Assembly: GCA_002683405.1 (NCBI GenBank)
Contig: NYTH01000030.1
Span: forward strand, 1 to 64,000
DNA length: 64,000 nucleotides
Reading direction: 5' to 3'
Source: Salinisphaeraceae bacterium
Lineage (GTDB): Bacteria > Pseudomonadota > Gammaproteobacteria > Nevskiales > Salinisphaeraceae
The translations under genes and the position numbers were made by a program. The notes beneath the pieces are model-generated. The model worked only from the letters and a program-made list of their open reading frames with translations. It did not search any database and was not told the DNA's origin. Each line of letters opens with the position of its first letter. Positions within the stretch are counted from its first letter, which is position 1. Below are positions 1 to 64,000 of the stretch, piece after piece.

Positions 1-69
1 AGCGCGGCCGAGAACCTCGGCGTGGACGTAACAACACTGATCGACCTTCTTGAAGCCGACGGGCTTTAG
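1..69 (+). CDS. 3' end of an unidentified gene
   Basis: An open frame enters from the left edge and ends at a TAG at 67-69. Only 22 residues are visible, ending in LIDLLEADGL. They look like a normal protein C-terminus rich in Leu, Asp and Glu, but they are too few to assign a family. The stop lies about 30 bases before homology to CbiM begins in another frame, so this gene may abut a deletion that removed the start of the cobalt permease gene. Its function is unknown. Confidence 0.35.
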   Translation, partial: SAAENLGVDVTTLIDLLEADGL

Positions 70-101
70 GGTCCGATCAACGATCATTTACGGATACCCT
101 T

Positions 102-608
102 TTTTTTCAGCTGCTGCCCCATCCGCCGGTCGGCGTTTCCGAAGTGCATCTCATACTGGGCTCGACGCTGTTCCTCATACTGGGCGCGGGACCGGCCGCA
201 CTGGGGCTGGCGTTCGGGCTGCTGCTGCAGGGGCTTTTATTCGCACCGTTTGACTTGCCGCAGTACGGGATGAACGTCACCACCTTGCTGGTGCCGCTGT
301 TTGCCATGAGTCTCGTCGCGCGGAAGATCATTCGACCCGACTCTCGCTACGTCGACCTGTCATATGCCTCCGTGCTGCGTCTGTCGGCGACCTTTCAGGC
401 CGGCATTGTGGGCTGGGTGAGCTTCTGGTGCTTCTGGGGCCAGGGCTTTTCCATGGAAACGGCACAATCGATCGGGCTGTTTGCCGGGGCCTACATGACT
501 GTTGTTCTCATCGAACCGCTGGTGGATCTGGCCGTACTTGCCGCTGCCCGGTCGCTACCTAGAGCCGACACGGGCGTCTTTGACAAGCGTCTGCACCATC
601 CCGCGTAA
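102..608 (+). pseudogene. 5'-truncated CbiM-like cobalt transport permease
   Basis: The product resembles the short proteobacterial CbiM-type energy-coupling-factor permeases that import cobalt. The segment around PVGVSEVHLILGSTLFL, the stretch FAPFDLPQYGMNVTTLLVPL and the C-terminal LIEPLVDLAVLAAA are typical, and several hydrophobic membrane segments follow. Family-like sequence begins at about base 102 (FFQLLPHPPVGV), yet no ATG, GTG or TTG lies in frame upstream of the GTG at 144, and the frame is closed by a TGA at 51-53. Family members usually carry roughly 70-80 further N-terminal residues starting with the conserved MHI. The gene is therefore probably a remnant. A shortened protein of 154 residues starting at GTG 144 remains possible. 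An eight-T run (100-107) sits at the junction. It lies just upstream of the nitrile hydratase genes, where a cobalt importer would make sense. Confidence 0.7.
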
Positions 609-709
609 CCACCGGTGATACAGCTGTCGGCCGGCATATCGGCATATTCCCAATTTGATTTCAGTGCGGCATCTCATTCGCAAAAGCCGACTGATGGAGG
701 GCATCGGGC

Positions 710-1408
710 ATGAACGGTGTACATGATCTCGGCGGCATGGACGGCATGGGTCCGGTGCATCCCACAGCCTGGGAACCGGTGTATCACGCCGAGTGGGAGA
801 AGGCGGCATTCTCTTTCTTCCCGTTTTGCGCCCGCGCCGGCATGTTCGGTCTGGATGAATTCCGCAGGCATCTCGAGCAGTTGCATCCCGTTCACTACCT
901 CACATCGTGGTACTACGAGCACTGGCTGGAGGCGGCCGAAGCAATCGGAAAGGAAAAGGGCTTCTGGACCGCCGACGAACTGCACGAGCGCGCGGCCTAC
1001 TACCTGGAATATCCCGATGCGCCACTCCCCCCGCATGATGATCCGGCGCTGGTCGAATTCGCCCAATGGGCAGTGGAGAACGGTTTCCCTACACAACGTG
1101 AATCCGCGGCCCAGGCGCAATTCTCGGTGGGCGATCGCGTGCGCATCGACAACACCATGCCGCGCCGGCATCACCGTCGCCCGCGCTATTCGATGGGGCA
1201 GATCGGAGAAATCATGCTGCATCACGGCACCCATGTGTTTCCGGATACGACCGGTAACGGAAAGGCGGAAACCTCTGAGCACCTGTATACCGTCAAGCTG
1301 AGGCAGGCCGACCTGTTCGGCGAGCAGGATGCCGACCCCAATGCCTGCCAGATGGTGGACATGTGGGAACCCTATCTCAGCCTGGCCACGGAGGAGTCCG
1401 ACAAATGA
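710..1408 (+). CDS. nthB: Nitrile hydratase beta subunit
   Basis: Beta subunit of the cytoplasmic heterodimeric nitrile hydratase, which hydrates nitriles to amides. The 232-residue protein starts [15 protein letters not shown], the family's N-terminal signature, and continues through HAEWEKAAF and [14 protein letters not shown]. The C-terminal SH3-like part ends with the conserved EHLYTV and WEPYL segments. The insert [16 protein letters not shown] is typical of cobalt-type beta subunits and absent from Fe-type ones. ATG 710 is preceded by a GGAGG ribosome site. The stop overlaps the start of the alpha gene as ATGA, so the two are translationally coupled. Beta-before-alpha order is also the usual cobalt-type arrangement. 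Confidence 0.97.
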
Positions 1409-2022
1409 GCAAGGTCAATCTCAGCCACACGCCGCATACGGACGAGGAAATCGCCGCCCGCGTGAAAGCCCTGGAAGCGGTCCTGATTGAAAAGGGGTTG
1501 ATGTCCGAGGCAGGCGTGAACCGCTTTGCGGAGATTTATGAAAACGAGGTGGGCCCGCAGCTGGGTTCCAAAGTGGTGGCCGAGGCCTGGATCAACCCCG
1601 AATTCAAGGCGCGCCTGCTCGACAACGCAACTGACGCCTGCCGCGAGCTGGGTATTGGCGGACTTCAGGGCGAACACATGATCGCGCTCGAAAACACCAA
1701 AGACGTGCATAACGTGGTGGTCTGCTCGCTTTGCTCCTGCTATCCGTGGCCGGTGCTGGGCCTGCCGCCGAACTGGTACAAATCCATGGCCTATCGTGCA
1801 CGCATCACCCGCGAACCGCGCGCATGTCTGAAAGAGGACTTCGGGCTGGAACTGCCCGATAGCGTGGAAATTCGCGTCTGGGATTCCAATTCCGAACTGC
1901 GCTACTGGATGCTGCCGCGCCGGCCGGACGGCACCGACGGCATGAACAAGGAAGAACTGGCGGCGCTGGTCACCCGCGATTCGCTGATAGGCACGGGGCT
2001 GGCCAAGACGCCACCGGCGTGA
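1405..2022 (+). CDS. nthA: Nitrile hydratase alpha subunit
   Basis: Metal-binding alpha subunit of nitrile hydratase, 205 residues. The metal claw is C107-S108-L109-C110-S111-C112 followed by [14 protein letters not shown]. In the family the second and third cysteines are oxidised and the metal is held by three Cys and two backbone amides. The whole scaffold ([20 protein letters not shown], the Tyr after the claw) is cobalt-type, but position 108 is Ser, the residue used as the Fe-type marker, rather than Thr. The ATG at 1405 was chosen over an upstream GTG at 1363 because it overlaps the beta stop (ATGA). Metal preference is therefore uncertain from sequence. Confidence 0.97.
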
Positions 2023-2420
2023 TGGTCGAGAACATGACCAGGCCCAAACCCCAGAAAAGCGATCTCGCCAAGCTGCTGAATCAGACCGAGGCACAGGTCG
2101 CCTTCAACAAGCCCTGGGAGCTCAGGATATTTTCGCTCGCCGTGGCGGCCAGCGAGGCGGGCCTGTTTGAATGGTCGGCTATTCAGGAAGCGCTCACCGA
2201 CGCCATTCGTCAATCGGAAGACGCCGGTGTCGACACATCCAAAAGCAGTCCCGGCTATTACACGCATCTAATGACCGCGCTCGAAGTGGTTCTGGTGCGA
2301 TCCGGACTGCTGGAGGCCGAAGGAATCGATGCGAGGGCGCGGGACATTCTGTCCCACCCGCCGCACAAGAATCACGTCGCGAAATACGAGCCGATTACGG
2401 TAGATCAGGGCGCCCGCTGA
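2022..2420 (+). CDS. Nitrile hydratase activator / accessory protein (P14K/NhlE type)
   Basis: A small protein of about 132 residues placed directly after the alpha subunit, as are the activators that load metal into nitrile hydratase by subunit swapping. The segment FNKPWELRIFSLAVAASEAGLFEW matches the fold shared with the N-terminal half of beta subunits (compare the beta HAEWEKAAF region). The C-terminal end is basic and His-containing (HPPHKNHVAKYEP). Start choice is between GTG 2019, ATG 2022 and ATG 2034. ATG 2022 overlaps the alpha stop by one base and is preferred. A metallochaperone role is inferred from family and position. Confidence 0.85.
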   Translation: MVENMTRPKPQKSDLAKLLNQTEAQVAFNKPWELRIFSLAVAASEAGLFEWSAIQEALTDAIRQSEDAGVDTSKSSPGYYTHLMTALEVVLVRSGLLEAEGIDARARDILSHPPHKNHVAKYEPITVDQGAR

Positions 2421-2523
2421 TCAGGACTGGGCGACAGGCAGGCCGTGGACGTCAGCCTTGAGCAGGCTCATCTGCGCAAGTGCGCGCCAACCCGAATAAT
2501 CAGATAAACCGAGGAGAGCAGCC

Positions 2524-4020
2524 ATGCCTTTGAAGCGCCCCACCATGGAGCAGATGTCGGAGATTGTTAAGGATCTCGGCATGTCGATGGAAGCAGACCG
2601 AATCAGGGAATTCCTGACCGCCATGGAGGGTAATTTCCAGGCTTATGATCTCGTCGATGCCATGCCCGACGACATGCCAGAGGTCAAGTATCCACGCACG
2701 GCCGGCCGCAAACCGGGGGCTGAAGAAAATACGCACAACGCGTGGTACGTGAAGTGCGAAATCAAGGGCGCGGCAGACGGCCCCCTGGCAGGCAAGACAG
2801 TCGCGGTAAAAGACAACGTCTGCGTCGCTGGCCTGCCCATGATGAACGGCTCGGTGACGCTGCAGGGCTATACCCCGGATATGGACGCCACGGTGGTGAC
2901 CCGCGTGCTGGACGCCGGCGCCATCGTGGTGGGCAAAACCCATTGCGAAGGCTTTTGCCTCTCCGGTGGCAGCCACACCAATTCCACGGGGCCGGTCCAC
3001 AATCCGCACAAGATGGGCTTTTCCTCGGCAGGTTCTTCGTCAGGCAGCGCGGTGGCCGTCGCGCTCGGCGAAGCCGACATGGCAATCGGCGGCGACCAGG
3101 GCGGCTCCGTGCGCCTGCCATCGTCCTACTGCGGCACGTACGGCATGAAGGCCACACATGGCCTCGTGCCCTATACCGGCGCCATGCCGATTGAAGCCAC
3201 CATCGATCATCTGGGGCCCATTACAAACTCCGTTGAAGACAACGCGCTGCTCCTTGAAGTCATCGCCGGTGACGATGGTCTGGACCCCCGGCAATACGCC
3301 CCCCGGGTCAGCCGGTACACCGAAGCACTTGGCAAGGGCGCTGACGGACTGAAAATCGGCGTGCTCAAGGAAGGCTTCGGCTTTCCGACCAGCGAGGACG
3401 ATGTCGATCAGGCGGTACGCGATGTGGGCATCAAGCTGAAATCACTCGGCGCGCAGGTGGAAGAGGTCTCGGTGCCCATGCATCTGATGGGGCCGGCTAT
3501 CTGGAGCCCCATAGCGCTTGAGGGTCTGCAGTGGCAGATGATGCGGGGTAACGGTATGGGCATGAACTGGGAGGGGCTTTACATCACCAGCCTGCTGGAC
3601 GCGCATGCCGCCTGGAGACAGCGGGCCGATGAGCTTTCGGATTCTCTGAAAATTTCCATGTTTGTCGGCGAATTCTTCATCAAGCATCACCGCGGACGCT
3701 ACTACGCCAAGGCGCAGAATCTCTCGCGCAAACTGCGGGCCGCCTATGACAAGGCGCTCTCCGACCATGATCTTCTGCTGATGCCAACCACGCCCATGAA
3801 GGCCCCGCCGCTGCCCGAACCGGATGCGCCACTGGACATCTATCTGGCGCGGGCATTCGAGAATATCCCCAACACGGCGCCCTTCGACGCTTCGGGGCAT
3901 CCGGCCATGTCCTTCCCCTGCGGCATGTCGGACGGGCTGCCGATGGGCGCCATGCTGGTCGGCAAGCACTATGACGAATCAACCATTTATCAGGCGGTGG
4001 ATGCGTTCAGTCAGGGTTAG
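2524..4020 (+). CDS. Amidase, amidase-signature family (nitrile pathway)
   Basis: Hydrolyses the amide made by nitrile hydratase to the carboxylic acid and ammonia. The 498-residue protein carries the Ser-cisSer-Lys triad of the amidase signature family: K96 in VAVKDN, S171 in AGSSSGS and S195 in DQGGSVRLPS. These numbers coincide with those I recall for the well-studied Rhodococcus nitrile-cluster amidase, as does the extended alpha-helical N-terminal domain of about 70 residues. ATG 2524 has a strong GAGGAGAG ribosome site. It lies 103 bases after the activator gene on the same strand, so it probably shares the transcript. It converges on pyrF. Confidence 0.95.
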   Translation: MPLKRPTMEQMSEIVKDLGMSMEADRIREFLTAMEGNFQAYDLVDAMPDDMPEVKYPRTAGRKPGAEENTHNAWYVKCEIKGAADGPLAGKTVAVKDNVCVAGLPMMNGSVTLQGYTPDMDATVVTRVLDAGAIVVGKTHCEGFCLSGGSHTNSTGPVHNPHKMGFSSAGSSSGSAVAVALGEADMAIGGDQGGSVRLPSSYCGTYGMKATHGLVPYTGAMPIEATIDHLGPITNSVEDNALLLEVIAGDDGLDPRQYAPRVSRYTEALGKGADGLKIGVLKEGFGFPTSEDDVDQAVRDVGIKLKSLGAQVEEVSVPMHLMGPAIWSPIALEGLQWQMMRGNGMGMNWEGLYITSLLDAHAAWRQRADELSDSLKISMFVGEFFIKHHRGRYYAKAQNLSRKLRAAYDKALSDHDLLLMPTTPMKAPPLPEPDAPLDIYLARAFENIPNTAPFDASGHPAMSFPCGMSDGLPMGAMLVGKHYDESTIYQAVDAFSQG

Positions 4021-4111
4021 CCGGTTTTGAGCGAGAGAAAACACGCAGGACATACACGTCTACCCGCTTGCGCAATCAAACCAGACCACACCCACGGTTG
4101 AGCGAGCCTTT

Positions 4112-4813
4112 CTATCGCGCGGCGACGGCCTGCCTGATGGCGTCCTGAATCGATTCGGCCGCGGCGCGCGGATCGGCTGCGTCGCGGATGGGGCGACCAA
4201 CGACGAGGTAGTCGGCGCCGGCGGCGATCGCCTGGGCCGGCGTCATCACCCTTTTCTGATCGTCGTCATTGTCCACCGGGCGAATACCGGGCGTGACGGT
4301 GATCAGCTTGTCCGGCGCATGCCGCCGCAGCGCTTCGAGCTCAAGACCGGATGACACGACGCCGTCACAGCCGGCTTCCAGCGCGCGGCGGGCCCGGGAA
4401 AGCACGAGGGCCTGGATATCGCAGTCGAAGCCCAGGTCGGCCAGATCGCCGCGATCCAGGCTCGTCAGCGCGGTAACGGCCAGCACCTTCAGGCGGCCTT
4501 CGGCGGCCTCGGCGGCGGCCCGCATGATGCCCTGGTTCCCGTGCACGGTGGCGAAATCCACCCCGCGCTCGGCCAGCTGCCGCATGGCCAGCCCGACCGT
4601 CGCCGGCACGTCGAAGAGCTTCAGATCGACGAACACGCGCTTGTCGCGGCGCTTGAGCTCGTCGATCAGGTCGAAAAAGCCCGGCGTGAGGTTGAGCTGC
4701 AGGCCGACCTTGTAGAAGCTGACGGCATCCCCCAGATTATCCACCAGCGCCAGCGCGCGCTCGGGCGTGGGCACGTCCAGGGCGAAGATGAGTCGATCTT
4801 TCGGGTCAGTCAT
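4112..4813 (-). CDS. pyrF: Orotidine 5'-phosphate decarboxylase
   Basis: Catalyses the last step of UMP synthesis, decarboxylation of OMP. The 233-residue TIM barrel has the usual length. It starts LIFALDV, and its catalytic Asp-Lys-Asp array is at D63, K65 and D68 in VDLKLFDVPAT. VTPGIRP and DYLVVGRPI form the phosphate-binding region near the C-terminus. The gene is 41 bases downstream of a small membrane-protein gene on the same strand and probably shares its promoter at 5128-5157. The His usual in DLKxHD is Phe here, a variation I believe occurs in other proteobacterial forms. Confidence 0.97.
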   Translation of the reverse strand: MTDPKDRLIFALDVPTPERALALVDNLGDAVSFYKVGLQLNLTPGFFDLIDELKRRDKRVFVDLKLFDVPATVGLAMRQLAERGVDFATVHGNQGIMRAAAEAAEGRLKVLAVTALTSLDRGDLADLGFDCDIQALVLSRARRALEAGCDGVVSSGLELEALRRHAPDKLITVTPGIRPVDNDDDQKRVMTPAQAIAAGADYLVVGRPIRDAADPRAAAESIQDAIRQAVAAR

Positions 4814-4854
4814 ACACCGGCTCAGGCCGAGCTGAATGCGTTCGGCCGGGCCTT

Positions 4855-5025
4855 TCAGGTCTTGTCGCGAGACGACTTCTTGGCGGCGCCCATCACGCCG
4901 AATCCGAGCACGAGCGCAATGCCCACACCGATCCAGGCCAGCGGTGCGCCCAGCAGGTGGGCGCCATAACCCACGGCAGCCGCCACAATCAGGGCGCCGA
5001 CGAGATACAGCAGGCGATTATCCAA
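4855..5025 (-). CDS. Small two-helix membrane protein upstream of pyrF
   Basis: A 56-residue protein with two hydrophobic segments, LYLVGALIVAAAVGYGAHLL and AWIGVGIALVLGFGVMGAA, and a basic C-terminus (KKSSRDKT), so probably a membrane hairpin. I set the start at a TTG (5023-5025) because AAAAGGA lies about seven bases upstream and the protein then begins just before the first helix. Longer in-frame versions reach 5097 but have charged, unconserved N-termini. No function is recognised. Its position before pyrF resembles the small membrane-protein genes near pyrF in other gammaproteobacteria, but I see no homology to LapA. Confidence 0.6.
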   Translation of the reverse strand: MDNRLLYLVGALIVAAAVGYGAHLLGAPLAWIGVGIALVLGFGVMGAAKKSSRDKT

Positions 5026-5127
5026 TGGTTGTCCTTTTCCCGGGCGATTCGTTAGCAGGAAAGGATAACCGATCCGTCGCGGTCGAAAAACGACCAACCT
5101 GCGCGGTGTGCGGCGTCAGTCCGGCAC

Positions 5128-5157
5128 ATAATAAGAAATGTTAATACTGGATGACAA
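5128..5157 (-). promoter_or_regulatory. Predicted sigma-70 promoter for small membrane gene and pyrF
   Basis: Read on the minus strand: -35 TTGTCA (5152-5157), an 18-base spacer, -10 TATTAT (5128-5133). Both hexamers are close to consensus in an unusually AT-rich patch. It shares its -35 bases with the opposing lysR promoter. Confidence 0.6.
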
Positions 5158-5161
5158 TTAA
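5141..5161. promoter_or_regulatory. Predicted LysR-type operator (T-N11-A dyad)
   Basis: TTAAT (5141-5145), eleven bases, ATTAA (5157-5161): a perfect five-base dyad with the T-N11-A form of LysR-family recognition sites. It lies upstream of the lysR gene and covers the -35 elements of both divergent promoters. This suggests autoregulation and co-regulation of the pyrF side. Binding is inferred. Confidence 0.55.
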
Positions 5162-5179
5162 TTAAGCTGAAGTTATAGT
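5151..5179 (+). promoter_or_regulatory. Predicted sigma-70 promoter of lysR, near-leaderless
   Basis: -35 ATGACA (5151-5156), a 17-base spacer, -10 TATAGT (5174-5179). Transcription would begin near 5186, only a few bases before the ATG at 5189, and there is no Shine-Dalgarno sequence between them. Confidence 0.6.
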
Positions 5180-5188
5180 GCCGCGGCC

Positions 5189-6109
5189 ATGCACGTCGAC
5201 GTCATCGAACTGTTCTGCGATATCGCCAGCGAACGATCCATTTCCGCGGGGGCGCGCATGCATGGCATCACGCAATCGGCGGCGTCGCAGCGGATCATGG
5301 CGCTGGAACGCGAACTGGAGACACGACTGATTGATCGAGGCACCCGCCCGCTGCGATTGACCGCCGCGGGCGAGCTTTACCGCCAGGGCGCCCGGGACAT
5401 ACTGGATCGGTACGAGCATCTGAAGCAGCGGATCGCGCGGCCCGGCCCCGCCATTCAGGGACAGGTTCGCGTGGCCGCCATCTATTCGGCGGGGATTGAC
5501 CTGCTCAACAGCGTGGCCCAGCGATTCGAGGCAGACCATCCCGGGGTGCGGGTGCAGGTGGACTATCTGCAGCCCAGCCGCATAGTGGACCGCGTGCGCG
5601 AGTCGCGCGTTGATTTTGGTATACTCAGCTATCCCCAGAAATGGCGGGACCTGGTCGCGCAGCCGCTGCGGCAGGAAACGATGGTCGTGGTATGCAGGGC
5701 GGGGCACGCGCTTGCAAGCCGTGAAGTGCTCAGCCCGGCCGACTTGGTTGACCAACCCATTGTGGGTTTCGATTCGAGTCTGCCCGTGGCCAGCCAGATT
5801 GCCAGCTATCTGCGACGCAACGGGGGTAATTCCGACCTCAGCCACAGTTTCGACAACATTGACACGATCAAGGCGTATGTCGGGCATTCGCACGAGGCCG
5901 CCATCCTGCCCCACCGCGCCGTGGCCCGGGAGGTTGAGGACGGCAGTCTTGCCGCGATCCGCCTCGAACCCTGTCTCAGCCGCCCGGTGGCCATCGTGTC
6001 ATCACCGGACCGGCCGCACACGGCAGCTGCTCAGGCGTTGATCGAGGCCCTGCGCGCTGACAGCGACGCCAGTCGCGACGAGCACGCAGACGCCGCCGTG
6101 ACCCGGTGA
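5189..6109 (+). CDS. LysR-family transcriptional regulator
   Basis: A 306-residue LysR-type regulator. Residues 1-60 form the winged helix-turn-helix (ASERSISAGARMHGITQSAA, then SQRIMALERELETRLIDR), followed by a linker helix. From about residue 90 comes a two-lobed periplasmic-binding-like effector domain beginning VRVAAIYSAG. The effector is unknown. It sits in the same direction just upstream of gltB (101 bases), as GltC does in Bacillus, so control of glutamate synthase is possible but unproven. A T-N11-A dyad upstream fits autoregulation. The acidic C-terminal tail (SDASRDEHADAAVTR) is unusual. Confidence 0.93.
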   Translation: MHVDVIELFCDIASERSISAGARMHGITQSAASQRIMALERELETRLIDRGTRPLRLTAAGELYRQGARDILDRYEHLKQRIARPGPAIQGQVRVAAIYSAGIDLLNSVAQRFEADHPGVRVQVDYLQPSRIVDRVRESRVDFGILSYPQKWRDLVAQPLRQETMVVVCRAGHALASREVLSPADLVDQPIVGFDSSLPVASQIASYLRRNGGNSDLSHSFDNIDTIKAYVGHSHEAAILPHRAVAREVEDGSLAAIRLEPCLSRPVAIVSSPDRPHTAAAQALIEALRADSDASRDEHADAAVTR

Positions 6110-6151
6110 TCCAGGCCAGCGGCCTGATCGCCAAGAACAACTGAATTTTGT

Positions 6152-6177
6152 CGCACGCGGCGTTTTCGCGGCGTGCG
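6152..6177 (+). promoter_or_regulatory. Hairpin in the gltB leader
   Basis: CGCACGC (6152-6158) pairs with GCGTGCG (6171-6177). An inner GCG/CGC stem closes a TTTT loop, with a single G opposite a G between the stems. It lies about 33 bases before the gltB start and after the lysR stop. There is no U-tract, so it may stabilise or regulate the leader rather than terminate transcription. Confidence 0.4.
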
Positions 6178-6210
6178 GCGCAACCGACACCGACGAAAAA
6201 AGGTAACGAT

Positions 6211-9200
6211 ATGCACAACCGCATCCCCGAAGCCAAGGGCCTTTACGACCCGGCCAACGAGCACGACAGCTGCGGCGTCGGTTTTATTGCCAATATTCGC
6301 GGTGAGCGTTCGCATCAAATCGTGCAGGACGCGGCCGTCATGCTGCAGAACATGGATCATCGCGGCGGCTGTGGCTGCGAGGCCAACACCGGCGATGGCG
6401 CGGGCATGCTCACCGCCCTGCCCCACGACCTGTTCGCCGCGCTGGCCAAGGACGACCTGGGCATTACCCTGCCCGAGCCGGGCCGCTACGCCACCGGCAA
6501 CATCTTTCTGCCCCAGGACGATGAGGATCGCGAATTCTGCCGTCAGGCGCTCGAGCGCTATATTGCCGAGCAGGGCCAGAACTTTCTGGGCTGGCGCTCC
6601 GTCCCCATCGATGTGGACGGGGCGGACATCGGCCCCGCGGCGCGCAAGTCGCAGCCGATCATCGAACAGATATTCATCGGCGCGGCCGACGACATCGACA
6701 ACGCCGAGTTCGAGCGCCAGCTGTTCATTATCCGCAACCGTTCCTACCGCGCCATCGAGGCGCGTGACCCGGCGCTGCGGCGGGCCTACTACATCTGCTC
6801 GCTGTCCACGCACGTGATGATCTACAAGGGGCAGCTCACCTCCGGCCAGCTCATGAAGTTCTACCCCGAACTCAACGATGAGCGCTTCACCACGCATCTG
6901 GCCATGGTGCATTCGCGCTTTTCGACCAACACCTTCCCCTCCTGGGATCGCGCCCAGCCGCTGCGCTACATGGCGCATAACGGCGAAATCAATACGCTGC
7001 GCGGCAACAAGAACTGGATGGCCGCGCGCCAGGGCCTGATGGAAAGCGAATTGTTCGGCGAGGACTTCCGGCATCTGATTCCGGTGGTCGACCCGAACAC
7101 CTCCGACTCGGGCACCTTCGACAACGCCCTGGAGCTGCTGCTGCTCGCCGGTCGGCCGCTGCCGGAAGTCATGATGATGATGATTCCGGAGGCCTGGCAG
7201 AACGACAAGGCCATGTCGCAGGAAAAGCGCGACTTCTACGAATACCACTCCTGCCTGATGGAGCCCTGGGACGGCCCGGCCTCGGTCGGCTTTACCGATG
7301 GCCGCTACATCGGCGCCGTGCTTGACCGTAACGGCCTGCGCCCCAGCCGCTACTACATTACGCACGATGACCGCTGCATCATGGCCAGCGAAGTCGGCAC
7401 CATTCAGGTGGACCCCGATAACGTCAAAAGCAAGGGCCGCCTGCAGCCGGGCCGCATGTTCCTGATCGATTTCGAGGAACAGCGCATGATCCCCGACGAG
7501 GAGATCAAGCAGCGCTTCGCCAAGGAACGCCCCTACGGCGAATGGCTGGCCGCCGAGCGCATCGAGCTGGAAGAGCTTGAGCCCAAGGACGAGCCGCACG
7601 GCTTCTACCCGGACGACCTGGTGGAGCGCATGCGCGTGTTCGGCTACACGGCCGAAACGATGCAGTTCATGCTCGTCCCGCTGATCCACTCCAAGAAGGA
7701 CCCGATCGGCTCCATGGGCAACGACGCGGCCCTGGCGGTACTCTCCGACAAGCCGCGCATGCTCTACGACTACTTCAAGCAGCACTTCGCACAGGTCACC
7801 AACCCCGCGATCGACTCGATCCGCGAAGAAACCATCATGTCGCTGGAGTGCTACATCGGGCCGGAAGGCAATCTGCTGACCGCCACGCCCGAGCATGCGC
7901 ATCGCCTGCGCGTGCCGCACCCCATCCTCACGAACGAGCAGCTCGCCGCGCTGGGCCACATGGATTACCGCAACTGGGCGTCGCGGACCATCGACATCAC
8001 CTGGCGGCGAGACAAGGGCGCGGCGGGCCTGCCGGCTGCGCTGGATCGCATATGCTCGGAAGCCGAGCAGGCGATTGACGACGGCATCGAGCTGATCATC
8101 CTGTCGGATCGCGGCATCAGCGAAGACCGCGTGCCGGTCAGCGCGCTGCTGGCCACGGGCGCCGTCCATCATCATCTGGTGGCCACCAAGAAGCGCACGC
8201 GCGCCGGCCTGATCGTGGAAACCGGCGAGGCCCGCGAGGTACATCACCACTGCATGCTCATCGGCTACGGCGCCGACGCCATCAATCCCTATCTGGCCTT
8301 CGAAGCTCTCTGGCAGGCGCGCCTGGACGGGCTGCTGGAAGCCAAGTTCACCGACGACGATCAGATTGTCCAGGCCTACCGGCACGCCACCGCCAAGGGC
8401 ATGCTCAAGGTCATGGCCAAGATGGGCATCTCCACCCTGCACTCCTACAAGGGCGCGCAGATTTTCGAGGCCATCGGCATTGGTCAGGAGGTCATCGACC
8501 GCTGCTTCGTGGGCACGGCCAGCCAGATCAAGGGCGTGGACTTCGAGGTGATCGGCGAAGAGATCCTGCGTCGTCATGCGCTGGGCCATCCGAAGCACGA
8601 CACCGAGCAGAACCGCACGCTGTCCAACGACGGCCAGTTCCACTGGCGTGCCGAGGGCGAAAAGCACGGCGTGAACCCGCAGTCCATCTACGACCTGCAG
8701 GTGGCCGCGCGCGGCGACGACCGCGAGGCCTACAAGCGCTTTTCAGAACGCGTGAATCACGATAGCCGCGAACGCTGCACGCCGCGCGGGCTGCTGCGCT
8801 TCAAGGGCCTGGAAGGCAGCAAGACCCAGCCGCCGAAGCAGGGCATCCCCATCGACGAGGTCGAGCCGGCCAAGGAAATTGTCAAGCGCTTCCGCACCGG
8901 CGCCATGAGCTACGGCTCGATCTCCAAGGAAACCCACGAGTCGCTGGCCATTGCCATGAACCGCATGCAGGCCAAATCGAACACGGGCGAAGGTGGTGAG
9001 GATTCCGATCGCTTCACGCCGGACGAGAACGGCGACAGCCGTCGCAGCTCAATCAAGCAGATTGCGTCGGGCCGCTTCGGCGTGACCAGCTGGTATCTCA
9101 CCAACGCCGACGTGCTGCAGATCAAGGTCTCGCAGGGCGCCAAGCCCGGCGAAGGCGGCGAGCTGCCGGGCTTCAAGGTGGACGAGATCATCGCCGGCCT

Positions 9201-10797
9201 GCGGCACTCCACGCCGGGCGTGGGTCTGATTTCGCCACCGCCGCATCACGACATCTACTCCATCGAGGATCTGGCGCAGCTGATTCACGATCTGAAGAAC
9301 GCCAACCCCGGCGCCATCGTCAGCGTGAAGCTGGTCAGCGAAGTGGGCGTGGGCACCATTGCGGCCGGCGTGGCCAAGGGCTATGCGGATCACATCCTCA
9401 TTGCCGGTCATGATGGCGGCACCGGTGCGTCCCCGCTGACCTCGCTCAAGCACGCCGGCATGCCGTGGGAGCTGGGCCTGGCCGAGACTCACCAGACGCT
9501 GGTGCTCAACGGCCTGCGCAGCCGCGTGGGCCTGGAGACCGACGGCCAGCTCAAGACCGGCCGCGATATCGTCATTGCCGCCATGCTGGGCGCCGAGCAC
9601 TACGGCTTCTCCACCGCGCCGCTCATTACGATGGGCTGCATCATGATGCGCAAGTGTCATCTGAACACCTGCCCGGTGGGCATTGCCACGCAGGACCCGG
9701 AGCTGCGCAAGAAATTCCTGGGCGCGCCCGAGCACGTCGTGAACTATCTGTTCATGGTGGCCGAAGAGGCGCGCGAATGGATGGCCCAGCTCGGTTTCCG
9801 CAATTTTGACGAAATGATCGGCCGCTGTGACGCGCTGGAACAAAATCGCGACATCGACCACTGGAAGACCCGGGGTCTGGACCTGTCGCCCCTGCTAACC
9901 CTCGTGCACGATCCCGAAACCGAGCAGCGCGAGGTCTACAACACGATCTCGCAGGACCACGGCCTGGAAAGGGCTCTGGACAACAAGCTCATCGCCCAGG
10001 CTGAACCGGCGCTGGAGCGCGGCGAACCGGTGTTCATCGAATCACCGGTCTGCAATACCGATCGCGTGGTCGGCACCATGCTTTCGCACGAGGTGTCCAA
10101 GCGGTGCGGCGAGGCCGGTTTCCCGGACGACAACACGGTGCACGTCAAGTTGACCGGGTCGGCCGGGCAGTCCGTCGGCGCCTGGCTACAGCACGGCCTG
10201 ACCATCGAACTGGACGGCGACGCCAACGACTACGTGGGCAAGGGCCTGTGCGGCGGCCGACTGATCATCTACCCGCCGAAGAACTCCTCCTTCAAGGCGG
10301 AGGAGAACATCATCATCGGCAACGTGGCGCTGTACGGGGCCACCAGCGGCTATGCGTTCTTCCGCGGTATGGCGGCCGAGCGCTTCTGCGTGCGCAACTC
10401 GGGGGCCAACACGGTGGTGGAAGGCGTGGGCGACCACGGCTGCGAGTACATGACCGGCGGCTGCGCCGTGATTCTCGGCCCCACCGGCCGGAACTTTGCG
10501 GCAGGCATGTCCGGCGGCACCGCCTACGTGTGGGACCCGAAGGGCGAATTCCCGGCCCGCTGCAACCCCGGCATGGTCGACCTCGAGTCGGTCAGCGACG
10601 AGGCCGATCTGCAGCAGCTCAAATCGCTCGTCAGCATGCATCTGGAAACCACCGGTTCGACGGTGGCCGAGGGCCTGCTGGCGCGCTGGGGCGAGGCCGT
10701 TGGCGAGTTCGTGAAGGTCATGCCAACCGATCTGAAACGGGTCCTGGCCGAACGCGCCGAAAAGCGGAAGGAAGAGAAGACCGCGGCCCACGCCTGA
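6211..10797 (+). CDS. gltB: Glutamate synthase (NADPH) large subunit
   Basis: Large subunit of glutamate synthase, which makes two glutamates from glutamine and 2-oxoglutarate. The 1528-residue chain has the expected order. A 20-residue propeptide ends before nucleophile C21 (DSCGVGF), followed by a class-II glutamine amidotransferase to about 430, a central domain, an FMN-binding synthase barrel (about 840-1215) and a C-terminal GXGXG helix. The 3Fe-4S ligands are C1143, C1149 and C1154 ([12 protein letters not shown]). ATG 6211 has the ribosome site AAAGGTAA. Alternative starts near 6148 would add residues absent from the family. It is followed by gltD. Confidence 0.98.
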
Positions 10798-10906
10798 CGG
10801 CCCGCGGCCAGACACATTCGACGGGCCACCGGCTCCCGGCCGGGCCGGCGGACCCCGTCAAGCGGCTGCGAGCAGCCATACAGAATTGAATAACCGGAGC
10901 ATTACC

Positions 10907-12460
10907 ATGGGCGACAAGCGTGGCTTCATGCACTTCCAGCGGGAAAAGGTCCCGTATCGCGGCGCCGAGCAGCGCCTGCACGACTTTCGCGAGCTGTACA
11001 CCAAGCCGGACGAAAAACATCTGAAAACCCAGGGCGCACGCTGTATGGACTGCGGCGTGCCCTTCTGCCAGTCGCACACCGGCTGTCCCATCGACAATCT
11101 GATCCCCGAGTGGAACGACCTGGTCTACCAGGGGCGCTGGCGCGACGCGCTGGACCGGCTGCACAAGACCAACAATTTTCCGGAATTCACCGGTCGCGTC
11201 TGCCCGGCGCCCTGCGAAGGCGCCTGCGTGCTGGGTATTACCGACCCGCCGGTGACCATCAAGGATATCGAAAACGAAATCATCAACCGCGGCTGGGCCG
11301 AGGGCTGGATCAAGGCCGAGCCGCCGGAAGAGCGCACCGGCTTTTCGGTGGGCATTATCGGCTCCGGCGCGGCCGGCCTGGCTGCGGCCCAGCAGCTCAA
11401 CCGCGCGGGGCACAACGTCACCGTTTACGAACGGCACGACCGCGTGGGCGGCCTGCTCATGTATGGCATCCCCGGGCCCAAGCTGAACAAGGACGAAGTC
11501 ATCGAGCGACGCATTCAGCAGCTGCGCGATGAGGGCATCGAGTTCGTCACCAACTGCTACGTGGGCGGTGCGGCCGAGATGGCTGCCGGCAGCGGACCCA
11601 AGGCGGACGGCATCCAGTACGTTGATCCGGCCGAACTGCGCCACAAGCACGACGCTGTACTGGTGGCTACGGGCGCCACCGTGCCGCGTGACCTGCCGGT
11701 TCCCGGCCGCGAGCTGGGCGGCATCCACTTCGCCATGGAATACCTGCACCACAACACCAAGACGCTGCTGGACAACGGCAACGTGGACGCCGCGCCGATT
11801 CACGCGAAGGACAAGAACGTCATCGTGATTGGCGGTGGCGACACCGGTACCGACTGCATCGGTACGGCCATGCGGCACGGCTGCAAGAGCATGGTGAACT
11901 TCGAACTGCTGGCCCGGCCGCCGGCCGACCGCGGGCCCGGCAACCCCTGGCCGCAGTGGCCGGTCATCTACCGGCAGGACTACGGCCACCAGGAAGCTGA
12001 AGCCGTCTTCGGCAACGACCCGCGTCGTTTTTCGCTGCTGACCAAGGAATTCATCGACGACGGCAACGGCAATGTGGCGGGCGTGAAGACGGTCGATATC
12101 GACTGGTCCAAGCCCGGCGAGAAGGCACCGTTCTCCGAGGTGCCCGACAGCGAGCGCAGCTGGGACGCCGAGCTGGTTTTGCTGTCCATGGGCTTCCTGG
12201 GACCCGAGCAGGCCATCATCGAAAAGATGGGTCTTGAAACGGACGAGCGCTCCAACGTGAAGGCCCAGTGGGGCCGGTTCGAGACCAGCGTCGACGGCGT
12301 GTTCTCGGCCGGCGACTGCCGCCGTGGTCAGTCGCTGATCGTATGGGCGATTGCCGAGGGCCGCGGCGCCGCGCACGCAATCGACGCGTACCTGACCGGC
12401 GAGGAATCCAACCTGCCCACGCCGGGCGCCGCCCAGTTCGCCCCGGCCAGCGTGGCCTGA
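10907..12460 (+). CDS. gltD: Glutamate synthase (NADPH) small subunit
   Basis: A 517-residue FAD/NADPH subunit that passes electrons through 4Fe-4S clusters to GltB. N-terminal cluster cysteines are C46, C49, C54 and C60 ([15 protein letters not shown]), with a second set in CPAPCEGAC. An FAD dinucleotide fold follows ([15 protein letters not shown]), then an NADPH fold ([11 protein letters not shown]), then the C-terminal [12 protein letters not shown] segment. ATG 10907 has GGAG ten bases upstream. The 109-base gap after gltB is GC-rich without a clear promoter, so the pair is likely one operon. A terminator overlaps its stop codon. Confidence 0.98.
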
Positions 12461-12474
12461 AGACAGGCTTTTTT
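12455..12474 (+). terminator. Rho-independent terminator of gltBD
   Basis: GCCTG (12455-12459), loop AAGA, CAGGC (12464-12468), then six Ts. The left arm includes the last sense bases and the first two stop-codon bases of gltD. A second perfect eight-base stem (12479-12486 with 12496-12503) follows immediately and lacks a T-tract. Confidence 0.7.
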
Positions 12475-12581
12475 CGGAGCCAGCCGGCGCAACGTCGGCT
12501 GGCCTGACGAGGCGCGACGAGCCCTGACGGTCTGTCGGTAACCGGTAAGAGGCATCGAACCCGGTGCCGGATCCAGGCACA

Positions 12582-12611
12582 CCTGATTCCGCTTTGCTGC
12601 ATCAGGCCTAC
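12582..12611 (-). repeat. REP-like repeat, copy 1 (inverted)
   Basis: On the minus strand it begins GTAGGCCTGATGCAGC and continues AAAGCGGAATCAGG. It matches the copies at 12668, 33878 and 34003 apart from a few base changes. It forms an inverted pair with copy 2 in the convergent gltD/aroB gap. Confidence 0.65.
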
Positions 12612-12667
12612 AAGACAATGGATTCGCTCGTTCGATAGTCGATCCCGCAACGCTGGCCCACGCGCCC

Positions 12668-12700
12668 GTAGGCCGGAAGCAGCGCAGCGGATTCCGGCAG
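12668..12700 (+). repeat. REP-like repeat, copy 2
   Basis: Begins GTAGGCCGGAAGCAGCGCAG and continues CGGATTCCGGCAG, with imperfect internal dyad symmetry (GCCGGA versus TCCGGC). It sits just beyond the aroB stop codon, opposite in orientation to copy 1. Confidence 0.65.
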
Positions 12701-12708
12701 GCCGTCGA

Positions 12709-13797
12709 TCAGGCTTGCAAGCTGAAGTTGTCTGCCAGAATCCGTTCGAGCACGGCGCTGTCGTAATCGCCGGTTACGAACGCTTCCCCCACCTGCCGCA
12801 ACAACACAAGCCGTATCCGGCCGCCGAGGACCTTCTTGTCGTGCCCCATCAGCTCCAGCGCCCGATCCGGCCCCAGGCCGACCGGCGGATGAATGGGCAG
12901 CCCCGCGGCGGCGAATAGGCGCTCCACCCGCTGAACATCGGCCTGGGAAACAAGGCCCAGCGCCTGCGACATGCGCGCCGCGACACACATGCCGGCTGCC
13001 ACGGCTTCGCCGTGCAGCCATTCGCCATAGCCCAGACCCGCCTCGATGGCGTGCCCGAAGGTGTGGCCCAGATTCAGCAACGCCCGCTGGCCGCTTTCGC
13101 GCTCATCCGCCGCCACCACCTCAGCCTTGTTGCGGCAGGACTCGGCGATGGCGTGCGTGAGGGCATCGCGGTCCCGCTGCAAAAGCCGCTCGAGATTGTC
13201 CTCAAGCCATGCCAGAAACGGCAGATCGCGAATGAGCCCGTACTTGATTACTTCCGCCAGCCCGGCGGACAACTCGCGATCCGGCAGCGTGGCCAGTACG
13301 TCCGTATCGATGAGCACGCGCCGGGGCTGATGGAATGCGCCGATCATGTTCTTGCCGCGCGGATGATTGACCGCCGTTTTCCCGCCGACGGAGGAATCCA
13401 CCTGCGCCAGCAGCGTGGTGGGAATCTGGATGAAATCCACGCCTCGCTGGTAGGCGGCTGCGGCGAAGCCGGCCATGTCGCCAATGACCCCGCCGCCCAG
13501 CGCGACAATCACGCAATCGCGGGCGAAACTGTCGGCCATCAGCGCATCAAAGATCTCCGCGGCGGTATGCAGCGTCTTGTGCGATTCGCCGTCGGCCAGC
13601 GCGAGGCTGCGCAGCTTCGTGGCGGACAGGGCCTGCTCCACCGTGGAGAGATAAAGCGGCGCAATGGTCGTGTTCGTGACGATCAGCACCTGACGGTTTT
13701 CGGCCAGTTCACCATAGGCACCGGCATCACCCAGCAGACCGCTGCCGATCAGGATCGGGTAGCTGCGCTCACCCAGCTCGACGTTGAGGGTCTGCAT
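12709..13797 (-). CDS. aroB: 3-dehydroquinate synthase
   Basis: Second enzyme of the shikimate pathway, converting DAHP to 3-dehydroquinate with NAD and a divalent metal. The 362-residue protein contains the NAD-binding [16 protein letters not shown], the substrate region [12 protein letters not shown], and metal ligands in [19 protein letters not shown] and [10 protein letters not shown]. Start ATG 13797 gives [15 protein letters not shown], the family N-terminus. Longer frames to 13950 run into the upstream lipoprotein gene. It is the last gene of the pil-aroK-aroB run and lies 22 bases after the second Ig-like lipoprotein, suggesting co-transcription. Confidence 0.97.
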
Positions 13798-13819
13798 GGC
13801 GTTCCGGGAACCCGGCCGA

Positions 13820-14989
13820 TCAGGGTGCCGCGGCCACGTTGATGGCAATGGTGTCCACCACATTGCCGCCTGCCTGCGTGCGTACCCGGACGATAGCGCC
13901 ACCGGTAGACGATCCGGCACGGTAGATCGACTCCGCCACGCCGGTGGCATCGGTCACGTCGGTTTGCTGGCCGGCCTCGATGCGATCGCCTCCGGGGCAG
14001 TCGGGACTGGGCATCACGCCGCCCGCGCATTCCTGAATTTCAAACACCAGCGTGACGTTCTCCAGCAGATTGCCGGCGCTGTCACGCGCCACCGCCCGAA
14101 GATTGCTGGCGCCAGTCACGCCGATCGTGGTGGGGTCGGCCGACAGGTCGAGGCTGCTGGGCTGGCCGACGAACATGAGCGGCAGGCTGGCCGTAAAGCC
14201 GCCGTCAGCCGTTGCGGTGACCACCGCGTTACCGGGATTGCCGCTGTTGGTCAGCCGGACGACGTCGGCGAACTCGCCGTCTACGAGGTCCACCATGACC
14301 GGATTGGCCAGCGCGTCAGTTCCCACCACGAAACCGCCCTGCACGCCGTCGCCGGACAGGCTGAGCATGATCGGCCCAGCCCCGCCGGCCGGCGGGGCCT
14401 CGCCCGTATCGACCGGCTCGCCGCCGATGAACCACTCCAGCTGCAGCCCGAGATCCCCGGGCGGCACGCGCCGGTTTGGCTGCGGGACGGTGAACTGGAA
14501 CACGTCCGGCGTCACCATTACGTCAAGCCGGGTCGAGAGGGTCGAACTGCCGGAACTGACGTTGGCGCGCAGTTGCTCGGTTCGCGGCTGATCGGCGTTC
14601 GGCGCCGTATAGCTGAAATTCACTTCGCCAGCAGCATCGGTATTGGCGCCGCCGGGTGGATTGACGATGCCCTGGGTCGGCTGAATGCTGACAAACAGCC
14701 CGCCCCCGGGCGGCGCCACGCCGTTTTCATCGAGCAGCGTGGCCACATAGTCCGACGAGGAATTCGGTGACACCGTATCCGGTCCTTCGATGGTAAGCAT
14801 GGCCGTGCTGAAGTCGAAGGCTTCGCCGCCGTTATCGCCGTCGCCACCCTGATCGGGCGGCGGGCCCAGGCTGAGATCGCTACCGCTGCCCCCACCACCA
14901 CAACCAGCGAGACCGAGCACGGCCGCGAGCATGACCAGGACAGCCTGGCGACGAAATAAAGCAGTCACGGAAGATGTCGCGCCGGACAT
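13820..14989 (-). CDS. Ig-like-domain lipoprotein between aroK and aroB
   Basis: A 389-residue predicted lipoprotein. A signal peptide ends in lipobox LAGC with C30 as the lipidated residue, then a Gly/Ser/Asp linker ([19 protein letters not shown]). Beta-rich repeats follow, resembling bacterial Ig-like (Big-1/invasin) modules: [33 protein letters not shown] and [14 protein letters not shown] are typical strand-turn signatures. It shares this architecture with the larger lipoprotein at 15763. It is probably anchored in the outer membrane. Lying between aroK and aroB in the pilus gene run hints at a link with the pilus or cell surface, but no function is known. Confidence 0.85.
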
Positions 14990-15033
14990 GGGCGTTACCT
15001 CTGATCACCGGAGTGGATTGGAACTGAGCCAAC

Positions 15034-15039
15034 AGTATA
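15034..15039 (-). promoter_or_regulatory. Possible -10 element before the second lipoprotein gene
   Basis: Minus-strand TATACT lies about 45 bases upstream of the lipoprotein start, within the 166-base aroK-lipoprotein gap. No good -35 element is seen at 16-18 bases, so support is weak. Confidence 0.25.
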
Positions 15040-15155
15040 GGCGAGCGGTGCCATTCGGGCCGTCGGCTCGGGCACCCGCCACGGTGGCACGATGCGGCAA
15101 AATCCTAGCATGGAAGCCGGGCATCAACGCGGCCGGGCCCCGCTTGCCAGCCGGA

Positions 15156-15692
15156 TTAGAGTTCGGCGTTTCCGACCGTTTCAAGCTGCTCGACAATCTC
15201 GCGAGCCAGCTTGCGGGCCTGCTGATCCCCCGTCTGCACCACCACGTCGGCAATCTGACGGTAGAGCGGATCACGCTGCTCCATGAGCTCCGCCAGGGTG
15301 GCCTCGACATCGTCGCTCTCGGCCAGCAGCGGGCGGTTGCGGCTGTGTTTGGTGCGCGAAAGCTGCTGGGTGAGCGAGGTCTGCAAGTAAACCACCACGC
15401 CGCGAGCAGACAGCAGATCCCGGTTCGCGGACTCGATCACGGCGCCGCCACCGGTGGCGAGGACCACGTTCTGCATCTGCGTGAGCTCGGCAATCATGTC
15501 TCGCTCACGCTTGCGAAAACCCTCCTCGCCCTCCATTTCGAAAATGAAGGAGATATCCACGCCGGTCCGCTTCTCGATCTCCGCGTCGCTGTCCACAAAC
15601 GCCATGCCCTTGATGTCGGCGATGCGTCGACCGATGGTTGTCTTGCCGGCGCCCATCGGGCCGACGAGGAAGATGTTGGGGTTTAGTGCCAT
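15156..15692 (-). CDS. aroK: Shikimate kinase
   Basis: Phosphorylates shikimate at the 3-hydroxyl using ATP. The 178-residue protein has P-loop GPMGAGKTT at 11-19, the shikimate-binding Asp in FVDSDAEIE, the GGGAV motif (VLATGGGAVI) and the lid region SRTKHSRNRPLL. Length and motifs are normal. It is on the same strand as pilQ, but an Ig-like lipoprotein gene and a strong hairpin (15713-15743) lie between them. It probably can be read from upstream pil transcription or from its own promoter. Confidence 0.97.
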   Translation of the reverse strand: MALNPNIFLVGPMGAGKTTIGRRIADIKGMAFVDSDAEIEKRTGVDISFIFEMEGEEGFRKRERDMIAELTQMQNVVLATGGGAVIESANRDLLSARGVVVYLQTSLTQQLSRTKHSRNRPLLAESDDVEATLAELMEQRDPLYRQIADVVVQTGDQQARKLAREIVEQLETVGNAEL

Positions 15693-15712
15693 ACCTTATG
15701 CTTACGCTACCA

Positions 15713-15743
15713 GAAATTCCCCGACATACAGCCGGGGAATTTC
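15713..15743 (-). terminator. Strong hairpin between Ig-like lipoprotein and aroK
   Basis: A perfect eleven-base stem (15713-15723 with 15733-15743) and a nine-base loop, about 20 bases before the aroK start on the minus strand. It is followed by TTTC and then TGG, a weak U-tract. It could be a partial terminator or an attenuator adjusting aroK expression against the upstream genes. Confidence 0.45.
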
Positions 15744-15762
15744 CCTGCAAAGTTTTAAGCCG

Positions 15763-17442
15763 CTACTGGGAGACGGTTGCCCCGAGCGTCTGTACCAGGC
15801 CGCTGGGCGTGGTAACGGTCACCGTGAACCGGCCGGTATCAGGCTGATCACCGGGTGACAGAAAGAACGGGAAGACGGCAGGGCCGGGCGAAGTGGTAGA
15901 CGCCTGCGTGTAATTGCTCGGCCCCTCAATTGTGCCGATCGATGTTTCGGCTGAAATCGTGGTGCCGGCGGGTGGCACCTGACCACGCGCATCAACCACC
16001 GAGACGTTTACGGTCCGCCCACCCATCGTCAGATCGATGGTACTCGGATCAATGGAGATAACGAAGGTCGATCCGGAAAACACGATGGTGATGTTGCGAA
16101 ATACGTTCAGCGTGTCGGCAGTATCGCATTGGGCATTGGCGGCCGGGTCACACAGCAAGCCCGTAAACAGACCGTTGCCCATGTCATAAGTGCCCGGCGT
16201 ACCGCCGAAATCCAGGAAGGGTTCCGTGGCATCACGTACACCGTTCTCGTTGTCGTCACGGAAGGCCTCCGGCAGGTCGTCAAAAGCCTCGCCGCTATCA
16301 AACACGCCGTTCGAGGGTGTGGTATCGGAAAAACTCTCTTCGCCAATCGCTGATACCCGGACCGTTACCCGGCCGTCGGCGGGGCGCGGAGATTGCGAAG
16401 TCAGATCCACCGAGCATGCGCCGGCTGCAGTGAGACAACTACCGAAGACGGAACCGCCCTCGGTGGTGAAGTTCACGGCAGTACCATCGGGGACCGGGTT
16501 GTTGAACCGGTCTGCGGCACGCGCCGTAATTGTGGTGGTCGTACCGTCGATGTCCCACCCCTCGATGTTGAGTACGGTGGCGCTGACGGAGAAGCTGTCC
16601 TGATCCGGTATGCCGGTAGTAATGGCGAGACCGCTCGACTGCGCAGACGTCGTGCTGCCGTTGTCCCGCAGGGCTGAGGCGGTGATTCGTACGGTAGTGG
16701 CAACGGTCCCCGAGTTGACGGTGGTGCTCACCACGCCGTTCGAGTCGGTTGTGCCTTGCATATTGCTCAGGCTGATGCCTCCGACCGTTGTATTCAGATT
16801 GAAATTGACCTGCCGGTTCGGTACCGGGCCACTGGTGTTGTTGGTCAACCGGAAAGTCACGACCGACTGCTCGGGCAACGAACCGGAACCCTGAATGCCA
16901 ATGACCGGCTGACTGACGCCGGTAAACTGAATCGAGCCCACCGGGGCCTGTTCGGTCTGCAGCGTCACGCTAGCGGTCAGGTTGACGCCATTGACGGATG
17001 TAGCCGCCGTCACCGTGTCGCTGGGATCACAGCCGCGCGCGGTGTAGGTGACGTTGACGGTACCGGTGGCGTTCGTGACGACGGCCTGGTCAAGTTCGGA
17101 CAGCCCCTGGCCGACACAGGGCGAAGAGAAGAATACATCCACGTTTTCGGTGACGGGGTTGCCGCTGTCGTCGACCAGGCTGACGCTGAGGGCCGCACTC
17201 TCGCCGGCAGTCAGCATGGTGTCATTGGCGGCAATTGTGCCCTGGGTAAAATTGGCCGAGTTGTCGAATGAGCCCAGGCGTATGGTCGGATTGTTCGGAT
17301 CCACCGGGTCGACAGGATCAGTCGGATTGTTCGGATCATTGGGATCCACCGGATCGTCTCCGCCCCCCGTCGAGCCGCCGCAGGCGGACAGGCTGATGAC
17401 GAGGAAGGCGATCAGGGCGTAGCTCAGGCGCTGAATATTCAT
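15763..17442 (-). CDS. Large Ig-like-domain lipoprotein downstream of pilQ
   Basis: A 559-residue lipoprotein with lipobox LSAC (C21). A repetitive Asp-Pro linker follows (DPVDPNDPNNPTDPVDPVDP), then several beta-sandwich repeats resembling Big-1/invasin Ig-like domains, for example NNTSGPVPNRQVNFNL and NGVVSTTVNSGTVATTVRI. Near residues 393-407 the sequence DDNENGVRDATEPF resembles a DxNxNGxxD calcium-binding loop. A few cysteine pairs may form disulfides. The ribosome site GGAAAGAG precedes ATG 17442. It lies 55 bases after pilQ on the same strand, so co-expression with the secretin is likely. A surface or pilus-assembly role is only a guess. Confidence 0.88.
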   Translation of the reverse strand: MNIQRLSYALIAFLVISLSACGGSTGGGDDPVDPNDPNNPTDPVDPVDPNNPTIRLGSFDNSANFTQGTIAANDTMLTAGESAALSVSLVDDSGNPVTENVDVFFSSPCVGQGLSELDQAVVTNATGTVNVTYTARGCDPSDTVTAATSVNGVNLTASVTLQTEQAPVGSIQFTGVSQPVIGIQGSGSLPEQSVVTFRLTNNTSGPVPNRQVNFNLNTTVGGISLSNMQGTTDSNGVVSTTVNSGTVATTVRITASALRDNGSTTSAQSSGLAITTGIPDQDSFSVSATVLNIEGWDIDGTTTTITARAADRFNNPVPDGTAVNFTTEGGSVFGSCLTAAGACSVDLTSQSPRPADGRVTVRVSAIGEESFSDTTPSNGVFDSGEAFDDLPEAFRDDNENGVRDATEPFLDFGGTPGTYDMGNGLFTGLLCDPAANAQCDTADTLNVFRNITIVFSGSTFVISIDPSTIDLTMGGRTVNVSVVDARGQVPPAGTTISAETSIGTIEGPSNYTQASTTSPGPAVFPFFLSPGDQPDTGRFTVTVTTPSGLVQTLGATVSQ

Positions 17443-17497
17443 GATTGTCTCTTTCCAGCCGGGTCGGGCTTGTCGGTTCTTGTCCGGAGTATTCGGA

Positions 17498-19567
17498 TTA
17501 ACGTCCCACAGTCAGCGACTGCCGGAGGATCTTGGGCGTGACGAAGATCAGCAGCTCGCGCTTGTCGCGCTGCTTGGAGGTGTTGCGGAACAGCGCGCCA
17601 ATCAGCGGCAGTTCACCCAGCACCGGCACGCGGTTGACGTTGTCGCGATCTTCCTGCTCGTAGATGCCGCCGAGCACCACGGTCTCGCCGTTGTCCACCA
17701 GCACCTGCGTGGTGAGGCTGCGGGTGTTGATGGACGGCACCTGGCCGCCGCCCTGCACGTTGATGGCGTCACCCTGCGTATCCTGCGTAACGAACAGGTC
17801 CATGATGACGCGCTCGTCCGGCGTGATCTGCGGCGTGACCGTGAGGCTCAGAACCGCTTCCTTGAACTCCACCGTGGCCGCGCCCGAGGACGCCGCTTCG
17901 AGGTAGGGAATCTCCACGCCCTGCTCGATGCTGGCCTCGCGGGAGTTGGCGGTAATTACGCGCGGTGAGGAAATGACTTCACCGTTGTTCTCGGTTTCCA
18001 GCGCCGACAGCGCCAGATCCAGGTTGAATGTATCGCCCAGAATGCTCGTGGTCAGCACGCCGGCCGGGTTGGCCACGGGCAGATTCACCTGGAAGCCCGA
18101 GTTGGTTAGATAGTTGCCGTCGGTGGGCGACTCGAAGGCGCCCTGGTCCGCCGTGCTGTGCGACACACCCAGGTTGCGGGTGAACTCGCGGCTGGCCACG
18201 ACGATGCGCGATTCGATCAGCACCTGGCGCACCGGGATATCCAGCTGATTGATCAGGCGCCGGATTTCCTCGAGCTTCTCCCGGGTTTCGTTGATCAGCA
18301 GCGTGTTGGTGCGCTGATCGATCGTCACCTGGCCCCGCGGCGACAGCAGCGAGATTTCGCCGGATTTGAGCAGCGCCGCAAAATCGGCCGCGCGGGCATA
18401 GTTGATCTGGATGAGCTCGGAGCGTAGCGGCGCCAGATTGACGGTGGCCTGCTGGGCTTCCAGCTCGGCCTGCTCGCGCGCCGCGATTTCGGCCAGCGGC
18501 GCGACCAGCACCACATTGCCTTCCTGGCGCTTGCCCAGACCCTTGGTGGTCAGAATGATCGCCAGCGCCTGATCCCAGGGCACGTTCTCCAGCCGCAGCG
18601 CCATGGTGCCGGACACGCTGTCCGAAACCACCATGTTCACCTCGGCCACGTCGGCGATGATCTGCAGCAGCGCCCGCACGCTCACGTCCTGGAAGGACAG
18701 CGAAATGCGTTCGCCGGTGTACTTCGGCTTTTCGCGCTGACGCTTTTCGATTTCGGCCGCGGTCAGCGGCTGCAGTTCCACGGTGAACAGGTCACCGGTC
18801 TGGTAGGCGATCTGCTCGAACTCGGCATCGGCCAGCGGGGTGATGACCACGCGAGTCTCGTCGCGGCCGCCCAGCACGTCGATGAATTTCACGGGGGTGG
18901 CAAAGTCGATCACGTCCAGCCGCTCGGCAAGCTCGTCCGGCAGCTGGGCGTTGGGGAAGCGGGCCACGATCTTGCCGCCTTCCTCGGACACATCCACCGG
19001 GCCGGTCACGCCGGTGTAATGAATCATCACCCGGCCGGCGCCGCTTTCGCTGCGCCGGAAGTCGACGTCTTCAATCATCGGTCCGGCCGCGCGCGGCGCA
19101 GACCGGGGCTGGCTCGCCGTACGCGTGGTGGCGGCGCCGACCGCCGCCGGGTCGCCAATGCGCAACCGCACCTGATTGCCTTCGGTGTTGATGGTGTAGG
19201 GCACCAGGCGGGTCAGCTCGACCACGGCGCGGGCCCGGTCGCCGCCCTGGGCAATCGCCACGCCACGCGTGGGGCCCACATCAATTTCGCTATAGCGCGA
19301 GTCGGTGCCGACGGTCGTGTCCGCGAAGTCCAGCGAAATGCGCGCCGGCTCGTCCACGGTGAACACCCCCGGCTCGGTGGCCGGCTGGTCCAGCGTGAAG
19401 GTGATCTCTACCTGCTCGCCCGGCAACGCGACGTGGCTGACCGACTGCAGTGTGCCCGCAGCCCAGGCCGATGCCGACATCATCAGCGCAGACGCACCGG
19501 CCACTGCTGCAGCAAACCCCCTGGCAGCAAACGGAATGCGGGCTGCGAGACGGACGTTCTTGTTCAT
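17498..19567 (-). CDS. pilQ: Type IV pilus secretin PilQ
   Basis: Outer-membrane secretin through which the type IV pilus exits. The 689-residue protein has a signal peptide ending near ASAWA, N-terminal AMIN-like beta domains that bind peptidoglycan (from about 40), an STN/N0 segment around residues 290-345 (ISLSFQDVSVRALLQIIADV), N1-type repeats (LLINETREKLEEIRRLINQL), and the C-terminal secretin barrel from about 420 (SRIVVASREFTRNLGV to VLGGIYEQE). It is the last of pilMNOPQ, 25 bases after pilP. Length and order are standard. Confidence 0.97.
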   Translation of the reverse strand: MNKNVRLAARIPFAARGFAAAVAGASALMMSASAWAAGTLQSVSHVALPGEQVEITFTLDQPATEPGVFTVDEPARISLDFADTTVGTDSRYSEIDVGPTRGVAIAQGGDRARAVVELTRLVPYTINTEGNQVRLRIGDPAAVGAATTRTASQPRSAPRAAGPMIEDVDFRRSESGAGRVMIHYTGVTGPVDVSEEGGKIVARFPNAQLPDELAERLDVIDFATPVKFIDVLGGRDETRVVITPLADAEFEQIAYQTGDLFTVELQPLTAAEIEKRQREKPKYTGERISLSFQDVSVRALLQIIADVAEVNMVVSDSVSGTMALRLENVPWDQALAIILTTKGLGKRQEGNVVLVAPLAEIAAREQAELEAQQATVNLAPLRSELIQINYARAADFAALLKSGEISLLSPRGQVTIDQRTNTLLINETREKLEEIRRLINQLDIPVRQVLIESRIVVASREFTRNLGVSHSTADQGAFESPTDGNYLTNSGFQVNLPVANPAGVLTTSILGDTFNLDLALSALETENNGEVISSPRVITANSREASIEQGVEIPYLEAASSGAATVEFKEAVLSLTVTPQITPDERVIMDLFVTQDTQGDAINVQGGGQVPSINTRSLTTQVLVDNGETVVLGGIYEQEDRDNVNRVPVLGELPLIGALFRNTSKQRDKRELLIFVTPKILRQSLTVGR

Positions 19568-19592
19568 GGTTCTCCCCTGCCTAAACTAGCGG

Positions 19593-20120
19593 CTACTCGG
19601 ATTGGGCCAGCGCGGCTTCGCTTTTCATGTAGCCGCCCATGCCGTCCGGAACAATCTCGATTAACTGAATTCTTGTATCCCCAATGGAAACGATCTGGCC
19701 GAAGTTTTCGCCCATGTGGTTTCCAACCCGAACGCGGTGTACCACGTTATCGGGCGCCTGGACCAGCGCGTAGCGGCGCCCGGCAATATCCAGCGTGCCC
19801 GCCATGCGCAGCGAGTCGAGCGGAAATTCCTCGAGCGGCTCGCGGTTGCGATTGAAATCGGGCTGCACGCCCGACGAAGCACGATCCGGACCACTCGACG
19901 TGGTCACCACGGCCACAAAGGGATTGCGCCGGCCCTGCTCGCGATAGGTAAAGGGCTGGTAGGCCTTGATCTGCGGAATCGGCTCGATATCGGAGGACTT
20001 GCGCGACTTCACGTCTTCCACGTAGCTGCGCAGGTCACTCATGTTGTTGCCGCACCCGGAGAGTGCCAGCCCCGCAAGCAATGCGGCGGCGGCCCCGGCG
20101 GCTGTGCCAAAGCGGGTCAT
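19593..20120 (-). CDS. pilP: Type IV pilus pilotin-like lipoprotein PilP
   Basis: Inner-membrane lipoprotein linking PilN/PilO to the secretin PilQ. The 175-residue protein has a lipobox in LALSGCGNN and an extended low-complexity stretch with IEPIPQIKAYQPFTY. A C-terminal beta domain (LRMAGTLDIAGRRYALVQAP, then VHRVRVGNHMG) matches the PilP fold. Its start overlaps the pilO stop by four bases. Confidence 0.95.
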   Translation of the reverse strand: MTRFGTAAGAAAALLAGLALSGCGNNMSDLRSYVEDVKSRKSSDIEPIPQIKAYQPFTYREQGRRNPFVAVVTTSSGPDRASSGVQPDFNRNREPLEEFPLDSLRMAGTLDIAGRRYALVQAPDNVVHRVRVGNHMGENFGQIVSIGDTRIQLIEIVPDGMGGYMKSEAALAQSE

Positions 20121-20737
20121 TCGGCCACCTCGTCTTCATCCAGGTATCGGTAGGTATTGGCGATGACGGACATGCGCAGCTCGCCCTCCGTGGAGGCCTC
20201 GCCCTCCTTGACCGGCTGGATGCTCACGTTCTCCAGCGTGACGATGCGCGGCAGCGCGGCCACACCGGAGACAAAATTGGCCAGCTCGTGATAGGTGCCG
20301 ATGACCACGAGGTCGTTCGGCAGCTCGGCGTAGAAATCCTTCTTGATCTCGGGGCGCGGCTTGAACAGCTCTTCTTCCAGACCGCTGGCCAGCCGGGTCT
20401 GGGAAATATCGTTGAGCAGCTTGGGCACTTCGGTTTCGCTGGGCAGCTGACGCAGCAGCGTGCCGAAGGTTTCCTCCATCTCGGCCAGCTGCTGCTTGTA
20501 GGCATCCAGATTGGCCACCTTGTTCTGCTTGCGCTCGAACTCGCCGCGCAGCTCGACTTCCTTGGCGGTGACCCGCTTGAGCTCTTCCTGCTTGGGCGTG
20601 ATGAGGTAGTAGTAGCCCAGCCCGAGAATGAGCAGCGACACGATCACGCAGGCGCCAATATAGGCCCATCGCGGCCAGGCACCGATATTGTTCTGGTCGA
20701 GCCCCTTGAGCTCGTCGACGAATTCCTGAACGTTCAC
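20117..20737 (-). CDS. pilO: Type IV pilus alignment protein PilO
   Basis: A 206-residue bitopic inner-membrane protein that pairs with PilN. A cytoplasmic N-terminus (MNVQEFVDELKGLDQNNIG) leads to one membrane helix (AYIGACVIVSLLILGLGYYY). A periplasmic coiled coil follows (KQEELKRVTAKEVELRGEFE), then a ferredoxin-like domain from about residue 110. It overlaps both pilN and pilP by four bases, indicating translational coupling. Confidence 0.96.
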   Translation of the reverse strand: MNVQEFVDELKGLDQNNIGAWPRWAYIGACVIVSLLILGLGYYYLITPKQEELKRVTAKEVELRGEFERKQNKVANLDAYKQQLAEMEETFGTLLRQLPSETEVPKLLNDISQTRLASGLEEELFKPRPEIKKDFYAELPNDLVVIGTYHELANFVSGVAALPRIVTLENVSIQPVKEGEASTEGELRMSVIANTYRYLDEDEVAE

Positions 20738-21339
20738 CGCGACACCTCTTCGTCAAAGCTGCTCTCGTAGTCTTCCTCTTCCGACTTGCCGGGCGTGACG
20801 GACTTGAAGTTCAGCGTGAAATCGGCGTAACGGCGGCGGTTCTCGCTTTTGCTCTTGATCACGACCAGACGCGGATCGGCGAACCAGTCCGAATCGTCGA
20901 TGTTCACCATGTAGGTGGACACCCGGCCGTTGGACTCGGCCACGCCATCGATGGTCGTGCCCTTGCCCGACTGCTTGAGCGAAGTCAGATGCACGCCTTC
21001 GGGCAGCGTGTCCACCGCCTGATCGAAGAAGTGGACGATTTCGGTGCGGGCCTGCTGCAGCTGCTCGATGATGCGCATGCGGGTAATCAGGTTATCGCGC
21101 ACCCGCTCGAGCTCCTTGATTTCCTCGATCTGCTTGTCGATCTGCTTGATCTCGTCCTGCAGATAGGCGTTGCGTGCCTGCTGGCCGCTGATGGCGCTGT
21201 TGTAGCCGAACCAGCCTGCGCCGACGATGCCGGCGCTCACCAGACCCACCGCCGCCAGCACCGTGAAGAAGCGCTGCTTGCGCTGCTCGCGACGCTCCTC
21301 GCGCCAGTCGAGCAGGTTGATGGTAATCATGGGAATCAT
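20734..21339 (-). CDS. pilN: Type IV pilus assembly protein PilN
   Basis: A 201-residue inner-membrane protein. The N-terminal INLLDWREERRE is the conserved cytoplasmic peptide that docks onto PilM. One membrane helix follows (VLAAVGLVSAGIVGAGWFGY), then a periplasmic coiled coil and a PilN/PilO-type fold. I keep ATG 21339, since GAGGGGG lies at good spacing; a second ATG nine bases later is possible. It starts ten bases after pilM. Confidence 0.96.
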   Translation of the reverse strand: MIPMITINLLDWREERREQRKQRFFTVLAAVGLVSAGIVGAGWFGYNSAISGQQARNAYLQDEIKQIDKQIEEIKELERVRDNLITRMRIIEQLQQARTEIVHFFDQAVDTLPEGVHLTSLKQSGKGTTIDGVAESNGRVSTYMVNIDDSDWFADPRLVVIKSKSENRRRYADFTLNFKSVTPGKSEEEDYESSFDEEVSR

Positions 21340-21349
21340 TGCGGCCCCC

Positions 21350-22426
21350 TCAATGGAACGAGCGCATGGCCAGCCCGGTGGCCACCATGAGCGCCGGGCC
21401 TTCCATGTCTACGCGGTTGCGACGGGCTGACGCGCTTACGCGTACGCCGTGCAGCGGATTGCCCACCTTGGTCGAGATACCCAGGTGCCGTTCCACCATT
21501 TCGTCGATCTCGGGCAGCAGCGCGCAGCCGCCACTGATCAGCACCTGATCGACCGTGTCGCTCTCGGTAAAGGAGGAGAAAAAGAACTGCAGCGAGCGGT
21601 CGATCTGCTGGGCCATCAGCTCGGCAAAATTGGGCAGCACGTCGCTGCGCACTTCGCTGGCGAGCTCGCCGCTGCGCAGCATCCTGAGTGCCTCGCTGGC
21701 CGGAATTTCCATACGGCGCTGGATTTCCTCCAGCAGCTGCCGGCCGCCGAAACTCTGCTCGCGGGTGTAGACCGTCTCCTGATCGTGCACCACGTTGACG
21801 CAGGTATTGCTGGCGCCGAAATCGACCACCGCCACCGTCTGGCCGGCGCCCGCACCGGAAAGATGGGACACGAGCAGCTGGCAGGCGTTCTGCAGCGCGT
21901 ACGCTTCAACATCCACCAGGCGCGCTCGCAGACCCGCCATCTCCACCGCGGCCACGCGCATGTCGACGGTGTCGCGGCGGCAGGCAGCCAGCAGGACCGA
22001 ATTCATGTCGGGGTCGCGCTCGGACGGCCCCAGAATCTGGAAATCGAGGCTGACATCCTCGATCGGATAGGGAATGTACTGGTCGGCCTCGAAGCCGATC
22101 TGCTGCTCGATCTCGTCTTCGGACAGCGTGGCCGGCATGTCAATGATCTTGCTGATGACCGAGGAGCCGGTGACCGCCACGGCCGCCGTGTTCAGCCGCG
22201 TGTCCGACCGCTTGACCGCCTTGCCAATGGCCTCGGCCACCACTTCAGCGTTGGCGATCTGGTTGTCGGCCACCGCGTTCGGGGGCAGGTCTTCCGTGGC
22301 GTAGGATTTAACCTGCATGCGCGTGGCGTCGCCGGTCAGCTCGAGCAGCTTCACACGCGAGGAACTGATATCCAGCGCCAGCAGCGCCGAAGATTCCTTC
22401 CCCATCAACGTATCAACAAGCCCCAT
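21350..22426 (-). CDS. pilM: Type IV pilus assembly ATPase-like protein PilM
   Basis: A 358-residue actin-fold cytoplasmic protein that binds PilN and helps couple the motor to the periplasmic alignment complex. Actin-family nucleotide motifs are visible: LLALDISSSRVKLLEL (phosphate 1), VVDFGASNTCVNVV (phosphate 2) and LISGGCALLPEID (adenosine). Ribosome site AAGGGGAT precedes ATG 22426. It opens the pil operon and is divergent from the penicillin-binding protein 1A gene, the classical gammaproteobacterial arrangement. Confidence 0.97.
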   Translation of the reverse strand: MGLVDTLMGKESSALLALDISSSRVKLLELTGDATRMQVKSYATEDLPPNAVADNQIANAEVVAEAIGKAVKRSDTRLNTAAVAVTGSSVISKIIDMPATLSEDEIEQQIGFEADQYIPYPIEDVSLDFQILGPSERDPDMNSVLLAACRRDTVDMRVAAVEMAGLRARLVDVEAYALQNACQLLVSHLSGAGAGQTVAVVDFGASNTCVNVVHDQETVYTREQSFGGRQLLEEIQRRMEIPASEALRMLRSGELASEVRSDVLPNFAELMAQQIDRSLQFFFSSFTESDTVDQVLISGGCALLPEIDEMVERHLGISTKVGNPLHGVRVSASARRNRVDMEGPALMVATGLAMRSFH

Positions 22427-22821
22427 CTGTATCCCCTTGGGCCCATGCGCATACGACCTTGTTATTGGGCCGGATGGCGCGATGGCTCATTCCATGTCAT
22501 CCGGTCCGAACAGGCGGCCGGTCTGGCTATTGGTTGTTCGTTCGGGAAGTGCTCACCCCCCGTCTGCGGAAGGTTATCGGCGCGATGCCTGATAAACTTG
22601 AGGCACGCTTCAAAACGGCTTTTCGCGCGCCCGAGCCGCCTGCTCAAGGCATGCAAAATTCACGCATGGCGGTTAAGATGCTGCGGCTGATGACTGCGTT
22701 TGCCGGGCGTTTGGTCATAACGCCACAAGCCGGTTGTCGCCGGCCCCACGCCCGACCCTGCGCCTGGCGCCCTGCGTCTGGCCAGCCGACACTCCGATTC
22801 CGGCCCGAGTAGGCTTCTTTC
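22427..22821. other. Divergent pilM / mrcA intergenic region
   Basis: 395 bases without a convincing gene; short open frames here lack family-like sequence. It must hold the promoters of both operons. I looked for sigma-70 and sigma-54 elements and found no pair close to consensus on either strand. Only the pilM ribosome site at the left end is clear. Confidence 0.5.
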
Positions 22822-25410
22822 ATGTCCGCTATGCCCCGCGTCGCGAAAATCTCGCTCTACCTGCTAGGCAGCCTGGTCGGCCTGGTGCTGCTGGGCATGA
22901 TCGCCCTGGGCGCGGTCTACCTGTATTTCGGGCCGCAGCTGCCCGAAGCCGGCGCGATCGGTCAGCCGGAGCTCAACGAGCCGCTGCGCGTGTACTCGGC
23001 CGACGGCCGACTGCTGGGCGAATTCGGGACCGAGCGCCGCCTGCCCCTGCCCTATGACGAGATTCCCTCACGGCTGGTCGATGCCTTTCTGGCGGCCGAG
23101 GACGACCGCTTTTTCGAGCACCCGGGGGTGGACTACCAGGGCATCTTGCGGGCCGCCGTCAATCTGGTGCTGACCGGCCAGCGCAGCCAGGGCGGCAGCA
23201 CCATCACCATGCAGCTGGCGCGCAACCTGTATCTCTCCCGCGAGCGAACCTATCGCCGCAAGATCAAGGAAATCTTCCTGGCGCTGCGCATGGAGTCCAA
23301 GCTCAGCAAGCAGGAAATCCTCGAAATCTATCTGAACAAGATTTATCTGGGCAGCCGGGCCTACGGCGTCGGGGCCGCCGCTCAGGTGTACTACAACAAG
23401 CCGGCTGCCGAACTCAGCCTGGCGCAGATGGCCACGCTGGCGGGCCTGCCCGTCGCGCCCTCCCTGTACAACCCGCGCGCCAATGCCGAGCGCGCCGAAT
23501 CGCGCCGCAACTATGTGCTGGGCCGGATGCTGGCGCTGAACCTGATCGACGAGGCGGAATACCAGCAGGCCCTCGAAGAAGACGTTGAAGCGGGGGCCAG
23601 CAAATCGCGCGACGCGCGCTACGAGGCCGATTACGTAGCCGAAATGGTGCGCCAGGAAATGGTCGATCGGTTCGGCGAGGCGGCCTACACCGACGGTTAC
23701 GAAGTCACCACCACGATCAACAGCGAGCGTCAGCGGGCCGCGAATCGCGCCCTGCGCCGCGGCCTGCTCTCCTACGACGCCCGGCACGCCTGGCGCAAGC
23801 CCGAAGGCCGCGTCAACGCCGCGACGCTGGACGACGAGGCGGCGCTGAAGAAAGCGCTGGCCGACCGTCCCGACGCGGGCGGGCTGGTCCCCGCCGCCGT
23901 GCTGAGCGTCAACGACAGCGGTATTCAGGTCTACACCGAACAGTACGGCAGCGTCAGCGTACCCGCCTCCGAAATGCCCTGGATACGGCAGGGCCGCACC
24001 ATTGACGACATGATGAAGCGCGGCGATATCGTGCGGCTGGCCTACACCGGCGACAAGCAATCCGAATGGGCGCTGGCGCAGATTCCGGCGGTCCAGGGCG
24101 CGCTCGTGGCGCTGAACCCCGCCAATGGCGCCATCGAGGCCCTGGCGGGCGGATACGATTTCCAGTTGAGCAAGTACAACCGCGCAGTGCAGGCCCGTCG
24201 CCAGCCGGGATCCAACATCAAGCCGTTTGTCTACTCCGCGGCGCTGCACAAGGGCTATACGCCGGCCACCGTCATCAACGACGCCCCCGTGGTCTTCGAT
24301 GATCCGGGCACGCGCGCCTGGCGGCCGAAGAATGCGGGCGGCAAGATTTTCGGGCCCACCCGCATGCGCGAGGCGCTCACGCACTCCCGCAATCTCGTAT
24401 CCATCCGGCTGATGGGCATGGTCGGGATCGACGACGCCCGCGAATACATGGCCCGGTTCGGCCTGCCCAAGGATCGCATGCCCGACGATCTGTCCCTGGC
24501 CCTGGGCAGCGCGACCTTCAGCCCGCTCCAGGTGGCGCGCGGCTACGCGGTCTTCGCCAACGGCGGATATCTGGTGGAGCCGCACTTCATCCAGAGCATC
24601 GCGCTGGAGGGCGCCGAGCCGCTGTTCAAGGCCGAGCCGCTGCGTGCCTGCCCCTCTGACAACTGCGACGAGGACGACCCGGCCGTGGCGCCGCAGGTTA
24701 TCGAGCCGGAAAACGCCTATCTGATGGACAGCATGATGCGCGATGTCGTGCGCTACGGCACCGCGCGCAAGGCCCTGTCGCTCAACCGCAAGGACATCGC
24801 CGGCAAGACCGGCACCACCAACGATCAGCGCGACGCCTGGTTCACCGGCTATAACTTCGATCTTGTGGCGAGCGTGTGGCTCGGCTTTGACCGCATGGAG
24901 CCGCTGGGTCGACGCGAGAATGGCCCCAGCGCCGCGCTGCCGATCTGGATCGATTTCATGCGCTCGGCGCTCGACGGCGTGAAGCAGAAGTCACTGCCGC
25001 GGCCGCGCGGCCTGGTGGATGTGGAAATCGACCCCAAGACCGGCCTGCTTGCTACCGGCCGCCGGGAAGAGGCGATTCTGGAGACCTTCCGGGTGGACAA
25101 TATTCCGGCCGCGCCCGAATTTGACGAGTACGACTACGAGAACAGCTACGGCGACGGCGGCGTCTACGATTACAGCGAGTCGGGCGGGGATGCGCGCACC
25201 TACGAATACCAGGATGCCCCGGCCTACCAGGGCGAGCCGACGCCCGACGCCAACCGCGGAATGCGTCAGCGCGAGCCCTCCGGCCAGGCGCCCGCAACCC
25301 GCCAACCCGCACAGCCAGAACGCCGGCCCGAGCCGGCCCGGCCGCAGCCGCAGCCCGAGCCGCAACCACAACCCCAGCCGCGACAGCCTGATATTCAGGA
25401 CCTGTTCTGA
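22822..25410 (+). CDS. mrcA: Penicillin-binding protein 1A (bifunctional peptidoglycan synthase)
   Basis: Polymerises and cross-links peptidoglycan in the periplasm. In the 862-residue protein an N-terminal membrane anchor (residues 8-36) precedes a GT51 glycosyltransferase with catalytic E93 in AAEDDRFFEHPGVD and the motif GGSTITMQLARNLY. An OB-like insert follows, then a transpeptidase with S464 in SNIK, SRN around residue 523, and GKTGT followed by DAWFTGY. The last 130 residues are an unusual tail, first acidic and Tyr-rich (YDYENSYGDGGVYDYSE), then Pro/Gln-rich with Q-P repeats. The tail is probably a disordered periplasmic linker. Confidence 0.96.
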   Translation: MSAMPRVAKISLYLLGSLVGLVLLGMIALGAVYLYFGPQLPEAGAIGQPELNEPLRVYSADGRLLGEFGTERRLPLPYDEIPSRLVDAFLAAEDDRFFEHPGVDYQGILRAAVNLVLTGQRSQGGSTITMQLARNLYLSRERTYRRKIKEIFLALRMESKLSKQEILEIYLNKIYLGSRAYGVGAAAQVYYNKPAAELSLAQMATLAGLPVAPSLYNPRANAERAESRRNYVLGRMLALNLIDEAEYQQALEEDVEAGASKSRDARYEADYVAEMVRQEMVDRFGEAAYTDGYEVTTTINSERQRAANRALRRGLLSYDARHAWRKPEGRVNAATLDDEAALKKALADRPDAGGLVPAAVLSVNDSGIQVYTEQYGSVSVPASEMPWIRQGRTIDDMMKRGDIVRLAYTGDKQSEWALAQIPAVQGALVALNPANGAIEALAGGYDFQLSKYNRAVQARRQPGSNIKPFVYSAALHKGYTPATVINDAPVVFDDPGTRAWRPKNAGGKIFGPTRMREALTHSRNLVSIRLMGMVGIDDAREYMARFGLPKDRMPDDLSLALGSATFSPLQVARGYAVFANGGYLVEPHFIQSIALEGAEPLFKAEPLRACPSDNCDEDDPAVAPQVIEPENAYLMDSMMRDVVRYGTARKALSLNRKDIAGKTGTTNDQRDAWFTGYNFDLVASVWLGFDRMEPLGRRENGPSAALPIWIDFMRSALDGVKQKSLPRPRGLVDVEIDPKTGLLATGRREEAILETFRVDNIPAAPEFDEYDYENSYGDGGVYDYSESGGDARTYEYQDAPAYQGEPTPDANRGMRQREPSGQAPATRQPAQPERRPEPARPQPQPEPQPQPQPRQPDIQDLF

Positions 25411-25424
25411 CCGTCGACCCCGTC

Positions 25425-26057
25425 ATGAGTAACGCAAGACAGAGTTTTGCGCAGCGCCAATCACTGGCGCAGGAAGCCGCGCGACTGATGCACGACCAGG
25501 GCATCAAGGATTTCCGGCTGGCCAAGGACAAGGCCTGTGCCCGGCTGGGCGTGGACCCGCGCAAGGGCAACCTGCCGCGCAACACGGAAATCGAGGCCGC
25601 ACTGGCCGAGCACCTGCGGCTGTTTGCCGGCGAGGAAAGCGCCGCCCGGCTTGCGCAGATGCGCCAGGCCGCGCTGTCCGCCATGCAGCGATTCGCGACC
25701 TTTCGCCCCCGGCTGGTGGGCGATGCCCTGTCCGGCATGGTGACCGAGCATAGCGACGTTCAGCTGCATCTGTTCGCCGAACAGTCGGAAATGGTGGACA
25801 TGTTCCTCGCCGAGCAGGGCATACCCTTCGAGCTGGCCGAGCGGCGGTTCCGCTTCGGCGGCGACCGCTACGAGCACTATCCAGCGTTTCGCTTCGTGGC
25901 CGGCGATGTCGGCTTTGAAGCCGTCGCCTTTCCGCTGGAGCGCCTGCGCCAGTCGCCGCGCAGTCTGGTGGACGGCCAGCCCATGCCCCGGGCCGGGCGA
26001 GCCGAAGTGGAAAACCTGCTGCTTCAGTCTTGCGGCCCGGCGGCCGCGACCGACTGA
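25425..26057 (+). CDS. Conserved protein, possible nucleotidyltransferase-like fold
   Basis: A 210-residue soluble protein starting 15 bases after the PBP1A gene. The N-terminal half is helical and charged (AARLMHDQGIKDFRLAKDKA). A central segment RPRLVGDALSGMVTEHSDVQ, then LHLFAEQSEMVDMFLAEQGI, has the G-x-[LV]-S-G and D-x-x-L-H-[LV]-F pattern seen in minimal nucleotidyltransferases, but a second clear catalytic Asp pair is not obvious. I recognise it as a conserved proteobacterial family without an established role. Substrate and activity are unknown. Confidence 0.7.
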   Translation: MSNARQSFAQRQSLAQEAARLMHDQGIKDFRLAKDKACARLGVDPRKGNLPRNTEIEAALAEHLRLFAGEESAARLAQMRQAALSAMQRFATFRPRLVGDALSGMVTEHSDVQLHLFAEQSEMVDMFLAEQGIPFELAERRFRFGGDRYEHYPAFRFVAGDVGFEAVAFPLERLRQSPRSLVDGQPMPRAGRAEVENLLLQSCGPAAATD

Positions 26058-27511
26058 CCCCGGCCATCGCCCATCTGACAGATCGCTGGCTCGCCACGCT
26101 CACCGTGTTGCTGGGCACGGTGAGTTCGGTGCTCTCCACCACCATCGTCAACGTGGCGGTCCCGGATATCATTGCCGACTTCGCCATCAGTCAGGTCCAG
26201 GCGCAGTGGCTGGCGACCGGATTTCTGGCCGCCATGACGACCACCATGCTGGCCAGCGCATCGGTCTCGGAGCGCTTCGGTCAGCGGCAGAGCTTCTTCT
26301 GGGCCATGGCGCTGTTTGCCGCCGCCAGCGTGCTCGGCGGGCTGGCGCCCAATATCGAAGTCATGATTACCGCTCGCGTGCTGCAGGGCATGAGCGCCGG
26401 GCTGATGCAGCCGCTCGCCATGGTCACCATTTTTCGCGTATTCGCCGATCACGAGCGCGGCCGGGCACTGGGGCTGTTCGGGATGGGCGTAGTCCTCGCG
26501 CCCGCGGTGGGGCCGGTGGTCGGCGGGATACTGGTGGACGCCTACGGCTGGCGGGCCGTGTACTTTGCCGTACTGCCGATCTGCGTCATCGCCATGCTCA
26601 TGGCCCTGCGCTATCTCGGAGCCGAACGCAGCGATCAGGCCTCGATACGACGCTTCGACTGGCCGGGCCTGTTGCTGCTGGCCTGCGCCACCGTCCTGAC
26701 GCTGGGCGGTCTGTCCGAGCTTACGGTGCCCACCGTGCCGCGGCTGTGGTCGATGACGGCGGTGGCGGCCGGTATCGCGCTGGGCGTGGGATTCGTGCTC
26801 TGGCAGACCCGCGCCCGCGCGCCGCTGCTGGAACTGTCGGTGTTCTCGCGGCCGGTGTTCGCCTGCGCCGCCGCGGTGGCGTTCGTGTATGGCGCCGGTC
26901 TGTTCGCGACCACCTACCTGGTGCCTTTGCTGGTGCAGGGCGTCCAAGGCTTTTCCGCCACTCGAACCGGACTGGTCATGATGCCGGCAGGGCTTCTGCT
27001 GGCGGCGATATTCCCGATCTCGGGACGGCTGTCGGATCGGCTGCCCGGGTACTGGCTTGTCTGCGCCGGCCTGGCCGTATTTGCCCTGTCCATGGTGGGG
27101 CTGGCGGCCACGCATCCGGACACCGGTTTCTGGACCATCGCGCTCTGGCTGGTGCTGGGCCGTGTGGCACTGGGCTTCGTCCTGCCGGCGCTCAACCTGG
27201 GCGCCCTGCGCGGCCTGCCCAGCGACCTGACGCACCAGGGCTCCGGCGCCATCAGCTTCGCCCGCATGATGGGCGGGGCCATCGGCGTGAACCTGCTGGC
27301 CCTGCTGCTCGACCTGGTCATTCTGGGCCGCGCGCCGGCCGACGCCAATATCGATCTGCAGCAACTCTACGCGGCGCAGCCCGGGAGCACTTCCGCTGCC
27401 GCGCTGGATGTGTTTACGATGGGCTTCCGGGATTGTTTCCTGGTGCTGGCCGGGCTTTACGCGCTGGCTCTGATACCGGGATACCTGACAGGCTGGTGGC
27501 GAAAGACATGA
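26030..27511 (+). CDS. MFS transporter, EmrB/DHA2-type drug efflux family
   Basis: A 493-residue inner-membrane protein with about 14 hydrophobic segments. Family features are TTIVNVAVPDI in helix 1, the loop motif SVSERFGQRQSFF between helices 2 and 3, RVLQGMSAGLMQPL in helix 4, and the antiporter motif GVVLAPAVGPVVGG in helix 5. It likely exports small toxic compounds with proton exchange; the substrate is unknown. The start is a TTG at 26030, inside the preceding gene by 28 bases, giving a short cytoplasmic N-terminus before helix 1. A universal stress protein gene overlaps its stop. Confidence 0.9.
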   Translation: MRPGGRDRLTPAIAHLTDRWLATLTVLLGTVSSVLSTTIVNVAVPDIIADFAISQVQAQWLATGFLAAMTTTMLASASVSERFGQRQSFFWAMALFAAASVLGGLAPNIEVMITARVLQGMSAGLMQPLAMVTIFRVFADHERGRALGLFGMGVVLAPAVGPVVGGILVDAYGWRAVYFAVLPICVIAMLMALRYLGAERSDQASIRRFDWPGLLLLACATVLTLGGLSELTVPTVPRLWSMTAVAAGIALGVGFVLWQTRARAPLLELSVFSRPVFACAAAVAFVYGAGLFATTYLVPLLVQGVQGFSATRTGLVMMPAGLLLAAIFPISGRLSDRLPGYWLVCAGLAVFALSMVGLAATHPDTGFWTIALWLVLGRVALGFVLPALNLGALRGLPSDLTHQGSGAISFARMMGGAIGVNLLALLLDLVILGRAPADANIDLQQLYAAQPGSTSAAALDVFTMGFRDCFLVLAGLYALALIPGYLTGWWRKT

Positions 27512-27957
27512 AAGGCACACTCCTGGCGTATGACGGATCCGAGTGCGGCCGCGTCGCGCTGCGCAGCGCCCTGCCCATCGTCACCCATCAGGGCGGCCCC
27601 ATTCATCTGCTGGCCGTGGTGCCGGTGCAAAGTCAGCTCGCCATGGCCGAAAGCTTCTATACCGCGGAGCTGTTCGAGGCCGAGGAAAACCGCATTCGTG
27701 CGGTGCTGAACGAGGGCGTCGCCTTTCTTGACCAGCACGGTCTGCAGGCAGAGGGGCATCTGGAAGTCGGCGAACCGGTCAGCCGCATCTCGGCGCTGGC
27801 CGAGGCACTGGACGTGGCGCTGGTCGTCGTGGGACATCGCCGGCGCGGACCGCTGGCGCGCTGGTGGCAGGCGTCGGTGGGCGCCTCGCTGCTTGATCAC
27901 CTGCACTGCAATCTGCTTGTCGCCATGTCCGCCGAAGACGAGGCGAACAGCGACTGA
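27508..27957 (+). CDS. Universal stress protein, UspA family
   Basis: A 149-residue single Usp domain. The N-terminus TLLAYDGSECGRVALRSALP is the typical first strand and helix. The C-terminal nucleotide-binding region reads VVVGHRRRGPLARWWQASVG; compared with the usual G-x2-G-x9-G-[ST] the spacing is altered, so ATP binding is uncertain. It overlaps the MFS gene stop as ATGA, so the two are translationally coupled. A role in stress physiology tied to the transporter is inferred only. Confidence 0.9.
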   Translation: MKGTLLAYDGSECGRVALRSALPIVTHQGGPIHLLAVVPVQSQLAMAESFYTAELFEAEENRIRAVLNEGVAFLDQHGLQAEGHLEVGEPVSRISALAEALDVALVVVGHRRRGPLARWWQASVGASLLDHLHCNLLVAMSAEDEANSD

Positions 27958-27971
27958 TTCCGCGGCGCGCT

Positions 27972-29303
27972 TCAACGGCCGCGCTGGCCGATCTCCGACT
28001 GAAGCTGCGCGTGCCGCTCGCGATCCAGCGGGAAATGCCAGATCATGGCGACCACGGCCGCCTTCACCACCACCGGCAGCACCGCGTAAAGCAGGACCAG
28101 CATGGTCAGGGCCTGATCGCTGTTCTCACCCTTCGAGGCGTCGAAGCCGGCCCATTCGAGCAGCGGGAAGGCCACCCCGACGGACAGCGCGAAGGCCAGC
28201 TTGGTCGCCATGCCCCACAGGCCGAAATAAACGCCGCTGCGCCCGCCGCCGCCGGCCGCCGTGTCCTCGTCGATGACGTCGGCCTGAATCGATGCCGGAA
28301 TGGCCTGTTCAATCCCCAGCACGCTGCCGCCAAACAGGCAGATCAGCGCATAGCCCCAGTAGTCACCCTCGCCCAGCAGGGGCACGAAGGCGAACACCAC
28401 GCAGACGAACAGCATGGTGGCGCACCAGAGGCGATGCTTGCTCCAGCCACGGCCGATGCGCATCCACAGCGGCAGGCCCGCAACCGCCGACAGGAAATAC
28501 AGCGCCAGAAATGCCCCTGCGATCTGCTGATCGCCGCCCAGGACCTGGGTCACGAAGAACAGGAACAGCGCGGCCGGCAGACCGTTTGCCGCGCCGTTGA
28601 GCAGATAGCCGATCAGCAACCGGCGAAACGGCCGATTGCGCAGCAGAATGTCCAGGCCTTCCCGCCAGCGCAGCCTCGGCGCCCGGCCCCGGGCCGGCTC
28701 CGGTACGAATACCGCAAACAGCAGCAGCGCTACCGGCAGACTGATCAGCAGAAACCAGGCGATCGCCTCCAGGCCGTTGGACTGGCTCTCGCCGGCCGGT
28801 TGGGAGCCGGCGAACAGGACCGGCAGCGCAATCGCCGCCAGCGTCCCGAGCACGAAGAACCCCTCGCGAAAGGCCGTGATACGCGAACGCTCGTCGTAAT
28901 CCGAGGACATCTCGGCCGCCAGCGTGGTGTAGGGCAGGTAGATGAGCGTCCAGCCCAGATAGGCCAGCAGCGTCCAGAACAGCAGATACAGCCGCCCGGC
29001 CGACTCCGGCGGCACGAACAGAAACCAGGCGGCCAGCATGAGCAGCGGAGTCCCCGCCACGATCCAGGGCTTGCGCCGGCCCCAGCGGGTGGGAAAGCGG
29101 TCCGACGCCCAGCCGATCAGCGGGTCGGTACCCATGTCGAACAGCCGCGCAACGAAGATGATGGCGCCCACGATCCCCGTGCCGAGCGCCGGCAGGGCCG
29201 CATAATGCGGCGGCAGATAGACCACCATGGGCAGACCCAGCGCCGCCAGCTGCAGGCCGAGAATGCCGTAGGCGCCCAGGCGCCCGAGACCGATTCCTTT
29301 CAC
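27972..29303 (-). CDS. MFS carrier of the GPH (glycoside-pentoside-hexuronide) type
   Basis: A 443-residue membrane protein with about 12 helices. The motif RLFDMGTDPLIGWASDRF, followed by GRRKPWI, is diagnostic of GPH-type cation symporters. The start is GTG 29303, with AAGGG eight bases upstream; longer frames overlap the methyltransferase gene out of frame. It lies 20 bases after the cyclopropane-synthase-like gene and ends the operon. Carriers of this type recur beside flavin oxidoreductase, DUF1365 and Cfa genes, which suggests a lipid-related or regulatory role rather than sugar uptake. Confidence 0.9.
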   Translation of the reverse strand: MKGIGLGRLGAYGILGLQLAALGLPMVVYLPPHYAALPALGTGIVGAIIFVARLFDMGTDPLIGWASDRFPTRWGRRKPWIVAGTPLLMLAAWFLFVPPESAGRLYLLFWTLLAYLGWTLIYLPYTTLAAEMSSDYDERSRITAFREGFFVLGTLAAIALPVLFAGSQPAGESQSNGLEAIAWFLLISLPVALLLFAVFVPEPARGRAPRLRWREGLDILLRNRPFRRLLIGYLLNGAANGLPAALFLFFVTQVLGGDQQIAGAFLALYFLSAVAGLPLWMRIGRGWSKHRLWCATMLFVCVVFAFVPLLGEGDYWGYALICLFGGSVLGIEQAIPASIQADVIDEDTAAGGGGRSGVYFGLWGMATKLAFALSVGVAFPLLEWAGFDASKGENSDQALTMLVLLYAVLPVVVKAAVVAMIWHFPLDRERHAQLQSEIGQRGR

Positions 29304-29323
29304 GCTGTCGCCCTTGTGCCCGG

Positions 29324-30553
29324 TCAGGCCTCGCCCTTGCTCAGGGCAATCTGCATCATGTCGATATGGCCGGAGGTGAAGCCGGCGCGGCAGTAGTCCA
29401 GGTAGTAGCGCCACATGCGCAGAAAACGCTCGTCGAACTGCTGCACGATGTCGCTGCGCGCAGCCTGAACCCTCACGTGCCAGCGACGCAGCGTCTCGGC
29501 GTAGTGCTCGCCGTAGAATTCGGCCGTTTCGGTCACCAGCCCGGCCCTGGCGGCGACCTGCCGGAAGACCTCGGGTGAAGCGAGCATGCCGCCGGGGAAG
29601 ATGTACTTCTGGATGAAGTCGACGTTATTGCGGTAGTAGTCGAACTGGCCGTGCTGAATGGTGATGGCCTGGATGACCGCTCGACCGCTGGCCTTGAGCG
29701 AGTCGTGAATCTTGCGGAAATACACCGGCCAGTAGGATTCGCCCACCGCCTCGTACATTTCGATGGAGACCACGCGATCGAACTGCTCGGGCACGTCGCG
29801 ATAGTCCTGCAGGCGGAACTCCACCCGGTCGCTCACGCCGGCGGCCTCGGCGCGCTGCCGTGCGGCGTTGAGCTGCTCGGTGGACAACGTGATGCCGGTC
29901 ACGCGGCAGCCGCTGCGCTGGGCGGCGTGAATGGCAAAGCCGCCCCAGCCACAGCCGATTTCCAGCAGATGGTGAGTCTCGTCCAGCTTGAGCATGTCGA
30001 TCAGAAGATCAAACTTGTGCCGCTGCGCGTCCGCCAGCGGTTGGCGCTCGTGCTGGAACACGGCAGACGAGTAGGCCCAGGTTTCGTCCAGCCAGAGCCG
30101 GTAGAAATCGTTGCCCAGGTCGTAGTGGTAGCTGATGTTCCGTCGACTGCCGCTGCGGTTGTTGCGACGGATGAACAGATGCTGGCCGCGACGGTACCAC
30201 TCGGCCAGCCGGCGCAGGCGCGGGGTGTTGGGCAGCAGATAAAACTCGTTGAGGTGCAGCAGATACAGCAAGGCCGCCAGGTCGGGGGTATCCCACTCGC
30301 CCGCCATGTAGCTCTCTGCAAAGCCCACATCACCACTGCGAATCAGCTTGCCGGCCAGCCGGTAGGAATGCAGCTGCAAGGCGGCGCTGGGCCCGTCCAT
30401 GTCACCGGTAATCTCGAAGTGGCCGTCACCATTGGGCAGAGTCAGCGACAGCTGGCCCACGCGAAGCCGTTGCGCCACCTTCAGGGTCAGGCGCGCGGCC
30501 CAGCCGAGCGAGTCCGACGTGGATGTGGAAGCGGCGTTCTTTGGATCACTCAT
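29324..30553 (-). CDS. cfa: Cyclopropane-fatty-acyl-phospholipid synthase family methyltransferase
   Basis: A 409-residue SAM-dependent enzyme that modifies double bonds of phospholipid acyl chains. The N-terminal lipid-binding region (GDVGFAESYMAGEWDTPDLA) is followed by YHYDLGNDFYRLWLDETWAY. The SAM motif is LLEIGCGWGGFAIHAAQ, with IEMYEAVGESYWPVYFRKIH and YIFPGGMLAS further on. All family landmarks are present. Because it lies in an operon with a flavin oxidoreductase and DUF1365, it may make a methylated or furan fatty acid intermediate rather than a plain cyclopropane; that is inference. Confidence 0.93.
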   Translation of the reverse strand: MSDPKNAASTSTSDSLGWAARLTLKVAQRLRVGQLSLTLPNGDGHFEITGDMDGPSAALQLHSYRLAGKLIRSGDVGFAESYMAGEWDTPDLAALLYLLHLNEFYLLPNTPRLRRLAEWYRRGQHLFIRRNNRSGSRRNISYHYDLGNDFYRLWLDETWAYSSAVFQHERQPLADAQRHKFDLLIDMLKLDETHHLLEIGCGWGGFAIHAAQRSGCRVTGITLSTEQLNAARQRAEAAGVSDRVEFRLQDYRDVPEQFDRVVSIEMYEAVGESYWPVYFRKIHDSLKASGRAVIQAITIQHGQFDYYRNNVDFIQKYIFPGGMLASPEVFRQVAARAGLVTETAEFYGEHYAETLRRWHVRVQAARSDIVQQFDERFLRMWRYYLDYCRAGFTSGHIDMMQIALSKGEA

Positions 30554-30583
30554 AGGAAATAACAGTCGTGGCTTGCCGTGGCA

Positions 30584-31384
30584 TCAGGAACGGGGCGGCA
30601 TGACCTGATCGGGCTTGCGCACGAAGCCCGCGCCCCGCCACCAGATTTTCAGCGCCTGCCAGTGTATCGCGGCCATGATTTTAAGCGTGGCCAGCGGAAT
30701 GCGCAGGAACAGCTTGAGCAGGTTGCTATCGGTCAGCGGCAGCCGAGTCCCGGCAAGCGAAGTCCGCAGGAGCGGCCGAGAGGCCTGGGGATCATCCGGC
30801 AACAGCTGGATGGCGACGCTCATGCGCTCGCCGGGCCGGGTCAGGTCGAACCGGTACCGGCCGTCGCGCTCGAACAGCGGCGACACATGGAAGCATTTGG
30901 CCTTGTAGCTCGGCGCGTCGTAGGCCATGGCCGCACCGTCCCGGTGCAGCACGTAGCAGTGCTTTTCGCCGAAGGTGTTGTGCACTTCGCAGACAATGGC
31001 GCGCAGCCCGCCGTCCGCATGCTCGCAATAGTAGACCGAGAGCGGATTGAACACGTAGCCCAGCACCCGGGGTAGACAGAGCAGGCGTACGCGTCCGCCG
31101 GCCAGGTCGATATTGAAGGTTTCGAGCAGCGATTCCACCCAGACACGCAGCGGCCGGCGCCCGTAGTCGCCGTGGTCGGACGGGCGAAACGACAGCAGAT
31201 TGAAGCGGTTGACCGACAGCCAGCGCAGCGGCCGGCCCAGGCTGTGGAACCGATCGATATCCAGCAGCAGATAATAGGCCGCGTAGCTGAAGCGATAGGC
31301 CGGTCCGGCCGGGCGGGCGTGGTGAATCCGGCAGCGATACAGCCAGCCATCGGCCGAGTCGGCGTGCCTACCAGCCCGAGTCAA
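30584..31384 (-). CDS. DUF1365 family protein
   Basis: About 266 residues. Features typical of DUF1365 are LYRCRIHHARPAGPAYRFSY at the N-terminus, LLLDIDRF, SVNRFNLLSFRPSDHGDYG, GYVFNPLSVYYCEHADG and EVHNTFGEKHCYVL. The start is most likely TTG 31384 (GGGGG about 11 bases upstream), overlapping the oxidoreductase stop. No ATG or GTG lies in frame before the conserved region. Biochemical activity of the family is not firmly known; it travels with flavin oxidoreductase and Cfa-like genes in lipid-modification operons. Confidence 0.9.
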   Translation of the reverse strand: MTRAGRHADSADGWLYRCRIHHARPAGPAYRFSYAAYYLLLDIDRFHSLGRPLRWLSVNRFNLLSFRPSDHGDYGRRPLRVWVESLLETFNIDLAGGRVRLLCLPRVLGYVFNPLSVYYCEHADGGLRAIVCEVHNTFGEKHCYVLHRDGAAMAYDAPSYKAKCFHVSPLFERDGRYRFDLTRPGERMSVAIQLLPDDPQASRPLLRTSLAGTRLPLTDSNLLKLFLRIPLATLKIMAAIHWQALKIWWRGAGFVRKPDQVMPPRS

Positions 31385-32609
31385 TGCCCAGCCCCCGCGC
31401 GACACGCTCCGCGCTGGCGATCCCGTCCTCGTGGAAGCCGTAGCCGCACCAGGCGCCACAGAACCAGAGCCGGTTGCGGCCCTGGATGTCGTCCAGCCGC
31501 CCCTGCGCTTCAAGCGTATTCTCGTCGAACAGCGGGTGCTCGTACTCGATTTCGGCCCAGGGATCGGCCGGCTGCGCTTGTGGGTTGAGCGTAACGAAAT
31601 AGGACTGTTTCCCGGCAATGGATTGCAGACGGTTCATCCAGTAGGTCAGCGACACACGCTGGTGATCGGGGTCTTCGCTGTCCGCCAGATAGTTCCACGA
31701 CGCCCAGACGCGCCTGCGCCGCGGCATGAAGGCCGTATCGGCGTGCAGAACGGCCCGGTTTTTCTGGTACTTGAATACGCTCAGCAGGCGCCTTTCGGAT
31801 GCGTCGGCGTCGGCCAGGACCGTCAGGGCCTGGTCGGCGTGACAGGCGAACACCAGCTGGTCGAAATCAGCCGGACCGGTCTGAGAAATGACCTGAACGC
31901 CGCCGCTGCTGTCGCGGCACACCGCCTTGACGCGATTGTTCAGCTGCACGCGATCACCCAGCGCGGCCACCATGCGCTGCACGTACTCGCGGCTACCGCC
32001 CGCCACGGTGCGCCACTGCGGCCGGTCATTCACGTTCAGCAGGCCGTGATTGTTGAAAAAGTGCAGAAAGGTGGCCAGCGGAAAATCACCGATGGCCCGT
32101 GTGGGCGTCGACCAGATGCAGGCGGCCATGGGCAGCAGATAGCGCCCCAGCATGGCCTGCCCGAAGCCCTGTTCGTTCAGGTAGGCGCCCAGCGTGGTGT
32201 CGGGAATGCTGTTCTCGGTCAGCAACTGCTTGGCCTGCCGGTTGAAGCGCAGGATGTCGCGCAGCATCCGCCAGTGCGACGGCGAGGCGATGTTGCGCCG
32301 CTGGCCAAAGAGCGTCAGCAGGTTGTCGCCGGCCCATTCGATGCGCCCACCGGCAATGGAGGCGGCAAACGACATGTCGCTGGCCACGGTCCCCACGCCC
32401 AGTTCGGAGAACAGCCGGGTCAGGCGCGGATAGTTCGGCTCGTTGTAAACGATGAAGCCGGTATCCACAGGCTGGTCGCCCGCCATGACGGTATTGCTGT
32501 GGCCGCCGGCCCGGGCATCCGCCTCGAAGAGCGTGATGTCGTGTTCGCCTCGCAGCAGCCAGGCCGCCGCCAGGCCGCTGATACCGCTGCCTACAATTGC
32601 AATTCGCAA
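31368..32609 (-). CDS. FAD-dependent amine-oxidase-fold oxidoreductase (COG2907 type)
   Basis: A 413-residue flavoprotein. The N-terminal Rossmann motif is IAIVGSGISGLAAAWLLRG, then the ribose-binding LFEADARAGGHSNTV. The C-terminal FAD segment is LWFCGAWCGYGFHEDGIASA. It starts at TTG 32609, the only candidate adjacent to the fold. It is first in a four-gene operon with DUF1365, a Cfa-like methyltransferase and an MFS carrier. In Rhodobacter a related flavoprotein desaturates methylated acyl chains on the way to furan fatty acids, so a similar desaturase role is plausible here. Confidence 0.92.
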   Translation of the reverse strand: MRIAIVGSGISGLAAAWLLRGEHDITLFEADARAGGHSNTVMAGDQPVDTGFIVYNEPNYPRLTRLFSELGVGTVASDMSFAASIAGGRIEWAGDNLLTLFGQRRNIASPSHWRMLRDILRFNRQAKQLLTENSIPDTTLGAYLNEQGFGQAMLGRYLLPMAACIWSTPTRAIGDFPLATFLHFFNNHGLLNVNDRPQWRTVAGGSREYVQRMVAALGDRVQLNNRVKAVCRDSSGGVQVISQTGPADFDQLVFACHADQALTVLADADASERRLLSVFKYQKNRAVLHADTAFMPRRRRVWASWNYLADSEDPDHQRVSLTYWMNRLQSIAGKQSYFVTLNPQAQPADPWAEIEYEHPLFDENTLEAQGRLDDIQGRNRLWFCGAWCGYGFHEDGIASAERVARGLGIDSGW

Positions 32610-32661
32610 AATTCACCGATCCTTCGAAAACTGTGAGGGCGCGCGGCGCCCCTGCGCCATT

Positions 32662-32690
32662 TTTACGGCCCAGGGCGATTCGGCTATCCT
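32662..32690 (+). promoter_or_regulatory. Predicted promoter of mdh
   Basis: TTTACG (32662-32667), a 17-base spacer, TATCCT (32685-32690). It would give a leader of about 115 bases. AAGGAG precedes the mdh start. Confidence 0.45.
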
Positions 32691-32811
32691 TACGCGCCGC
32701 GGAAGGCGTCCATTCTAACGGCTGGGCGTCACAGATTCGTGTCTTGCCGCAGCAATCGGCGCGAATGAACGTCATCCAAATCTCAAGACCCAGGCTGCAA
32801 GGAGCCGCTTC

Positions 32812-33783
32812 ATGAAGGAACCCGTACGCGTTGCGATCACCGGTGGTGCCGGCCAGATCAGTTATTCCCTGATTTTCCGCATCGCCGCAGGCGACATGCT
32901 GGGGCCAGACCAGCCGGTCATTCTCCAGCTGCTCGAGATTCCGCCCGCCATGGGCGCGCTGGAAGGCGTGGTGATGGAAATCAACGACTGCGCCTTTCCG
33001 CTGGTCGCGGATATCGTGGCCACGGATGACCCGAACGTGGCCTTCAAGGACGCCGACGTCGCCCTGCTCGTGGGCGCCAAGCCGCGCGGCCCGGGCATGG
33101 AGCGCTCGGACCTGCTGCAGGCCAACGCCCAGATTTTCTCGGTGCAGGGCAAGGCCATCAACGACCACGCCAGCCGCGATATCAAGGTGCTGGTGGTCGG
33201 CAACCCCGCCAACACCAACGCGCTGATCGCCCAGGCCAACGCGCCGGATATCGATCCGGGCCAGTTCACCGCCATGACGCGCCTGGACCACAACCGCGCG
33301 CTCACCCAGCTGGCGCAGAAGACCGGCAAGCACGTTACCGACATCGAGAAGATGATCATCTGGGGCAACCACAGCGCCACGCAGTACCCGGATATCAGCC
33401 ATTGCACGGTCGACGGCAAACCCGCCAGGGATCTGGTGGATGCCGGTTGGGTAAAGGATGAGTTCATCCCCGTGGTGCAGCAGCGCGGCGCCGCCATCAT
33501 CAAGGCGCGTGGCGCTTCGTCCGCCGCCTCGGCCGCCTCCGCGGCCATCGACCATATTCACGACTGGGTGCTGGGCGCCGACGGCATCGTCAGCATGGGT
33601 ATCCCGTCGGACGGCAGCTACGGCATCGAGCCGGGCATCATCTACTCCTACCCGGTCACCTGCTCGGGCGGCCGGTACGAGATTGTCCAGGGTCTGGACA
33701 TCGACGATTTCTCGCGCGAGCGCATGGACGCTACCGAGAAGGAGCTGCGTGAAGAGCGCACGGCGGTGGAAGAGCTGCTTTAA
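32812..33783 (+). CDS. mdh: Malate dehydrogenase
   Basis: Interconverts malate and oxaloacetate with NAD in the TCA cycle. The 323-residue protein is of the group found in Burkholderia and Xanthomonas rather than the enteric type. It shows NAD fold [20 protein letters not shown], the substrate loop with catalytic arginines in [27 protein letters not shown], and the active-site His in [16 protein letters not shown] 32812 has AAGGAG upstream. It is a single gene followed by a strong terminator. Confidence 0.97.
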
Positions 33784-33810
33784 ACCGGCAGAACCGCAAT
33801 GCCCAAATCA

Positions 33811-33842
33811 AGCCGCGGCGCCCTCGGGCCCGCGGCTTTTTT
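33811..33842 (+). terminator. Rho-independent terminator of mdh
   Basis: AGCCGCGG (33811-33818) pairs with CCGCGGCT (33830-33837), followed by a T-run to 33842; the loop contains an additional GCCC/GGGC pairing. Together with the two REP-like copies below, this accounts for the structure visible in the 347-base mdh/dut gap (33784-34130). No gene is seen there. Confidence 0.85.
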
Positions 33843-33877
33843 GTGCGCTGAAAAACACCGAAGACCTCGACCGCCCG

Positions 33878-33908
33878 GTAGGCCGGATGCAGCGCAGCGG
33901 AATCCGGC
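33878..33908 (+). repeat. REP-like repeat, copy 3
   Basis: Begins GTAGGCCGGATGCAGCGCAG and ends CGGAATCCGGC. It differs from copy 2 by a few bases and forms an inverted pair with copy 4, 94 bases away, between the convergent mdh and dut genes. Confidence 0.7.
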
Positions 33909-34002
33909 GCTTTTGCTCCGTCAAACGGGCTGCCACGCAGGTCGGCAAGGCCGCGCAGCCGCGACGCAGGGTTTTCATCGAAGACGCCAGCGGGTTCGCT
34001 AC

Positions 34003-34033
34003 GCCGGATTCCGCAAGGCTTCATCCGGCCTAC
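34003..34033 (-). repeat. REP-like repeat, copy 4 (inverted)
   Basis: Minus strand begins GTAGGCCGGATGAAGCCTTG and ends CGGAATCCGGC. The arms match copy 3 almost exactly while the centre differs, as expected for REP or BIME-type hairpin units. Confidence 0.7.
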
Positions 34034-34130
34034 CATTCGCGGTGGCCGCGCTCGGTGCCAAAGCCAGGCCGCAATTTTTTCTTGCCCATAGAACCGTCGA
34101 CGACGTCGACCATCGGTCGGCCTTAACCGC

Positions 34131-34586
34131 TCAAGTCCGACCGGACGAACCGAACCTTCCGGCGCCGCGCTCGGTGCTCTCGAACGCGTCCACCACTTCA
34201 AACTCCGCCTGCACCACCGGCACCAGGACCAGTTGCGCCACCCGCTCGCCGGGCTCGACCGTGAAGGCACTGCCCCCGCGATTCCATACCGAGACCATCA
34301 GCTGTCCCTGATAGTCGGAGTCGATCAGCCCCACCAGATTGCCCAGCACCAGGCCGTGCTTATGCCCCAGCCCCGAGCGCGGCAGGATCATCGCGGCGAG
34401 ATTGGGGTCGCCGATATAGAGGGCCATCCCCGTGGGCAGCAGCTCGCAGTCGCCGGGCTCAAGGGTAAGCGGCGCATCGATGCAAGCGCGCAGATCGATA
34501 CCGGCGGAGCCGGGCGTGGCGTAATCCGGCATGGGAAATTCATCGCCAAGACGGGGGTCGAGAATTTTGACCTGCAGTTTATGCAT
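34131..34586 (-). CDS. dut: dUTP diphosphatase
   Basis: Hydrolyses dUTP to dUMP and pyrophosphate, keeping uracil out of DNA and feeding dTMP synthesis. The 151-residue trimeric dUTPase has its five motifs: [44 protein letters not shown], and the C-terminal Gly-rich [11 protein letters not shown]. It overlaps the end of coaBC by eight bases, the common gammaproteobacterial pairing. Confidence 0.98.
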
Positions 34587-35823
34587 CGTACTTCGGACTC
34601 CTGGAATAATGATCGGCCATCAGGGCGACAAGCTGCCGGCCCAGCTCGGTTTTCTTCGCCTGAGGCAGCCGCGTGTCGCCGCCCTGCCAGCAGACATAAA
34701 GACTGTTGTCCGCCACGTCGAAGGCCAGACCAGCGCCCACCTGATTGCCAGCAAGCATGTCCAGACCCTTGCGTTCGCGCTTGTCGCGGGCGCGCGCCTC
34801 CATGTCCTGGGTTTCGGCGGCGAAGCCCAGCGTGAAAAGCCTGGCATGGCGGGCCGCCACGTCCGCCAGGATGTCGCGGGTCGCGGCGAGCTCCAGCGAG
34901 ATATTGCTCCCGGATTTCTTCATCTTCTGCTCTGCCACCTCGGCCGGCCGATAGTCGGCCACCGCAGCCGTGGCGATGAAAACATCGGCATCGCCGGCAC
35001 GCTGCATGACGGCCTCATGCATCTGCGCCGCCGTTTCAACGTCAACGCGATCACAGCCGGGCGGGGTTTCCAGGGCGGTGGGCCCGGACACCAGCGTGAC
35101 CTCGGCCCCGGCCGCCGCGCAGGCCGCCGCCAGCGCGTAGCCCATGCGCCCTGACGAGCGGTTGGTGATGTAGCGCACGGGGTCGATCGGCTCGCGCGTG
35201 GGGCCGGCGGTGACGAGCACGCGCCGGCCCGCCAGCCGGCCGCCGCCAAAATGCGCCACCACGTGATCGCGAATCTCGCCGGGCTCGAGCATGCGGCCTG
35301 GCCCCGTTTCGCGCTCGGCCAGCTCGCCCTCGGCAGGGCCCAGCAGCCGCACGCCGCGCGACGCCAGAAGCCGGACGTTGTCTTGCGTGGCGGCATGTGC
35401 CCACATGAGCCGGTTCATCGCCGGGGCCAGCATGAGCGGCGCGGCGGTGGCCAGGGCAATGGTTGACAGCAGATCCTGCGCCCGGCCCTGCGCGAGCAGC
35501 GCGATCGAATTGGCCGTGGCGGGCGCCACCAGCAGCAGATCGGCCCAGCGCGCGAGCTCGATGTGCCCCATGCCCAGCTCCGCTGCCGGGTCCCAGAGGC
35601 TTTCGCGCACGGCGCGACCCGACACGGCCTGCAGGCTCAGCGGCGTTACGAAGCGGCGCGCAGCCTCGGTCATGACGACCTGCACCTCGGCGCCCTGCTC
35701 GATCAGGCGCCGGACCAGCTCGGGCGTCTTGTAGGCCGCAATGCCGCCGGTAACGCCCAACACGATGCGCTTGCCGGCCAGGGGGCGGCATGCATCTCCC
35801 GCGTGATTAATCGGCTCGGACAT
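34579..35823 (-). CDS. coaBC: Bifunctional phosphopantothenoylcysteine decarboxylase / synthetase
   Basis: Makes 4'-phosphopantetheine for coenzyme A. In the 414-residue fusion the N-terminal flavodoxin-like CoaC has [20 protein letters not shown], the catalytic His in [20 protein letters not shown], and the substrate motif PAMN. The C-terminal CoaB starts near residue 200 with [20 protein letters not shown] and [10 protein letters not shown], and includes the [10 protein letters not shown] motif. Start ATG 35823 gives MSEPINHAG; upstream ATGs add unconserved residues. It is divergent from radC. Confidence 0.97.
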
Positions 35824-35919
35824 GGCGCGCATTGTATGCGCCACGGCGGACGGGCGCAGTTGCCAACGACGACGCCAGCCAGCATGCTCGATCGGGCAAA
35901 CGCACCACATCCTGCCGTC

Positions 35920-36594
35920 ATGTCGATCAAACACTGGCCCGCGTCGGAGCGTCCGCGGGAAAAACTGCTGGAGCGCGGACCCGGCGCCCTGTCCGATGCC
36001 GAATTGCTAGCCATCTTCCTGCGCGTTGGCGTGCCGGGCAGCAGCGCGATCGACCTGGCCCGTCAGGTGCTGGCAGAGTTCGGCAGCCTGACCGCCCTGC
36101 TGGGCGCCGACCAACCGCGCTTCTGCGCGACACGGGGCCTGGGCCAGGCCAAATTCGTCCAGCTGCAGGCCGTGCTCGAAATGGCGCGGCGGCACATGGC
36201 CGAGCGGCTGCAGCGCGAGGATGTGCTCACCGACCCGCAGGCCACGCGAGATTATCTGCAGCAGCGGATCGGCCGGCGCCCGCATGAAGTGTTCGCCGTC
36301 ATCTTTCTGGACACGCGCAACCGCGTAATCCAGGTCGAAGAGCTTTTCCGGGGCACGCTGGATGGCGCTTCGGTCTACCCCCGGGAGGTGGTTCGGGCCG
36401 CCCTGACCCACAACGCGGCGGCGGTGATTCTCGCTCACAACCACCCCTCCGGCGTGGCCGAACCGTCCCGCGCCGACCGCGACATCACGCGGCGGCTGAG
36501 CGACGCGCTTGCCCTGGTCGATATTCGCGTGCTGGATCATCTCGTGGTGGGCGACGGGCAGACCACGTCGTTCGCCGAACGGGGCTGGCTGTAG
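35920..36594 (+). CDS. radC: RadC family protein (JAB/MPN domain)
   Basis: A 224-residue protein: an N-terminal helix-hairpin-helix-like region ([20 protein letters not shown]), then an MPN/JAMM metalloprotease-like domain. The metal signature is ILAHNHPSG followed by the Asp of SRADRDIT. Despite the name, a DNA-repair role is not established for the family. ATG 35920 gives the normal [15 protein letters not shown] start; an in-frame ATG at 35884 is less likely. It is divergent from coaBC, with a 96-base gap. Confidence 0.95.
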
Positions 36595-36619
36595 AAACTG
36601 TCACCAATTCGCGACAGCT

Positions 36620-36647
36620 TTGAGTGTCCGTTTTGCGCGGTTATAGT
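36620..36647 (+). promoter_or_regulatory. Predicted sigma-70 promoter of the outer-membrane protein gene
   Basis: TTGAGT (36620-36625), a 16-base spacer, TATAGT (36642-36647), about 50 bases before the start codon, which is preceded by an excellent AAAGGAG site. Confidence 0.55.
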
Positions 36648-36699
36648 CCGCGTCGCAGATTCAGTGCCCCATTTTGGGGCGGTTTCAAAGGAGCAGACT

Positions 36700-37320
36700 A
36701 TGAAGACTGTGTTCACGCTGGCGATGCTGGGCGTCGCCGCTACCACCACCGCCGTGCACGCCGGACCCAATGACTACAACTACGGCGAATTCAAGTGGAT
36801 TGCCAACGGCGAGGCAGATGGCCCTGGCGGCTCCACCGACTACGACGGTTTCGGAGCGGAAGGCATGATGGCCGTTGGCGAGAACATGCTCATCGGCGGC
36901 GGCGTGGATATTCTGGAAGCCGATCGCGGCAACCTCGATCCCGAGCGCTACCACGCCGGTTTCGGCCTGCGTCACCTGCAGCCCATGCAGGGCGGCTACG
37001 ATTTGTCCATGTACGGTCTGGTGGCCTACGAGCGGCTCGAGCTGGGCAGCGACGACGGCAACGGCCTGGGTATTCGCACCGGTCTGCGCTTCAACCTGAC
37101 GCCGATGCTCGAGATCAACCCGCATCTGAGCTACGCCGACTACGGCGACGTGCTCGGCTCGGACGTGGACGGCTGGACTTACGGCGTGCGCGGCGTGTAC
37201 CAGGTCAACCCCGTCTTCGCGGTCACGCTGGGCATTCAGGAATCCAGCCTGGACGTGGAAACCTCCGATCTCGACCTGGAAGAAGAGATCGCGCTGGGCG
37301 CCCGCGTCTATTTTGAATAA
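36700..37320 (+). CDS. Outer-membrane beta-barrel protein, YfaZ-like
   Basis: A 206-residue secreted protein with a Sec signal peptide (MKTVFTLAMLGVAATTTAVHA, cleaved before GPN). The rest alternates polar and hydrophobic residues in amphipathic strands with acidic loops, as in small porin-like barrels of the YfaZ group: GYDLSMYGLVAYERLEL, GIRTGLRFNLTPMLEIN and TYGVRGVYQVNPVFAVTLGI. The chain ends in YFE instead of the usual aromatic terminal residue. ATG 36700 has a strong ribosome site. It has its own promoter and a long terminator, so it is monocistronic and possibly well expressed. Function unknown. Confidence 0.8.
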   Translation: MKTVFTLAMLGVAATTTAVHAGPNDYNYGEFKWIANGEADGPGGSTDYDGFGAEGMMAVGENMLIGGGVDILEADRGNLDPERYHAGFGLRHLQPMQGGYDLSMYGLVAYERLELGSDDGNGLGIRTGLRFNLTPMLEINPHLSYADYGDVLGSDVDGWTYGVRGVYQVNPVFAVTLGIQESSLDVETSDLDLEEEIALGARVYFE

Positions 37321-37350
37321 TTGACGTCGGCGAATAATCCACGCCAGACG

Positions 37351-37409
37351 AAAGAGGCGGATTTGATTTGCCAGATCGCGATCCAGCTGGTATAAATCCG
37401 CCTCTTTTT
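37351..37409 (+). terminator. Long-stem terminator after the outer-membrane protein gene
   Basis: A perfect 14-base stem (37351-37364 with 37394-37407, starting AAAGAGGCGGATTT) followed by Ts. The 29-base interior contains a further CCAG/CTGG pairing and the palindrome ATCGCGAT. Confidence 0.85.
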
Positions 37410-37505
37410 CGCCGCCCGGCGCCCGCAAAACCCGCTATCTGAGCAGCTGTTGCTGCCCCTGGTGGACGCAATGCGGCGCGCCCGAACAGTCAGAGACACA
37501 TAATC

Positions 37506-37742
37506 ATGTCGCGAGTTTGTCAGGTCACCGGAAAGCGCCCGGTTACCGGGTTCAATGTCTCCCATGCCCACAACAAGACCAAGCGCCGGTTCGAGCCGAA
37601 CCTGCACTGGCACCGTTTCTGGGTTGCAGCAGAGAATCGTTACGTGAAGCTGCGCGTATCTTCGCGCGGTATGCGCATCATCGATCGCAAGGGCATTGAC
37701 ACCGTGCTTGCCGACCTGCGCTCTCGTGGGGAGAAAGTGTAA
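37506..37742 (+). CDS. rpmB: 50S ribosomal protein L28
   Basis: A 78-residue protein starting [20 protein letters not shown], the typical proteobacterial L28. It contains [19 protein letters not shown] and lacks zinc-binding cysteine pairs, so it is the zinc-independent form. Its stop overlaps the rpmG start by one base. Binds 23S rRNA. Confidence 0.98.
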
Positions 37743-37897
37743 TGCGTGAAAAAGTCAAACTCGTTTCGACCGAAGGCACCGGGTTCTACTACACCACGTA
37801 CAAGAACAAGCGGAACACGCCCGACAAGCTCGAGATGAAAAAGTACGATCCCAAGATCAAGAAGCACGTCATGTTCAAGGAAGCCAAGATCAAGTAG
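37742..37897 (+). CDS. rpmG: 50S ribosomal protein L33
   Basis: A 51-residue basic protein, [20 protein letters not shown] at the start, ending MFKEAKIK. It has no cysteines and is thus the zinc-free type. Its ATG shares one base with the rpmB stop. A strong terminator follows at 37947. Family length is normal. Confidence 0.98.
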
Positions 37898-37946
37898 TCG
37901 GCGCTCCTTGTTCATTTAGCGGGTCACCTGCGTGGCCTGCCTGGAA

Positions 37947-37974
37947 AAAGCCGGCTCGAGCGCCGGCTTTTTTT
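37947..37974 (+). terminator. Rho-independent terminator of rpmBG
   Basis: AAAGCCGGC (37947-37955), six-base loop, GCCGGCTTT (37962-37970) and further Ts. It lies just beyond the 3' end of the opposing hyuA gene and may serve both directions. Confidence 0.88.
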
Positions 37975-37979
37975 ATGCG

Positions 37980-39974
37980 TTACGCCGCGTTGCGTTCGAG
38001 CAGAATATTGCCGTAGTCATCCACCTCGCCGCGCCACGCCGACGCAATCCAGGTGGTCGAGACCGCCTCGCAAATGATAGCCGGCCCGGTCACGCGCTGG
38101 CCTGCCGCGAGCTGATTACGCTCGAAAACCGGCACGCTCCCATCGACGCCGGCCACGGCAACCTGCGCCACCGGGCTGCCTGGCTCGCCGCCAGGCCAGC
38201 GGGCCAGCGGCAGCTGCGGTTCCGGCCCGCTCAGCGACAACCGCAGATTCACCAGCTCAACCGGACGATCCATGCGATGGCCGTAGCGCCCGGCATGCGC
38301 GCGATGGAAGGCCCCCGCGGCCGCTACGCGCCCGGCCCAGGGCAGGTTGAGCGAAAAACTCTGACCGGCATAGCGCAGATCCGCGCTGACCTGTTCCGTA
38401 AGCTGATCCGGCGGCACGCCCTCGCGTTCCAGCGCGGCGCGACCCTCCGTGCGCAGTTGGGCAAGCACGTCATCCGCGGTCGTATCGCCCAGCGCATCCA
38501 GTCGCTCGAGTACGCTTCGAGAAAGCTGCCGGCTTTGCGGCGCCACCAGCATGCCCAGCGCCGAGAGCACGCCCGCATGCATCGGCACCAACGCCCGCGT
38601 CATGTCCAGCGCCTCGGCCAGCGCGCACACGTGCAAACCGCCGGCGCCGCCGAAACTGAGCAGCGTGGCGCTGCGCGGGTCTTCACCGCGCTCCACCGAA
38701 ATGACCCGAAGCGCCTTCACCATGGCCTCGTTGGCCACGCGCAGTATGCCTTCGGCCGTCTGGCGCGGCGCCAGACCCAGCTGGTCACTCAGCGTCTTGA
38801 TGGCCCGTTCGGCCGGTTCAACCTCCAGCGTAAGGTTTCCGCCCAGGCTGACCGTGGCGGGCAGCCGTCCAAGCAGGACGTGGGCATCCGTGACCGTGGG
38901 CTGTCGCCCGCCCTTGCCATAGCAGGCCGGCCCGGGCTCGGCGCCGGCGGATTCCGGCCCCACCCGCAGCAGGCCACCCGCGTCGACCCAGGCAATCGAC
39001 CCGCCCCCCGCACCGATGGTATGCATGTCCACCATGGGCACGCCGACCGGGTAGCCGCCCACCTGGCCTTCCTCGGTCAGGCGAATATCACCGTCGATCA
39101 ACGCCACATCCGAGGACGTGCCGCCCATATCCAGAGTAAGCAGCCGCTCGCGCCCGGCCAGCCGGCCCATATAGCGCGCGCCCAGCAGCCCGCCCGCCGG
39201 TCCCGACAGCAGCAGATTCACCGCCCGCGTGCTGGCCTGCTCGACCCCGATGGCGCCGCCGGCGCTGTGCATGACCGTCAGCGACGGCGCAGCGACGCGC
39301 AGCTTGTCCAGATAGCGCGCCATGCGCGGCCCCAGCGCCGCATTCAGCCAGGTGACAATGCCGCGCTCGTACTCCCGGTGCTCGGGCAGAACATCGCTGG
39401 ACCGGCAGACGAACACCTCGTCCCCGAATGCTGCGCGCAGGGCCGCCACAACGGCCTGCTCGGGGGCGGCATCGAGAAACGAGAACAGCAGATTCACCGC
39501 GACCGCCTCGGGGCGCGCGGCCCTGACGGCCTCGACCAGACGATCCAGCTCGGCGTGCTCCAGGGCCCGAATGACCTGACCCTCCGAGCCCGTGCGCTGA
39601 TCCACCCCCAGGCAAAGCCCGACCGGCACGGGGGGCGCTTGAGGCGGGGGCTGCAGGTTGTACAATTCCGCTCGCGCCTGACGGCCGATGGTCAGCACAT
39701 CGGTCAGGCCCTCGTTGGCCACGTAGACCGTGCGGGCCAGCTTGCGCTCGAGCAGGGCATTGGTGGCGACGGTGGAGCCGTGGACGACCCGCGGCTTGCC
39801 GGTGGCGTCGGCCAGCTGCCGGATACCGCGCACCACGGCGCGATCCGGCGCATCGGGCGTGGAAGGCAGCTTGATGACGTCGAAGCGGGCGCCATCGAAG
39901 GCGATGAAGTCGGTAAACGTGCCGCCGGTATCAATACCCAGGCGGCGCGTGGTCGTGTCGTTCCCCATGAGCAT
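37980..39974 (-). CDS. Hydantoinase / oxoprolinase A-subunit family protein (HyuA-like)
   Basis: A 664-residue protein of the ATP-dependent hydantoinase A / acetone carboxylase beta / 5-oxoprolinase family. N-terminal phosphate motif LGIDTGGTFTDFIAFDG, the domain boundary VVHGSTVATNALLERK, a second actin-like phosphate loop LLTLDMGGTSSDVALIDGD, then GAGGGSIAWVD and LLSFGGAGGLHVCALAEAL are all present. These enzymes open cyclic amides at the cost of ATP and usually need a HyuB partner, which is absent on both sides here. Substrate unknown. The start is ATG 39974, with ATG 39968 as alternative. Confidence 0.9.
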   Translation of the reverse strand: MLMGNDTTTRRLGIDTGGTFTDFIAFDGARFDVIKLPSTPDAPDRAVVRGIRQLADATGKPRVVHGSTVATNALLERKLARTVYVANEGLTDVLTIGRQARAELYNLQPPPQAPPVPVGLCLGVDQRTGSEGQVIRALEHAELDRLVEAVRAARPEAVAVNLLFSFLDAAPEQAVVAALRAAFGDEVFVCRSSDVLPEHREYERGIVTWLNAALGPRMARYLDKLRVAAPSLTVMHSAGGAIGVEQASTRAVNLLLSGPAGGLLGARYMGRLAGRERLLTLDMGGTSSDVALIDGDIRLTEEGQVGGYPVGVPMVDMHTIGAGGGSIAWVDAGGLLRVGPESAGAEPGPACYGKGGRQPTVTDAHVLLGRLPATVSLGGNLTLEVEPAERAIKTLSDQLGLAPRQTAEGILRVANEAMVKALRVISVERGEDPRSATLLSFGGAGGLHVCALAEALDMTRALVPMHAGVLSALGMLVAPQSRQLSRSVLERLDALGDTTADDVLAQLRTEGRAALEREGVPPDQLTEQVSADLRYAGQSFSLNLPWAGRVAAAGAFHRAHAGRYGHRMDRPVELVNLRLSLSGPEPQLPLARWPGGEPGSPVAQVAVAGVDGSVPVFERNQLAAGQRVTGPAIICEAVSTTWIASAWRGEVDDYGNILLERNAA

Positions 39975-40019
39975 GGAGTCTAACGCTTTGCAAACGCCGA
40001 TTCGCGCAAACGCCCACGC

Positions 40020-40976
40020 ATGACGAGCCAGGCGCCGAATCTGGTCGAGGCCTGCGGTCTGATGCGCCGCTACGGGCCGGTGACCGCAGTGTCGGAGGTG
40101 GACCTGACGCTGGCCCCGGGCGAGATTCTGGGGCTACTGGGCCCCAACGGCGCAGGCAAGACCACCACCCTGCGTATGCTGGCCGGCTGTCTGGCGCCCA
40201 CGGCCGGCGAAATCCGGATCAACGGCACCGACATCGCAAGCGACCCGGCCGATGCGAAGGCGCATCTGGGCTATCTGCCCGAGCGCCCGCCCCTGCATCC
40301 GGAAATGACGGTCGACGAATACCTGGGCTTCTGCGCGCGGCTTCGCGGCATGGAAGGTGTGCGGCGCCGTGAGGCGCTGGAGACGGTAAAGCGCGACTGC
40401 GGCTTGCAGGACAGCGGCCGCCGCCTCGTCGGCAATCTGTCCAAGGGCTACCAGCAGCGGGTGGGCATTGCCCAGGCCATCGTGCACCGCCCGGCGGTGG
40501 TCATCCTGGATGAACCGACCGTGGGGCTGGATCCCAATCAGATGCGGGATATCCGCGCCCTGATTCGCCGGCTGGGTGACCGGCACAGCGTGCTTATTTC
40601 CAGCCACATTCTTTCCGAAATCCAGGCCACCTGCTCGCGGGTGGTCATCATCAATGCCGGCCGGGTGGTGTTCGACCAGGCCATGGCCGGTGTGGATCGC
40701 GCCCTGGATCATCAGACGGTGCGCGCCGGATTCGACCGCGGGCCCGATCAGGCTGCGCTTCTGGCCGTGGACGGCGTGCTGGAGGCCATCGCATTGAATG
40801 ACGGCCACTGGCAGTTACGCTGCCGGCCGGGCAATGCGCCGCGGCGCAATATCGCCCGCGCCTCGGCGGCCGGCGGCTGGGAGCTGTTTGAACTGACCGA
40901 GCAGACGGCCCGGCTGGAAGACGTCTTTGCCGAGCTCACGGTTGCGCCCGTGGCCCGCGAGGATTCCGCGGCATGA
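40020..40976 (+). CDS. ABC transporter ATP-binding protein, GldA-like
   Basis: A 318-residue ATPase. Walker A GPNGAGKTT (41-49), signature NLSKGYQQRVGIAQ, Walker B AVVILDEPTVGLDP and the switch His in VLISSHILSEIQ. A C-terminal extension of about 90 residues ends in LEDVFAELT, as in GldA/CcmA-type exporters. Its stop overlaps the permease start (ATGA). With the next three genes it forms a Gld-like ABC module; in Bacteroidetes such complexes support gliding, but in proteobacteria the cargo is not known. Confidence 0.93.
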   Translation: MTSQAPNLVEACGLMRRYGPVTAVSEVDLTLAPGEILGLLGPNGAGKTTTLRMLAGCLAPTAGEIRINGTDIASDPADAKAHLGYLPERPPLHPEMTVDEYLGFCARLRGMEGVRRREALETVKRDCGLQDSGRRLVGNLSKGYQQRVGIAQAIVHRPAVVILDEPTVGLDPNQMRDIRALIRRLGDRHSVLISSHILSEIQATCSRVVIINAGRVVFDQAMAGVDRALDHQTVRAGFDRGPDQAALLAVDGVLEAIALNDGHWQLRCRPGNAPRRNIARASAAGGWELFELTEQTARLEDVFAELTVAPVAREDSAA

Positions 40977-41740
40977 ACGGTGCCTGGCAGATCGCCCGCT
41001 ACGAGCTGGCCCGCCTGTTCGTCTCGCCGCTGGCCTGGACCATCCTGGCGGTCGCCCAGCTGCTGCTGGGGCTCATGTTCGCGCTATCGCTGGCCGACGT
41101 GCTCATGAACCCCGGCAGGGTCAACGAGTATGCGGGCGTGACCGAGGTCGTCGTGGCCGGGCTGTTCCGCTTTGCCTGGGTGCTGCTGCTACTCATCGTG
41201 CCGCTGCTCACGATGCGCCTTTTCTCCGAGGAGCGTAAACAGGGCAGCCTGGACCTGCTGCTGGCCTCTCCGGTCAGCCTCAGCGCGCTGGTGCTCGGCA
41301 AGTTTGCCGGCGTCATGGGGTTCATGACCGTGCTGCTGGGGCTGATCGCGCTCATGCCGCTGTTCCTGCTCATCAACACGCCGCTGGATACCGGCATGCT
41401 GGCCGCGGGCCTGCTTGGACTGTGGCTGATGATGGCGGCGTTCACCGCGGCGGGGCTGTTTGTCTCGTCCCTCACCCGCGAGCCAACCATCGCCGCCATC
41501 GGCGGTTTCGGGCTGCTGCTGGCGGTCTGGCTGCTGCATGCCATCACGCTGTTCGAGTACGAACCGGTCGTGTTCGGCCTGGCACTGCCGCTGGCCGACC
41601 TGGCCGGCACGCTGTCGCTGCTCGGCCACTTCGAGGCGCTGCTCTATGGGCTGTTCGATACGGCCGACGTGGCCTTCATCCTGATCTTCACGGCTCTGTT
41701 TCTGGCGCTGACCGTACAGCGGCTGGACATGGAACGCTGA
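40973..41740 (+). CDS. ABC transporter permease, GldF-like
   Basis: A 255-residue inner-membrane permease with six predicted helices. RLFSEERKQGSLDLLLASPV is the cytoplasmic coupling motif typical of ABC-2 type permeases of this group. It overlaps the ATPase gene by four bases and the following gene by one, so expression is coupled. Confidence 0.92.
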   Translation: MNGAWQIARYELARLFVSPLAWTILAVAQLLLGLMFALSLADVLMNPGRVNEYAGVTEVVVAGLFRFAWVLLLLIVPLLTMRLFSEERKQGSLDLLLASPVSLSALVLGKFAGVMGFMTVLLGLIALMPLFLLINTPLDTGMLAAGLLGLWLMMAAFTAAGLFVSSLTREPTIAAIGGFGLLLAVWLLHAITLFEYEPVVFGLALPLADLAGTLSLLGHFEALLYGLFDTADVAFILIFTALFLALTVQRLDMER

Positions 41741-43086
41741 TGCGCCTGCAGCACCTGCTATCCATTGTCCTGACGTTGGTCCTGGCGGCCCTGCTGGTCT
41801 GGGTGACGGACCGCTACAGCGCCAGCTTCGACTGGACCGCCGGCAATCGCGCCTCGCTCACCCAGGCCAGCCAGCGCGTGCTGGACGCCATGCCCGAGCC
41901 GATCCGCTTCGAGGCCTTCGCGTCGCCGGGACCGGCGCGACAGGACATCCGCCTGCAAATCGAGCGCTATCAGCGCGTGCGCGACGACATCGACCTGGAA
42001 TTTGTCGATCCGGCCCTCGCGCCGCGACGCTTGCGCGAACTCGGCGTGAATCAGGACGGCGAGGTGCGCGTGTTCTACCGCGGCCGCAACGAGCCGCTGC
42101 AGGATCTGTCGGAGCGCAATATCACGCAGGCGCTACAGCGCTTGTCCGGCAGCGGTGATCAGTGGGTGGTGTTCGTCAGTGGCCACGGCGAACGCGATCC
42201 GCTGGGCCGCAACGACGGCGACTACGGCACCCTCTCGGACGCACTCAAGGCGCAGGGCCTCAAGCCCCGGGAACTGACGCTGGCCGAATCGCCCGCCATT
42301 CCCGACAACGCCGCCCTGCTGGTGCTGGCCAGCCCGCAAAGCAGCCTGCTCCCCGGCGAGGTGCAGATTATCCGCGACTACCTGGCGGCCGGCGGCAACC
42401 TGCTCTGGCTGGACGATCCGGGCCCGCGCGTCGGGCTCGGGCCGCTGGCCGCTGCGCTGGGGCTGCAATGGCGTTCGGGCACGGCAATCTACCCGGACTT
42501 CCGCGAGCTGGGCACCGGGCACCCGGCCGTGGCGCTGGTGGTCGGCTATCCGCCGCATCCTATCACGCAGCGCCTGACCGGCATCACCCTCTTCCCCTTT
42601 GCGGCCGGCCTGGAAGCGCGCAGCGACTCGGACTGGAACAGCGCGCCGCTGCTGCGCACTCCGCCGCGCTCCTGGCTGGAAACCGGCGATCTGAGCGGGG
42701 CCGAGGTCGTTTTTGACGAGGCCGACGGCGATGCTGCCGGCCCGATCACGCTGGGCATGGCGCTGGAGCGGCGCCGTGCGGCCCCGGCCACGGCGAACGA
42801 CACCGACCGACCGGGGACGCAGCGCGCGGTGGTCATCGGCGACAGCGACTTCCTGACCAATGCCAACCTCAACGCGCAGGGCAATCGGGCGCTGGGCCTG
42901 AGCATCTTCCAGTGGCTCGCCGAGCGCGACGCCCAGATTGCCGTGGACGTGCCGCGGGCGCCTGACGCCAGCCTGCAGCTGCCGCCCTGGCAGGGCCAGC
43001 TTGTGTGGATGGTCTTCGTGGTGCTGCTGCCGCCGGCTCTGTTGGGGATCGGCCTGCTGCGCTGGTGGCTGCGGCGGCGCCGCTGA
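41740..43086 (+). CDS. Gld-like ABC-associated membrane protein (GldG family)
   Basis: A 448-residue protein with one helix at each end (ILSIVLTLVLAALLVWV-type N-terminus; WMVFVVLLPPALLGIGLL near the C-terminus) and a large extracytoplasmic domain between. The domain contains VVFVSGHGERDPL, LRELGVNQDGEVRVFY, LLWLDDPGPRVGL and VVIGDSDFLTN, all typical of the GldG family. ATG 41740 overlaps the permease stop; a longer frame starting at 41422 is out of register with the permease and spurious. Likely part of the membrane complex made by its two upstream neighbours. Confidence 0.9.
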   Translation: MRLQHLLSIVLTLVLAALLVWVTDRYSASFDWTAGNRASLTQASQRVLDAMPEPIRFEAFASPGPARQDIRLQIERYQRVRDDIDLEFVDPALAPRRLRELGVNQDGEVRVFYRGRNEPLQDLSERNITQALQRLSGSGDQWVVFVSGHGERDPLGRNDGDYGTLSDALKAQGLKPRELTLAESPAIPDNAALLVLASPQSSLLPGEVQIIRDYLAAGGNLLWLDDPGPRVGLGPLAAALGLQWRSGTAIYPDFRELGTGHPAVALVVGYPPHPITQRLTGITLFPFAAGLEARSDSDWNSAPLLRTPPRSWLETGDLSGAEVVFDEADGDAAGPITLGMALERRRAAPATANDTDRPGTQRAVVIGDSDFLTNANLNAQGNRALGLSIFQWLAERDAQIAVDVPRAPDASLQLPPWQGQLVWMVFVVLLPPALLGIGLLRWWLRRRR

Positions 43087-43088
43087 TC

Positions 43089-44009
43089 GTGCGGGGCCGG
43101 GCCAGACTCAACCTCGCGCTGCTTGTGCCGGTGGTGGCCCTGGCCGCCTGGTGGATCATCACCGCAGAGCGCGCCGGTACGGAACACGCCGCCACGCCGG
43201 CGTCTCTGACGGGGCTATCGGCAGAGGCGGTCACGCGTATCCAGATCACCCGGCCCGACGGCAGCGTAACCACTTTGCAGCGACAACCCGACGGCTGGCA
43301 TCTGCGGGCACCGGTCGCCGGCCGGGCCGAAGCCAGCGAGGTGGCGCCGCTGCTCAGGCTGGCCACGGCGCCGAGCCGTCGGCAAATCCCCGTGGACGCC
43401 ATCGACCGCGTCCAGGCCGGCCTGCAGCCACCGGCGTGGCGCATCGGCGTGAATGACCAGCGGCTAGCCATCGGCGACAACATCGCCGTGGATAACCGGC
43501 GGTACGTGCAGATCGGCGACACCGTGCATCTTGTCGACGAGCCGGCCACTCAGGCGCTCGGACCGGACTACGCGCATTTTCTTGCCCGGCGACTGCTACC
43601 CGAGGGCCTTGGTATCGCGTCCATCGACCTGCCGGATCATCGGATCACGCGGACCGGCAGCGGCACGCTGCAGATTGCCCCGACGCCGGCGGACATCAGC
43701 GGATCGGACCTGGCGAATACGATCGATGCCTGGTCGAGGGCCCGCGCGCTGTGGATCGAGCCTGCCGACAGCCCGCCCGAGGGACCGGCCGTGACGATTC
43801 GTCTGGACAATGGCGAACAGCGGCGGTTCATCGTCACCGCGCGGCAGCCCGCCCTGGCGCTGTACGCGCCGGATCAGGCCGTGACCTACCACCTGCCCGC
43901 GCACCAGGCCGCAGCGCTTCTGGACCTGCGTCACCCTGATAGCGTGGAAGCGGCTTCGCCGCTCAAGCGCACGCCCGACGTCGCTCTGCCGCCCGCGCCG
44001 ACCCCCTGA
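43089..44009 (+). CDS. DUF4340 domain protein
   Basis: About 306 residues from GTG 43089. An N-terminal membrane helix (NLALLVPVVALAAWWII) precedes a periplasmic beta-rich region with TRIQITRPDGSVTTLQRQPD and GWHLRAPVAGRAEASEVAPL, the pattern of DUF4340 proteins that regularly follow GldG-like genes. The C-terminal tail is Pro-rich. The start is two bases after the preceding stop, and its stop overlaps mutM. Probably an accessory subunit of the Gld-like exporter; mechanism unknown. Confidence 0.85.
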   Translation: MRGRARLNLALLVPVVALAAWWIITAERAGTEHAATPASLTGLSAEAVTRIQITRPDGSVTTLQRQPDGWHLRAPVAGRAEASEVAPLLRLATAPSRRQIPVDAIDRVQAGLQPPAWRIGVNDQRLAIGDNIAVDNRRYVQIGDTVHLVDEPATQALGPDYAHFLARRLLPEGLGIASIDLPDHRITRTGSGTLQIAPTPADISGSDLANTIDAWSRARALWIEPADSPPEGPAVTIRLDNGEQRRFIVTARQPALALYAPDQAVTYHLPAHQAAALLDLRHPDSVEAASPLKRTPDVALPPAPTP

Positions 44010-44824
44010 TGCCCGAGCTCCCGGAGGTCGAAACCACGCGTCGCGGCATTGCGCCCGCCGTGATTGATCAGCGGGTCGACGCGGTTGATCTGCGTCAGCC
44101 AAGCCTGCGCTGGCCGGTGGACCCTGCGCTTGTGCGAGAGCTGCCCGGCAGGCGCATCACCTCGGTGACCCGGCGAGCCAAGTATCTGCTCTTTGCGGCC
44201 GGCGACAGGCATTTGATGATCCACCTGGGCATGTCCGGACGGCTGCGGCTGGTACCGGAACACCTGCCAGTCATGCCGCATGACCATCTGGATATCCGCC
44301 TGTCCTCCGGCCTGTTGATGCGTTATCACGACCCGCGCCGGTTCGGCTCGGCGCACTGGTTTGCCGGCCCCGTCGAGCAGCATCCCCTGATTCGGCATCT
44401 CGGCCCCGAGCCGCTGGGCGAAGAATTCGACGGCGATCATCTGTACCGGCTGTCGCGTACGCGCAGCGTGGCCGCCAAGCTGTTCATCATGAACAGCCAG
44501 GTGGTCGTCGGCGTCGGCAATATTTACGCCAGCGAAGCCCTGCACCAGGCCGGAATTCATCCCCTGCGGGCGGCGGGCCGAATCAGCCGCCTGCGCTACC
44601 AAGCCCTGGCCGAAGCCATTCGGCAGGTCCTGGCGCGCGCCATCGAAGCGGGCGGAACCACGCTGCGGGACTATGTCGGGGTGGATGGAGGCCAGGGCTG
44701 GTTTCAGCTCGAGCTGGCCGTATATGGCAGGGCCGGCCGGCCCTGTCCTCGCGGCTGTGGTCCGATTCGTCAACGCCGCATCGGTCAGCGCGCGAGTTTT
44801 TTCTGCCCCGTCTGCCAGCGATAG
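44009..44824 (+). CDS. mutM: Formamidopyrimidine-DNA glycosylase
   Basis: Excises oxidised purines such as 8-oxoguanine. The 271-residue protein begins MPELPEVETTRRG, with catalytic Pro2 and Glu3. The conserved Lys is in RRAKYLLF, the substrate loop in RYHDPRRFG, and the helix-two-turn-helix in VGVGNIYASEALHQAGI. The C-terminal zinc finger has four cysteines, C246, C250, C266 and C269, giving C-x3-C-x15-C-x2-C rather than the usual C-x2-C-x16-C-x2-C, so the second ligand is shifted by one residue. It is translationally coupled to the Gld-like operon by a one-base overlap. Confidence 0.96.
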   Translation: MPELPEVETTRRGIAPAVIDQRVDAVDLRQPSLRWPVDPALVRELPGRRITSVTRRAKYLLFAAGDRHLMIHLGMSGRLRLVPEHLPVMPHDHLDIRLSSGLLMRYHDPRRFGSAHWFAGPVEQHPLIRHLGPEPLGEEFDGDHLYRLSRTRSVAAKLFIMNSQVVVGVGNIYASEALHQAGIHPLRAAGRISRLRYQALAEAIRQVLARAIEAGGTTLRDYVGVDGGQGWFQLELAVYGRAGRPCPRGCGPIRQRRIGQRASFFCPVCQR

Positions 44825-44906
44825 GCGGGGACGGCTTTCACCCTCATCGGCATGCATTCGTTTTCCGAACAGCGTTATGATGCCGGCTCGATCAACGAGA
44901 CATCGA

Positions 44907-45305
44907 ATGGATAACCGTTCAGACACAGAATCCGCGGAGCAGCTGCGGGCGCGCTCAGGGCAGTTTTCCGTGAGGGGTTTCTGGCAGAAACTCCGCGGGC
45001 AGGCCGGCCGCGCGGGCCATTCCGTGGTGCGCCACGCCCTGCAGCTGTATTACGCCGCACAGCGGCCGGATACCCCGGCCTGGGCCCGCCGCACGGCCTA
45101 CGGCGCGCTGGCCTATTTCATCCTGCCCACGGATCTCGTCCCCGACTTCATCGTGGCCGCCGGCTACACCGACGACCTGGGCGCGCTGGCGCTGGCCGTC
45201 AGTACGCTGGCCACCTACATTGACGACGATGTCCGGCAACAGGCGGACGAGCGCCTGGGCGACTGGTTCCCCACCACAGTCGACGAGCACTCAACGCGGG
45301 CCTAG
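44907..45305 (+). CDS. DUF1232 (YkvA-like) membrane protein
   Basis: A 132-residue protein. The core RRTAYGALAYFILPTDLVPD followed by FIVAAGYTDDLGALALAVST is the DUF1232 signature with the DLxPD and DD residues. The hydrophobic part suggests membrane association. The N-terminal 30 residues are charged and variable. ATG 44907 was chosen because upstream in-frame sequence overlaps mutM. Function of the family is not established. Confidence 0.88.
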   Translation: MDNRSDTESAEQLRARSGQFSVRGFWQKLRGQAGRAGHSVVRHALQLYYAAQRPDTPAWARRTAYGALAYFILPTDLVPDFIVAAGYTDDLGALALAVSTLATYIDDDVRQQADERLGDWFPTTVDEHSTRA

Positions 45306-45398
45306 TGCCCTGGCAGGGGTAGGAACGATCATGACGCCGCGCCTTGCATGCGGCGAATCCGGCGTCAGCGCGCCGGACAGCAAGTTCGGAAGCAATTA

Positions 45399-46175
45399 AT
45401 GAGCATGGATTCGCTAGATAGCCGGGCCCGGCCCACGGCCGACGAGCAGGGCTGGGCACCCGCCGATTTCAAGTTGACCATGGCCTTTCAGCCCATCGTC
45501 GACATGGCGGAAGGGACCATCTTTGCCCACGAGGCGCTGGTGCGTGGCCCCAACGGCGAGTCTGCGGCACACGTGCTGTCCGGCGTGCCCGCCGATTCGC
45601 AAAGCCGCTTCGACCAGCTCTGCCGGCGCCGGGCCATGGAACTGGCCGCCCGGCTCAACATCAGCGAGCGCATATCCATCAATTTCCAGCCGCTGCCCGA
45701 GAACAACCTCGAGCGCGGCATCATCCGCACGGTCAAGCTGGCGGATACCTTCGACCTGCCGCTATCGCAGCTGCTCTTCGAGATCACCGACAGCCATCGC
45801 ACGACCAGCCTGGATTTCGTCAAGGAAGTCATTGGCGCGTATCAGGCCAACGGCCTGGCTACGGCGCTGGACAATTTCGGCAACGGTCTGGTCGAACTGA
45901 ACGACCTGGAAATGGTCGCGCCGGACATCATCAAGCTTGATCGCGAACTGACGCACAACATCGACAGCAACCGCGTGCGGCAGATTTTCGTGAAGAGCGT
46001 GGTGGACGTGTGCAACGAGATCGACTGCCGCGTCATCGCCCAGGGCGTGGAGTCTCAGGCTGAGCTGGAATCGCTGCTCAGCTTCGGCATCACGCACTTC
46101 CAGGGCTACCTGCTGGCGCGGCCCAGCCTGGAATCGGTCGCAGAACTGGATAACGATCTACCCGCCGGACCCTGA
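45399..46175 (+). CDS. EAL-domain protein with degenerate active site
   Basis: A 258-residue stand-alone EAL domain of the group found in BLUF-EAL proteins, without a sensor domain. E45-A-L, N95, E128, D158, K179 and the QGYL Gln (Q235) are kept. However, the usual D-D-F-G is LDNFGNG (N159) and the usual E-G-V-E is Q215-G-V-E. Those two lost carboxylates normally hold metal or act in catalysis, so c-di-GMP hydrolysis is doubtful. It may bind c-di-GMP or partner proteins instead, as inactive EAL proteins such as YdiV do. ATG 45399 is preferred over ATG 45405 and an earlier in-frame start at 45348. Confidence 0.92.
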   Translation: MSMDSLDSRARPTADEQGWAPADFKLTMAFQPIVDMAEGTIFAHEALVRGPNGESAAHVLSGVPADSQSRFDQLCRRRAMELAARLNISERISINFQPLPENNLERGIIRTVKLADTFDLPLSQLLFEITDSHRTTSLDFVKEVIGAYQANGLATALDNFGNGLVELNDLEMVAPDIIKLDRELTHNIDSNRVRQIFVKSVVDVCNEIDCRVIAQGVESQAELESLLSFGITHFQGYLLARPSLESVAELDNDLPAGP

Positions 46176-46211
46176 CCGGCTCGTGATCAACAGCCGGCGC
46201 CGGCTGTTCAG

Positions 46212-46877
46212 TCAGAACGGCCGGGGCTGATCCTGCGCGGCATCAGGCAGGGCCGCGGCGGCGGGCGCGGGCTCACCGGCCAGCCAATCGCGCAGACGCC
46301 GATACACGCGGGCCAGCGCCCGGAACAGCTTGGGCAGCAGCCAGATCATGAGCGCCAGCGCGCCAATCATGAGCACCAGCATCACTTCGGGATGGTGGAG
46401 CGCGGCCCAGACCCCGCCGATGACCATGACGTCTTCCGCAATCGACAGCGACCAGTTGCTGAACGGCTCGGGCGAGGTATTGACCAGCGCCCGCGTGCCG
46501 GCCTTGGTTGCGTGGCTGCCCGCCGCCATGCCGCCGCCCACCAGGCCAGCTGCAATCTCCAGCGCCGGGCCGGCTTCGCCGAATACCCCTGCGGCCAGCA
46601 TTGCGCCTGCCGGAATGCGCACAAACGTGTGCAGCGCATCCCAGCCCGTATCCACGCCGGGTACCTTGTCGGTAAAGAATTCCACGCAATACATCAGCCC
46701 GGCCGCGCCGATTACCATCGGGTGCTCGACCACCTGCAGCGCAGGCGGCAGTTCGGCGGTACCGCTGGCGCCCAGCAACCCGAGCGTCAACACGGCGGCA
46801 TACAGGTTCACGCCGCTGGCCCAGCCAACGCCGAGCGTCAGGGCCAGCATCGTGACGAGTTCGTGGTATTGGTCCAT
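46212..46877 (-). CDS. DUF4126 family membrane protein
   Basis: A 221-residue protein with four or more hydrophobic segments. LALTLGVGWASGVNLYAAVLTLGLLGASG, YCVEFFTDKVPGVDTGWDAL, GLVGGGMAAGSHATKAGTRA and NTSPEPFSNWSLSIAEDVMV are the conserved DUF4126 blocks. The C-terminus is Ala/Pro-rich (AGEPAPAAAALPDAAQ). It converges on the EAL gene and is divergent from 47025. Function unknown. Confidence 0.88.
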   Translation of the reverse strand: MDQYHELVTMLALTLGVGWASGVNLYAAVLTLGLLGASGTAELPPALQVVEHPMVIGAAGLMYCVEFFTDKVPGVDTGWDALHTFVRIPAGAMLAAGVFGEAGPALEIAAGLVGGGMAAGSHATKAGTRALVNTSPEPFSNWSLSIAEDVMVIGGVWAALHHPEVMLVLMIGALALMIWLLPKLFRALARVYRRLRDWLAGEPAPAAAALPDAAQDQPRPF

Positions 46878-47024
46878 CAGACGGTCCCTCCCGCACCATG
46901 TCGGACGAGGATAGCCAATGGGTCTGAATAGAGCCTGAACAGCGCGGCCCGCCGCCGGTGGCGCTTTTCCCTTCTCCGCAGTTAGCGCTATGATTCAGGT
47001 CGGTTTGCCGTGCGGGCAATCCCC

Positions 47025-47672
47025 ATGAGTCCCACCTACATCATCGCTTTCTTCTTCGCCCTGGGCATTTTCTTCCTGCTCATGGCGCTGGTGCGCCTGC
47101 GCGTGCGGCGGCCGGCCGCGGCCGCACGCAGCGGCCTGACCGCTGTGCTTTTTCTCGGTCTCGGGGTGCTCGCCACCGGCGCCGGACTCAATCTCTGGAC
47201 CTATCACCGGCTGACCTTCGAGCAGCCCGTCGCCACGCTCGAGTTCGAGCAGGTCGGCCCCCGCATGTACCTCACCCGACTGGCCCAGCAGAACGGCGAG
47301 GAGCGGGTGTACGAAGTGGCGGGCGATCAATGGCAGCTGGAGGCCCGCGTGCTGAAATGGCAGGCGCCGGCCAACCTGATCGGCCTGAACGCGCAGTACC
47401 GGCTCGAGCGGCTGACCGGGCGCTACGCCAACGTGGACGACGAACGCCAGAGCCTGCGCAGCGCGCACGATCTGGCGCACGAGCGAGGCCTGAATTTCTG
47501 GCAGCTTACTCAGCGCTACCCGCGCTGGCTGCCGATCGTGGACGCGCAGTACGGCAACGCGACCTTCATGCCCATGGCCGACACGGCGCGCTTCAACGTA
47601 AGCATGACGCAGTCGGGCCTCATTGCCCGCCCGGACAACGACGCCGCCCGCGCCGCGCTGCGGCGCTGGTAG
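47025..47672 (+). CDS. Conserved membrane-anchored protein of unknown function
   Basis: 215 residues. Two N-terminal membrane helices (YIIAFFFALGIFFLLMALV and AVLFLGLGVLATGAGLNLWT) are followed by a soluble region probably facing the periplasm. The soluble part includes YEVAGDQWQLEARVLKWQAP, GLNAQYRLERLTGRY and a terminal DAQYGNATFMPMAD segment. I recognise it as a conserved gammaproteobacterial hypothetical, sometimes annotated as an efflux-related protein without evidence. It converges on the thioesterase gene, three bases away. Confidence 0.75.
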   Translation: MSPTYIIAFFFALGIFFLLMALVRLRVRRPAAAARSGLTAVLFLGLGVLATGAGLNLWTYHRLTFEQPVATLEFEQVGPRMYLTRLAQQNGEERVYEVAGDQWQLEARVLKWQAPANLIGLNAQYRLERLTGRYANVDDERQSLRSAHDLAHERGLNFWQLTQRYPRWLPIVDAQYGNATFMPMADTARFNVSMTQSGLIARPDNDAARAALRRW

Positions 47673-47675
47673 CGC

Positions 47676-48113
47676 TCAGCCGGCTTCCGGCGCGGCGGAC
47701 TCGAACAGCGCGTAGGCGCCACTGGCGTGCGCCACGAGCCGATCCGGATCGGACTGGCTGAAGACCTCGACCGCGAAATTCGCGCTTTTCCGCCCCAGAC
47801 GCAATATGCGGCTGCGCACGATCAGCCCGGTCGCGGCCGGACGCCGCAAAAAATCAATGCTCAGATGGCTGGTGACGCCGTACCGGCCGTGCTCGCTGGT
47901 GGCCATGACCGCGGCGTACATGGCCGAATCAACGGCGGTCATGATCACCGGCCCGGAAATGGTGCCGCCCAGCCGCGTCATGTGGGCCTGAAAGCCCACC
48001 TCGATTTCGGCGAAACCCGCCCTCGCCTGCGTCACGCGAAAATCCATGTCGCGCGCCAGGCCCACGGTTTGGCGAATATGGTTTTCGATGGCCTGCGGCG
48101 AGTTCAACGACAT
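47676..48113 (-). CDS. PaaI-type hotdog thioesterase
   Basis: A 145-residue hotdog-fold protein. The conserved GGTISGPVIMTAVDSAMYAA carries the acidic residue of the PaaI/YdiI acyl-CoA thioesterase active site, and VTSHLSIDFLRRPAATGLIV is the second strand-helix motif. It probably hydrolyses an acyl-CoA, substrate unknown. It lies 23 bases downstream of nothing on its own strand except the TauE-type gene that ends at its right, and may be in one unit with it. Confidence 0.85.
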   Translation of the reverse strand: MSLNSPQAIENHIRQTVGLARDMDFRVTQARAGFAEIEVGFQAHMTRLGGTISGPVIMTAVDSAMYAAVMATSEHGRYGVTSHLSIDFLRRPAATGLIVRSRILRLGRKSANFAVEVFSQSDPDRLVAHASGAYALFESAAPEAG

Positions 48114-48136
48114 TCACTATCCCCTTTCATTCGGTA

Positions 48137-48877
48137 CTAAGCGGACATTAGCATCCCGCGCAGGCCGTCCCAGGCCAGCTTGATCGCCAGCAGCGCAAGG
48201 ATGAGGCGGAACACGCGGCGAAAGCCCTGCTCGTCAAACACGTTGACCAGACGCCGCCCCACCAGCGTTCCCACAATCACGGCCAGCGCCATGGGCAGCA
48301 GCAGCGGCGTGTGCGCCAGCAGGCTGTCCCCGTGCAGCCAGAAAGCGGCAATCTTCACCAGGTAGGCCAGCGACTGGCACACCGCCATGGTGGCAATGAC
48401 CGTCTCCTTGGACCACTGCTCGCGCAGGAAGAACGGCGCGATGAGCAGCCCGGTCGCGCCCGTGACCATACCGACACCACCGGCGACGGCGCCGGACAAC
48501 AGCAGCCCGGCGGGGCCCTGAAGGCGCAGCCTCGCGAGCCAGCCCGGCCACATCGCCAGCACGATGAATCCGGCCATGAACAGCCGCAGGGCATCGGCAT
48601 CGAAGCCGGCCACCAGCGGCAACGCGAGGAAGGGCGCCGGCAGCGCGGTCACCATGAACAGCAGGCAGCCCCGCCAGTCCACGTGACCCAGGTAGGCAAA
48701 AGTACGCGAGGCGTTGGAGACCAGCTGCACACCGGCATGCAGCGGCACCGCTACCCCGGGCGCCAGCCCGGCGGCGTAGAGCACGGCAATCAGCAGCGTG
48801 CCGCCGCCCAGGCCGGTCATGCCCGACAATACGGCCGCGAAGAAGGCCGCCAGCGTCAGCAGGCCCGGCAGCGTCAA
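48137..48877 (-). CDS. TauE/SafE family sulfite/anion exporter, copy 1
   Basis: About 246 residues and eight hydrophobic helices. Internal repeats LSGMTGLGGGTLLIAVLYAA and GVGMVTGATGLLIAPFFLRE are the two TauE/SafE signature blocks. The start is a TTG at 48877 that overlaps the rsmB stop codon (TTGA); the longer frame upstream lies within rsmB and is spurious. A second TauE/SafE gene is at 59611. Substrate unknown. Confidence 0.85.
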   Translation of the reverse strand: MTLPGLLTLAAFFAAVLSGMTGLGGGTLLIAVLYAAGLAPGVAVPLHAGVQLVSNASRTFAYLGHVDWRGCLLFMVTALPAPFLALPLVAGFDADALRLFMAGFIVLAMWPGWLARLRLQGPAGLLLSGAVAGGVGMVTGATGLLIAPFFLREQWSKETVIATMAVCQSLAYLVKIAAFWLHGDSLLAHTPLLLPMALAVIVGTLVGRRLVNVFDEQGFRRVFRLILALLAIKLAWDGLRGMLMSA

Positions 48878-50181
48878 TCGCCCGCAGACCGCTTGCGCAG
48901 CCGGACGTAGTAAAACCCGTCCATATCGCGTTCGCCGGGCGCAATTCGGCGTCCGTGCGTGTCCGCCTCGCCCCAACCGTGATCGGAAATCGGCAGTTCT
49001 GCGCCGTCCGGGCAGCCCGCCAGAAACGAAGCCGCCACGGTACTGCCCTCGGCTTGCAGCAGGGAACAGGTGGCATAAAGCAGCACGCCGCCGGGCGCGA
49101 GCAGGGGCCAAAGGGCCCGCAATAGCGCCTGCTGGCGCTCTGCCAGGGCCGTCACATCATCGGCCCGACGCAGCCACTTGATATCAGGATGACGGCGGAT
49201 GACCCCAGTGCCGGTACAGGGGGCATCCACCAGAATCCGGTCGAACGGCTCGCCCGACCACCAGTTATCCGGCGTGGTCGCGTCAGCCGGCCGGACATCC
49301 GCCTGCACACCCAGCCGATCCAGCGTGGCCTGCAGGCTCTCGCAGCGTGCCGGACTGATATCGAGTGCCGTCACCCGGCAGTCCTGCATCTCCAGCAGAT
49401 GCGCCGTCTTGCCGCCGGGGGCCGCGCAGGCGTCCAGGACCCGCATGCCGGGGCCCGGCGCAAGCAGCGGTGCGGCCAGCTGCGCCGCCGCGTCCTGGAC
49501 CGACACGTCTCCGGCCGCGAAGCCCGGCAGGCGGTCGACCGCCATGGGCTGGGCCAGCGTGACGGCGTCGGGCACGCCCGGTACCGGCATCGCCTGGATA
49601 GACGCCTTTGACAGTACTTCAAGATAGGCCGACACGGTGGTCCGACGGCGGTTGACGCGCAGCGTCATGGGCGCCTGGCGATTGTTTCGGTCAAGAATAT
49701 CGGGGCCACGGCCGGGCCAATCCTGCTCGATCGCGCGGTCCAGCCAGCCGGGATGGGAGTACCGGACCTGCGGATCGGCCGGTACGCCGGCCTCGAGCGC
49801 TTCGGCCTCTCGCTGATAGCGCCGCAGCAGGGCATTGATCAGCCCGCGCAGCCCCTTGAGCTTCAGAACCGGCGCGGCCGCCACCGTGGCGTGCACAGCC
49901 GCGTGGGCGGGCACGCGGAGTGACCGAAGCTGGAACAGCCCGACACACAGCAGGGCGGCCGCCAGCGCGGGCGGTCGCCGCTTGACCATGCCGTCCAGCA
50001 GGGCGTTGAGCAGCCGCCAGTCACGCAGCACCCCGTAGCTCATGGCCGCGGCCAGCGCGCCGTCGGCCGCGTTCAGCCCGGCGCAGTGCGCGCCGAGGGC
50101 ATCGTCCAGGCTGCGGCCGTCCATGACGGCCGCGACGGCCCGCGCCGCCGCCGCGCGGGCTGGCGCGCCGGCGTCACTCAA
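48874..50181 (-). CDS. rsmB: 16S rRNA (cytosine-967-C5)-methyltransferase
   Basis: A 435-residue SAM-dependent enzyme that methylates C967 of 16S rRNA. The N-terminal NusB-like RNA-binding domain (to about 150; LRGLINALLRRYQRE) precedes a Rossmann methyltransferase. SAM motif VLDACAAPGGKTAHLLEM, DILVDAPCTGTGVIRRHPDI-type catalytic cysteine motif (visible as RILVDAPCTGTG) and YATCSLLQAEG with the second cysteine are all present. It overlaps fmt by eight bases, in the normal def-fmt-rsmB order. Confidence 0.97.
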   Translation of the reverse strand: MSDAGAPARAAAARAVAAVMDGRSLDDALGAHCAGLNAADGALAAAMSYGVLRDWRLLNALLDGMVKRRPPALAAALLCVGLFQLRSLRVPAHAAVHATVAAAPVLKLKGLRGLINALLRRYQREAEALEAGVPADPQVRYSHPGWLDRAIEQDWPGRGPDILDRNNRQAPMTLRVNRRRTTVSAYLEVLSKASIQAMPVPGVPDAVTLAQPMAVDRLPGFAAGDVSVQDAAAQLAAPLLAPGPGMRVLDACAAPGGKTAHLLEMQDCRVTALDISPARCESLQATLDRLGVQADVRPADATTPDNWWSGEPFDRILVDAPCTGTGVIRRHPDIKWLRRADDVTALAERQQALLRALWPLLAPGGVLLYATCSLLQAEGSTVAASFLAGCPDGAELPISDHGWGEADTHGRRIAPGERDMDGFYYVRLRKRSAGD

Positions 50182-51100
50182 ACCGTTGACCAGCCAGTTT
50201 CCGGCCGCGCGCCGCGTCGGCCGCCGCCACCGGCTTCTTGCCCGGCCACTGCAGGGTGCGCAGCGTCAGCGAGCCCTGCCCGCAGGCCACCACAATGCCG
50301 TCGTCGTCGGCGCTGATGATCTCGCCCGGCGCATGGCCTTCACGATCACGCCCCACCGCCGCCTGAAACAGCCGGATCGCCTTGCCGTCCAGCCGGGCGT
50401 GGCACACCGGCCAGGGGTTGAACGCCCGGATATCCCGGGCAATGGCGTCGGCATGGCGTGTCCAGTCGACCTGCGCCTCCTGCTTGGCAAGCCGGCGGGC
50501 ATAGCAGGCCTGGTCATGATCCTGCGGCGTGTGGCTGACGCGGCCCCGCACCAGATCGCTGACCGTGGTGCGCAGCAGTCCGGCGCCCATTTCGGCCAGC
50601 CGGTCGTGCAGCTGTCCGGCGGTCATCGCCGGCGTGAGTTCGCAGGCCTGCTGCGCGAGCATGTCCCCCGTGTCCAGCCCCCGGTCCATCTGCATGATGG
50701 TGACACCGGTTTCCTGATCGCCGGCCTGTATGCAGCGGGCGATCGGCGCGGCCCCACGCCAGCGCGGCAACAGCGAGGCGTGTACGTTGATACAGCCATA
50801 TTCGGGCAGTGACAGCACATCGGCCGGCAGCAGCAGCCCGTAGGCCACCACCACCATCAGATCCGGCGCCCACTGCGCCAGGGTATTCAGCGATTCGGTC
50901 TTCTTGAGGCTGAGTGGCTGATACACCGGCAGCCCGGACGCCAGAGCCGCGCCTTTCACCGGGGAGGGCCGCGGCTGGCGGCCGCGACCCGCGGGACGAT
51001 CCGGCTGGGTCAGCACGCCCACGACCTGGTGGTCGGATTCCAGCATCGCGCGCAGGCTGGGCACGGCAAATTCGGGCGTGCCCGCAAAGACAATCCGCAT
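50174..51100 (-). CDS. fmt: Methionyl-tRNA formyltransferase
   Basis: Formylates initiator Met-tRNA using 10-formyl-tetrahydrofolate. The 308-residue protein has [28 protein letters not shown], the catalytic N/H/D set in CINVHASLLPRWRGAAPI and the Asp of MDRGLDTGDM, and a C-terminal OB-like domain. Length and motifs are normal. It follows def by 47 bases. Confidence 0.98.
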   Translation of the reverse strand: MRIVFAGTPEFAVPSLRAMLESDHQVVGVLTQPDRPAGRGRQPRPSPVKGAALASGLPVYQPLSLKKTESLNTLAQWAPDLMVVVAYGLLLPADVLSLPEYGCINVHASLLPRWRGAAPIARCIQAGDQETGVTIMQMDRGLDTGDMLAQQACELTPAMTAGQLHDRLAEMGAGLLRTTVSDLVRGRVSHTPQDHDQACYARRLAKQEAQVDWTRHADAIARDIRAFNPWPVCHARLDGKAIRLFQAAVGRDREGHAPGEIISADDDGIVVACGQGSLTLRTLQWPGKKPVAAADAARGRKLAGQRFE

Positions 51101-51147
51101 GAGCAGACTCCGTGTTCGGGTTCAGGGCAACCGGCCGGCGAGACGAT

Positions 51148-51657
51148 TCAGCTCTTGGCGGCCTGCCGCTCGGCCTTCTCCCGCTTGCGGCGGATACGCT
51201 CGCGCTTCAGGCGGGACAGCTTGTCGATATACAGCTCGCCGTCGAGATGGCCAATTTCGTGCTGGACACATTGCGCCAGCAGGCCGCTGGCCTCCATTTC
51301 ATACGTTTCGCCGCGGCGATCCTGCGCCCGAAAACGCACCCATTCGTAGCGTTTGAGGCTATCGTAGTGGTCAGGCACCGACAGGCAGCCCTCGTCCACG
51401 TCCACCAGCTCGCCGGTTTCGATAATTTCCGGATTAATCATGACGATGGGCGTGTTCTTGTCGTCCGAGCAGTCCATCACGGCGACCCGTCTGGCGACAC
51501 CGACCTGGGTTGCGGCCAGGCCGACGCCGGGGGCGTCATACATGGTCTCGAACAGGTCGTCGATGAATGTTTCCAGATCGCGGTCGATATTAGCTATAGG
51601 CTCGGCCTTTTCACGCAATCGCGGGTCGGGGAAATGCAGGATTTCTAGTATGGCCAT
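51148..51657 (-). CDS. def: Peptide deformylase
   Basis: Removes the formyl group from nascent proteins. The 169-residue protein contains the three motifs GVGLAATQVG, EGCLS and QHEIGHLDG, with the HExxH metal ligands and the Cys in motif 2. Position four of the third motif is Gly where Asp is common (HEIDH), outside the ligand set. A lysine/arginine-rich C-terminal tail (SRLKRERIRRKREKAERQ) is typical. First gene of def-fmt-rsmB, divergent from the LysM gene. Confidence 0.97.
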   Translation of the reverse strand: MAILEILHFPDPRLREKAEPIANIDRDLETFIDDLFETMYDAPGVGLAATQVGVARRVAVMDCSDDKNTPIVMINPEIIETGELVDVDEGCLSVPDHYDSLKRYEWVRFRAQDRRGETYEMEASGLLAQCVQHEIGHLDGELYIDKLSRLKRERIRRKREKAERQAAKS

Positions 51658-51753
51658 GACGGGTCGTACTGCTAGAGTTTGAGTCGGGGAGCAGGCACCG
51701 GATGACCGGCAGCGTGCGCGACAAGAAAGTTATCAAGGGGGCAGGTTTTACCC

Positions 51754-52914
51754 ATGAAGAAGTATAACGCGAGCCGGACCGGCACCGCCGGTCTGATCCT
51801 GTCTGTCGTGCTGATGGCGGGGTGCGCGACAACGTCGGATAACGAGGTCAAGCAGGGCGTGCTCACGCCCATACCCGAGGCCGACGCTTCTCCGGCCGCC
51901 AGCCGCGATAGCGGCATGCCGGACAACCGCCGGGCGCAGCGGCTGCCGCCTCGCGAGGGCGACGTGGAGCTTCGCGACGACGCGCCGCTGCGCTATGTCG
52001 TGAAGAAGGGCGACACCCTGTGGGATATTTCCCAGCAGTTCCTCAAGCGCGCCTGGTACTGGCCCGAGCTGTGGTACGTGAATCCCGATATCCCCAACCC
52101 CCACCTGATCTACCCGGGCGACGTTCTGCATCTGGTCTATACCGATGGTCGGCCACAGCTGCGCCGCGTGTCCGGCAGCGCGCGACTGTCACCGCGGGTT
52201 CGCACCCTGCCCGTCGACGAGGCCATCTCCACGATTCCGCTCGACGCGATCCGGCAGTTCCTCAATGGCCCTCGCCTGGTCACGGAAGAGCAGTTGCAGC
52301 AGGCGCCGTACGTGGTCCAGTTTGTCGACGATCATCTGGTGGGCGGCGCCGGTAATCAGACCTATGTGCGGCGGGCCAAGCAGGCCAACGGCGACAACTA
52401 CGCCCTGGTGCGACCCGGCGAGGAGTATGTGGACCCGGATTCCGGCGACGTGCTCGGCATCGAGGCGTTGCCGATCGGCGCCGTGGAAATCCAGGAATTC
52501 CGCGACATTTCAACGGCCGTCATCACGCGCAGCTTTCGCGAAGCCCTGATCGGCGACCGCCTGCTGCCGCTCGAAGACGAGGCGCTGGCCGCCAATTTCT
52601 ATCCCAGGGCGCCGGACGTCCCCGTGGATGCGACCATCATCTCGGTGTATGGCGGCGTCTCGCAGATCGGGCAATACCAGATTGTTGCGCTCAACCGCGG
52701 CGGCCAACAGGGGCTCGAGCGCGGCCACGTGCTGGATGTGTTCCAGTCCGGCCGGGCTGCTCGCGATCCCGTCACGGGGGAAAAACTCATCCTCCCGCCG
52801 CTCAAGGCCGGCACGCTGATCGTGTTCAAGGTCGAGGACCGCATTGCCTACGGGCTGGTGATGCGCGCGACACGCGCCATCCACGTGCTCGACGGGGCCG
52901 GCAACCCGGAATAA
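51754..52914 (+). CDS. LysM-domain lipoprotein
   Basis: A 386-residue predicted lipoprotein (lipobox MAGC, C24). A single LysM peptidoglycan-binding module covers roughly residues 83-130 (YVVKKGDTLWDISQQFLKRA, NPHLIYPGDVLHLVY). The C-terminal half is a beta-rich region common to this gammaproteobacterial family, conserved upstream of dprA. ATG 51754 has AGGGGGC upstream. It is probably held at the outer membrane and bound to the cell wall. Confidence 0.93.
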   Translation: MKKYNASRTGTAGLILSVVLMAGCATTSDNEVKQGVLTPIPEADASPAASRDSGMPDNRRAQRLPPREGDVELRDDAPLRYVVKKGDTLWDISQQFLKRAWYWPELWYVNPDIPNPHLIYPGDVLHLVYTDGRPQLRRVSGSARLSPRVRTLPVDEAISTIPLDAIRQFLNGPRLVTEEQLQQAPYVVQFVDDHLVGGAGNQTYVRRAKQANGDNYALVRPGEEYVDPDSGDVLGIEALPIGAVEIQEFRDISTAVITRSFREALIGDRLLPLEDEALAANFYPRAPDVPVDATIISVYGGVSQIGQYQIVALNRGGQQGLERGHVLDVFQSGRAARDPVTGEKLILPPLKAGTLIVFKVEDRIAYGLVMRATRAIHVLDGAGNPE

Positions 52915-53002
52915 GACCGTTACCGCAGCCGACTTCGCACCACCGGACGCCGAACGCCAGCGGGCCTGGCTGACACTGGCTCGCGCGCCGGGCGTCGGCG
53001 CC

Positions 53003-54064
53003 GTGCAGGTTGCCCGGTTGCTGGACGCCTGCCCGGATATCCGCCAGGCGCTTCGCCCCGGACAGCCTGCCCGACAGGGTCTGGGCCGGCCGGCGCTGGA
53101 CTGGCTCGCCCGACCGGACGAGGCCCTGCTGGATGCCGATCAGGCCTGGCTGGGCCAGTCGGGCCATCATCTGCTTACCCCGGATCATCCGGCCTATCCC
53201 GCCAGCCTCCGGGATCTGAGCGCACCGCCGCCCTGGCTCTATGCGCGGGGCGATCTGGACCTGCTTGGCCCACCCGGCCTGGCGATCGTGGGCAGCCGCA
53301 ATCCCACGCCGGCAGGTCGCGGCACTGCCCGCGAGTTCGCCGCGGAACTGGCGGCCGCCGGCCTGGTGATCGTGTCGGGCCTGGCCAGCGGGGTGGACGC
53401 GGCGGCCCACGAAGGCGCGCTCGATGTGCAGGGCATGACCATCGCGGTCTGCGGCACCGGGCTGGACCGCATTTATCCTGCCCGCAATCGCGAGCTGGGT
53501 CTGCGGATCGCCGAACAAGGGCTGCTGCTCTCGCAGTTCAATCTGGGGACACCGGCGCGGCCCGGTCACTTCCCCCAGCGCAATCGCGTCATCGCCGGTT
53601 TGACGCTGGGAACACTGGTGGTCGAAGCCGCCCGGCAGAGCGGCTCACTCATAACCGCACGGCTTGCGGCCGAAACGGGCCGGGACGTATTCGCCATCCC
53701 CGGGTCGGTGCACAACCCGCTCGCCCGGGGCTGCCACCGGCTGATCCGGGACGGAGCCAAACTGGTGGAGCAGGCCGCCGACGTGATCGAGGAAATTGCG
53801 CCCCGTCTGATCGTCCCCCAGCCCGCGACCAAGCCGCCGACAGACGGGCCACAGGAGGGCGCTCAGGAGCTTGATGAGGAATATCAAATGCTTCTGAAGG
53901 CCGTGGGTTTCGAGCCTACCCCGGTCGATCAGATCGTGGCCGAGTCCGGATTGACCGCGGCAGCCGTATCCTCCATGCTCCTCGTGCTGGAACTGGAAGA
54001 CCATGTGTCCCCCGCCCCGGGCGGTGGCTACATGCGCACGAGACCGCCCCAGAACGTCTCCTAG
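53003..54064 (+). CDS. dprA: DNA processing protein DprA/Smf
   Basis: Loads RecA on incoming single-stranded DNA during natural transformation. The Rossmann fold runs from about residue 90 of this start, with VGSRNPTPAGRG, VSGLASGVDAAAHEGAL, CGTGLDRIYPARNREL, FPQRNRVIAGL and SGSLITARLA; a C-terminal winged helix follows (DQIVAESGLTAAAVSSMLL). GTG 53003 is the first canonical start codon, but family-like sequence (ERQRAWLTLARAPGVGAV) continues upstream in the same frame to about 52916 without ATG, GTG or TTG. The true start may be non-canonical or mutated, or the protein may lack its N-terminal helical domain. Confidence 0.92.
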   Translation: MQVARLLDACPDIRQALRPGQPARQGLGRPALDWLARPDEALLDADQAWLGQSGHHLLTPDHPAYPASLRDLSAPPPWLYARGDLDLLGPPGLAIVGSRNPTPAGRGTAREFAAELAAAGLVIVSGLASGVDAAAHEGALDVQGMTIAVCGTGLDRIYPARNRELGLRIAEQGLLLSQFNLGTPARPGHFPQRNRVIAGLTLGTLVVEAARQSGSLITARLAAETGRDVFAIPGSVHNPLARGCHRLIRDGAKLVEQAADVIEEIAPRLIVPQPATKPPTDGPQEGAQELDEEYQMLLKAVGFEPTPVDQIVAESGLTAAAVSSMLLVLELEDHVSPAPGGGYMRTRPPQNVS

Positions 54065-54101
54065 CCAGGCGGGCGGCTTTTTCTGAATCAGGCTCAAGCA
54101 C

Positions 54102-54578
54102 ATGAACGAAAATCTGCTGGACGTCCTGCTGTACCTGTTCGAGCACTACCCCATGGCCGAACTGCGTGACGACGGCGCCCTGCGTGACGATCTGGACGAG
54201 GCCGGCTTTCTGCCCGAGGAAGTCGACGATGCCTTTGCCTGGCTCCGGGACACCACGCCGGCCCGCCAGCAGCTGATCAGCGAGCCAGGCAACAACAGCC
54301 TGCGCCTGTACAGCGAGCACGAAAGCGAACGTCTGTCGCCCGAATGCCGCGGCTACCTCCAGGAACTTCAGCATCACGGCATCCTCAATGGCGCCATTCG
54401 CGAGATCGTCATTGACCGGCTGCTCGCGCTGGCCGACGAGAGCCTGGACTCCGACCCGATTGACGTTGAGCGGCTGAAGTGGGTCGTGATGATGGTGCTC
54501 TCCAACCAGTCCGATGACGCAGCCTACGTGCGGATGGAAGCCAGGCTGCAGATCGAGGACGGCGCGGCCGCGCACTAG
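54102..54578 (+). CDS. smg: Smg family protein (DUF494)
   Basis: A 158-residue acidic protein of the Smg family, regularly found between dprA and topA in gammaproteobacteria. MNENLLDVLLYLFEHY, LRDDLDEAGFLPEEVDDAFA-type helices and REIVIDRLLALADES are typical. Molecular function is unknown. It starts 37 bases after dprA. Hairpins overlap and follow its stop codon. Confidence 0.95.
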   Translation: MNENLLDVLLYLFEHYPMAELRDDGALRDDLDEAGFLPEEVDDAFAWLRDTTPARQQLISEPGNNSLRLYSEHESERLSPECRGYLQELQHHGILNGAIREIVIDRLLALADESLDSDPIDVERLKWVVMMVLSNQSDDAAYVRMEARLQIEDGAAAH

Positions 54579-54611
54579 TGTAGTGCGCCACCCGCCGCTT
54601 CGAGTGGCGCA
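54570..54611 (+). promoter_or_regulatory. Two mutually exclusive hairpins at the smg 3' end
   Basis: GCGCACTA (54570-54577) pairs with TAGTGCGC (54581-54588) across a three-base loop that includes the last stop-codon base. Overlapping it, TGCGCCAC (54584-54591) pairs with GTGGCGCA (54604-54611). Both eight-base stems are perfect but share 54584-54588, so only one can form. No T-run follows. Confidence 0.45.
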
Positions 54612-54716
54612 GCCGGCAGCCCGACCTCATATGGCCAGCCGCCAAATCCCTGTGCTACCGTTCGCGGCCTCTTGCGGGGCCGGCGCTGACATACCGGCAT
54701 GATCAAGGGACGGTGA

Positions 54717-54739
54717 CTTCTGCCGATACGTGGCAGAAG
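54717..54739 (+). promoter_or_regulatory. Inverted repeat upstream of topA
   Basis: CTTCTGCC (54717-54724), seven-base spacer, GGCAGAAG (54732-54739), about 60 bases before the topA start. It may be a hairpin or an operator; topA is commonly supercoiling-regulated, but no specific factor is recognised. Confidence 0.35.
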
Positions 54740-54799
54740 GGTTCACGCCATCTCGTCTCCCGCCATCTCCGGTCGCAACGCTATATGCTGCTCAACTAG

Positions 54800-57124
54800 A
54801 TGACCCAGAATCTCGTCATAGTCGAATCGCCCGCCAAGGCCAAGACCATCGAGAAGTACCTCGGCAAGGACTTTCAGGTGCTGGCGTCTTATGGCCACGT
54901 GCGTGACCTGGTGCCCAAGGAAGGCGCGGTGGATACCGAGCACGACTTCGCGATGCGCTATGACGTGATCGACCGCAACGCCAAGCACGTCGACAAGATT
55001 GCCAGGTCGCTGAAGAAATCCGACGCGCTCTATCTGGCCACTGACCCGGACCGCGAAGGCGAAGCCATTGCCTGGCATCTGCTCGAGCTGCTGCGGGAAA
55101 AGGGCCTGACCGAGGGCAAGGACGTGCGCCGCGTGGTCTTTCACGAAATCACGAAGACCGCCGTCAATGACGCCATCGCCAACCCGCGCACGGTGTCCGA
55201 CGCCCTGGTCAACGCCCAGCAGGCCCGCCGCGCGCTGGATTACCTGGTGGGCTTCAATCTGTCCCCCATGCTCTGGCGCAAGGTCCAGCGCGGCCTGTCC
55301 GCCGGTCGTGTGCAGAGCCCGGCTCTTCGCCTGATCTGCGAGCGCGACGCCGAAATCGAGGCCTTCGTGCCCGAGGAGTACTGGAAGATCGAGGCCCGCG
55401 CCCGCAAGGACGACGAGGCCGAAGAGAAAACCTTCGGCGCCCGCCTTTACGAATTCGAAGGCGAAAAGGTCGAGCAGTTCACGGTTACGGAAGCCGGCCG
55501 CGCCGAGGCCGTCGAAAAGGCGCTGCGTGACGCGGCCAACGGCAAGCTGAAGGTCGCCAAGGTCGACCGCAAGCAGCGCCGCCGCAACCCGGCGCCGCCG
55601 TTCACCACCTCCACGCTGCAGCAGGACGCCTCGCGCAAGCTCGGATTCACCGCCACCCGCACCATGCGCACGGCGCAGCAGCTGTATGAAGGTATCGACA
55701 TCGGCGGCGAAACCGTTGGCCTGATTACCTATATGCGGACCGACTCGGTGACCCTGGCGGCCGATGCCGTACGCGAAATTCGCGAAACCATCGAAAGCCG
55801 CTACGGCAAGAAGTCGCTGCCCGACGACGCCCGCAGCTTCAAGGCCAAGTCCAAGAATGCCCAGGAGGCCCATGAGGCCATCCGCCCGTCCGCCTGCGCC
55901 CGCACGCCGGACGAGATGAAGAAAAATCTGTCCAGCGACCAGGCGCGCCTGTACGAACTGATATGGCAGCGCACCATGGCCTGCCAGATGATGCACGCCC
56001 TGTTCGACACGGTGTCCGCCGATCTGGCCGCCGGCCCGCACCTGTTCCGCGCCAGCGGCTCGACGCTGAAGGAACCCGGCTTTCTGGCCGTGTATCAGGA
56101 AGGCCGCGACGAAAAGGAAGACCCGGACGCCGACAAGCGTCTGCCGCAGCTTGATGAAGGCGAACTGCTGAATCTGGAAGACATCATCACCACCCAGCAC
56201 TTCACCGAGCCGCCGCCGCGCTTTACCGAGGCCAGCCTGGTCAAGACGCTGGAGGAATACGATATCGGCCGGCCGTCGACCTACGCGTCGATCATCTCCA
56301 CGCTGCAGGACCGCGAATACGTGGACATGGACGGCCGCAGCTTCATGCCTACCCCGCTGGGCAAGATCGTCAACAAGTTCCTCACCGAGCACTTCACCCG
56401 CTACGTGGACTACGAGTTCACCGCGAAGCTCGAAGACGATCTGGACGCCATCTCCCGCGGCGAAAGCGAATGGCGCCCTCTGCTGGCCGATTTCTGGAAG
56501 CGTTTTTCCGAGCAGCTTGAAGCCAAGCAGGACCTGTCCCGTGAGGAAGTGGCTCAGGCCCGCGAACTGGGTACCGACCCGGAAACCGGCAAGCCGGTCA
56601 TCGTGCGCCTCGGCCGCTATGGACCGTTCGTACAGATCGGCAGCAAGGACGACGAAGAAAAGCCGAAATTTGCCGGCCTGCGCCCGCATCAGGACATGGA
56701 CAAGATCACCCTCGACGAGGCCATGGTGCTGTTTACGCTGCCGCGCGAGCTGGGCGAAACCCCCGAGGGTGAGGAAGTGCAGGCCAATGTCGGACGCTTC
56801 GGCCCTTATGTGCGCTACGGCAAGAAATTCGCCTCCCTCAAGGAAGATGACCCCTATACCATCACGCTGGAGCGCGCGCTGGAAGTCATTGCCGAGAAGA
56901 AGGAAGCCGACGCCAAGAAGCTCATCAAGACCTGGGACGACAGCAAGGTCAAGGTGCAGCATGGCCCTTACGGCCCGTACATCACGGACGGCAAGAAGAA
57001 CGCCCGCGTGCCCAAGGACGCCGAGCCCGAAAAGCTGACTCTCGAGGAATGCGAGGAACTGCTGGCCAAGGCGCCCGCCCGCAAGCCGCGCAAGCGCCGC
57101 AAGAAGGCGGCCGCGAAGTCCTGA
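54800..57124 (+). CDS. topA: DNA topoisomerase I (type IA)
   Basis: Relaxes negative supercoils. The 774-residue enzyme has a Toprim domain (LVIVESPAKAKTIEKYL, then TDPDREGEAIAWHL), the catalytic Y311 in ITYMRTDS, and GRPSTYASIISTLQ. After about residue 570 it carries Topo_C_Rpt-type repeats (GRYGPFVQIG, GRFGPYVRYG, GPYGPYITDG) and a Lys-rich end. It has no C-terminal zinc-finger cysteines, unlike the E. coli enzyme, matching the shorter type found in Xanthomonas-like bacteria. Confidence 0.97.
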   Translation: MTQNLVIVESPAKAKTIEKYLGKDFQVLASYGHVRDLVPKEGAVDTEHDFAMRYDVIDRNAKHVDKIARSLKKSDALYLATDPDREGEAIAWHLLELLREKGLTEGKDVRRVVFHEITKTAVNDAIANPRTVSDALVNAQQARRALDYLVGFNLSPMLWRKVQRGLSAGRVQSPALRLICERDAEIEAFVPEEYWKIEARARKDDEAEEKTFGARLYEFEGEKVEQFTVTEAGRAEAVEKALRDAANGKLKVAKVDRKQRRRNPAPPFTTSTLQQDASRKLGFTATRTMRTAQQLYEGIDIGGETVGLITYMRTDSVTLAADAVREIRETIESRYGKKSLPDDARSFKAKSKNAQEAHEAIRPSACARTPDEMKKNLSSDQARLYELIWQRTMACQMMHALFDTVSADLAAGPHLFRASGSTLKEPGFLAVYQEGRDEKEDPDADKRLPQLDEGELLNLEDIITTQHFTEPPPRFTEASLVKTLEEYDIGRPSTYASIISTLQDREYVDMDGRSFMPTPLGKIVNKFLTEHFTRYVDYEFTAKLEDDLDAISRGESEWRPLLADFWKRFSEQLEAKQDLSREEVAQARELGTDPETGKPVIVRLGRYGPFVQIGSKDDEEKPKFAGLRPHQDMDKITLDEAMVLFTLPRELGETPEGEEVQANVGRFGPYVRYGKKFASLKEDDPYTITLERALEVIAEKKEADAKKLIKTWDDSKVKVQHGPYGPYITDGKKNARVPKDAEPEKLTLEECEELLAKAPARKPRKRRKKAAAKS

Positions 57125-57131
57125 CGCGACC

Positions 57132-57692
57132 GTGACGCCGCACGCCCTGCGCGCTGCCGCCCGCTGCCTGCGCCGGGGCGGACTGGTGTTGCTGCCCACC
57201 GAGGGCGTCTGGGGGCTGTCCTGCGACCCATTGAATCCGCACGCCGTGTGGCGCCTGCTGAGCGCCAAGCGTCGCCCCCTTCACAAGGGGCTGATTCTCA
57301 CGGCCGCGCAAACATCACAACTCGCGCCCTTCGTGGCCGATACGCCGGACGGTCGCAAGGCCTTTTCCACGGCAGAGCAGGACTGGCCCGGACCAATCAC
57401 CTGGGTGTGCCCGGCGCGCGCCGAAACGCCTTACTGGCTGACCGGCGGCCAGCGCGGCATCGCGCTGCGCGTCACGGCCCATCCGGTGCTAGCGGCGCTG
57501 AGTGAGGCCTTTGGAAGCGCGCTGGTATCCACCAGCGCCAACCGCGCCGGCCGTCCGGCGGCGCTCAGAAGCTGGCAGGCCCGCCAGCAGCTCGGGACAG
57601 CCATCGAGGCAGTGCTGCCCGGCCAGCTGACCCGTCCGGGCCGTCCGTCCACCATTCGTTCCGCTTTTGACCAACGGATTCTGCGCGCATGA
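57132..57692 (+). CDS. tsaC: Threonylcarbamoyl-AMP synthase (YrdC/TsaC)
   Basis: First enzyme of t6A tRNA modification, forming threonylcarbamoyl-AMP from Thr, bicarbonate and ATP. The 186-residue protein has [34 protein letters not shown] (the KxR and K substrate residues), [11 protein letters not shown] and [14 protein letters not shown]. It starts at GTG 57132, seven bases after topA, and overlaps hemF by four bases. This is the usual topA-tsaC order. Confidence 0.96.
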
Positions 57693-58600
57693 GCCGCTCG
57701 CCCGATTTCCCGGCCGTGCTGGCCTATCTGCAGGGTTTCCAGAACGAGCTGTCACGGGCCTTCGAGGCCTTCGAACCCGATGCCCGCTTTCGGCAGGACG
57801 CCTGGACCCGCGAGGACGGTGGCTACGGCGACAGCCGCGTGCTGGCCGGCGGGCAGATCTTCGAGCGTGCCGGCGTCAATCTGTCGCATATCCGCGGCGA
57901 TGCGCTGCCGGCCTCCGCATCGGCGCGACGGCCGGAACTCGCTGGCCGCAGCTACGAGGTGGCGGGCGTGTCGGTGGTCACCCATCCGCTGAATCCGCAC
58001 GTGCCGACCTCGCACTGCAACCTGCGTTTCTTCATTGCCCGAGAGCCCGGCTCGGCGCCGGTCTGGTGGTTTGGCGGCGGATTCGATCTCACGCCGTTCT
58101 ATCCCGTCATGGAGGACGTCACCGCCTGGCATCGGGCGGCCCGCGACGCCTGCACGCCGTTCGGCGCGGATGTCTACCCGCGCTACAAGCAGTGGTGTGA
58201 CGAATACTTTCATCTACCTCACCGCAACGAGGCCCGCGGCGTGGGCGGCCTGTTCTTCGATGACCTCGACGAATGGCCTTTCGAGCAGTGTTTCGATTTC
58301 GCGCAGCGCGTCGGCCGGGCCTACCTGGACGCCTACCGCGACATCGTCAGCCGGCGCCACGAGAGCGAGTGGACCGAGCGGCAGCGCCAGTTCCAGCTCT
58401 ACCGGCGCGGGCGCTACGTGGAATTCAACCTGGTATACGACCGCGGCACGCTGTTCGGCCTGCAGTCACGCGGGCGGACAGAGTCGATTCTCATGTCCAT
58501 GCCGCCGCTCGCGGCCTGGGAGTACGACTGGTCGCCCGAGCCCGGCTCCGAGGAAGCCCGGCTGTACGAAACATACCTGGCGCCGCGCGACTGGATCTGA
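57689..58600 (+). CDS. hemF: Oxygen-dependent coproporphyrinogen-III oxidase
   Basis: Converts coproporphyrinogen III to protoporphyrinogen IX in aerobic haem synthesis. The 303-residue protein contains the conserved FTR-like start, [53 protein letters not shown] and [20 protein letters not shown]. It overlaps tsaC (ATGA), so expression is coupled. Confidence 0.98.
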
Positions 58601-58618
58601 CGGCTGCCCCGCGGGGGC

Positions 58619-59521
58619 TCAGTAGGTATTGACCCGCAGCACGCCCAGGTCCTCGAGGACGCTCAGGTGCAGGCGGCCGTCGTCTGGCAGAAAGCGGCTG
58701 CGCTGATAGGCCTGCAGGGCGCCGCGAGTACGCGGCCCGTATACGCCATCAATGGGGCCGGGCGGAAAGCCCGCGCGCAGCAGTGCCCGCTGCAGGTCAC
58801 GAATCATGGCCGGGCTGCGCTCCGATTGGCACAGGACCGGGCGCCACTGCGGCTGCATGCGATCGCCGTACTGGCCGGCGGCATGCACCACGGTCAGGCA
58901 ATCCCCCGGCTGTACGCCGGCGGGTAGCGGCGGTGCGCCGGCCGGGGCAGGCCGGGTATAGCGGTGACTGTAGTCGGGCGTGGCCACCCGGTACGCGCCA
59001 TCGGCGCCCGGCTCCGGCTCGATGCGCAGCGGCGCGTAACCGCCGCTCGAGCCGTCAAAGGCCGGACGCGGCTCGATGCGCGTCAGTCCCGGCTTGCGGC
59101 CCAGATCGATGGGCTGCTCGTCACCCATGCGCCGACCACCAAAGGCGTTGGACCGGCGCGCAAGCTCGGCGTCGACTTCCTGCTGCACCTGATCTTCAGC
59201 GCTCATGAGCGCTTCGGGCGGCTCCGGCCGAGGTCTGGCCTCGCGCGGGTCGAACTCGGCGGGCGCCGCGCTGGCGGGCCGGGCATAATCGCTGGAGGCA
59301 TGCTTGCCACCCGCAAAACCCGGCATGGCGCGCTGTTCACGTCGCGCGCGGGCGCCGGGCGGGATGACATCCTCGCCACTGTTCGCCTCGGCGTCCACGT
59401 CGTAGTGCTCGGGAATCTGGGCCTGAGGCTCCGACCAGTTTTCCTCCACGAAACCGGGCGAACCGGCGCAGCCGGCAAGCGCCAGCGCGGCCGGCAGATA
59501 TAAATATAAGCGCGTGCGCAT
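58619..59521 (-). CDS. Lipoprotein with C-terminal peptidoglycan-binding domain
   Basis: 300 residues. A signal peptide ends in lipobox LAGC, followed by a long charged, Pro/Arg-rich region that is probably disordered. A C-terminal PG_binding_1 domain ends the protein: MIRDLQRALLRAGFPPGPID, then GVYGPRTRGALQAYQ. Start ATG 59521 begins MRTRLYLYLPAA; an upstream ATG at 59554 would put charged residues before the signal. It converges on hemF. Likely an outer-membrane anchor that grips the cell wall. Confidence 0.85.
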   Translation of the reverse strand: MRTRLYLYLPAALALAGCAGSPGFVEENWSEPQAQIPEHYDVDAEANSGEDVIPPGARARREQRAMPGFAGGKHASSDYARPASAAPAEFDPREARPRPEPPEALMSAEDQVQQEVDAELARRSNAFGGRRMGDEQPIDLGRKPGLTRIEPRPAFDGSSGGYAPLRIEPEPGADGAYRVATPDYSHRYTRPAPAGAPPLPAGVQPGDCLTVVHAAGQYGDRMQPQWRPVLCQSERSPAMIRDLQRALLRAGFPPGPIDGVYGPRTRGALQAYQRSRFLPDDGRLHLSVLEDLGVLRVNTY

Positions 59522-59610
59522 TGTGTTGTCCCAAATCCCTGTTATCACGGGCACTTTACCGCCAGCCTGGCGGCGAATCTAGTGCGGCGCGCGCCACCTG
59601 GCCGGTCGCG

Positions 59611-60414
59611 CTAGCCCAGCCACATGCGAACGCCGACGGTGGCCAGCAGAATTGCAAAAATCTGCTTGAGCAGGCGCACCGGCAATCGATGGGCCAGTTG
59701 CGCCCCCAGCGGCGTGAACAGGGCGCTGCCCGCCACGATGCCCACAAACGCGGGCAGGCTCACATAGCCCAGGCTGTAGGCGCCGGTACCCGCCACGTGC
59801 CAACCCGTCAGCATGAACCCGGCCACGCCCGCCCAGGCGATCGGCGCGCCGCAGGCTGAGGAGGTGCCCACCGCCTGGTGCATGGGTGTGTCGCACCACT
59901 CCAGAAACGGCACCGTCAGCGTGCCGCCGCCAATGCCCACCAGGGACGACAGTGCACCGATGATGCCGCCCGCCGTGAACAGCCCGGTCGTGCCCGGCAG
60001 CGTTCTGCGGCTGCCGGTCTGCCAGCCAAGCACCATCCGCAGCGCGGCCAGCAACGCGAAGGTGCCCACCAGGCGCTGTAGCGCGAGGCTTGGCAGATAG
60101 TGGGCAATGGCCGCGCCCGCAACGCCGCCAAGCAGCAGCCCCGGGACCATGCGCCAGACCGTTGGCCAGCGCACGGCACCGCGACGGTGATGCGACCAGG
60201 CGGAGTTGATCGAAATGATCGAAATGCAGGCCAGTGAACTCGCGACCGCAACCTGGGTCAATATGGCGGGGGCAACGTCATATGCGGGCAACAGCAATAC
60301 GAGCGCAGGGACAATGATCATGCCACCGCCGATGCCGAACAGACCGGCACACAGTCCGGCCATCGCGCCGACGGCCGCGAATGCCGGCGCCATGCTGAAA
60401 AATTCCGCAAGCAT
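59611..60414 (-). CDS. TauE/SafE family sulfite/anion exporter, copy 2
   Basis: A 267-residue membrane protein with eight helices. Signature repeats LCAGLFGIGGGMIIVPALVL and IGALSSLVGIGGGTLTVPFL are the two inverted halves of the family. It is longer than copy 1 at 48137 and differs clearly in sequence, so the two are not a recent duplication. Substrate unknown. Confidence 0.93.
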   Translation of the reverse strand: MLAEFFSMAPAFAAVGAMAGLCAGLFGIGGGMIIVPALVLLLPAYDVAPAILTQVAVASSLACISIISINSAWSHHRRGAVRWPTVWRMVPGLLLGGVAGAAIAHYLPSLALQRLVGTFALLAALRMVLGWQTGSRRTLPGTTGLFTAGGIIGALSSLVGIGGGTLTVPFLEWCDTPMHQAVGTSSACGAPIAWAGVAGFMLTGWHVAGTGAYSLGYVSLPAFVGIVAGSALFTPLGAQLAHRLPVRLLKQIFAILLATVGVRMWLG

Positions 60415-60490
60415 GCCCGTATGTTAGCAGGCCAAGTCCGGCTCGCCGGGACGCAGGCTGGTGCGGGCGCAGCGCGCCGGGCCGTCTGCG

Positions 60491-60496
60491 GTACAC
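60491..60496 (+). promoter_or_regulatory. Possible -10 element of slt
   Basis: TACACT at 60491-60496, 45 bases upstream of the slt start. No clear -35 element lies at the normal distance. Confidence 0.3.
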
Positions 60497-60540
60497 TCGG
60501 CGACGCGTATTCGTTGCGTGCCTACTACCACCGATTCTTC

Positions 60541-62457
60541 ATGCTCCGACCGCTTGCCACACTGCTGCTGATGCTGTGCGCCCTGCCCTCGCTGGCAGAT
60601 ATCCAGGCGCAGCGCACGCTTTATCAGGAAACGCTGCCCCGAGTGGCGTCCAGCGGCATCGGTAGCGTGCCGGAAGCGGTACGCGCGCTCCGCGGTTACC
60701 CGCTCTATCCCTATCTGCTGGCCGCGGATCTGGAGTGGCGCATGCGCAACTTCGGCGGGCCGGCGCTGGATCACGAGATCGAGGCGTTCATCAACAGCCG
60801 CCCCGGCCTGCCCCGGACCAACCTGCTGCGCCTGCGATGGATCAGTCATCTCTACAGCCGCGGCGCCTGGGCCCGCGTGATATCGCTGGTCCGTGACGAC
60901 GACAGCACGACCCAGCAGTGCCGCCGGATGGTGGCCCGCATTCGGCTGGGCGAATCCGGCCTGTCGGCACCGGCCCGGACGCTGTGGCTGGTGGGCAGCA
61001 GCCAACCCGACGCCTGTGACCCGGTATTCGACTGGATGGAGCAGCAGGGCCTGCTGACGGCCTCGCTCGTGCTCGAGCGGGCCCGGCTTGCGGCGGTGGC
61101 ACGCAACCCCAGCCTGGTCCGATATCTGGCAAAAAAGCTGCCGGATCCGCAGGCCGGCATGGCGCTTCACTGGGCGGCCATGCTGGGCAGCCCGGGCGAT
61201 CTGCACCACGTCAGCGCGCTGGATGGCGACGTGGCGGTCAGCGTGTTCAAGCGTCTTGCGCTGCAGGATACGCAGGCGGCCGCCGACCTGATTCCGGAAC
61301 TGCGCAAGCGGCTATCGCTGACCGACGGGCAGGTGCACGAAATGCGGCGCTACGTCGGCCTGCTGCTGGCCCAGAATCACGACCCCCGGGCCGTCGTCTG
61401 GTTCGACAGCCTGCAGCCGGCCGATGACGACAGCCACGGCCTGGAATGGCGCATCCGCTCGGCGCTGTTCAACAACCGCTGGGACAAGGCGCTGGCCTGG
61501 ATCGACGCGCTGCCCGAGTCGCTGCGCTCGACCGAGGAATGGCGCTACTGGCGGGCTCGCGCCCTGGAGGCGCAGGGCCGCCGAGAGCAGGCGAAGCCGC
61601 TCTACCTGGCCCTAGCGGAAGAGCGCTCCTATCACGGCTATCTTGCGTCCGATCGGCTGGGCGAGCGCTATAGCTTCAACCGCAATGTGCTGAAGCAGGA
61701 TGCCGCCTTCCGGCAATCGTTCAGCCGACGGCCCGCGGTTGCGCGCGCGCTGGAATTTCTCGCGATCGACGAACCCTACGACGCCAACCGGGAATGGGCA
61801 GCCGCCACTGACGGCATGAGCGAGGCTGAACTGCAGCAGGCTGCCCTGTTTGCCCACCAGCACAACTGGCACTTCCAGGCGATCATCACGCTGGCTAAGT
61901 CCGACTACTGGGACGATCTGGGCATTCGCTACCCGCTGCCCTATCGCGAGCACGCCGAGCACTTCGCCCGGCAACACGCGGTCGATCCGGCCTATGTGAT
62001 GGCAATCATGCGCACGGAAAGCCTGTTTCAGCCGGTGGCCCGCTCACCGGCCGGCGCCGTCGGCCTGATGCAGCTCATGCCCGCCACCGCGCGCAAGGTG
62101 GCGAACGATCTGGAACTCCCGCGACCGGACAGCGAGGCACTCAAGACGCCCTACGAGAACATCAACCTGGGCACCCGCTACCTGCAGGAGCAGCTGCAGC
62201 GCTTCAGCGGCAACTATGCGCTGGCTTCGGCCGCGTATAATGCGGGTCCGCACCGCGTCAGCCGCTGGCTGCCCGACGTCCCGGTGGCGGCCGACATCTG
62301 GGTGGAGAACATTCCGTACACGGAAACTCGCGAATACGTGAAGCGCGCCATGTCTCACATGACGATATTCGAACTCCGGCTGGAGCAGCCCGTAACCCGC
62401 GTGACCGACCGGATCAGCCCCATTGGCCCGGACAGCGAAGTGGCAGACAGTCTGTAA
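60541..62457 (+). CDS. slt: Soluble lytic murein transglycosylase
   Basis: Cleaves peptidoglycan glycan strands in the periplasm. The 638-residue protein has a short signal peptide (LLLMLCALPSLADI) and a large helical superhelix domain with SLT-type repeats (about 30-440). The C-terminal lysozyme-like domain has catalytic E493 in MRTESLFQP, then GAVGLMQLMPATARKVA and ASAAYNAGPHRVSRWL. The start at ATG 60541 puts the signal peptide at the N-terminus. Its stop overlaps the next gene by one base. Confidence 0.96.
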   Translation: MLRPLATLLLMLCALPSLADIQAQRTLYQETLPRVASSGIGSVPEAVRALRGYPLYPYLLAADLEWRMRNFGGPALDHEIEAFINSRPGLPRTNLLRLRWISHLYSRGAWARVISLVRDDDSTTQQCRRMVARIRLGESGLSAPARTLWLVGSSQPDACDPVFDWMEQQGLLTASLVLERARLAAVARNPSLVRYLAKKLPDPQAGMALHWAAMLGSPGDLHHVSALDGDVAVSVFKRLALQDTQAAADLIPELRKRLSLTDGQVHEMRRYVGLLLAQNHDPRAVVWFDSLQPADDDSHGLEWRIRSALFNNRWDKALAWIDALPESLRSTEEWRYWRARALEAQGRREQAKPLYLALAEERSYHGYLASDRLGERYSFNRNVLKQDAAFRQSFSRRPAVARALEFLAIDEPYDANREWAAATDGMSEAELQQAALFAHQHNWHFQAIITLAKSDYWDDLGIRYPLPYREHAEHFARQHAVDPAYVMAIMRTESLFQPVARSPAGAVGLMQLMPATARKVANDLELPRPDSEALKTPYENINLGTRYLQEQLQRFSGNYALASAAYNAGPHRVSRWLPDVPVAADIWVENIPYTETREYVKRAMSHMTIFELRLEQPVTRVTDRISPIGPDSEVADSL

Positions 62458-63401
62458 TGTCCAACCCCTCCGCCAATTCGCCCCGCCGCATCGGCATCCT
62501 GGGGGGCACGGGCTTTGTGGGCCGCGCGCTGCGCGAGCGGCTGCTCAAGGACCGCCACAGCGTAAAGGTGCTGACCCGCGATGCCGCACCCCACGCGCTG
62601 ACCGCCGCGCAACCCTACATCGAACTCGCCGAGGGCGACCCCCGCGATGACGGCTTCCTGCGCGAGGCGCTGGCCGACTGCGATGTCGCCATCAATCTGG
62701 TGGGCATCCTGAACGAGCGGGGCCACGACGGCAGCGAATTCCGCGAAGTGCACACCGAGTTGCCGCGACGCTTCGCCCGCATCAGCCGCGAGCTGGGCGT
62801 ACAGCGAGTCCTGCACATGTCCTCGCTGGGCGCCGATCCGGCAGCCCCCAGTCACTACCTGCGCAGCAAGGGCGAGGGCGCCAGCGCGCTCCGGCTGGAA
62901 CTGGGCGAGGCTCTGCCCTGGACCATTTTCTGCCCGTCCGTGATTTTCGGCCAAGACGATTCGTTCACCAATCGTTTCGCCGGCCTGCTCAAATTCATGC
63001 CGGGTATCTTCCCCCTGGCCTGTCCGCGGGCGCGAATGGCGCCGGTGCACGTCGCCGATGTCGCCGAGGCGTTCGCGCGCAGCGTGAACGACCCCGCCAC
63101 GCACTTTCAGCGCTACGAAATCTGCGGTCCGCGCGACTACGAACTGAAGACACTGGTGGAATACATCGGCCGCACCAGCGGTCATTCACGCCTGGTGCTG
63201 GGCCTGCCCGACTGGATGGCGCGTCTTCAGGCGGGCGTGCTGGAATTCGTGCCGGGCAAGCCGTTCTCGCGCGACAACTACCGCTCGCTGCAGATGGACA
63301 GCGTCTGCAGCGCCAGCCAGCCCGGCCTGTCCGATCTCGGCATTACGCCGACCGCACTGGAGGACGTGGCGCCCGGCTATCTCTCCGGCAAGACGTCTTG
63401 A
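62457..63401 (+). CDS. NAD(P)-binding protein, NDUFA9-like atypical short-chain reductase
   Basis: A 314-residue Rossmann protein. The N-terminal [20 protein letters not shown] binds the dinucleotide. [12 protein letters not shown] and [37 protein letters not shown] and the [15 protein letters not shown] segment match the complex I 39-kDa subunit (NDUFA9)-like group, in which the Tyr-Lys dyad is atypical. Function in bacteria is not established; a link to ubiquinone or lipid metabolism is sometimes suggested. It overlaps slt by one base and cca by four (TTGA). Confidence 0.92.
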
Positions 63402-64000
63402 ACCAGCCGCAGCGTTTTCTCGTCGGCGGCGCCGTGCGTGATCGCCTGCTCGGCCTGGACGTCACCGAGCGCGACTGGGTGATCACCGGCGCCACGCCCG
63501 AGCAGATGGAAGCCGAGGGCTACAAGCCCGTCGGCCGTGATTTTCCCGTCTTCCTGCATCCCGACACCGGCGAGGAATACGCGCTGGCGCGCACCGAACG
63601 CAAACAGGGCCGCGGCTATCATGGTTTCGTGTTCCACACGGGCGCCGACGTGCGGCTGGAAGACGATCTGCTGCGTCGCGACCTGACGGTAAACGCCATG
63701 GCCGAGGATGCCACGGGCCACCTGATCGATCCGCACGGCGGGCAGGACGATCTGGACAAGCGCCTGCTGCGCCATGTCTCGCCGGCCTTCGCGGAAGACC
63801 CGGTGCGCCTGCTGCGCCTGGCGCGGTTTTACGCGCGCTTCAAACCGCTGGGCTTCACCGTCGCCCCCGACACGCTGGCGCTTGCCCGCGACATGGTGAC
63901 CAGTGGCGAAGTCGATCACCTGCAGCCCGAACGCGTCTGGAACGAAACACGCCGCGCACTGGCACAGGACGAGCCCGCGGCCTTCTTTGAACTGCTGCGC
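63398..64000 (+). CDS. cca: CCA-adding tRNA nucleotidyltransferase (5' part)
   Basis: Adds or repairs the CCA end of tRNA. The first 201 residues are visible; the gene runs off the window. [48 protein letters not shown] and [14 protein letters not shown] are class II CCA enzyme blocks. The start is TTG 63398, overlapping the previous stop. The catalytic carboxylate pair, Asp-x-Asp in E. coli (D21, D23), is E24-R-D26 here, a Glu in place of the first Asp. Confidence 0.95.

Follow-up and report, generated by a model that had tools for sequence, protein, structure and literature searches.

A predicted two-box LysR operator at the promoter of a probable, horizontally acquired lysR-gltBD operon in a Salinisphaeraceae bacterium

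We examined an AT-rich segment in front of a lysR-family gene in contig NYTH01000030.1 of a Salinisphaeraceae bacterium; the window below refers to the whole stretch of 64,000 nucleotides analysed. In our judgement this segment is probably the operator-promoter of a horizontally acquired, regulator-first lysR-gltBD operon, at which the LysR regulator would control its own expression mainly by occluding the promoter (Table 1).

Table 1. Genes, candidate promoter elements and predicted LysR boxes in and around the segment (window coordinates)
Feature	Coordinates	Strand	Remarks
pyrF, orotidine-5'-phosphate decarboxylase, native to family	4112..4813	-	~70% identity to pyrF genes of the family
Small membrane-protein gene, 56 aa from TTG 5025	4855..5025	-	relatives of 44-58% identity, family genus g2
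-10 of candidate divergent promoter, TATTAT	5128..5133	-	overlaps upstream LysR box
Upstream LysR box (predicted recognition site), ATAAG-AAATG-TTAAT	5131..5145		12.1 bits, best of 63,986 window positions
-35 of lysR(-gltBD) promoter, ATGACA	5151..5156	+	aligned TTGACA in relatives
-35 of candidate divergent promoter, TTGTCA	5152..5157	-	not conserved in relatives
Predicted downstream LysR box in -35/-10 spacer, ATTAA-TTAAG-CTGAA	5157..5171		8.3 bits, second of 63,986 positions
Weaker alternative downstream box, TTAAG-CTGAA-GTTAT	5162..5176		5.4 bits; 31 bp from upstream box, overlaps -10
-10 of lysR(-gltBD) promoter, TATAGT	5174..5179	+	9 nt before ATG; leader predicted at ~0-3 nt
lysR-family regulator gene, first of unit	5189..6109	+	Pfam LysR_substrate and HTH_1
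gltB, glutamate synthase large subunit, Planctomycetota-type	6211..10797	+	lysR-gltB synteny, GltB tree
gltD, glutamate synthase small subunit	10886..12460	+	assigned by its place behind gltB and its resemblance to the gene that separates gltB from pyrF in relatives, not by a family scan

The elements of interest occupy a patch with a G+C content of 24%, against 66% for the window. Scanning 1.8 kb for consensus sigma70-like promoters returned exactly two matches, against 0.2 expected: a plus-strand promoter directed at lysR (spacer N17), and a minus-strand promoter (spacer N18) directed at a small membrane-protein gene and pyrF. Both were found exactly where the sequence-only reading of this segment had placed them, and their -35 hexamers do overlap on opposite strands, as it described. 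When the 63-bp AT-rich patch was shuffled with its dinucleotide content preserved, a plus promoter of at least 10/12 arose in 1.9% of shuffles and a minus promoter of this quality in 2.0%, and the two together in none of 5000. No relevant match to this DNA was identified in plasmid records, and a search for RNA families at the locus found none.

The first gene of the plus-strand unit encodes a LysR-type regulator by its domain content (PF00126, HTH_1, 1.2e-17; PF03466, LysR_substrate, 7.7e-45). This regulator is present in one of 85 genomes of the order and one of 369 in a sample of the class, and its best match in a genome of the family is only ~31% identical; the genus is represented in the comparison by this genome alone. 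Scanning a single genome for each species recovered 30 real orthologs of 35-53% identity, distributed across the Planctomycetota (mostly Phycisphaeraceae), Gemmatimonadota, Verrucomicrobiota and Acidobacteriota; lineage searches added more. Within the first ortholog set, lysR lies directly upstream of gltB and on the same strand at 28 of 29 loci, and is divergent from it at the other; gltB was also found beside lysR in 13 of 16 further genomes, and was not seen in the short flank available in the remaining three. No pyrF was detected by tblastn in the available loci of the lysR orthologs. Judged by gene order, the lasting partner of lysR is the co-directional gltBD downstream of it, and not pyrF.

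Identity between the window GltB and the GltB proteins encoded beside the LysR orthologs is mostly 54-69%, but the N-terminal third of the window protein is only ~42-45% identical to the GltB of its own family. In a tree of the N-terminal part of GltB, the window sequence resolves inside a group of Planctomycetota, Verrucomicrobiota, Acidobacteriota and some Gemmatimonadota (support 100/100; its exact sister is not resolved), and is separated from the sequences of its own family by long, fully supported branches. Several members of the family carry gltB, gltD and pyrF in this order and in one direction; in the window, pyrF and the small membrane gene point the opposite way, beside lysR-gltB-gltD. 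The simplest reading of these sequences is that a lysR-gltBD unit of foreign origin took the place of the native gltBD beside the native pyrF.

The promoter in front of lysR is shared with the relatives. At 22 of 23 aligned loci, the region upstream of lysR contains TTGACA, a spacer of N16/17, a -10 of the form TAnnnT and then 7-10 nt to the ATG, an arrangement that spans Planctomycetota and Gemmatimonadota; in many relatives the promoter comes close to consensus, with matches of up to 12/12. On the strength of this conservation, the lysR promoter is real. With so few nucleotides between -10 and ATG, and since no Shine-Dalgarno-like word is found upstream of the start in any of the 23 aligned relatives, the lysR mRNA is probably leaderless.

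To describe the recognition site, a symmetric box matrix was built from 23 relative loci, excluding the window, and run freely over all regions. The conserved box is 15 bp long (ATTAR-N5-YTAAT) and contains T-N11-A. The upstream box in relatives ends 11 nt 5' of the -35, and the downstream box runs from the last base of the -35 to two bases before the -10. Where both boxes score above 5 bits (30 relatives), their centres are separated by 31 bp in 25 and by 30-32 bp in 29; nine of the 25 loci with 31-bp spacing are outside the training set of the matrix, six of these nine being close kin. A few ortholog loci (L126, L132 and L136) are without recognisable boxes near the assumed start, perhaps in some of them through a wrong start codon; these count against our preferred reading. 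In the window genome we identified 7 loose box matches, against 11 for a reversed control pattern, and so no evidence of further regulon targets.

Two variants of this arrangement were observed. A Phycisphaeraceae subgroup (L039, L040, L041, L043, L046 and L048) keeps the two boxes 31 bp apart, without TTGACA at the usual place and with a TATTATATAAG-like stretch that overlaps or follows the second box. In the gemmatimonadote L055, the same regulator has another layout: gltB and lysR diverge, with a perfect ATTAGCACTGCTAAT box in the space between.

Both boxes are present in the window. The score of the upstream box was reached in 14 of 5000 local shuffles; the downstream box ends 17 nt before the ATG (usually 15-17 nt in relatives), and its position with respect to -10 and ATG matches that of the relatives; and the pair was unmatched in 4000 shuffles (0/4000). 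A box at +31 like the weaker alternative of 5162-5176 arose in 14 of 4000. The window boxes are imperfect singly and far above chance as a pair. The sequence-only reading had taken TTAAT-N11-ATTAA as a perfect LysR-type dyad and as one operator; the letters are as given (5141-5145 and 5157-5161), but they were mis-parsed, TTAAT being the right arm of the upstream box and ATTAA the left arm of the downstream box. The 21-bp unit does not qualify as one T-N11-A box; the 5131 and 5157 boxes, near the promoter, both do. In relatives the same facing arms are normally 16 nt apart and not 11. The sequence-only reading had itself named loss of the dyad in relatives of the same gene order as a refutation; by this check the 21-bp unit fails, and the two-box operator passes in the relatives that keep lysR-gltB. 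With facing arms 11 nt apart, the window centres are spaced by 26 bp, about half a helical turn off 31 bp unless the weaker 5162 box is used, which counts against our preferred reading. The downstream site of the window can be read in two overlapping registers, centred 26 and 31 bp from the upstream box; no double register was seen among the relatives, with one weak case of 29 at +26.

The gap between lysR and gltB in the window contains no comparable LysR box (best score -3.0; the best in the corresponding gaps of 34 relatives is 5.0), no sigma70-like promoter and no terminator, which makes the lysR promoter the most likely control point. We infer that lysR-gltBD is most likely transcribed as one unit; a gltB promoter of a type that was not scanned for is possible, and is a point against our preferred reading. 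A strong hairpin without a T tract was observed in this gap (6149-6180), and the gap folds with z = -3.4 relative to shuffles; the hairpin is possibly an RNA-level control or a gene-boundary hairpin.

We propose that transcription starts at about 5186-5187, the mRNA beginning at, or no more than ~3 nt from, the ATG of lysR. A LysR tetramer would bind the upstream box (centre at about -48) together with the downstream box (centre at about -22), the boxes of relatives being three helical turns (31 bp) apart. A filled downstream box, lying between -35 and -10, should exclude RNA polymerase and limit the expression of lysR and gltBD, and negative autoregulation is therefore favoured. A ligand reporting nitrogen status, perhaps 2-oxoglutarate or glutamate by analogy with GltC, would shift the downstream dimer or set it free, allowing the operon to fire. 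The same complex would incidentally cover the candidate promoter of the small gene and pyrF.

It is possible, if rather doubtful, that the regulator is instead a classical activator, LysR sitting on the upstream box and a ligand moving the second dimer towards it (the 26-bp register) into contact with RNA polymerase, with positive autoregulation as the result. LysR-family regulators are frequently activators, GltC acts on gltAB as activator and as repressor (PMC6794564), and the downstream registers of the window are reminiscent of a sliding-dimer shift between two downstream sites (PMC4730206). However, the spacer that holds the conserved downstream box belongs to a promoter which in many relatives is close to consensus and would need little activation, and the double register is absent from the relatives apart from the one weak case.

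We consider it unlikely that the operator has decayed, the 5-bp shortening after transfer having broken cooperative binding and left the promoter nearly unregulated. The spacing does fall outside the range of 29 of the 30 relatives, and the downstream box is weak; against this, the upstream box is strong, a partner box lies at exactly 31 bp, and the lysR frame is intact.

The sequence-only reading had proposed a switch, in which one dimer on one central dyad arbitrates the divergent promoters of lysR and of the small gene and pyrF; such a switch would couple nitrogen assimilation to pyrimidine synthesis. Part of this survives: a LysR control site does lie over the lysR promoter, and a bound tetramer would cover the minus promoter too. 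The single dimer and central dyad do not, and the conserved site serves lysR-gltBD, pyrF being adjacent in this lineage only; a switch between lysR and pyrimidine synthesis is not supported as the purpose of the site. The minus promoter is a 10/12 match, as rare in local shuffles as noted above, and no other candidate was found ahead of the small gene and pyrF; its leader would be ~95 nt. It shares bases with the upstream box at its -10 and with the plus promoter's -35 at its own -35, so that the two polymerases should exclude each other. Nevertheless, a minus promoter of even 9/12 was found at the same place in none of 23 relatives, no relative conserves both promoters and the dyad with the lysR/pyrF gene pair, and TGACAA together with an AT-rich upstream box can produce minus-strand hexamers as a by-product. 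The context of the small gene was also considered as a source of a conserved minus promoter; in its genus g2 relatives the gene follows another coding gene, with no comparable promoter. The minus promoter may be real, and an effect of LysR on pyrF is possible as a local and recent by-product because the LysR complex would cover it, but a dedicated switch is improbable.

The nearby region of 144-4020 holds a nitrile hydratase cluster, consisting of a CbiM-like cobalt transporter fragment, the beta and alpha subunits, an accessory protein and an amidase. The beta-before-alpha order and the cobalt transporter suggest a cobalt enzyme, whereas the metal motif of the alpha subunit is CSLCSC, the iron-type wording.

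The arrangement resembles known systems in part. In the GltC-gltAB system of Bacillus subtilis, a LysR-type regulator also lies beside glutamate synthase genes and has several boxes, one set of which blocks -35/-10, and 2-oxoglutarate and glutamate choose between the box pairs (PMC6794564); there, however, regulator and target share an intergenic region with separate promoters, whereas lysR here comes first and reads in the same direction as gltB, and the divergence from the glutamate synthase operon typical of GltC is seen neither in the window nor at 28 of the 29 loci. The window protein also scores far below the cut-offs of the GltC equivalog models (107.5 bits against 350 for NF053705; 58.8 against 300 for NF047354). 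Operators of the BenM/DntR type, with RBS and ABS sites, similarly combine a strong upstream site with a second near -35/-10, bound by one tetramer, and in models of LysR action the strong site lies around -65, weaker sites lie around -35 and -10, and activation brings a shift between the sites (PMC4730206). Those operators act in a divergent promoter region; the boxes described here would control the regulator's own operon, with the downstream box in the spacer. The acuR-acuI-dddL operon of Rhodobacter sphaeroides is likewise regulator-first and leaderless with an operator at its own promoter (PMC3017554), but AcuR is a TetR-family repressor, and the boxes and metabolism differ.

A broader view would be that leaderless lysR, the two-box operator in its promoter and gltBD form a transferable glutamate-synthase cassette that has spread across phyla and here captured pyrF, LysR occupancy setting pyrF expression and tying nitrogen assimilation to pyrimidine synthesis; we give this only a small chance of being correct. 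Among the papers searched, none combined Phycisphaerae, LysR and glutamate synthase. Our analysis predicts a regulator, a binding motif of fixed geometry and an operon for glutamate synthase in several phyla in which the control of this enzyme has been little studied. The window itself would offer a natural experiment, in which the same operator has had its spacing shifted by half a helical turn after transfer.

Follow-up and report, generated by a model that had tools for sequence, protein, structure and literature searches.

Among described EAL proteins, the closest in both sequence and fold to the protein studied here is VcEAL of V. cholerae O395, a single EAL domain of about 257 aa (PDB 6ifq, 6ij2) that is reportedly an active c-di-GMP/cGAMP phosphodiesterase, as the title of Yadav 2019 has it. 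Other members of the family are partly or largely degenerate. The EAL domain of FimX, a c-di-GMP receptor for type IV pili, is degenerate and binds c-di-GMP (PMC3527489); FimX is a multidomain protein and lacks the DDFGTG motif (PMC5301497). YdiV (RflP) is a stand-alone EAL protein without activity, which has lost eight of ten catalytic or binding residues and does not bind c-di-GMP (PMC3510510). In Klebsiella KPK_3794 the EAL domain is partly degenerate, with an Asp that takes part in c-di-GMP binding and a Glu that takes part in Mg binding missing (PMC3509220); it is joined to a BLUF light sensor, and a BluR-type regulator is encoded along with it. Degenerate EAL-only proteins are common, with 450 of 1805 in a count quoted in PMC3510510.

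The window, the whole stretch of 64 000 nucleotides from a Salinisphaeraceae bacterium that was analyzed, encodes a single-EAL-domain, stand-alone protein of the VcEAL type. EAL (PF00563) is the sole Pfam family found in its 258 residues (residues 25–242, 150.2 bits, curated cut-off 31.3, E 8e-44), in contrast to KPK_3794 with its fused light sensor. The best PDB sequence match is VcEAL (6ifq, E 2.3e-48), with 38–39% identity; identity to FimX is 18–21%. An AlphaFold2 model built from an input of 45 sequences is confident (mean pLDDT 87.1, pTM 0.85) and predicts the EAL barrel fold, its best fold match being again VcEAL (6ij2, TM 0.84, 38% identity). The start codon is plausible, with an alternative in-frame ATG at 45348. 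A literature search on this EAL protein found no paper. The features discussed in the following are:

45388..45392, + strand: GGAAG, possible ribosome-binding site 6 bases 5′ of the ATG (read from the sequence)
45399..46175, + strand: stand-alone EAL gene, 258 codons and a stop (ORF translation, Pfam, PDB match, AlphaFold2 model)
45531..45545, + strand: E-A-L-V-R, codons 45–49, retained signature that includes the metal-1 Glu and the Arg touching the substrate (alignment; roles from PMC7911125 and PMC5301497)
45681..45683, + strand: Asn, codon 95, metal-1 ligand position, kept (alignment)
45780..45797, + strand: E-I-T-D-S-H, codons 128–133, with E128 kept, E131 changed to Asp and E133 to His (alignment)
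45870..45881, + strand: D-N-F-G replacing D-D-F-G, codons 158–161; the changed codon 159 is 45873–45875 (translation, alignment, pattern search)
45888..45890, + strand: Leu, codon 164, at the position of the compound-helix Tyr of BlrP1; Tyr, Phe or His in 111 of 112 relatives (alignment; PMC3989770)
45933..45941, + strand: K-L-D, codons 179–181, catalytic Lys and metal-2 Asp position, kept (alignment)
46041..46052, + strand: Q-G-V-E replacing E-G-V-E, codons 215–218; the changed codon 215 is 46041–46043 (translation, alignment, pattern search)
46212–46877, − strand: DUF4126 gene, following the EAL gene (Pfam)

The second Asp of DDFG and the Glu of EGVE mark a catalytic EAL phosphodiesterase. 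VcEAL has both in the PDB-match alignment, whereas the window protein has neither and reads A-L-D-N-F-G at residues 156–161 and A-Q-G-V-E at 214–218. A sequence-only reading of this DNA had named these two substitutions, N159 and Q215, and the translation of 45399–46175 (+) as well as the presence of Asp159 and Glu215 in all 112 relatives bears it out. Its further statement that the other signature residues persist is only partly right: it holds for Q31, E45-A46-L47, R49, N95, E128, D158, K179, D181, E218 and Q235, but E131D, E133H and L164 in the loop were overlooked. RocR binds its metals through E175, N233, E265, D295, D296 and E352, and Q161 and R179 contact the substrate (PMC7911125). In PA3825, metal M1 is held by Glu39, Asn98, Asp130 and Asp160, and M2 by Asp161 and Asp183 in the Mg complex or by Asp160 and Glu217 in the Ca complex (PMC5301497). 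Placing this numbering on the window protein by motif and spacing rather than by direct alignment, RocR D296 corresponds to N159 and E352 to Q215, while the position of PA3825 Asp183 is the retained D181. The metal-1 set of E, N, E and D is complete (E45, N95, E128, D158), and Q31 and R49, which contact the substrate, are both present, as would be expected of a degenerate FimX-like receptor (roles PMC7911125). Leu164 aligns with BlrP1 Tyr308 in the PDB-match alignment and falls in the compound helix, where substitutions reduce the activity of BlrP1 (PMC3989770). A literature search for the substitutions D296N and E352Q found neither term in the papers listed.

How unusual these changes are was judged against two sets of relatives. 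A whole-protein search gave 32 homologues (11 within the family, 4 added by the order and 17 added by the class), and a pattern-seeded scan of named genomes gave 80 loci; the same species may occur in both sets, which together make up the 112 relatives. Asp159 and Glu215 were found in 32/32 homologues and in 80/80 loci. The latter count carries a bias, since DDFG is part of one of the three seeds, even if a match to any one seed was enough for selection. Glu131 is present in 112/112 relatives and Glu133 in 110/112. In leave-one-out comparisons with all 112 relatives, 49 columns reach 95% conservation, and the window protein deviates in 8 of them; of the 38 that reach 98%, it deviates in 4, namely E131D, E133H, D159N and E215Q, all at acidic residues. 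The other sequences show a median of 0 departures, with maxima of 7 at the 95% and 3 at the 98% level, and the next most deviant relative at the 98% level, with 3 departures, has all four acidic residues intact. The chance that four columns drawn at random from these 38, 11 of which are acidic, are all acidic is 0.0045 in a test that was chosen post hoc. With the 32 unbiased homologues alone, 9 of 50 columns differ in the window protein, against 8 of 51 in L042, the relative that deviates most. Judged from these alignments, the window protein is barely an outlier by the number of its departures alone; it is the location of the changes that sets it apart. Of the 111 relatives whose N-terminus could be read (L010–L139), 91 share a further feature, a CxxC motif no more than 40 residues ahead of FQP; some of the upstream residues in this count may precede the true start codon. 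The window protein has no N-terminal CxxC (45399–45485), its cysteines being at 75, 205 and 210 only; as 20 of the 111 relatives also lack the motif, it does not define the family. We know of no description of a CxxC before FQP in EAL relatives.

The reading we favor, with a probability of roughly one half, is that of a former phosphodiesterase that no longer cuts c-di-GMP but retains its binding and acts through a partner protein. The loss of c-di-GMP hydrolysis, which had also been proposed in the sequence-only reading, is very probable, as N159 and Q215 replace invariant residues at metal-site positions and E131 and E133 are changed as well. Retention of c-di-GMP binding we consider slightly favored over its loss; the suggestion of the sequence-only reading that the protein may bind c-di-GMP or a protein partner is compatible with the binding residues that are kept. 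D159N and E215Q alter positions that bind the second catalytic metal in solved EAL domains, while the metal-1 ligands E45/N95/E128/D158, the water-activating Lys179 and the substrate-contacting Q31/R49 are in place. In the proposed mechanism the scissile phosphate would escape attack for want of a functional second metal site, and the pocket could still take the nucleotide; binding might then alter the protein surface or a dimer and relay the signal to a partner, as FimX does. The genome contains 21 GGDEF, 3 PilZ and 8 EAL matches, and given the GGDEF and PilZ proteins a c-di-GMP signal should exist in the host. Some points speak against this reading. Full-length FimX, although degenerate, hydrolyses weakly in one report (PMC3527489). 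Q215 alone need not be fatal, because the residue matching E215 does not contact M2 in the PA3825 Mg complex (PMC5301497), and the changes in the compound-helix loop could have ruined the pocket too.

The protein might instead be a protein–protein adaptor without useful metal or c-di-GMP binding, its EAL fold serving as a docking surface for a regulator. YdiV and E. coli BluF are precedents for such a fate (PMC3510510, PMC3509220), and the altered compound-helix region (162–170) together with an altered segment at 99–107 would fit it. However, the changes in segment 99–107 at the 95% level are partly common to L072 and L102, whose catalytic residues are canonical, and the window protein keeps most of the residues concerned, of which YdiV has lost the greater part (8 of 10) and BluF all four that bind c-di-GMP. 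We rank this c-di-GMP-blind, YdiV/BluF-like adaptor second to the partner-coupled receptor and regard it as possible but unlikely.

A gene under relaxed selection, heading for loss and without present function, appears more doubtful still. In the tree the end branch of the window protein is long (1.46 against a median of 0.29), and a close orthologue was not found: the nearest relatives are 35–46% identical and all canonical, protein searches of 17 genomes of the family, 85 of the order and 369 of the class yielded none, and neither did the GTDB contigs (41 pattern stretches, 0 relatives), the viral contigs (9 pattern stretches, 0 relatives) or a tblastn search of plasmids, in which all 3851 matched records were below 60% identity (best 47.1%). 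Same-family relatives, moreover, have no EAL gene at this locus. By the refuting condition set in the sequence-only reading, orthologues with the canonical residues, the N159/Q215 change looks lineage-specific on these comparisons, which does not restore the missing residues. Against relaxed selection, the frame is intact, 34 of the 38 columns of the 98% level are retained, and the codon-usage score of 0.380 is ordinary, lying inside the range of the 19 other window genes (0.120–0.486). Random decay is also not expected to strike acidic active-site columns alone. L077 has an even longer end branch (1.83) yet retains D159, E215, E131, Y164 and all acidic residues, so that divergence alone does not remove them. 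A slow but working phosphodiesterase, in which Asn and Gln mimic the shape of Asp and Glu and hold a weak second metal next to the retained D158, D181, K179 and metal-1 ligands, has some precedent in the weak hydrolysis that one report gives for full-length, degenerate FimX (PMC3527489), but is highly improbable given that neither substitution occurs in any relative, that E131 and E133 are changed too and that six other EAL proteins of the genome are canonical at these positions.

The combination of Asn and Gln recurs in unrelated EAL proteins. A codon pattern for DNFG, a spacing of 56 residues and Q-G-(V/I/M/A/T)-E/D was found in 4 of 369 genomes of the class, once in each and including the window; such counts cover EAL domains that match this spacing and the codon patterns exactly. 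The three other carriers, L179, L181 and L182 (in G175, G399 and G447), are EAL domains in frames of at least 603 residues that are cut by the locus edge. In the same genomes Asn occurs with Glu in 15 matches from 14 genomes, 14 of the 15 having the ExLxR signature upstream, and Asp occurs with Gln in 5 matches, reduced to 4 as one is spurious due to an in-frame stop; half of the Gln cases thus also carry Asn. A control with the pattern read backwards gave 0 among the matches listed. For the total number of EAL domains we can give at least 561 first-look candidates in 38 listed genomes, unconfirmed as domains. For any total that exceeds about 500, independence predicts fewer than 0.4 double cases, compared to the 4 observed. 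The pair might be a recurrent, independently reached route to receptors that hold c-di-GMP, the amides dropping the charge and keeping the shape as in a substrate trap, but this seems improbable to us, and a general relaxation of constraint once one residue has changed would produce the excess too.

The sequence-only reading had also pointed to type IV pili as a c-di-GMP-controlled system encoded in the window. Pilus genes are indeed present (a secretin with AMIN domains, pilN and pilM, at 17498–22426), but they lie about 23 kb away and a tie to the EAL gene is unsupported; its adjacent genes are mutM, DUF1232 and DUF4126. Two ORFs next to the pilus secretin, 13820–14989 (−) and 15763–17442 (−), have matches to bacterial Ig-like domain group 1, that of the former staying below the curated cut-off. 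The EAL gene lies 93 bp 3′ of the DUF1232 gene on the same strand, with no terminator-like site found between the two, and DUF1232 is preceded by mutM. The latter, named by similarity only, has one matching gene per genome (59–66% similarity) in 16 of the 17 family genomes, the self-match included, while the DUF4126 gene has no match in the 16 other family genomes. A literature search on the DUF1232 and DUF4126 neighbours found nothing relevant among the papers listed.

Two genomes of the family could be read on both sides of the locus. In G009 and G016, DUF1232 is followed by a dehydrogenase-like ORF (short-chain-dehydrogenase-like by motif reading) and then by a homologue of window positions 47010–47672, with neither an EAL nor a DUF4126 gene at this locus; G012 has the same dehydrogenase-like ORF after DUF1232, with the next homologue outside the stretch, and in G002 the contig ends. 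Both genes were therefore either placed here in the lineage of the window or lost in the others. In the tree the long-branched window protein takes a position without support, and a tree that groups it with the family's own 11 copies was not rejected (p-AU 0.723) and fits better than the free search. On this basis, a vertical copy that moved and diverged appears as possible as an acquisition.

Besides the window protein, the genome encodes seven EAL proteins, six of them canonical at the catalytic positions read. The seventh, L008 (G000:C44:47844–48551), is a second degenerate EAL domain located behind a GGDEF domain and beside a canonical GGDEF-EAL gene; it has EVL, Gln at 128, Gly-Asn-Val-Asp in place of DDFG, Arg at 179 and Asn at 215. 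An assignment of L008 as FimX is unsupported, its best PDB matches being DosP and enzymes, with FimX appearing only at E 1e-4.

The role of a non-catalytic signal receptor or adaptor is a known and fairly common fate of EAL proteins, and the window protein is probably one more case; as long as neither a partner nor a series of orthologues is at hand, it is a further example of a well-known class. If it does bind c-di-GMP without cutting it, it would be a 258-residue single-domain receptor from a family whose relatives all look active, and it would offer a convenient case for the effect of losing only the second metal site.
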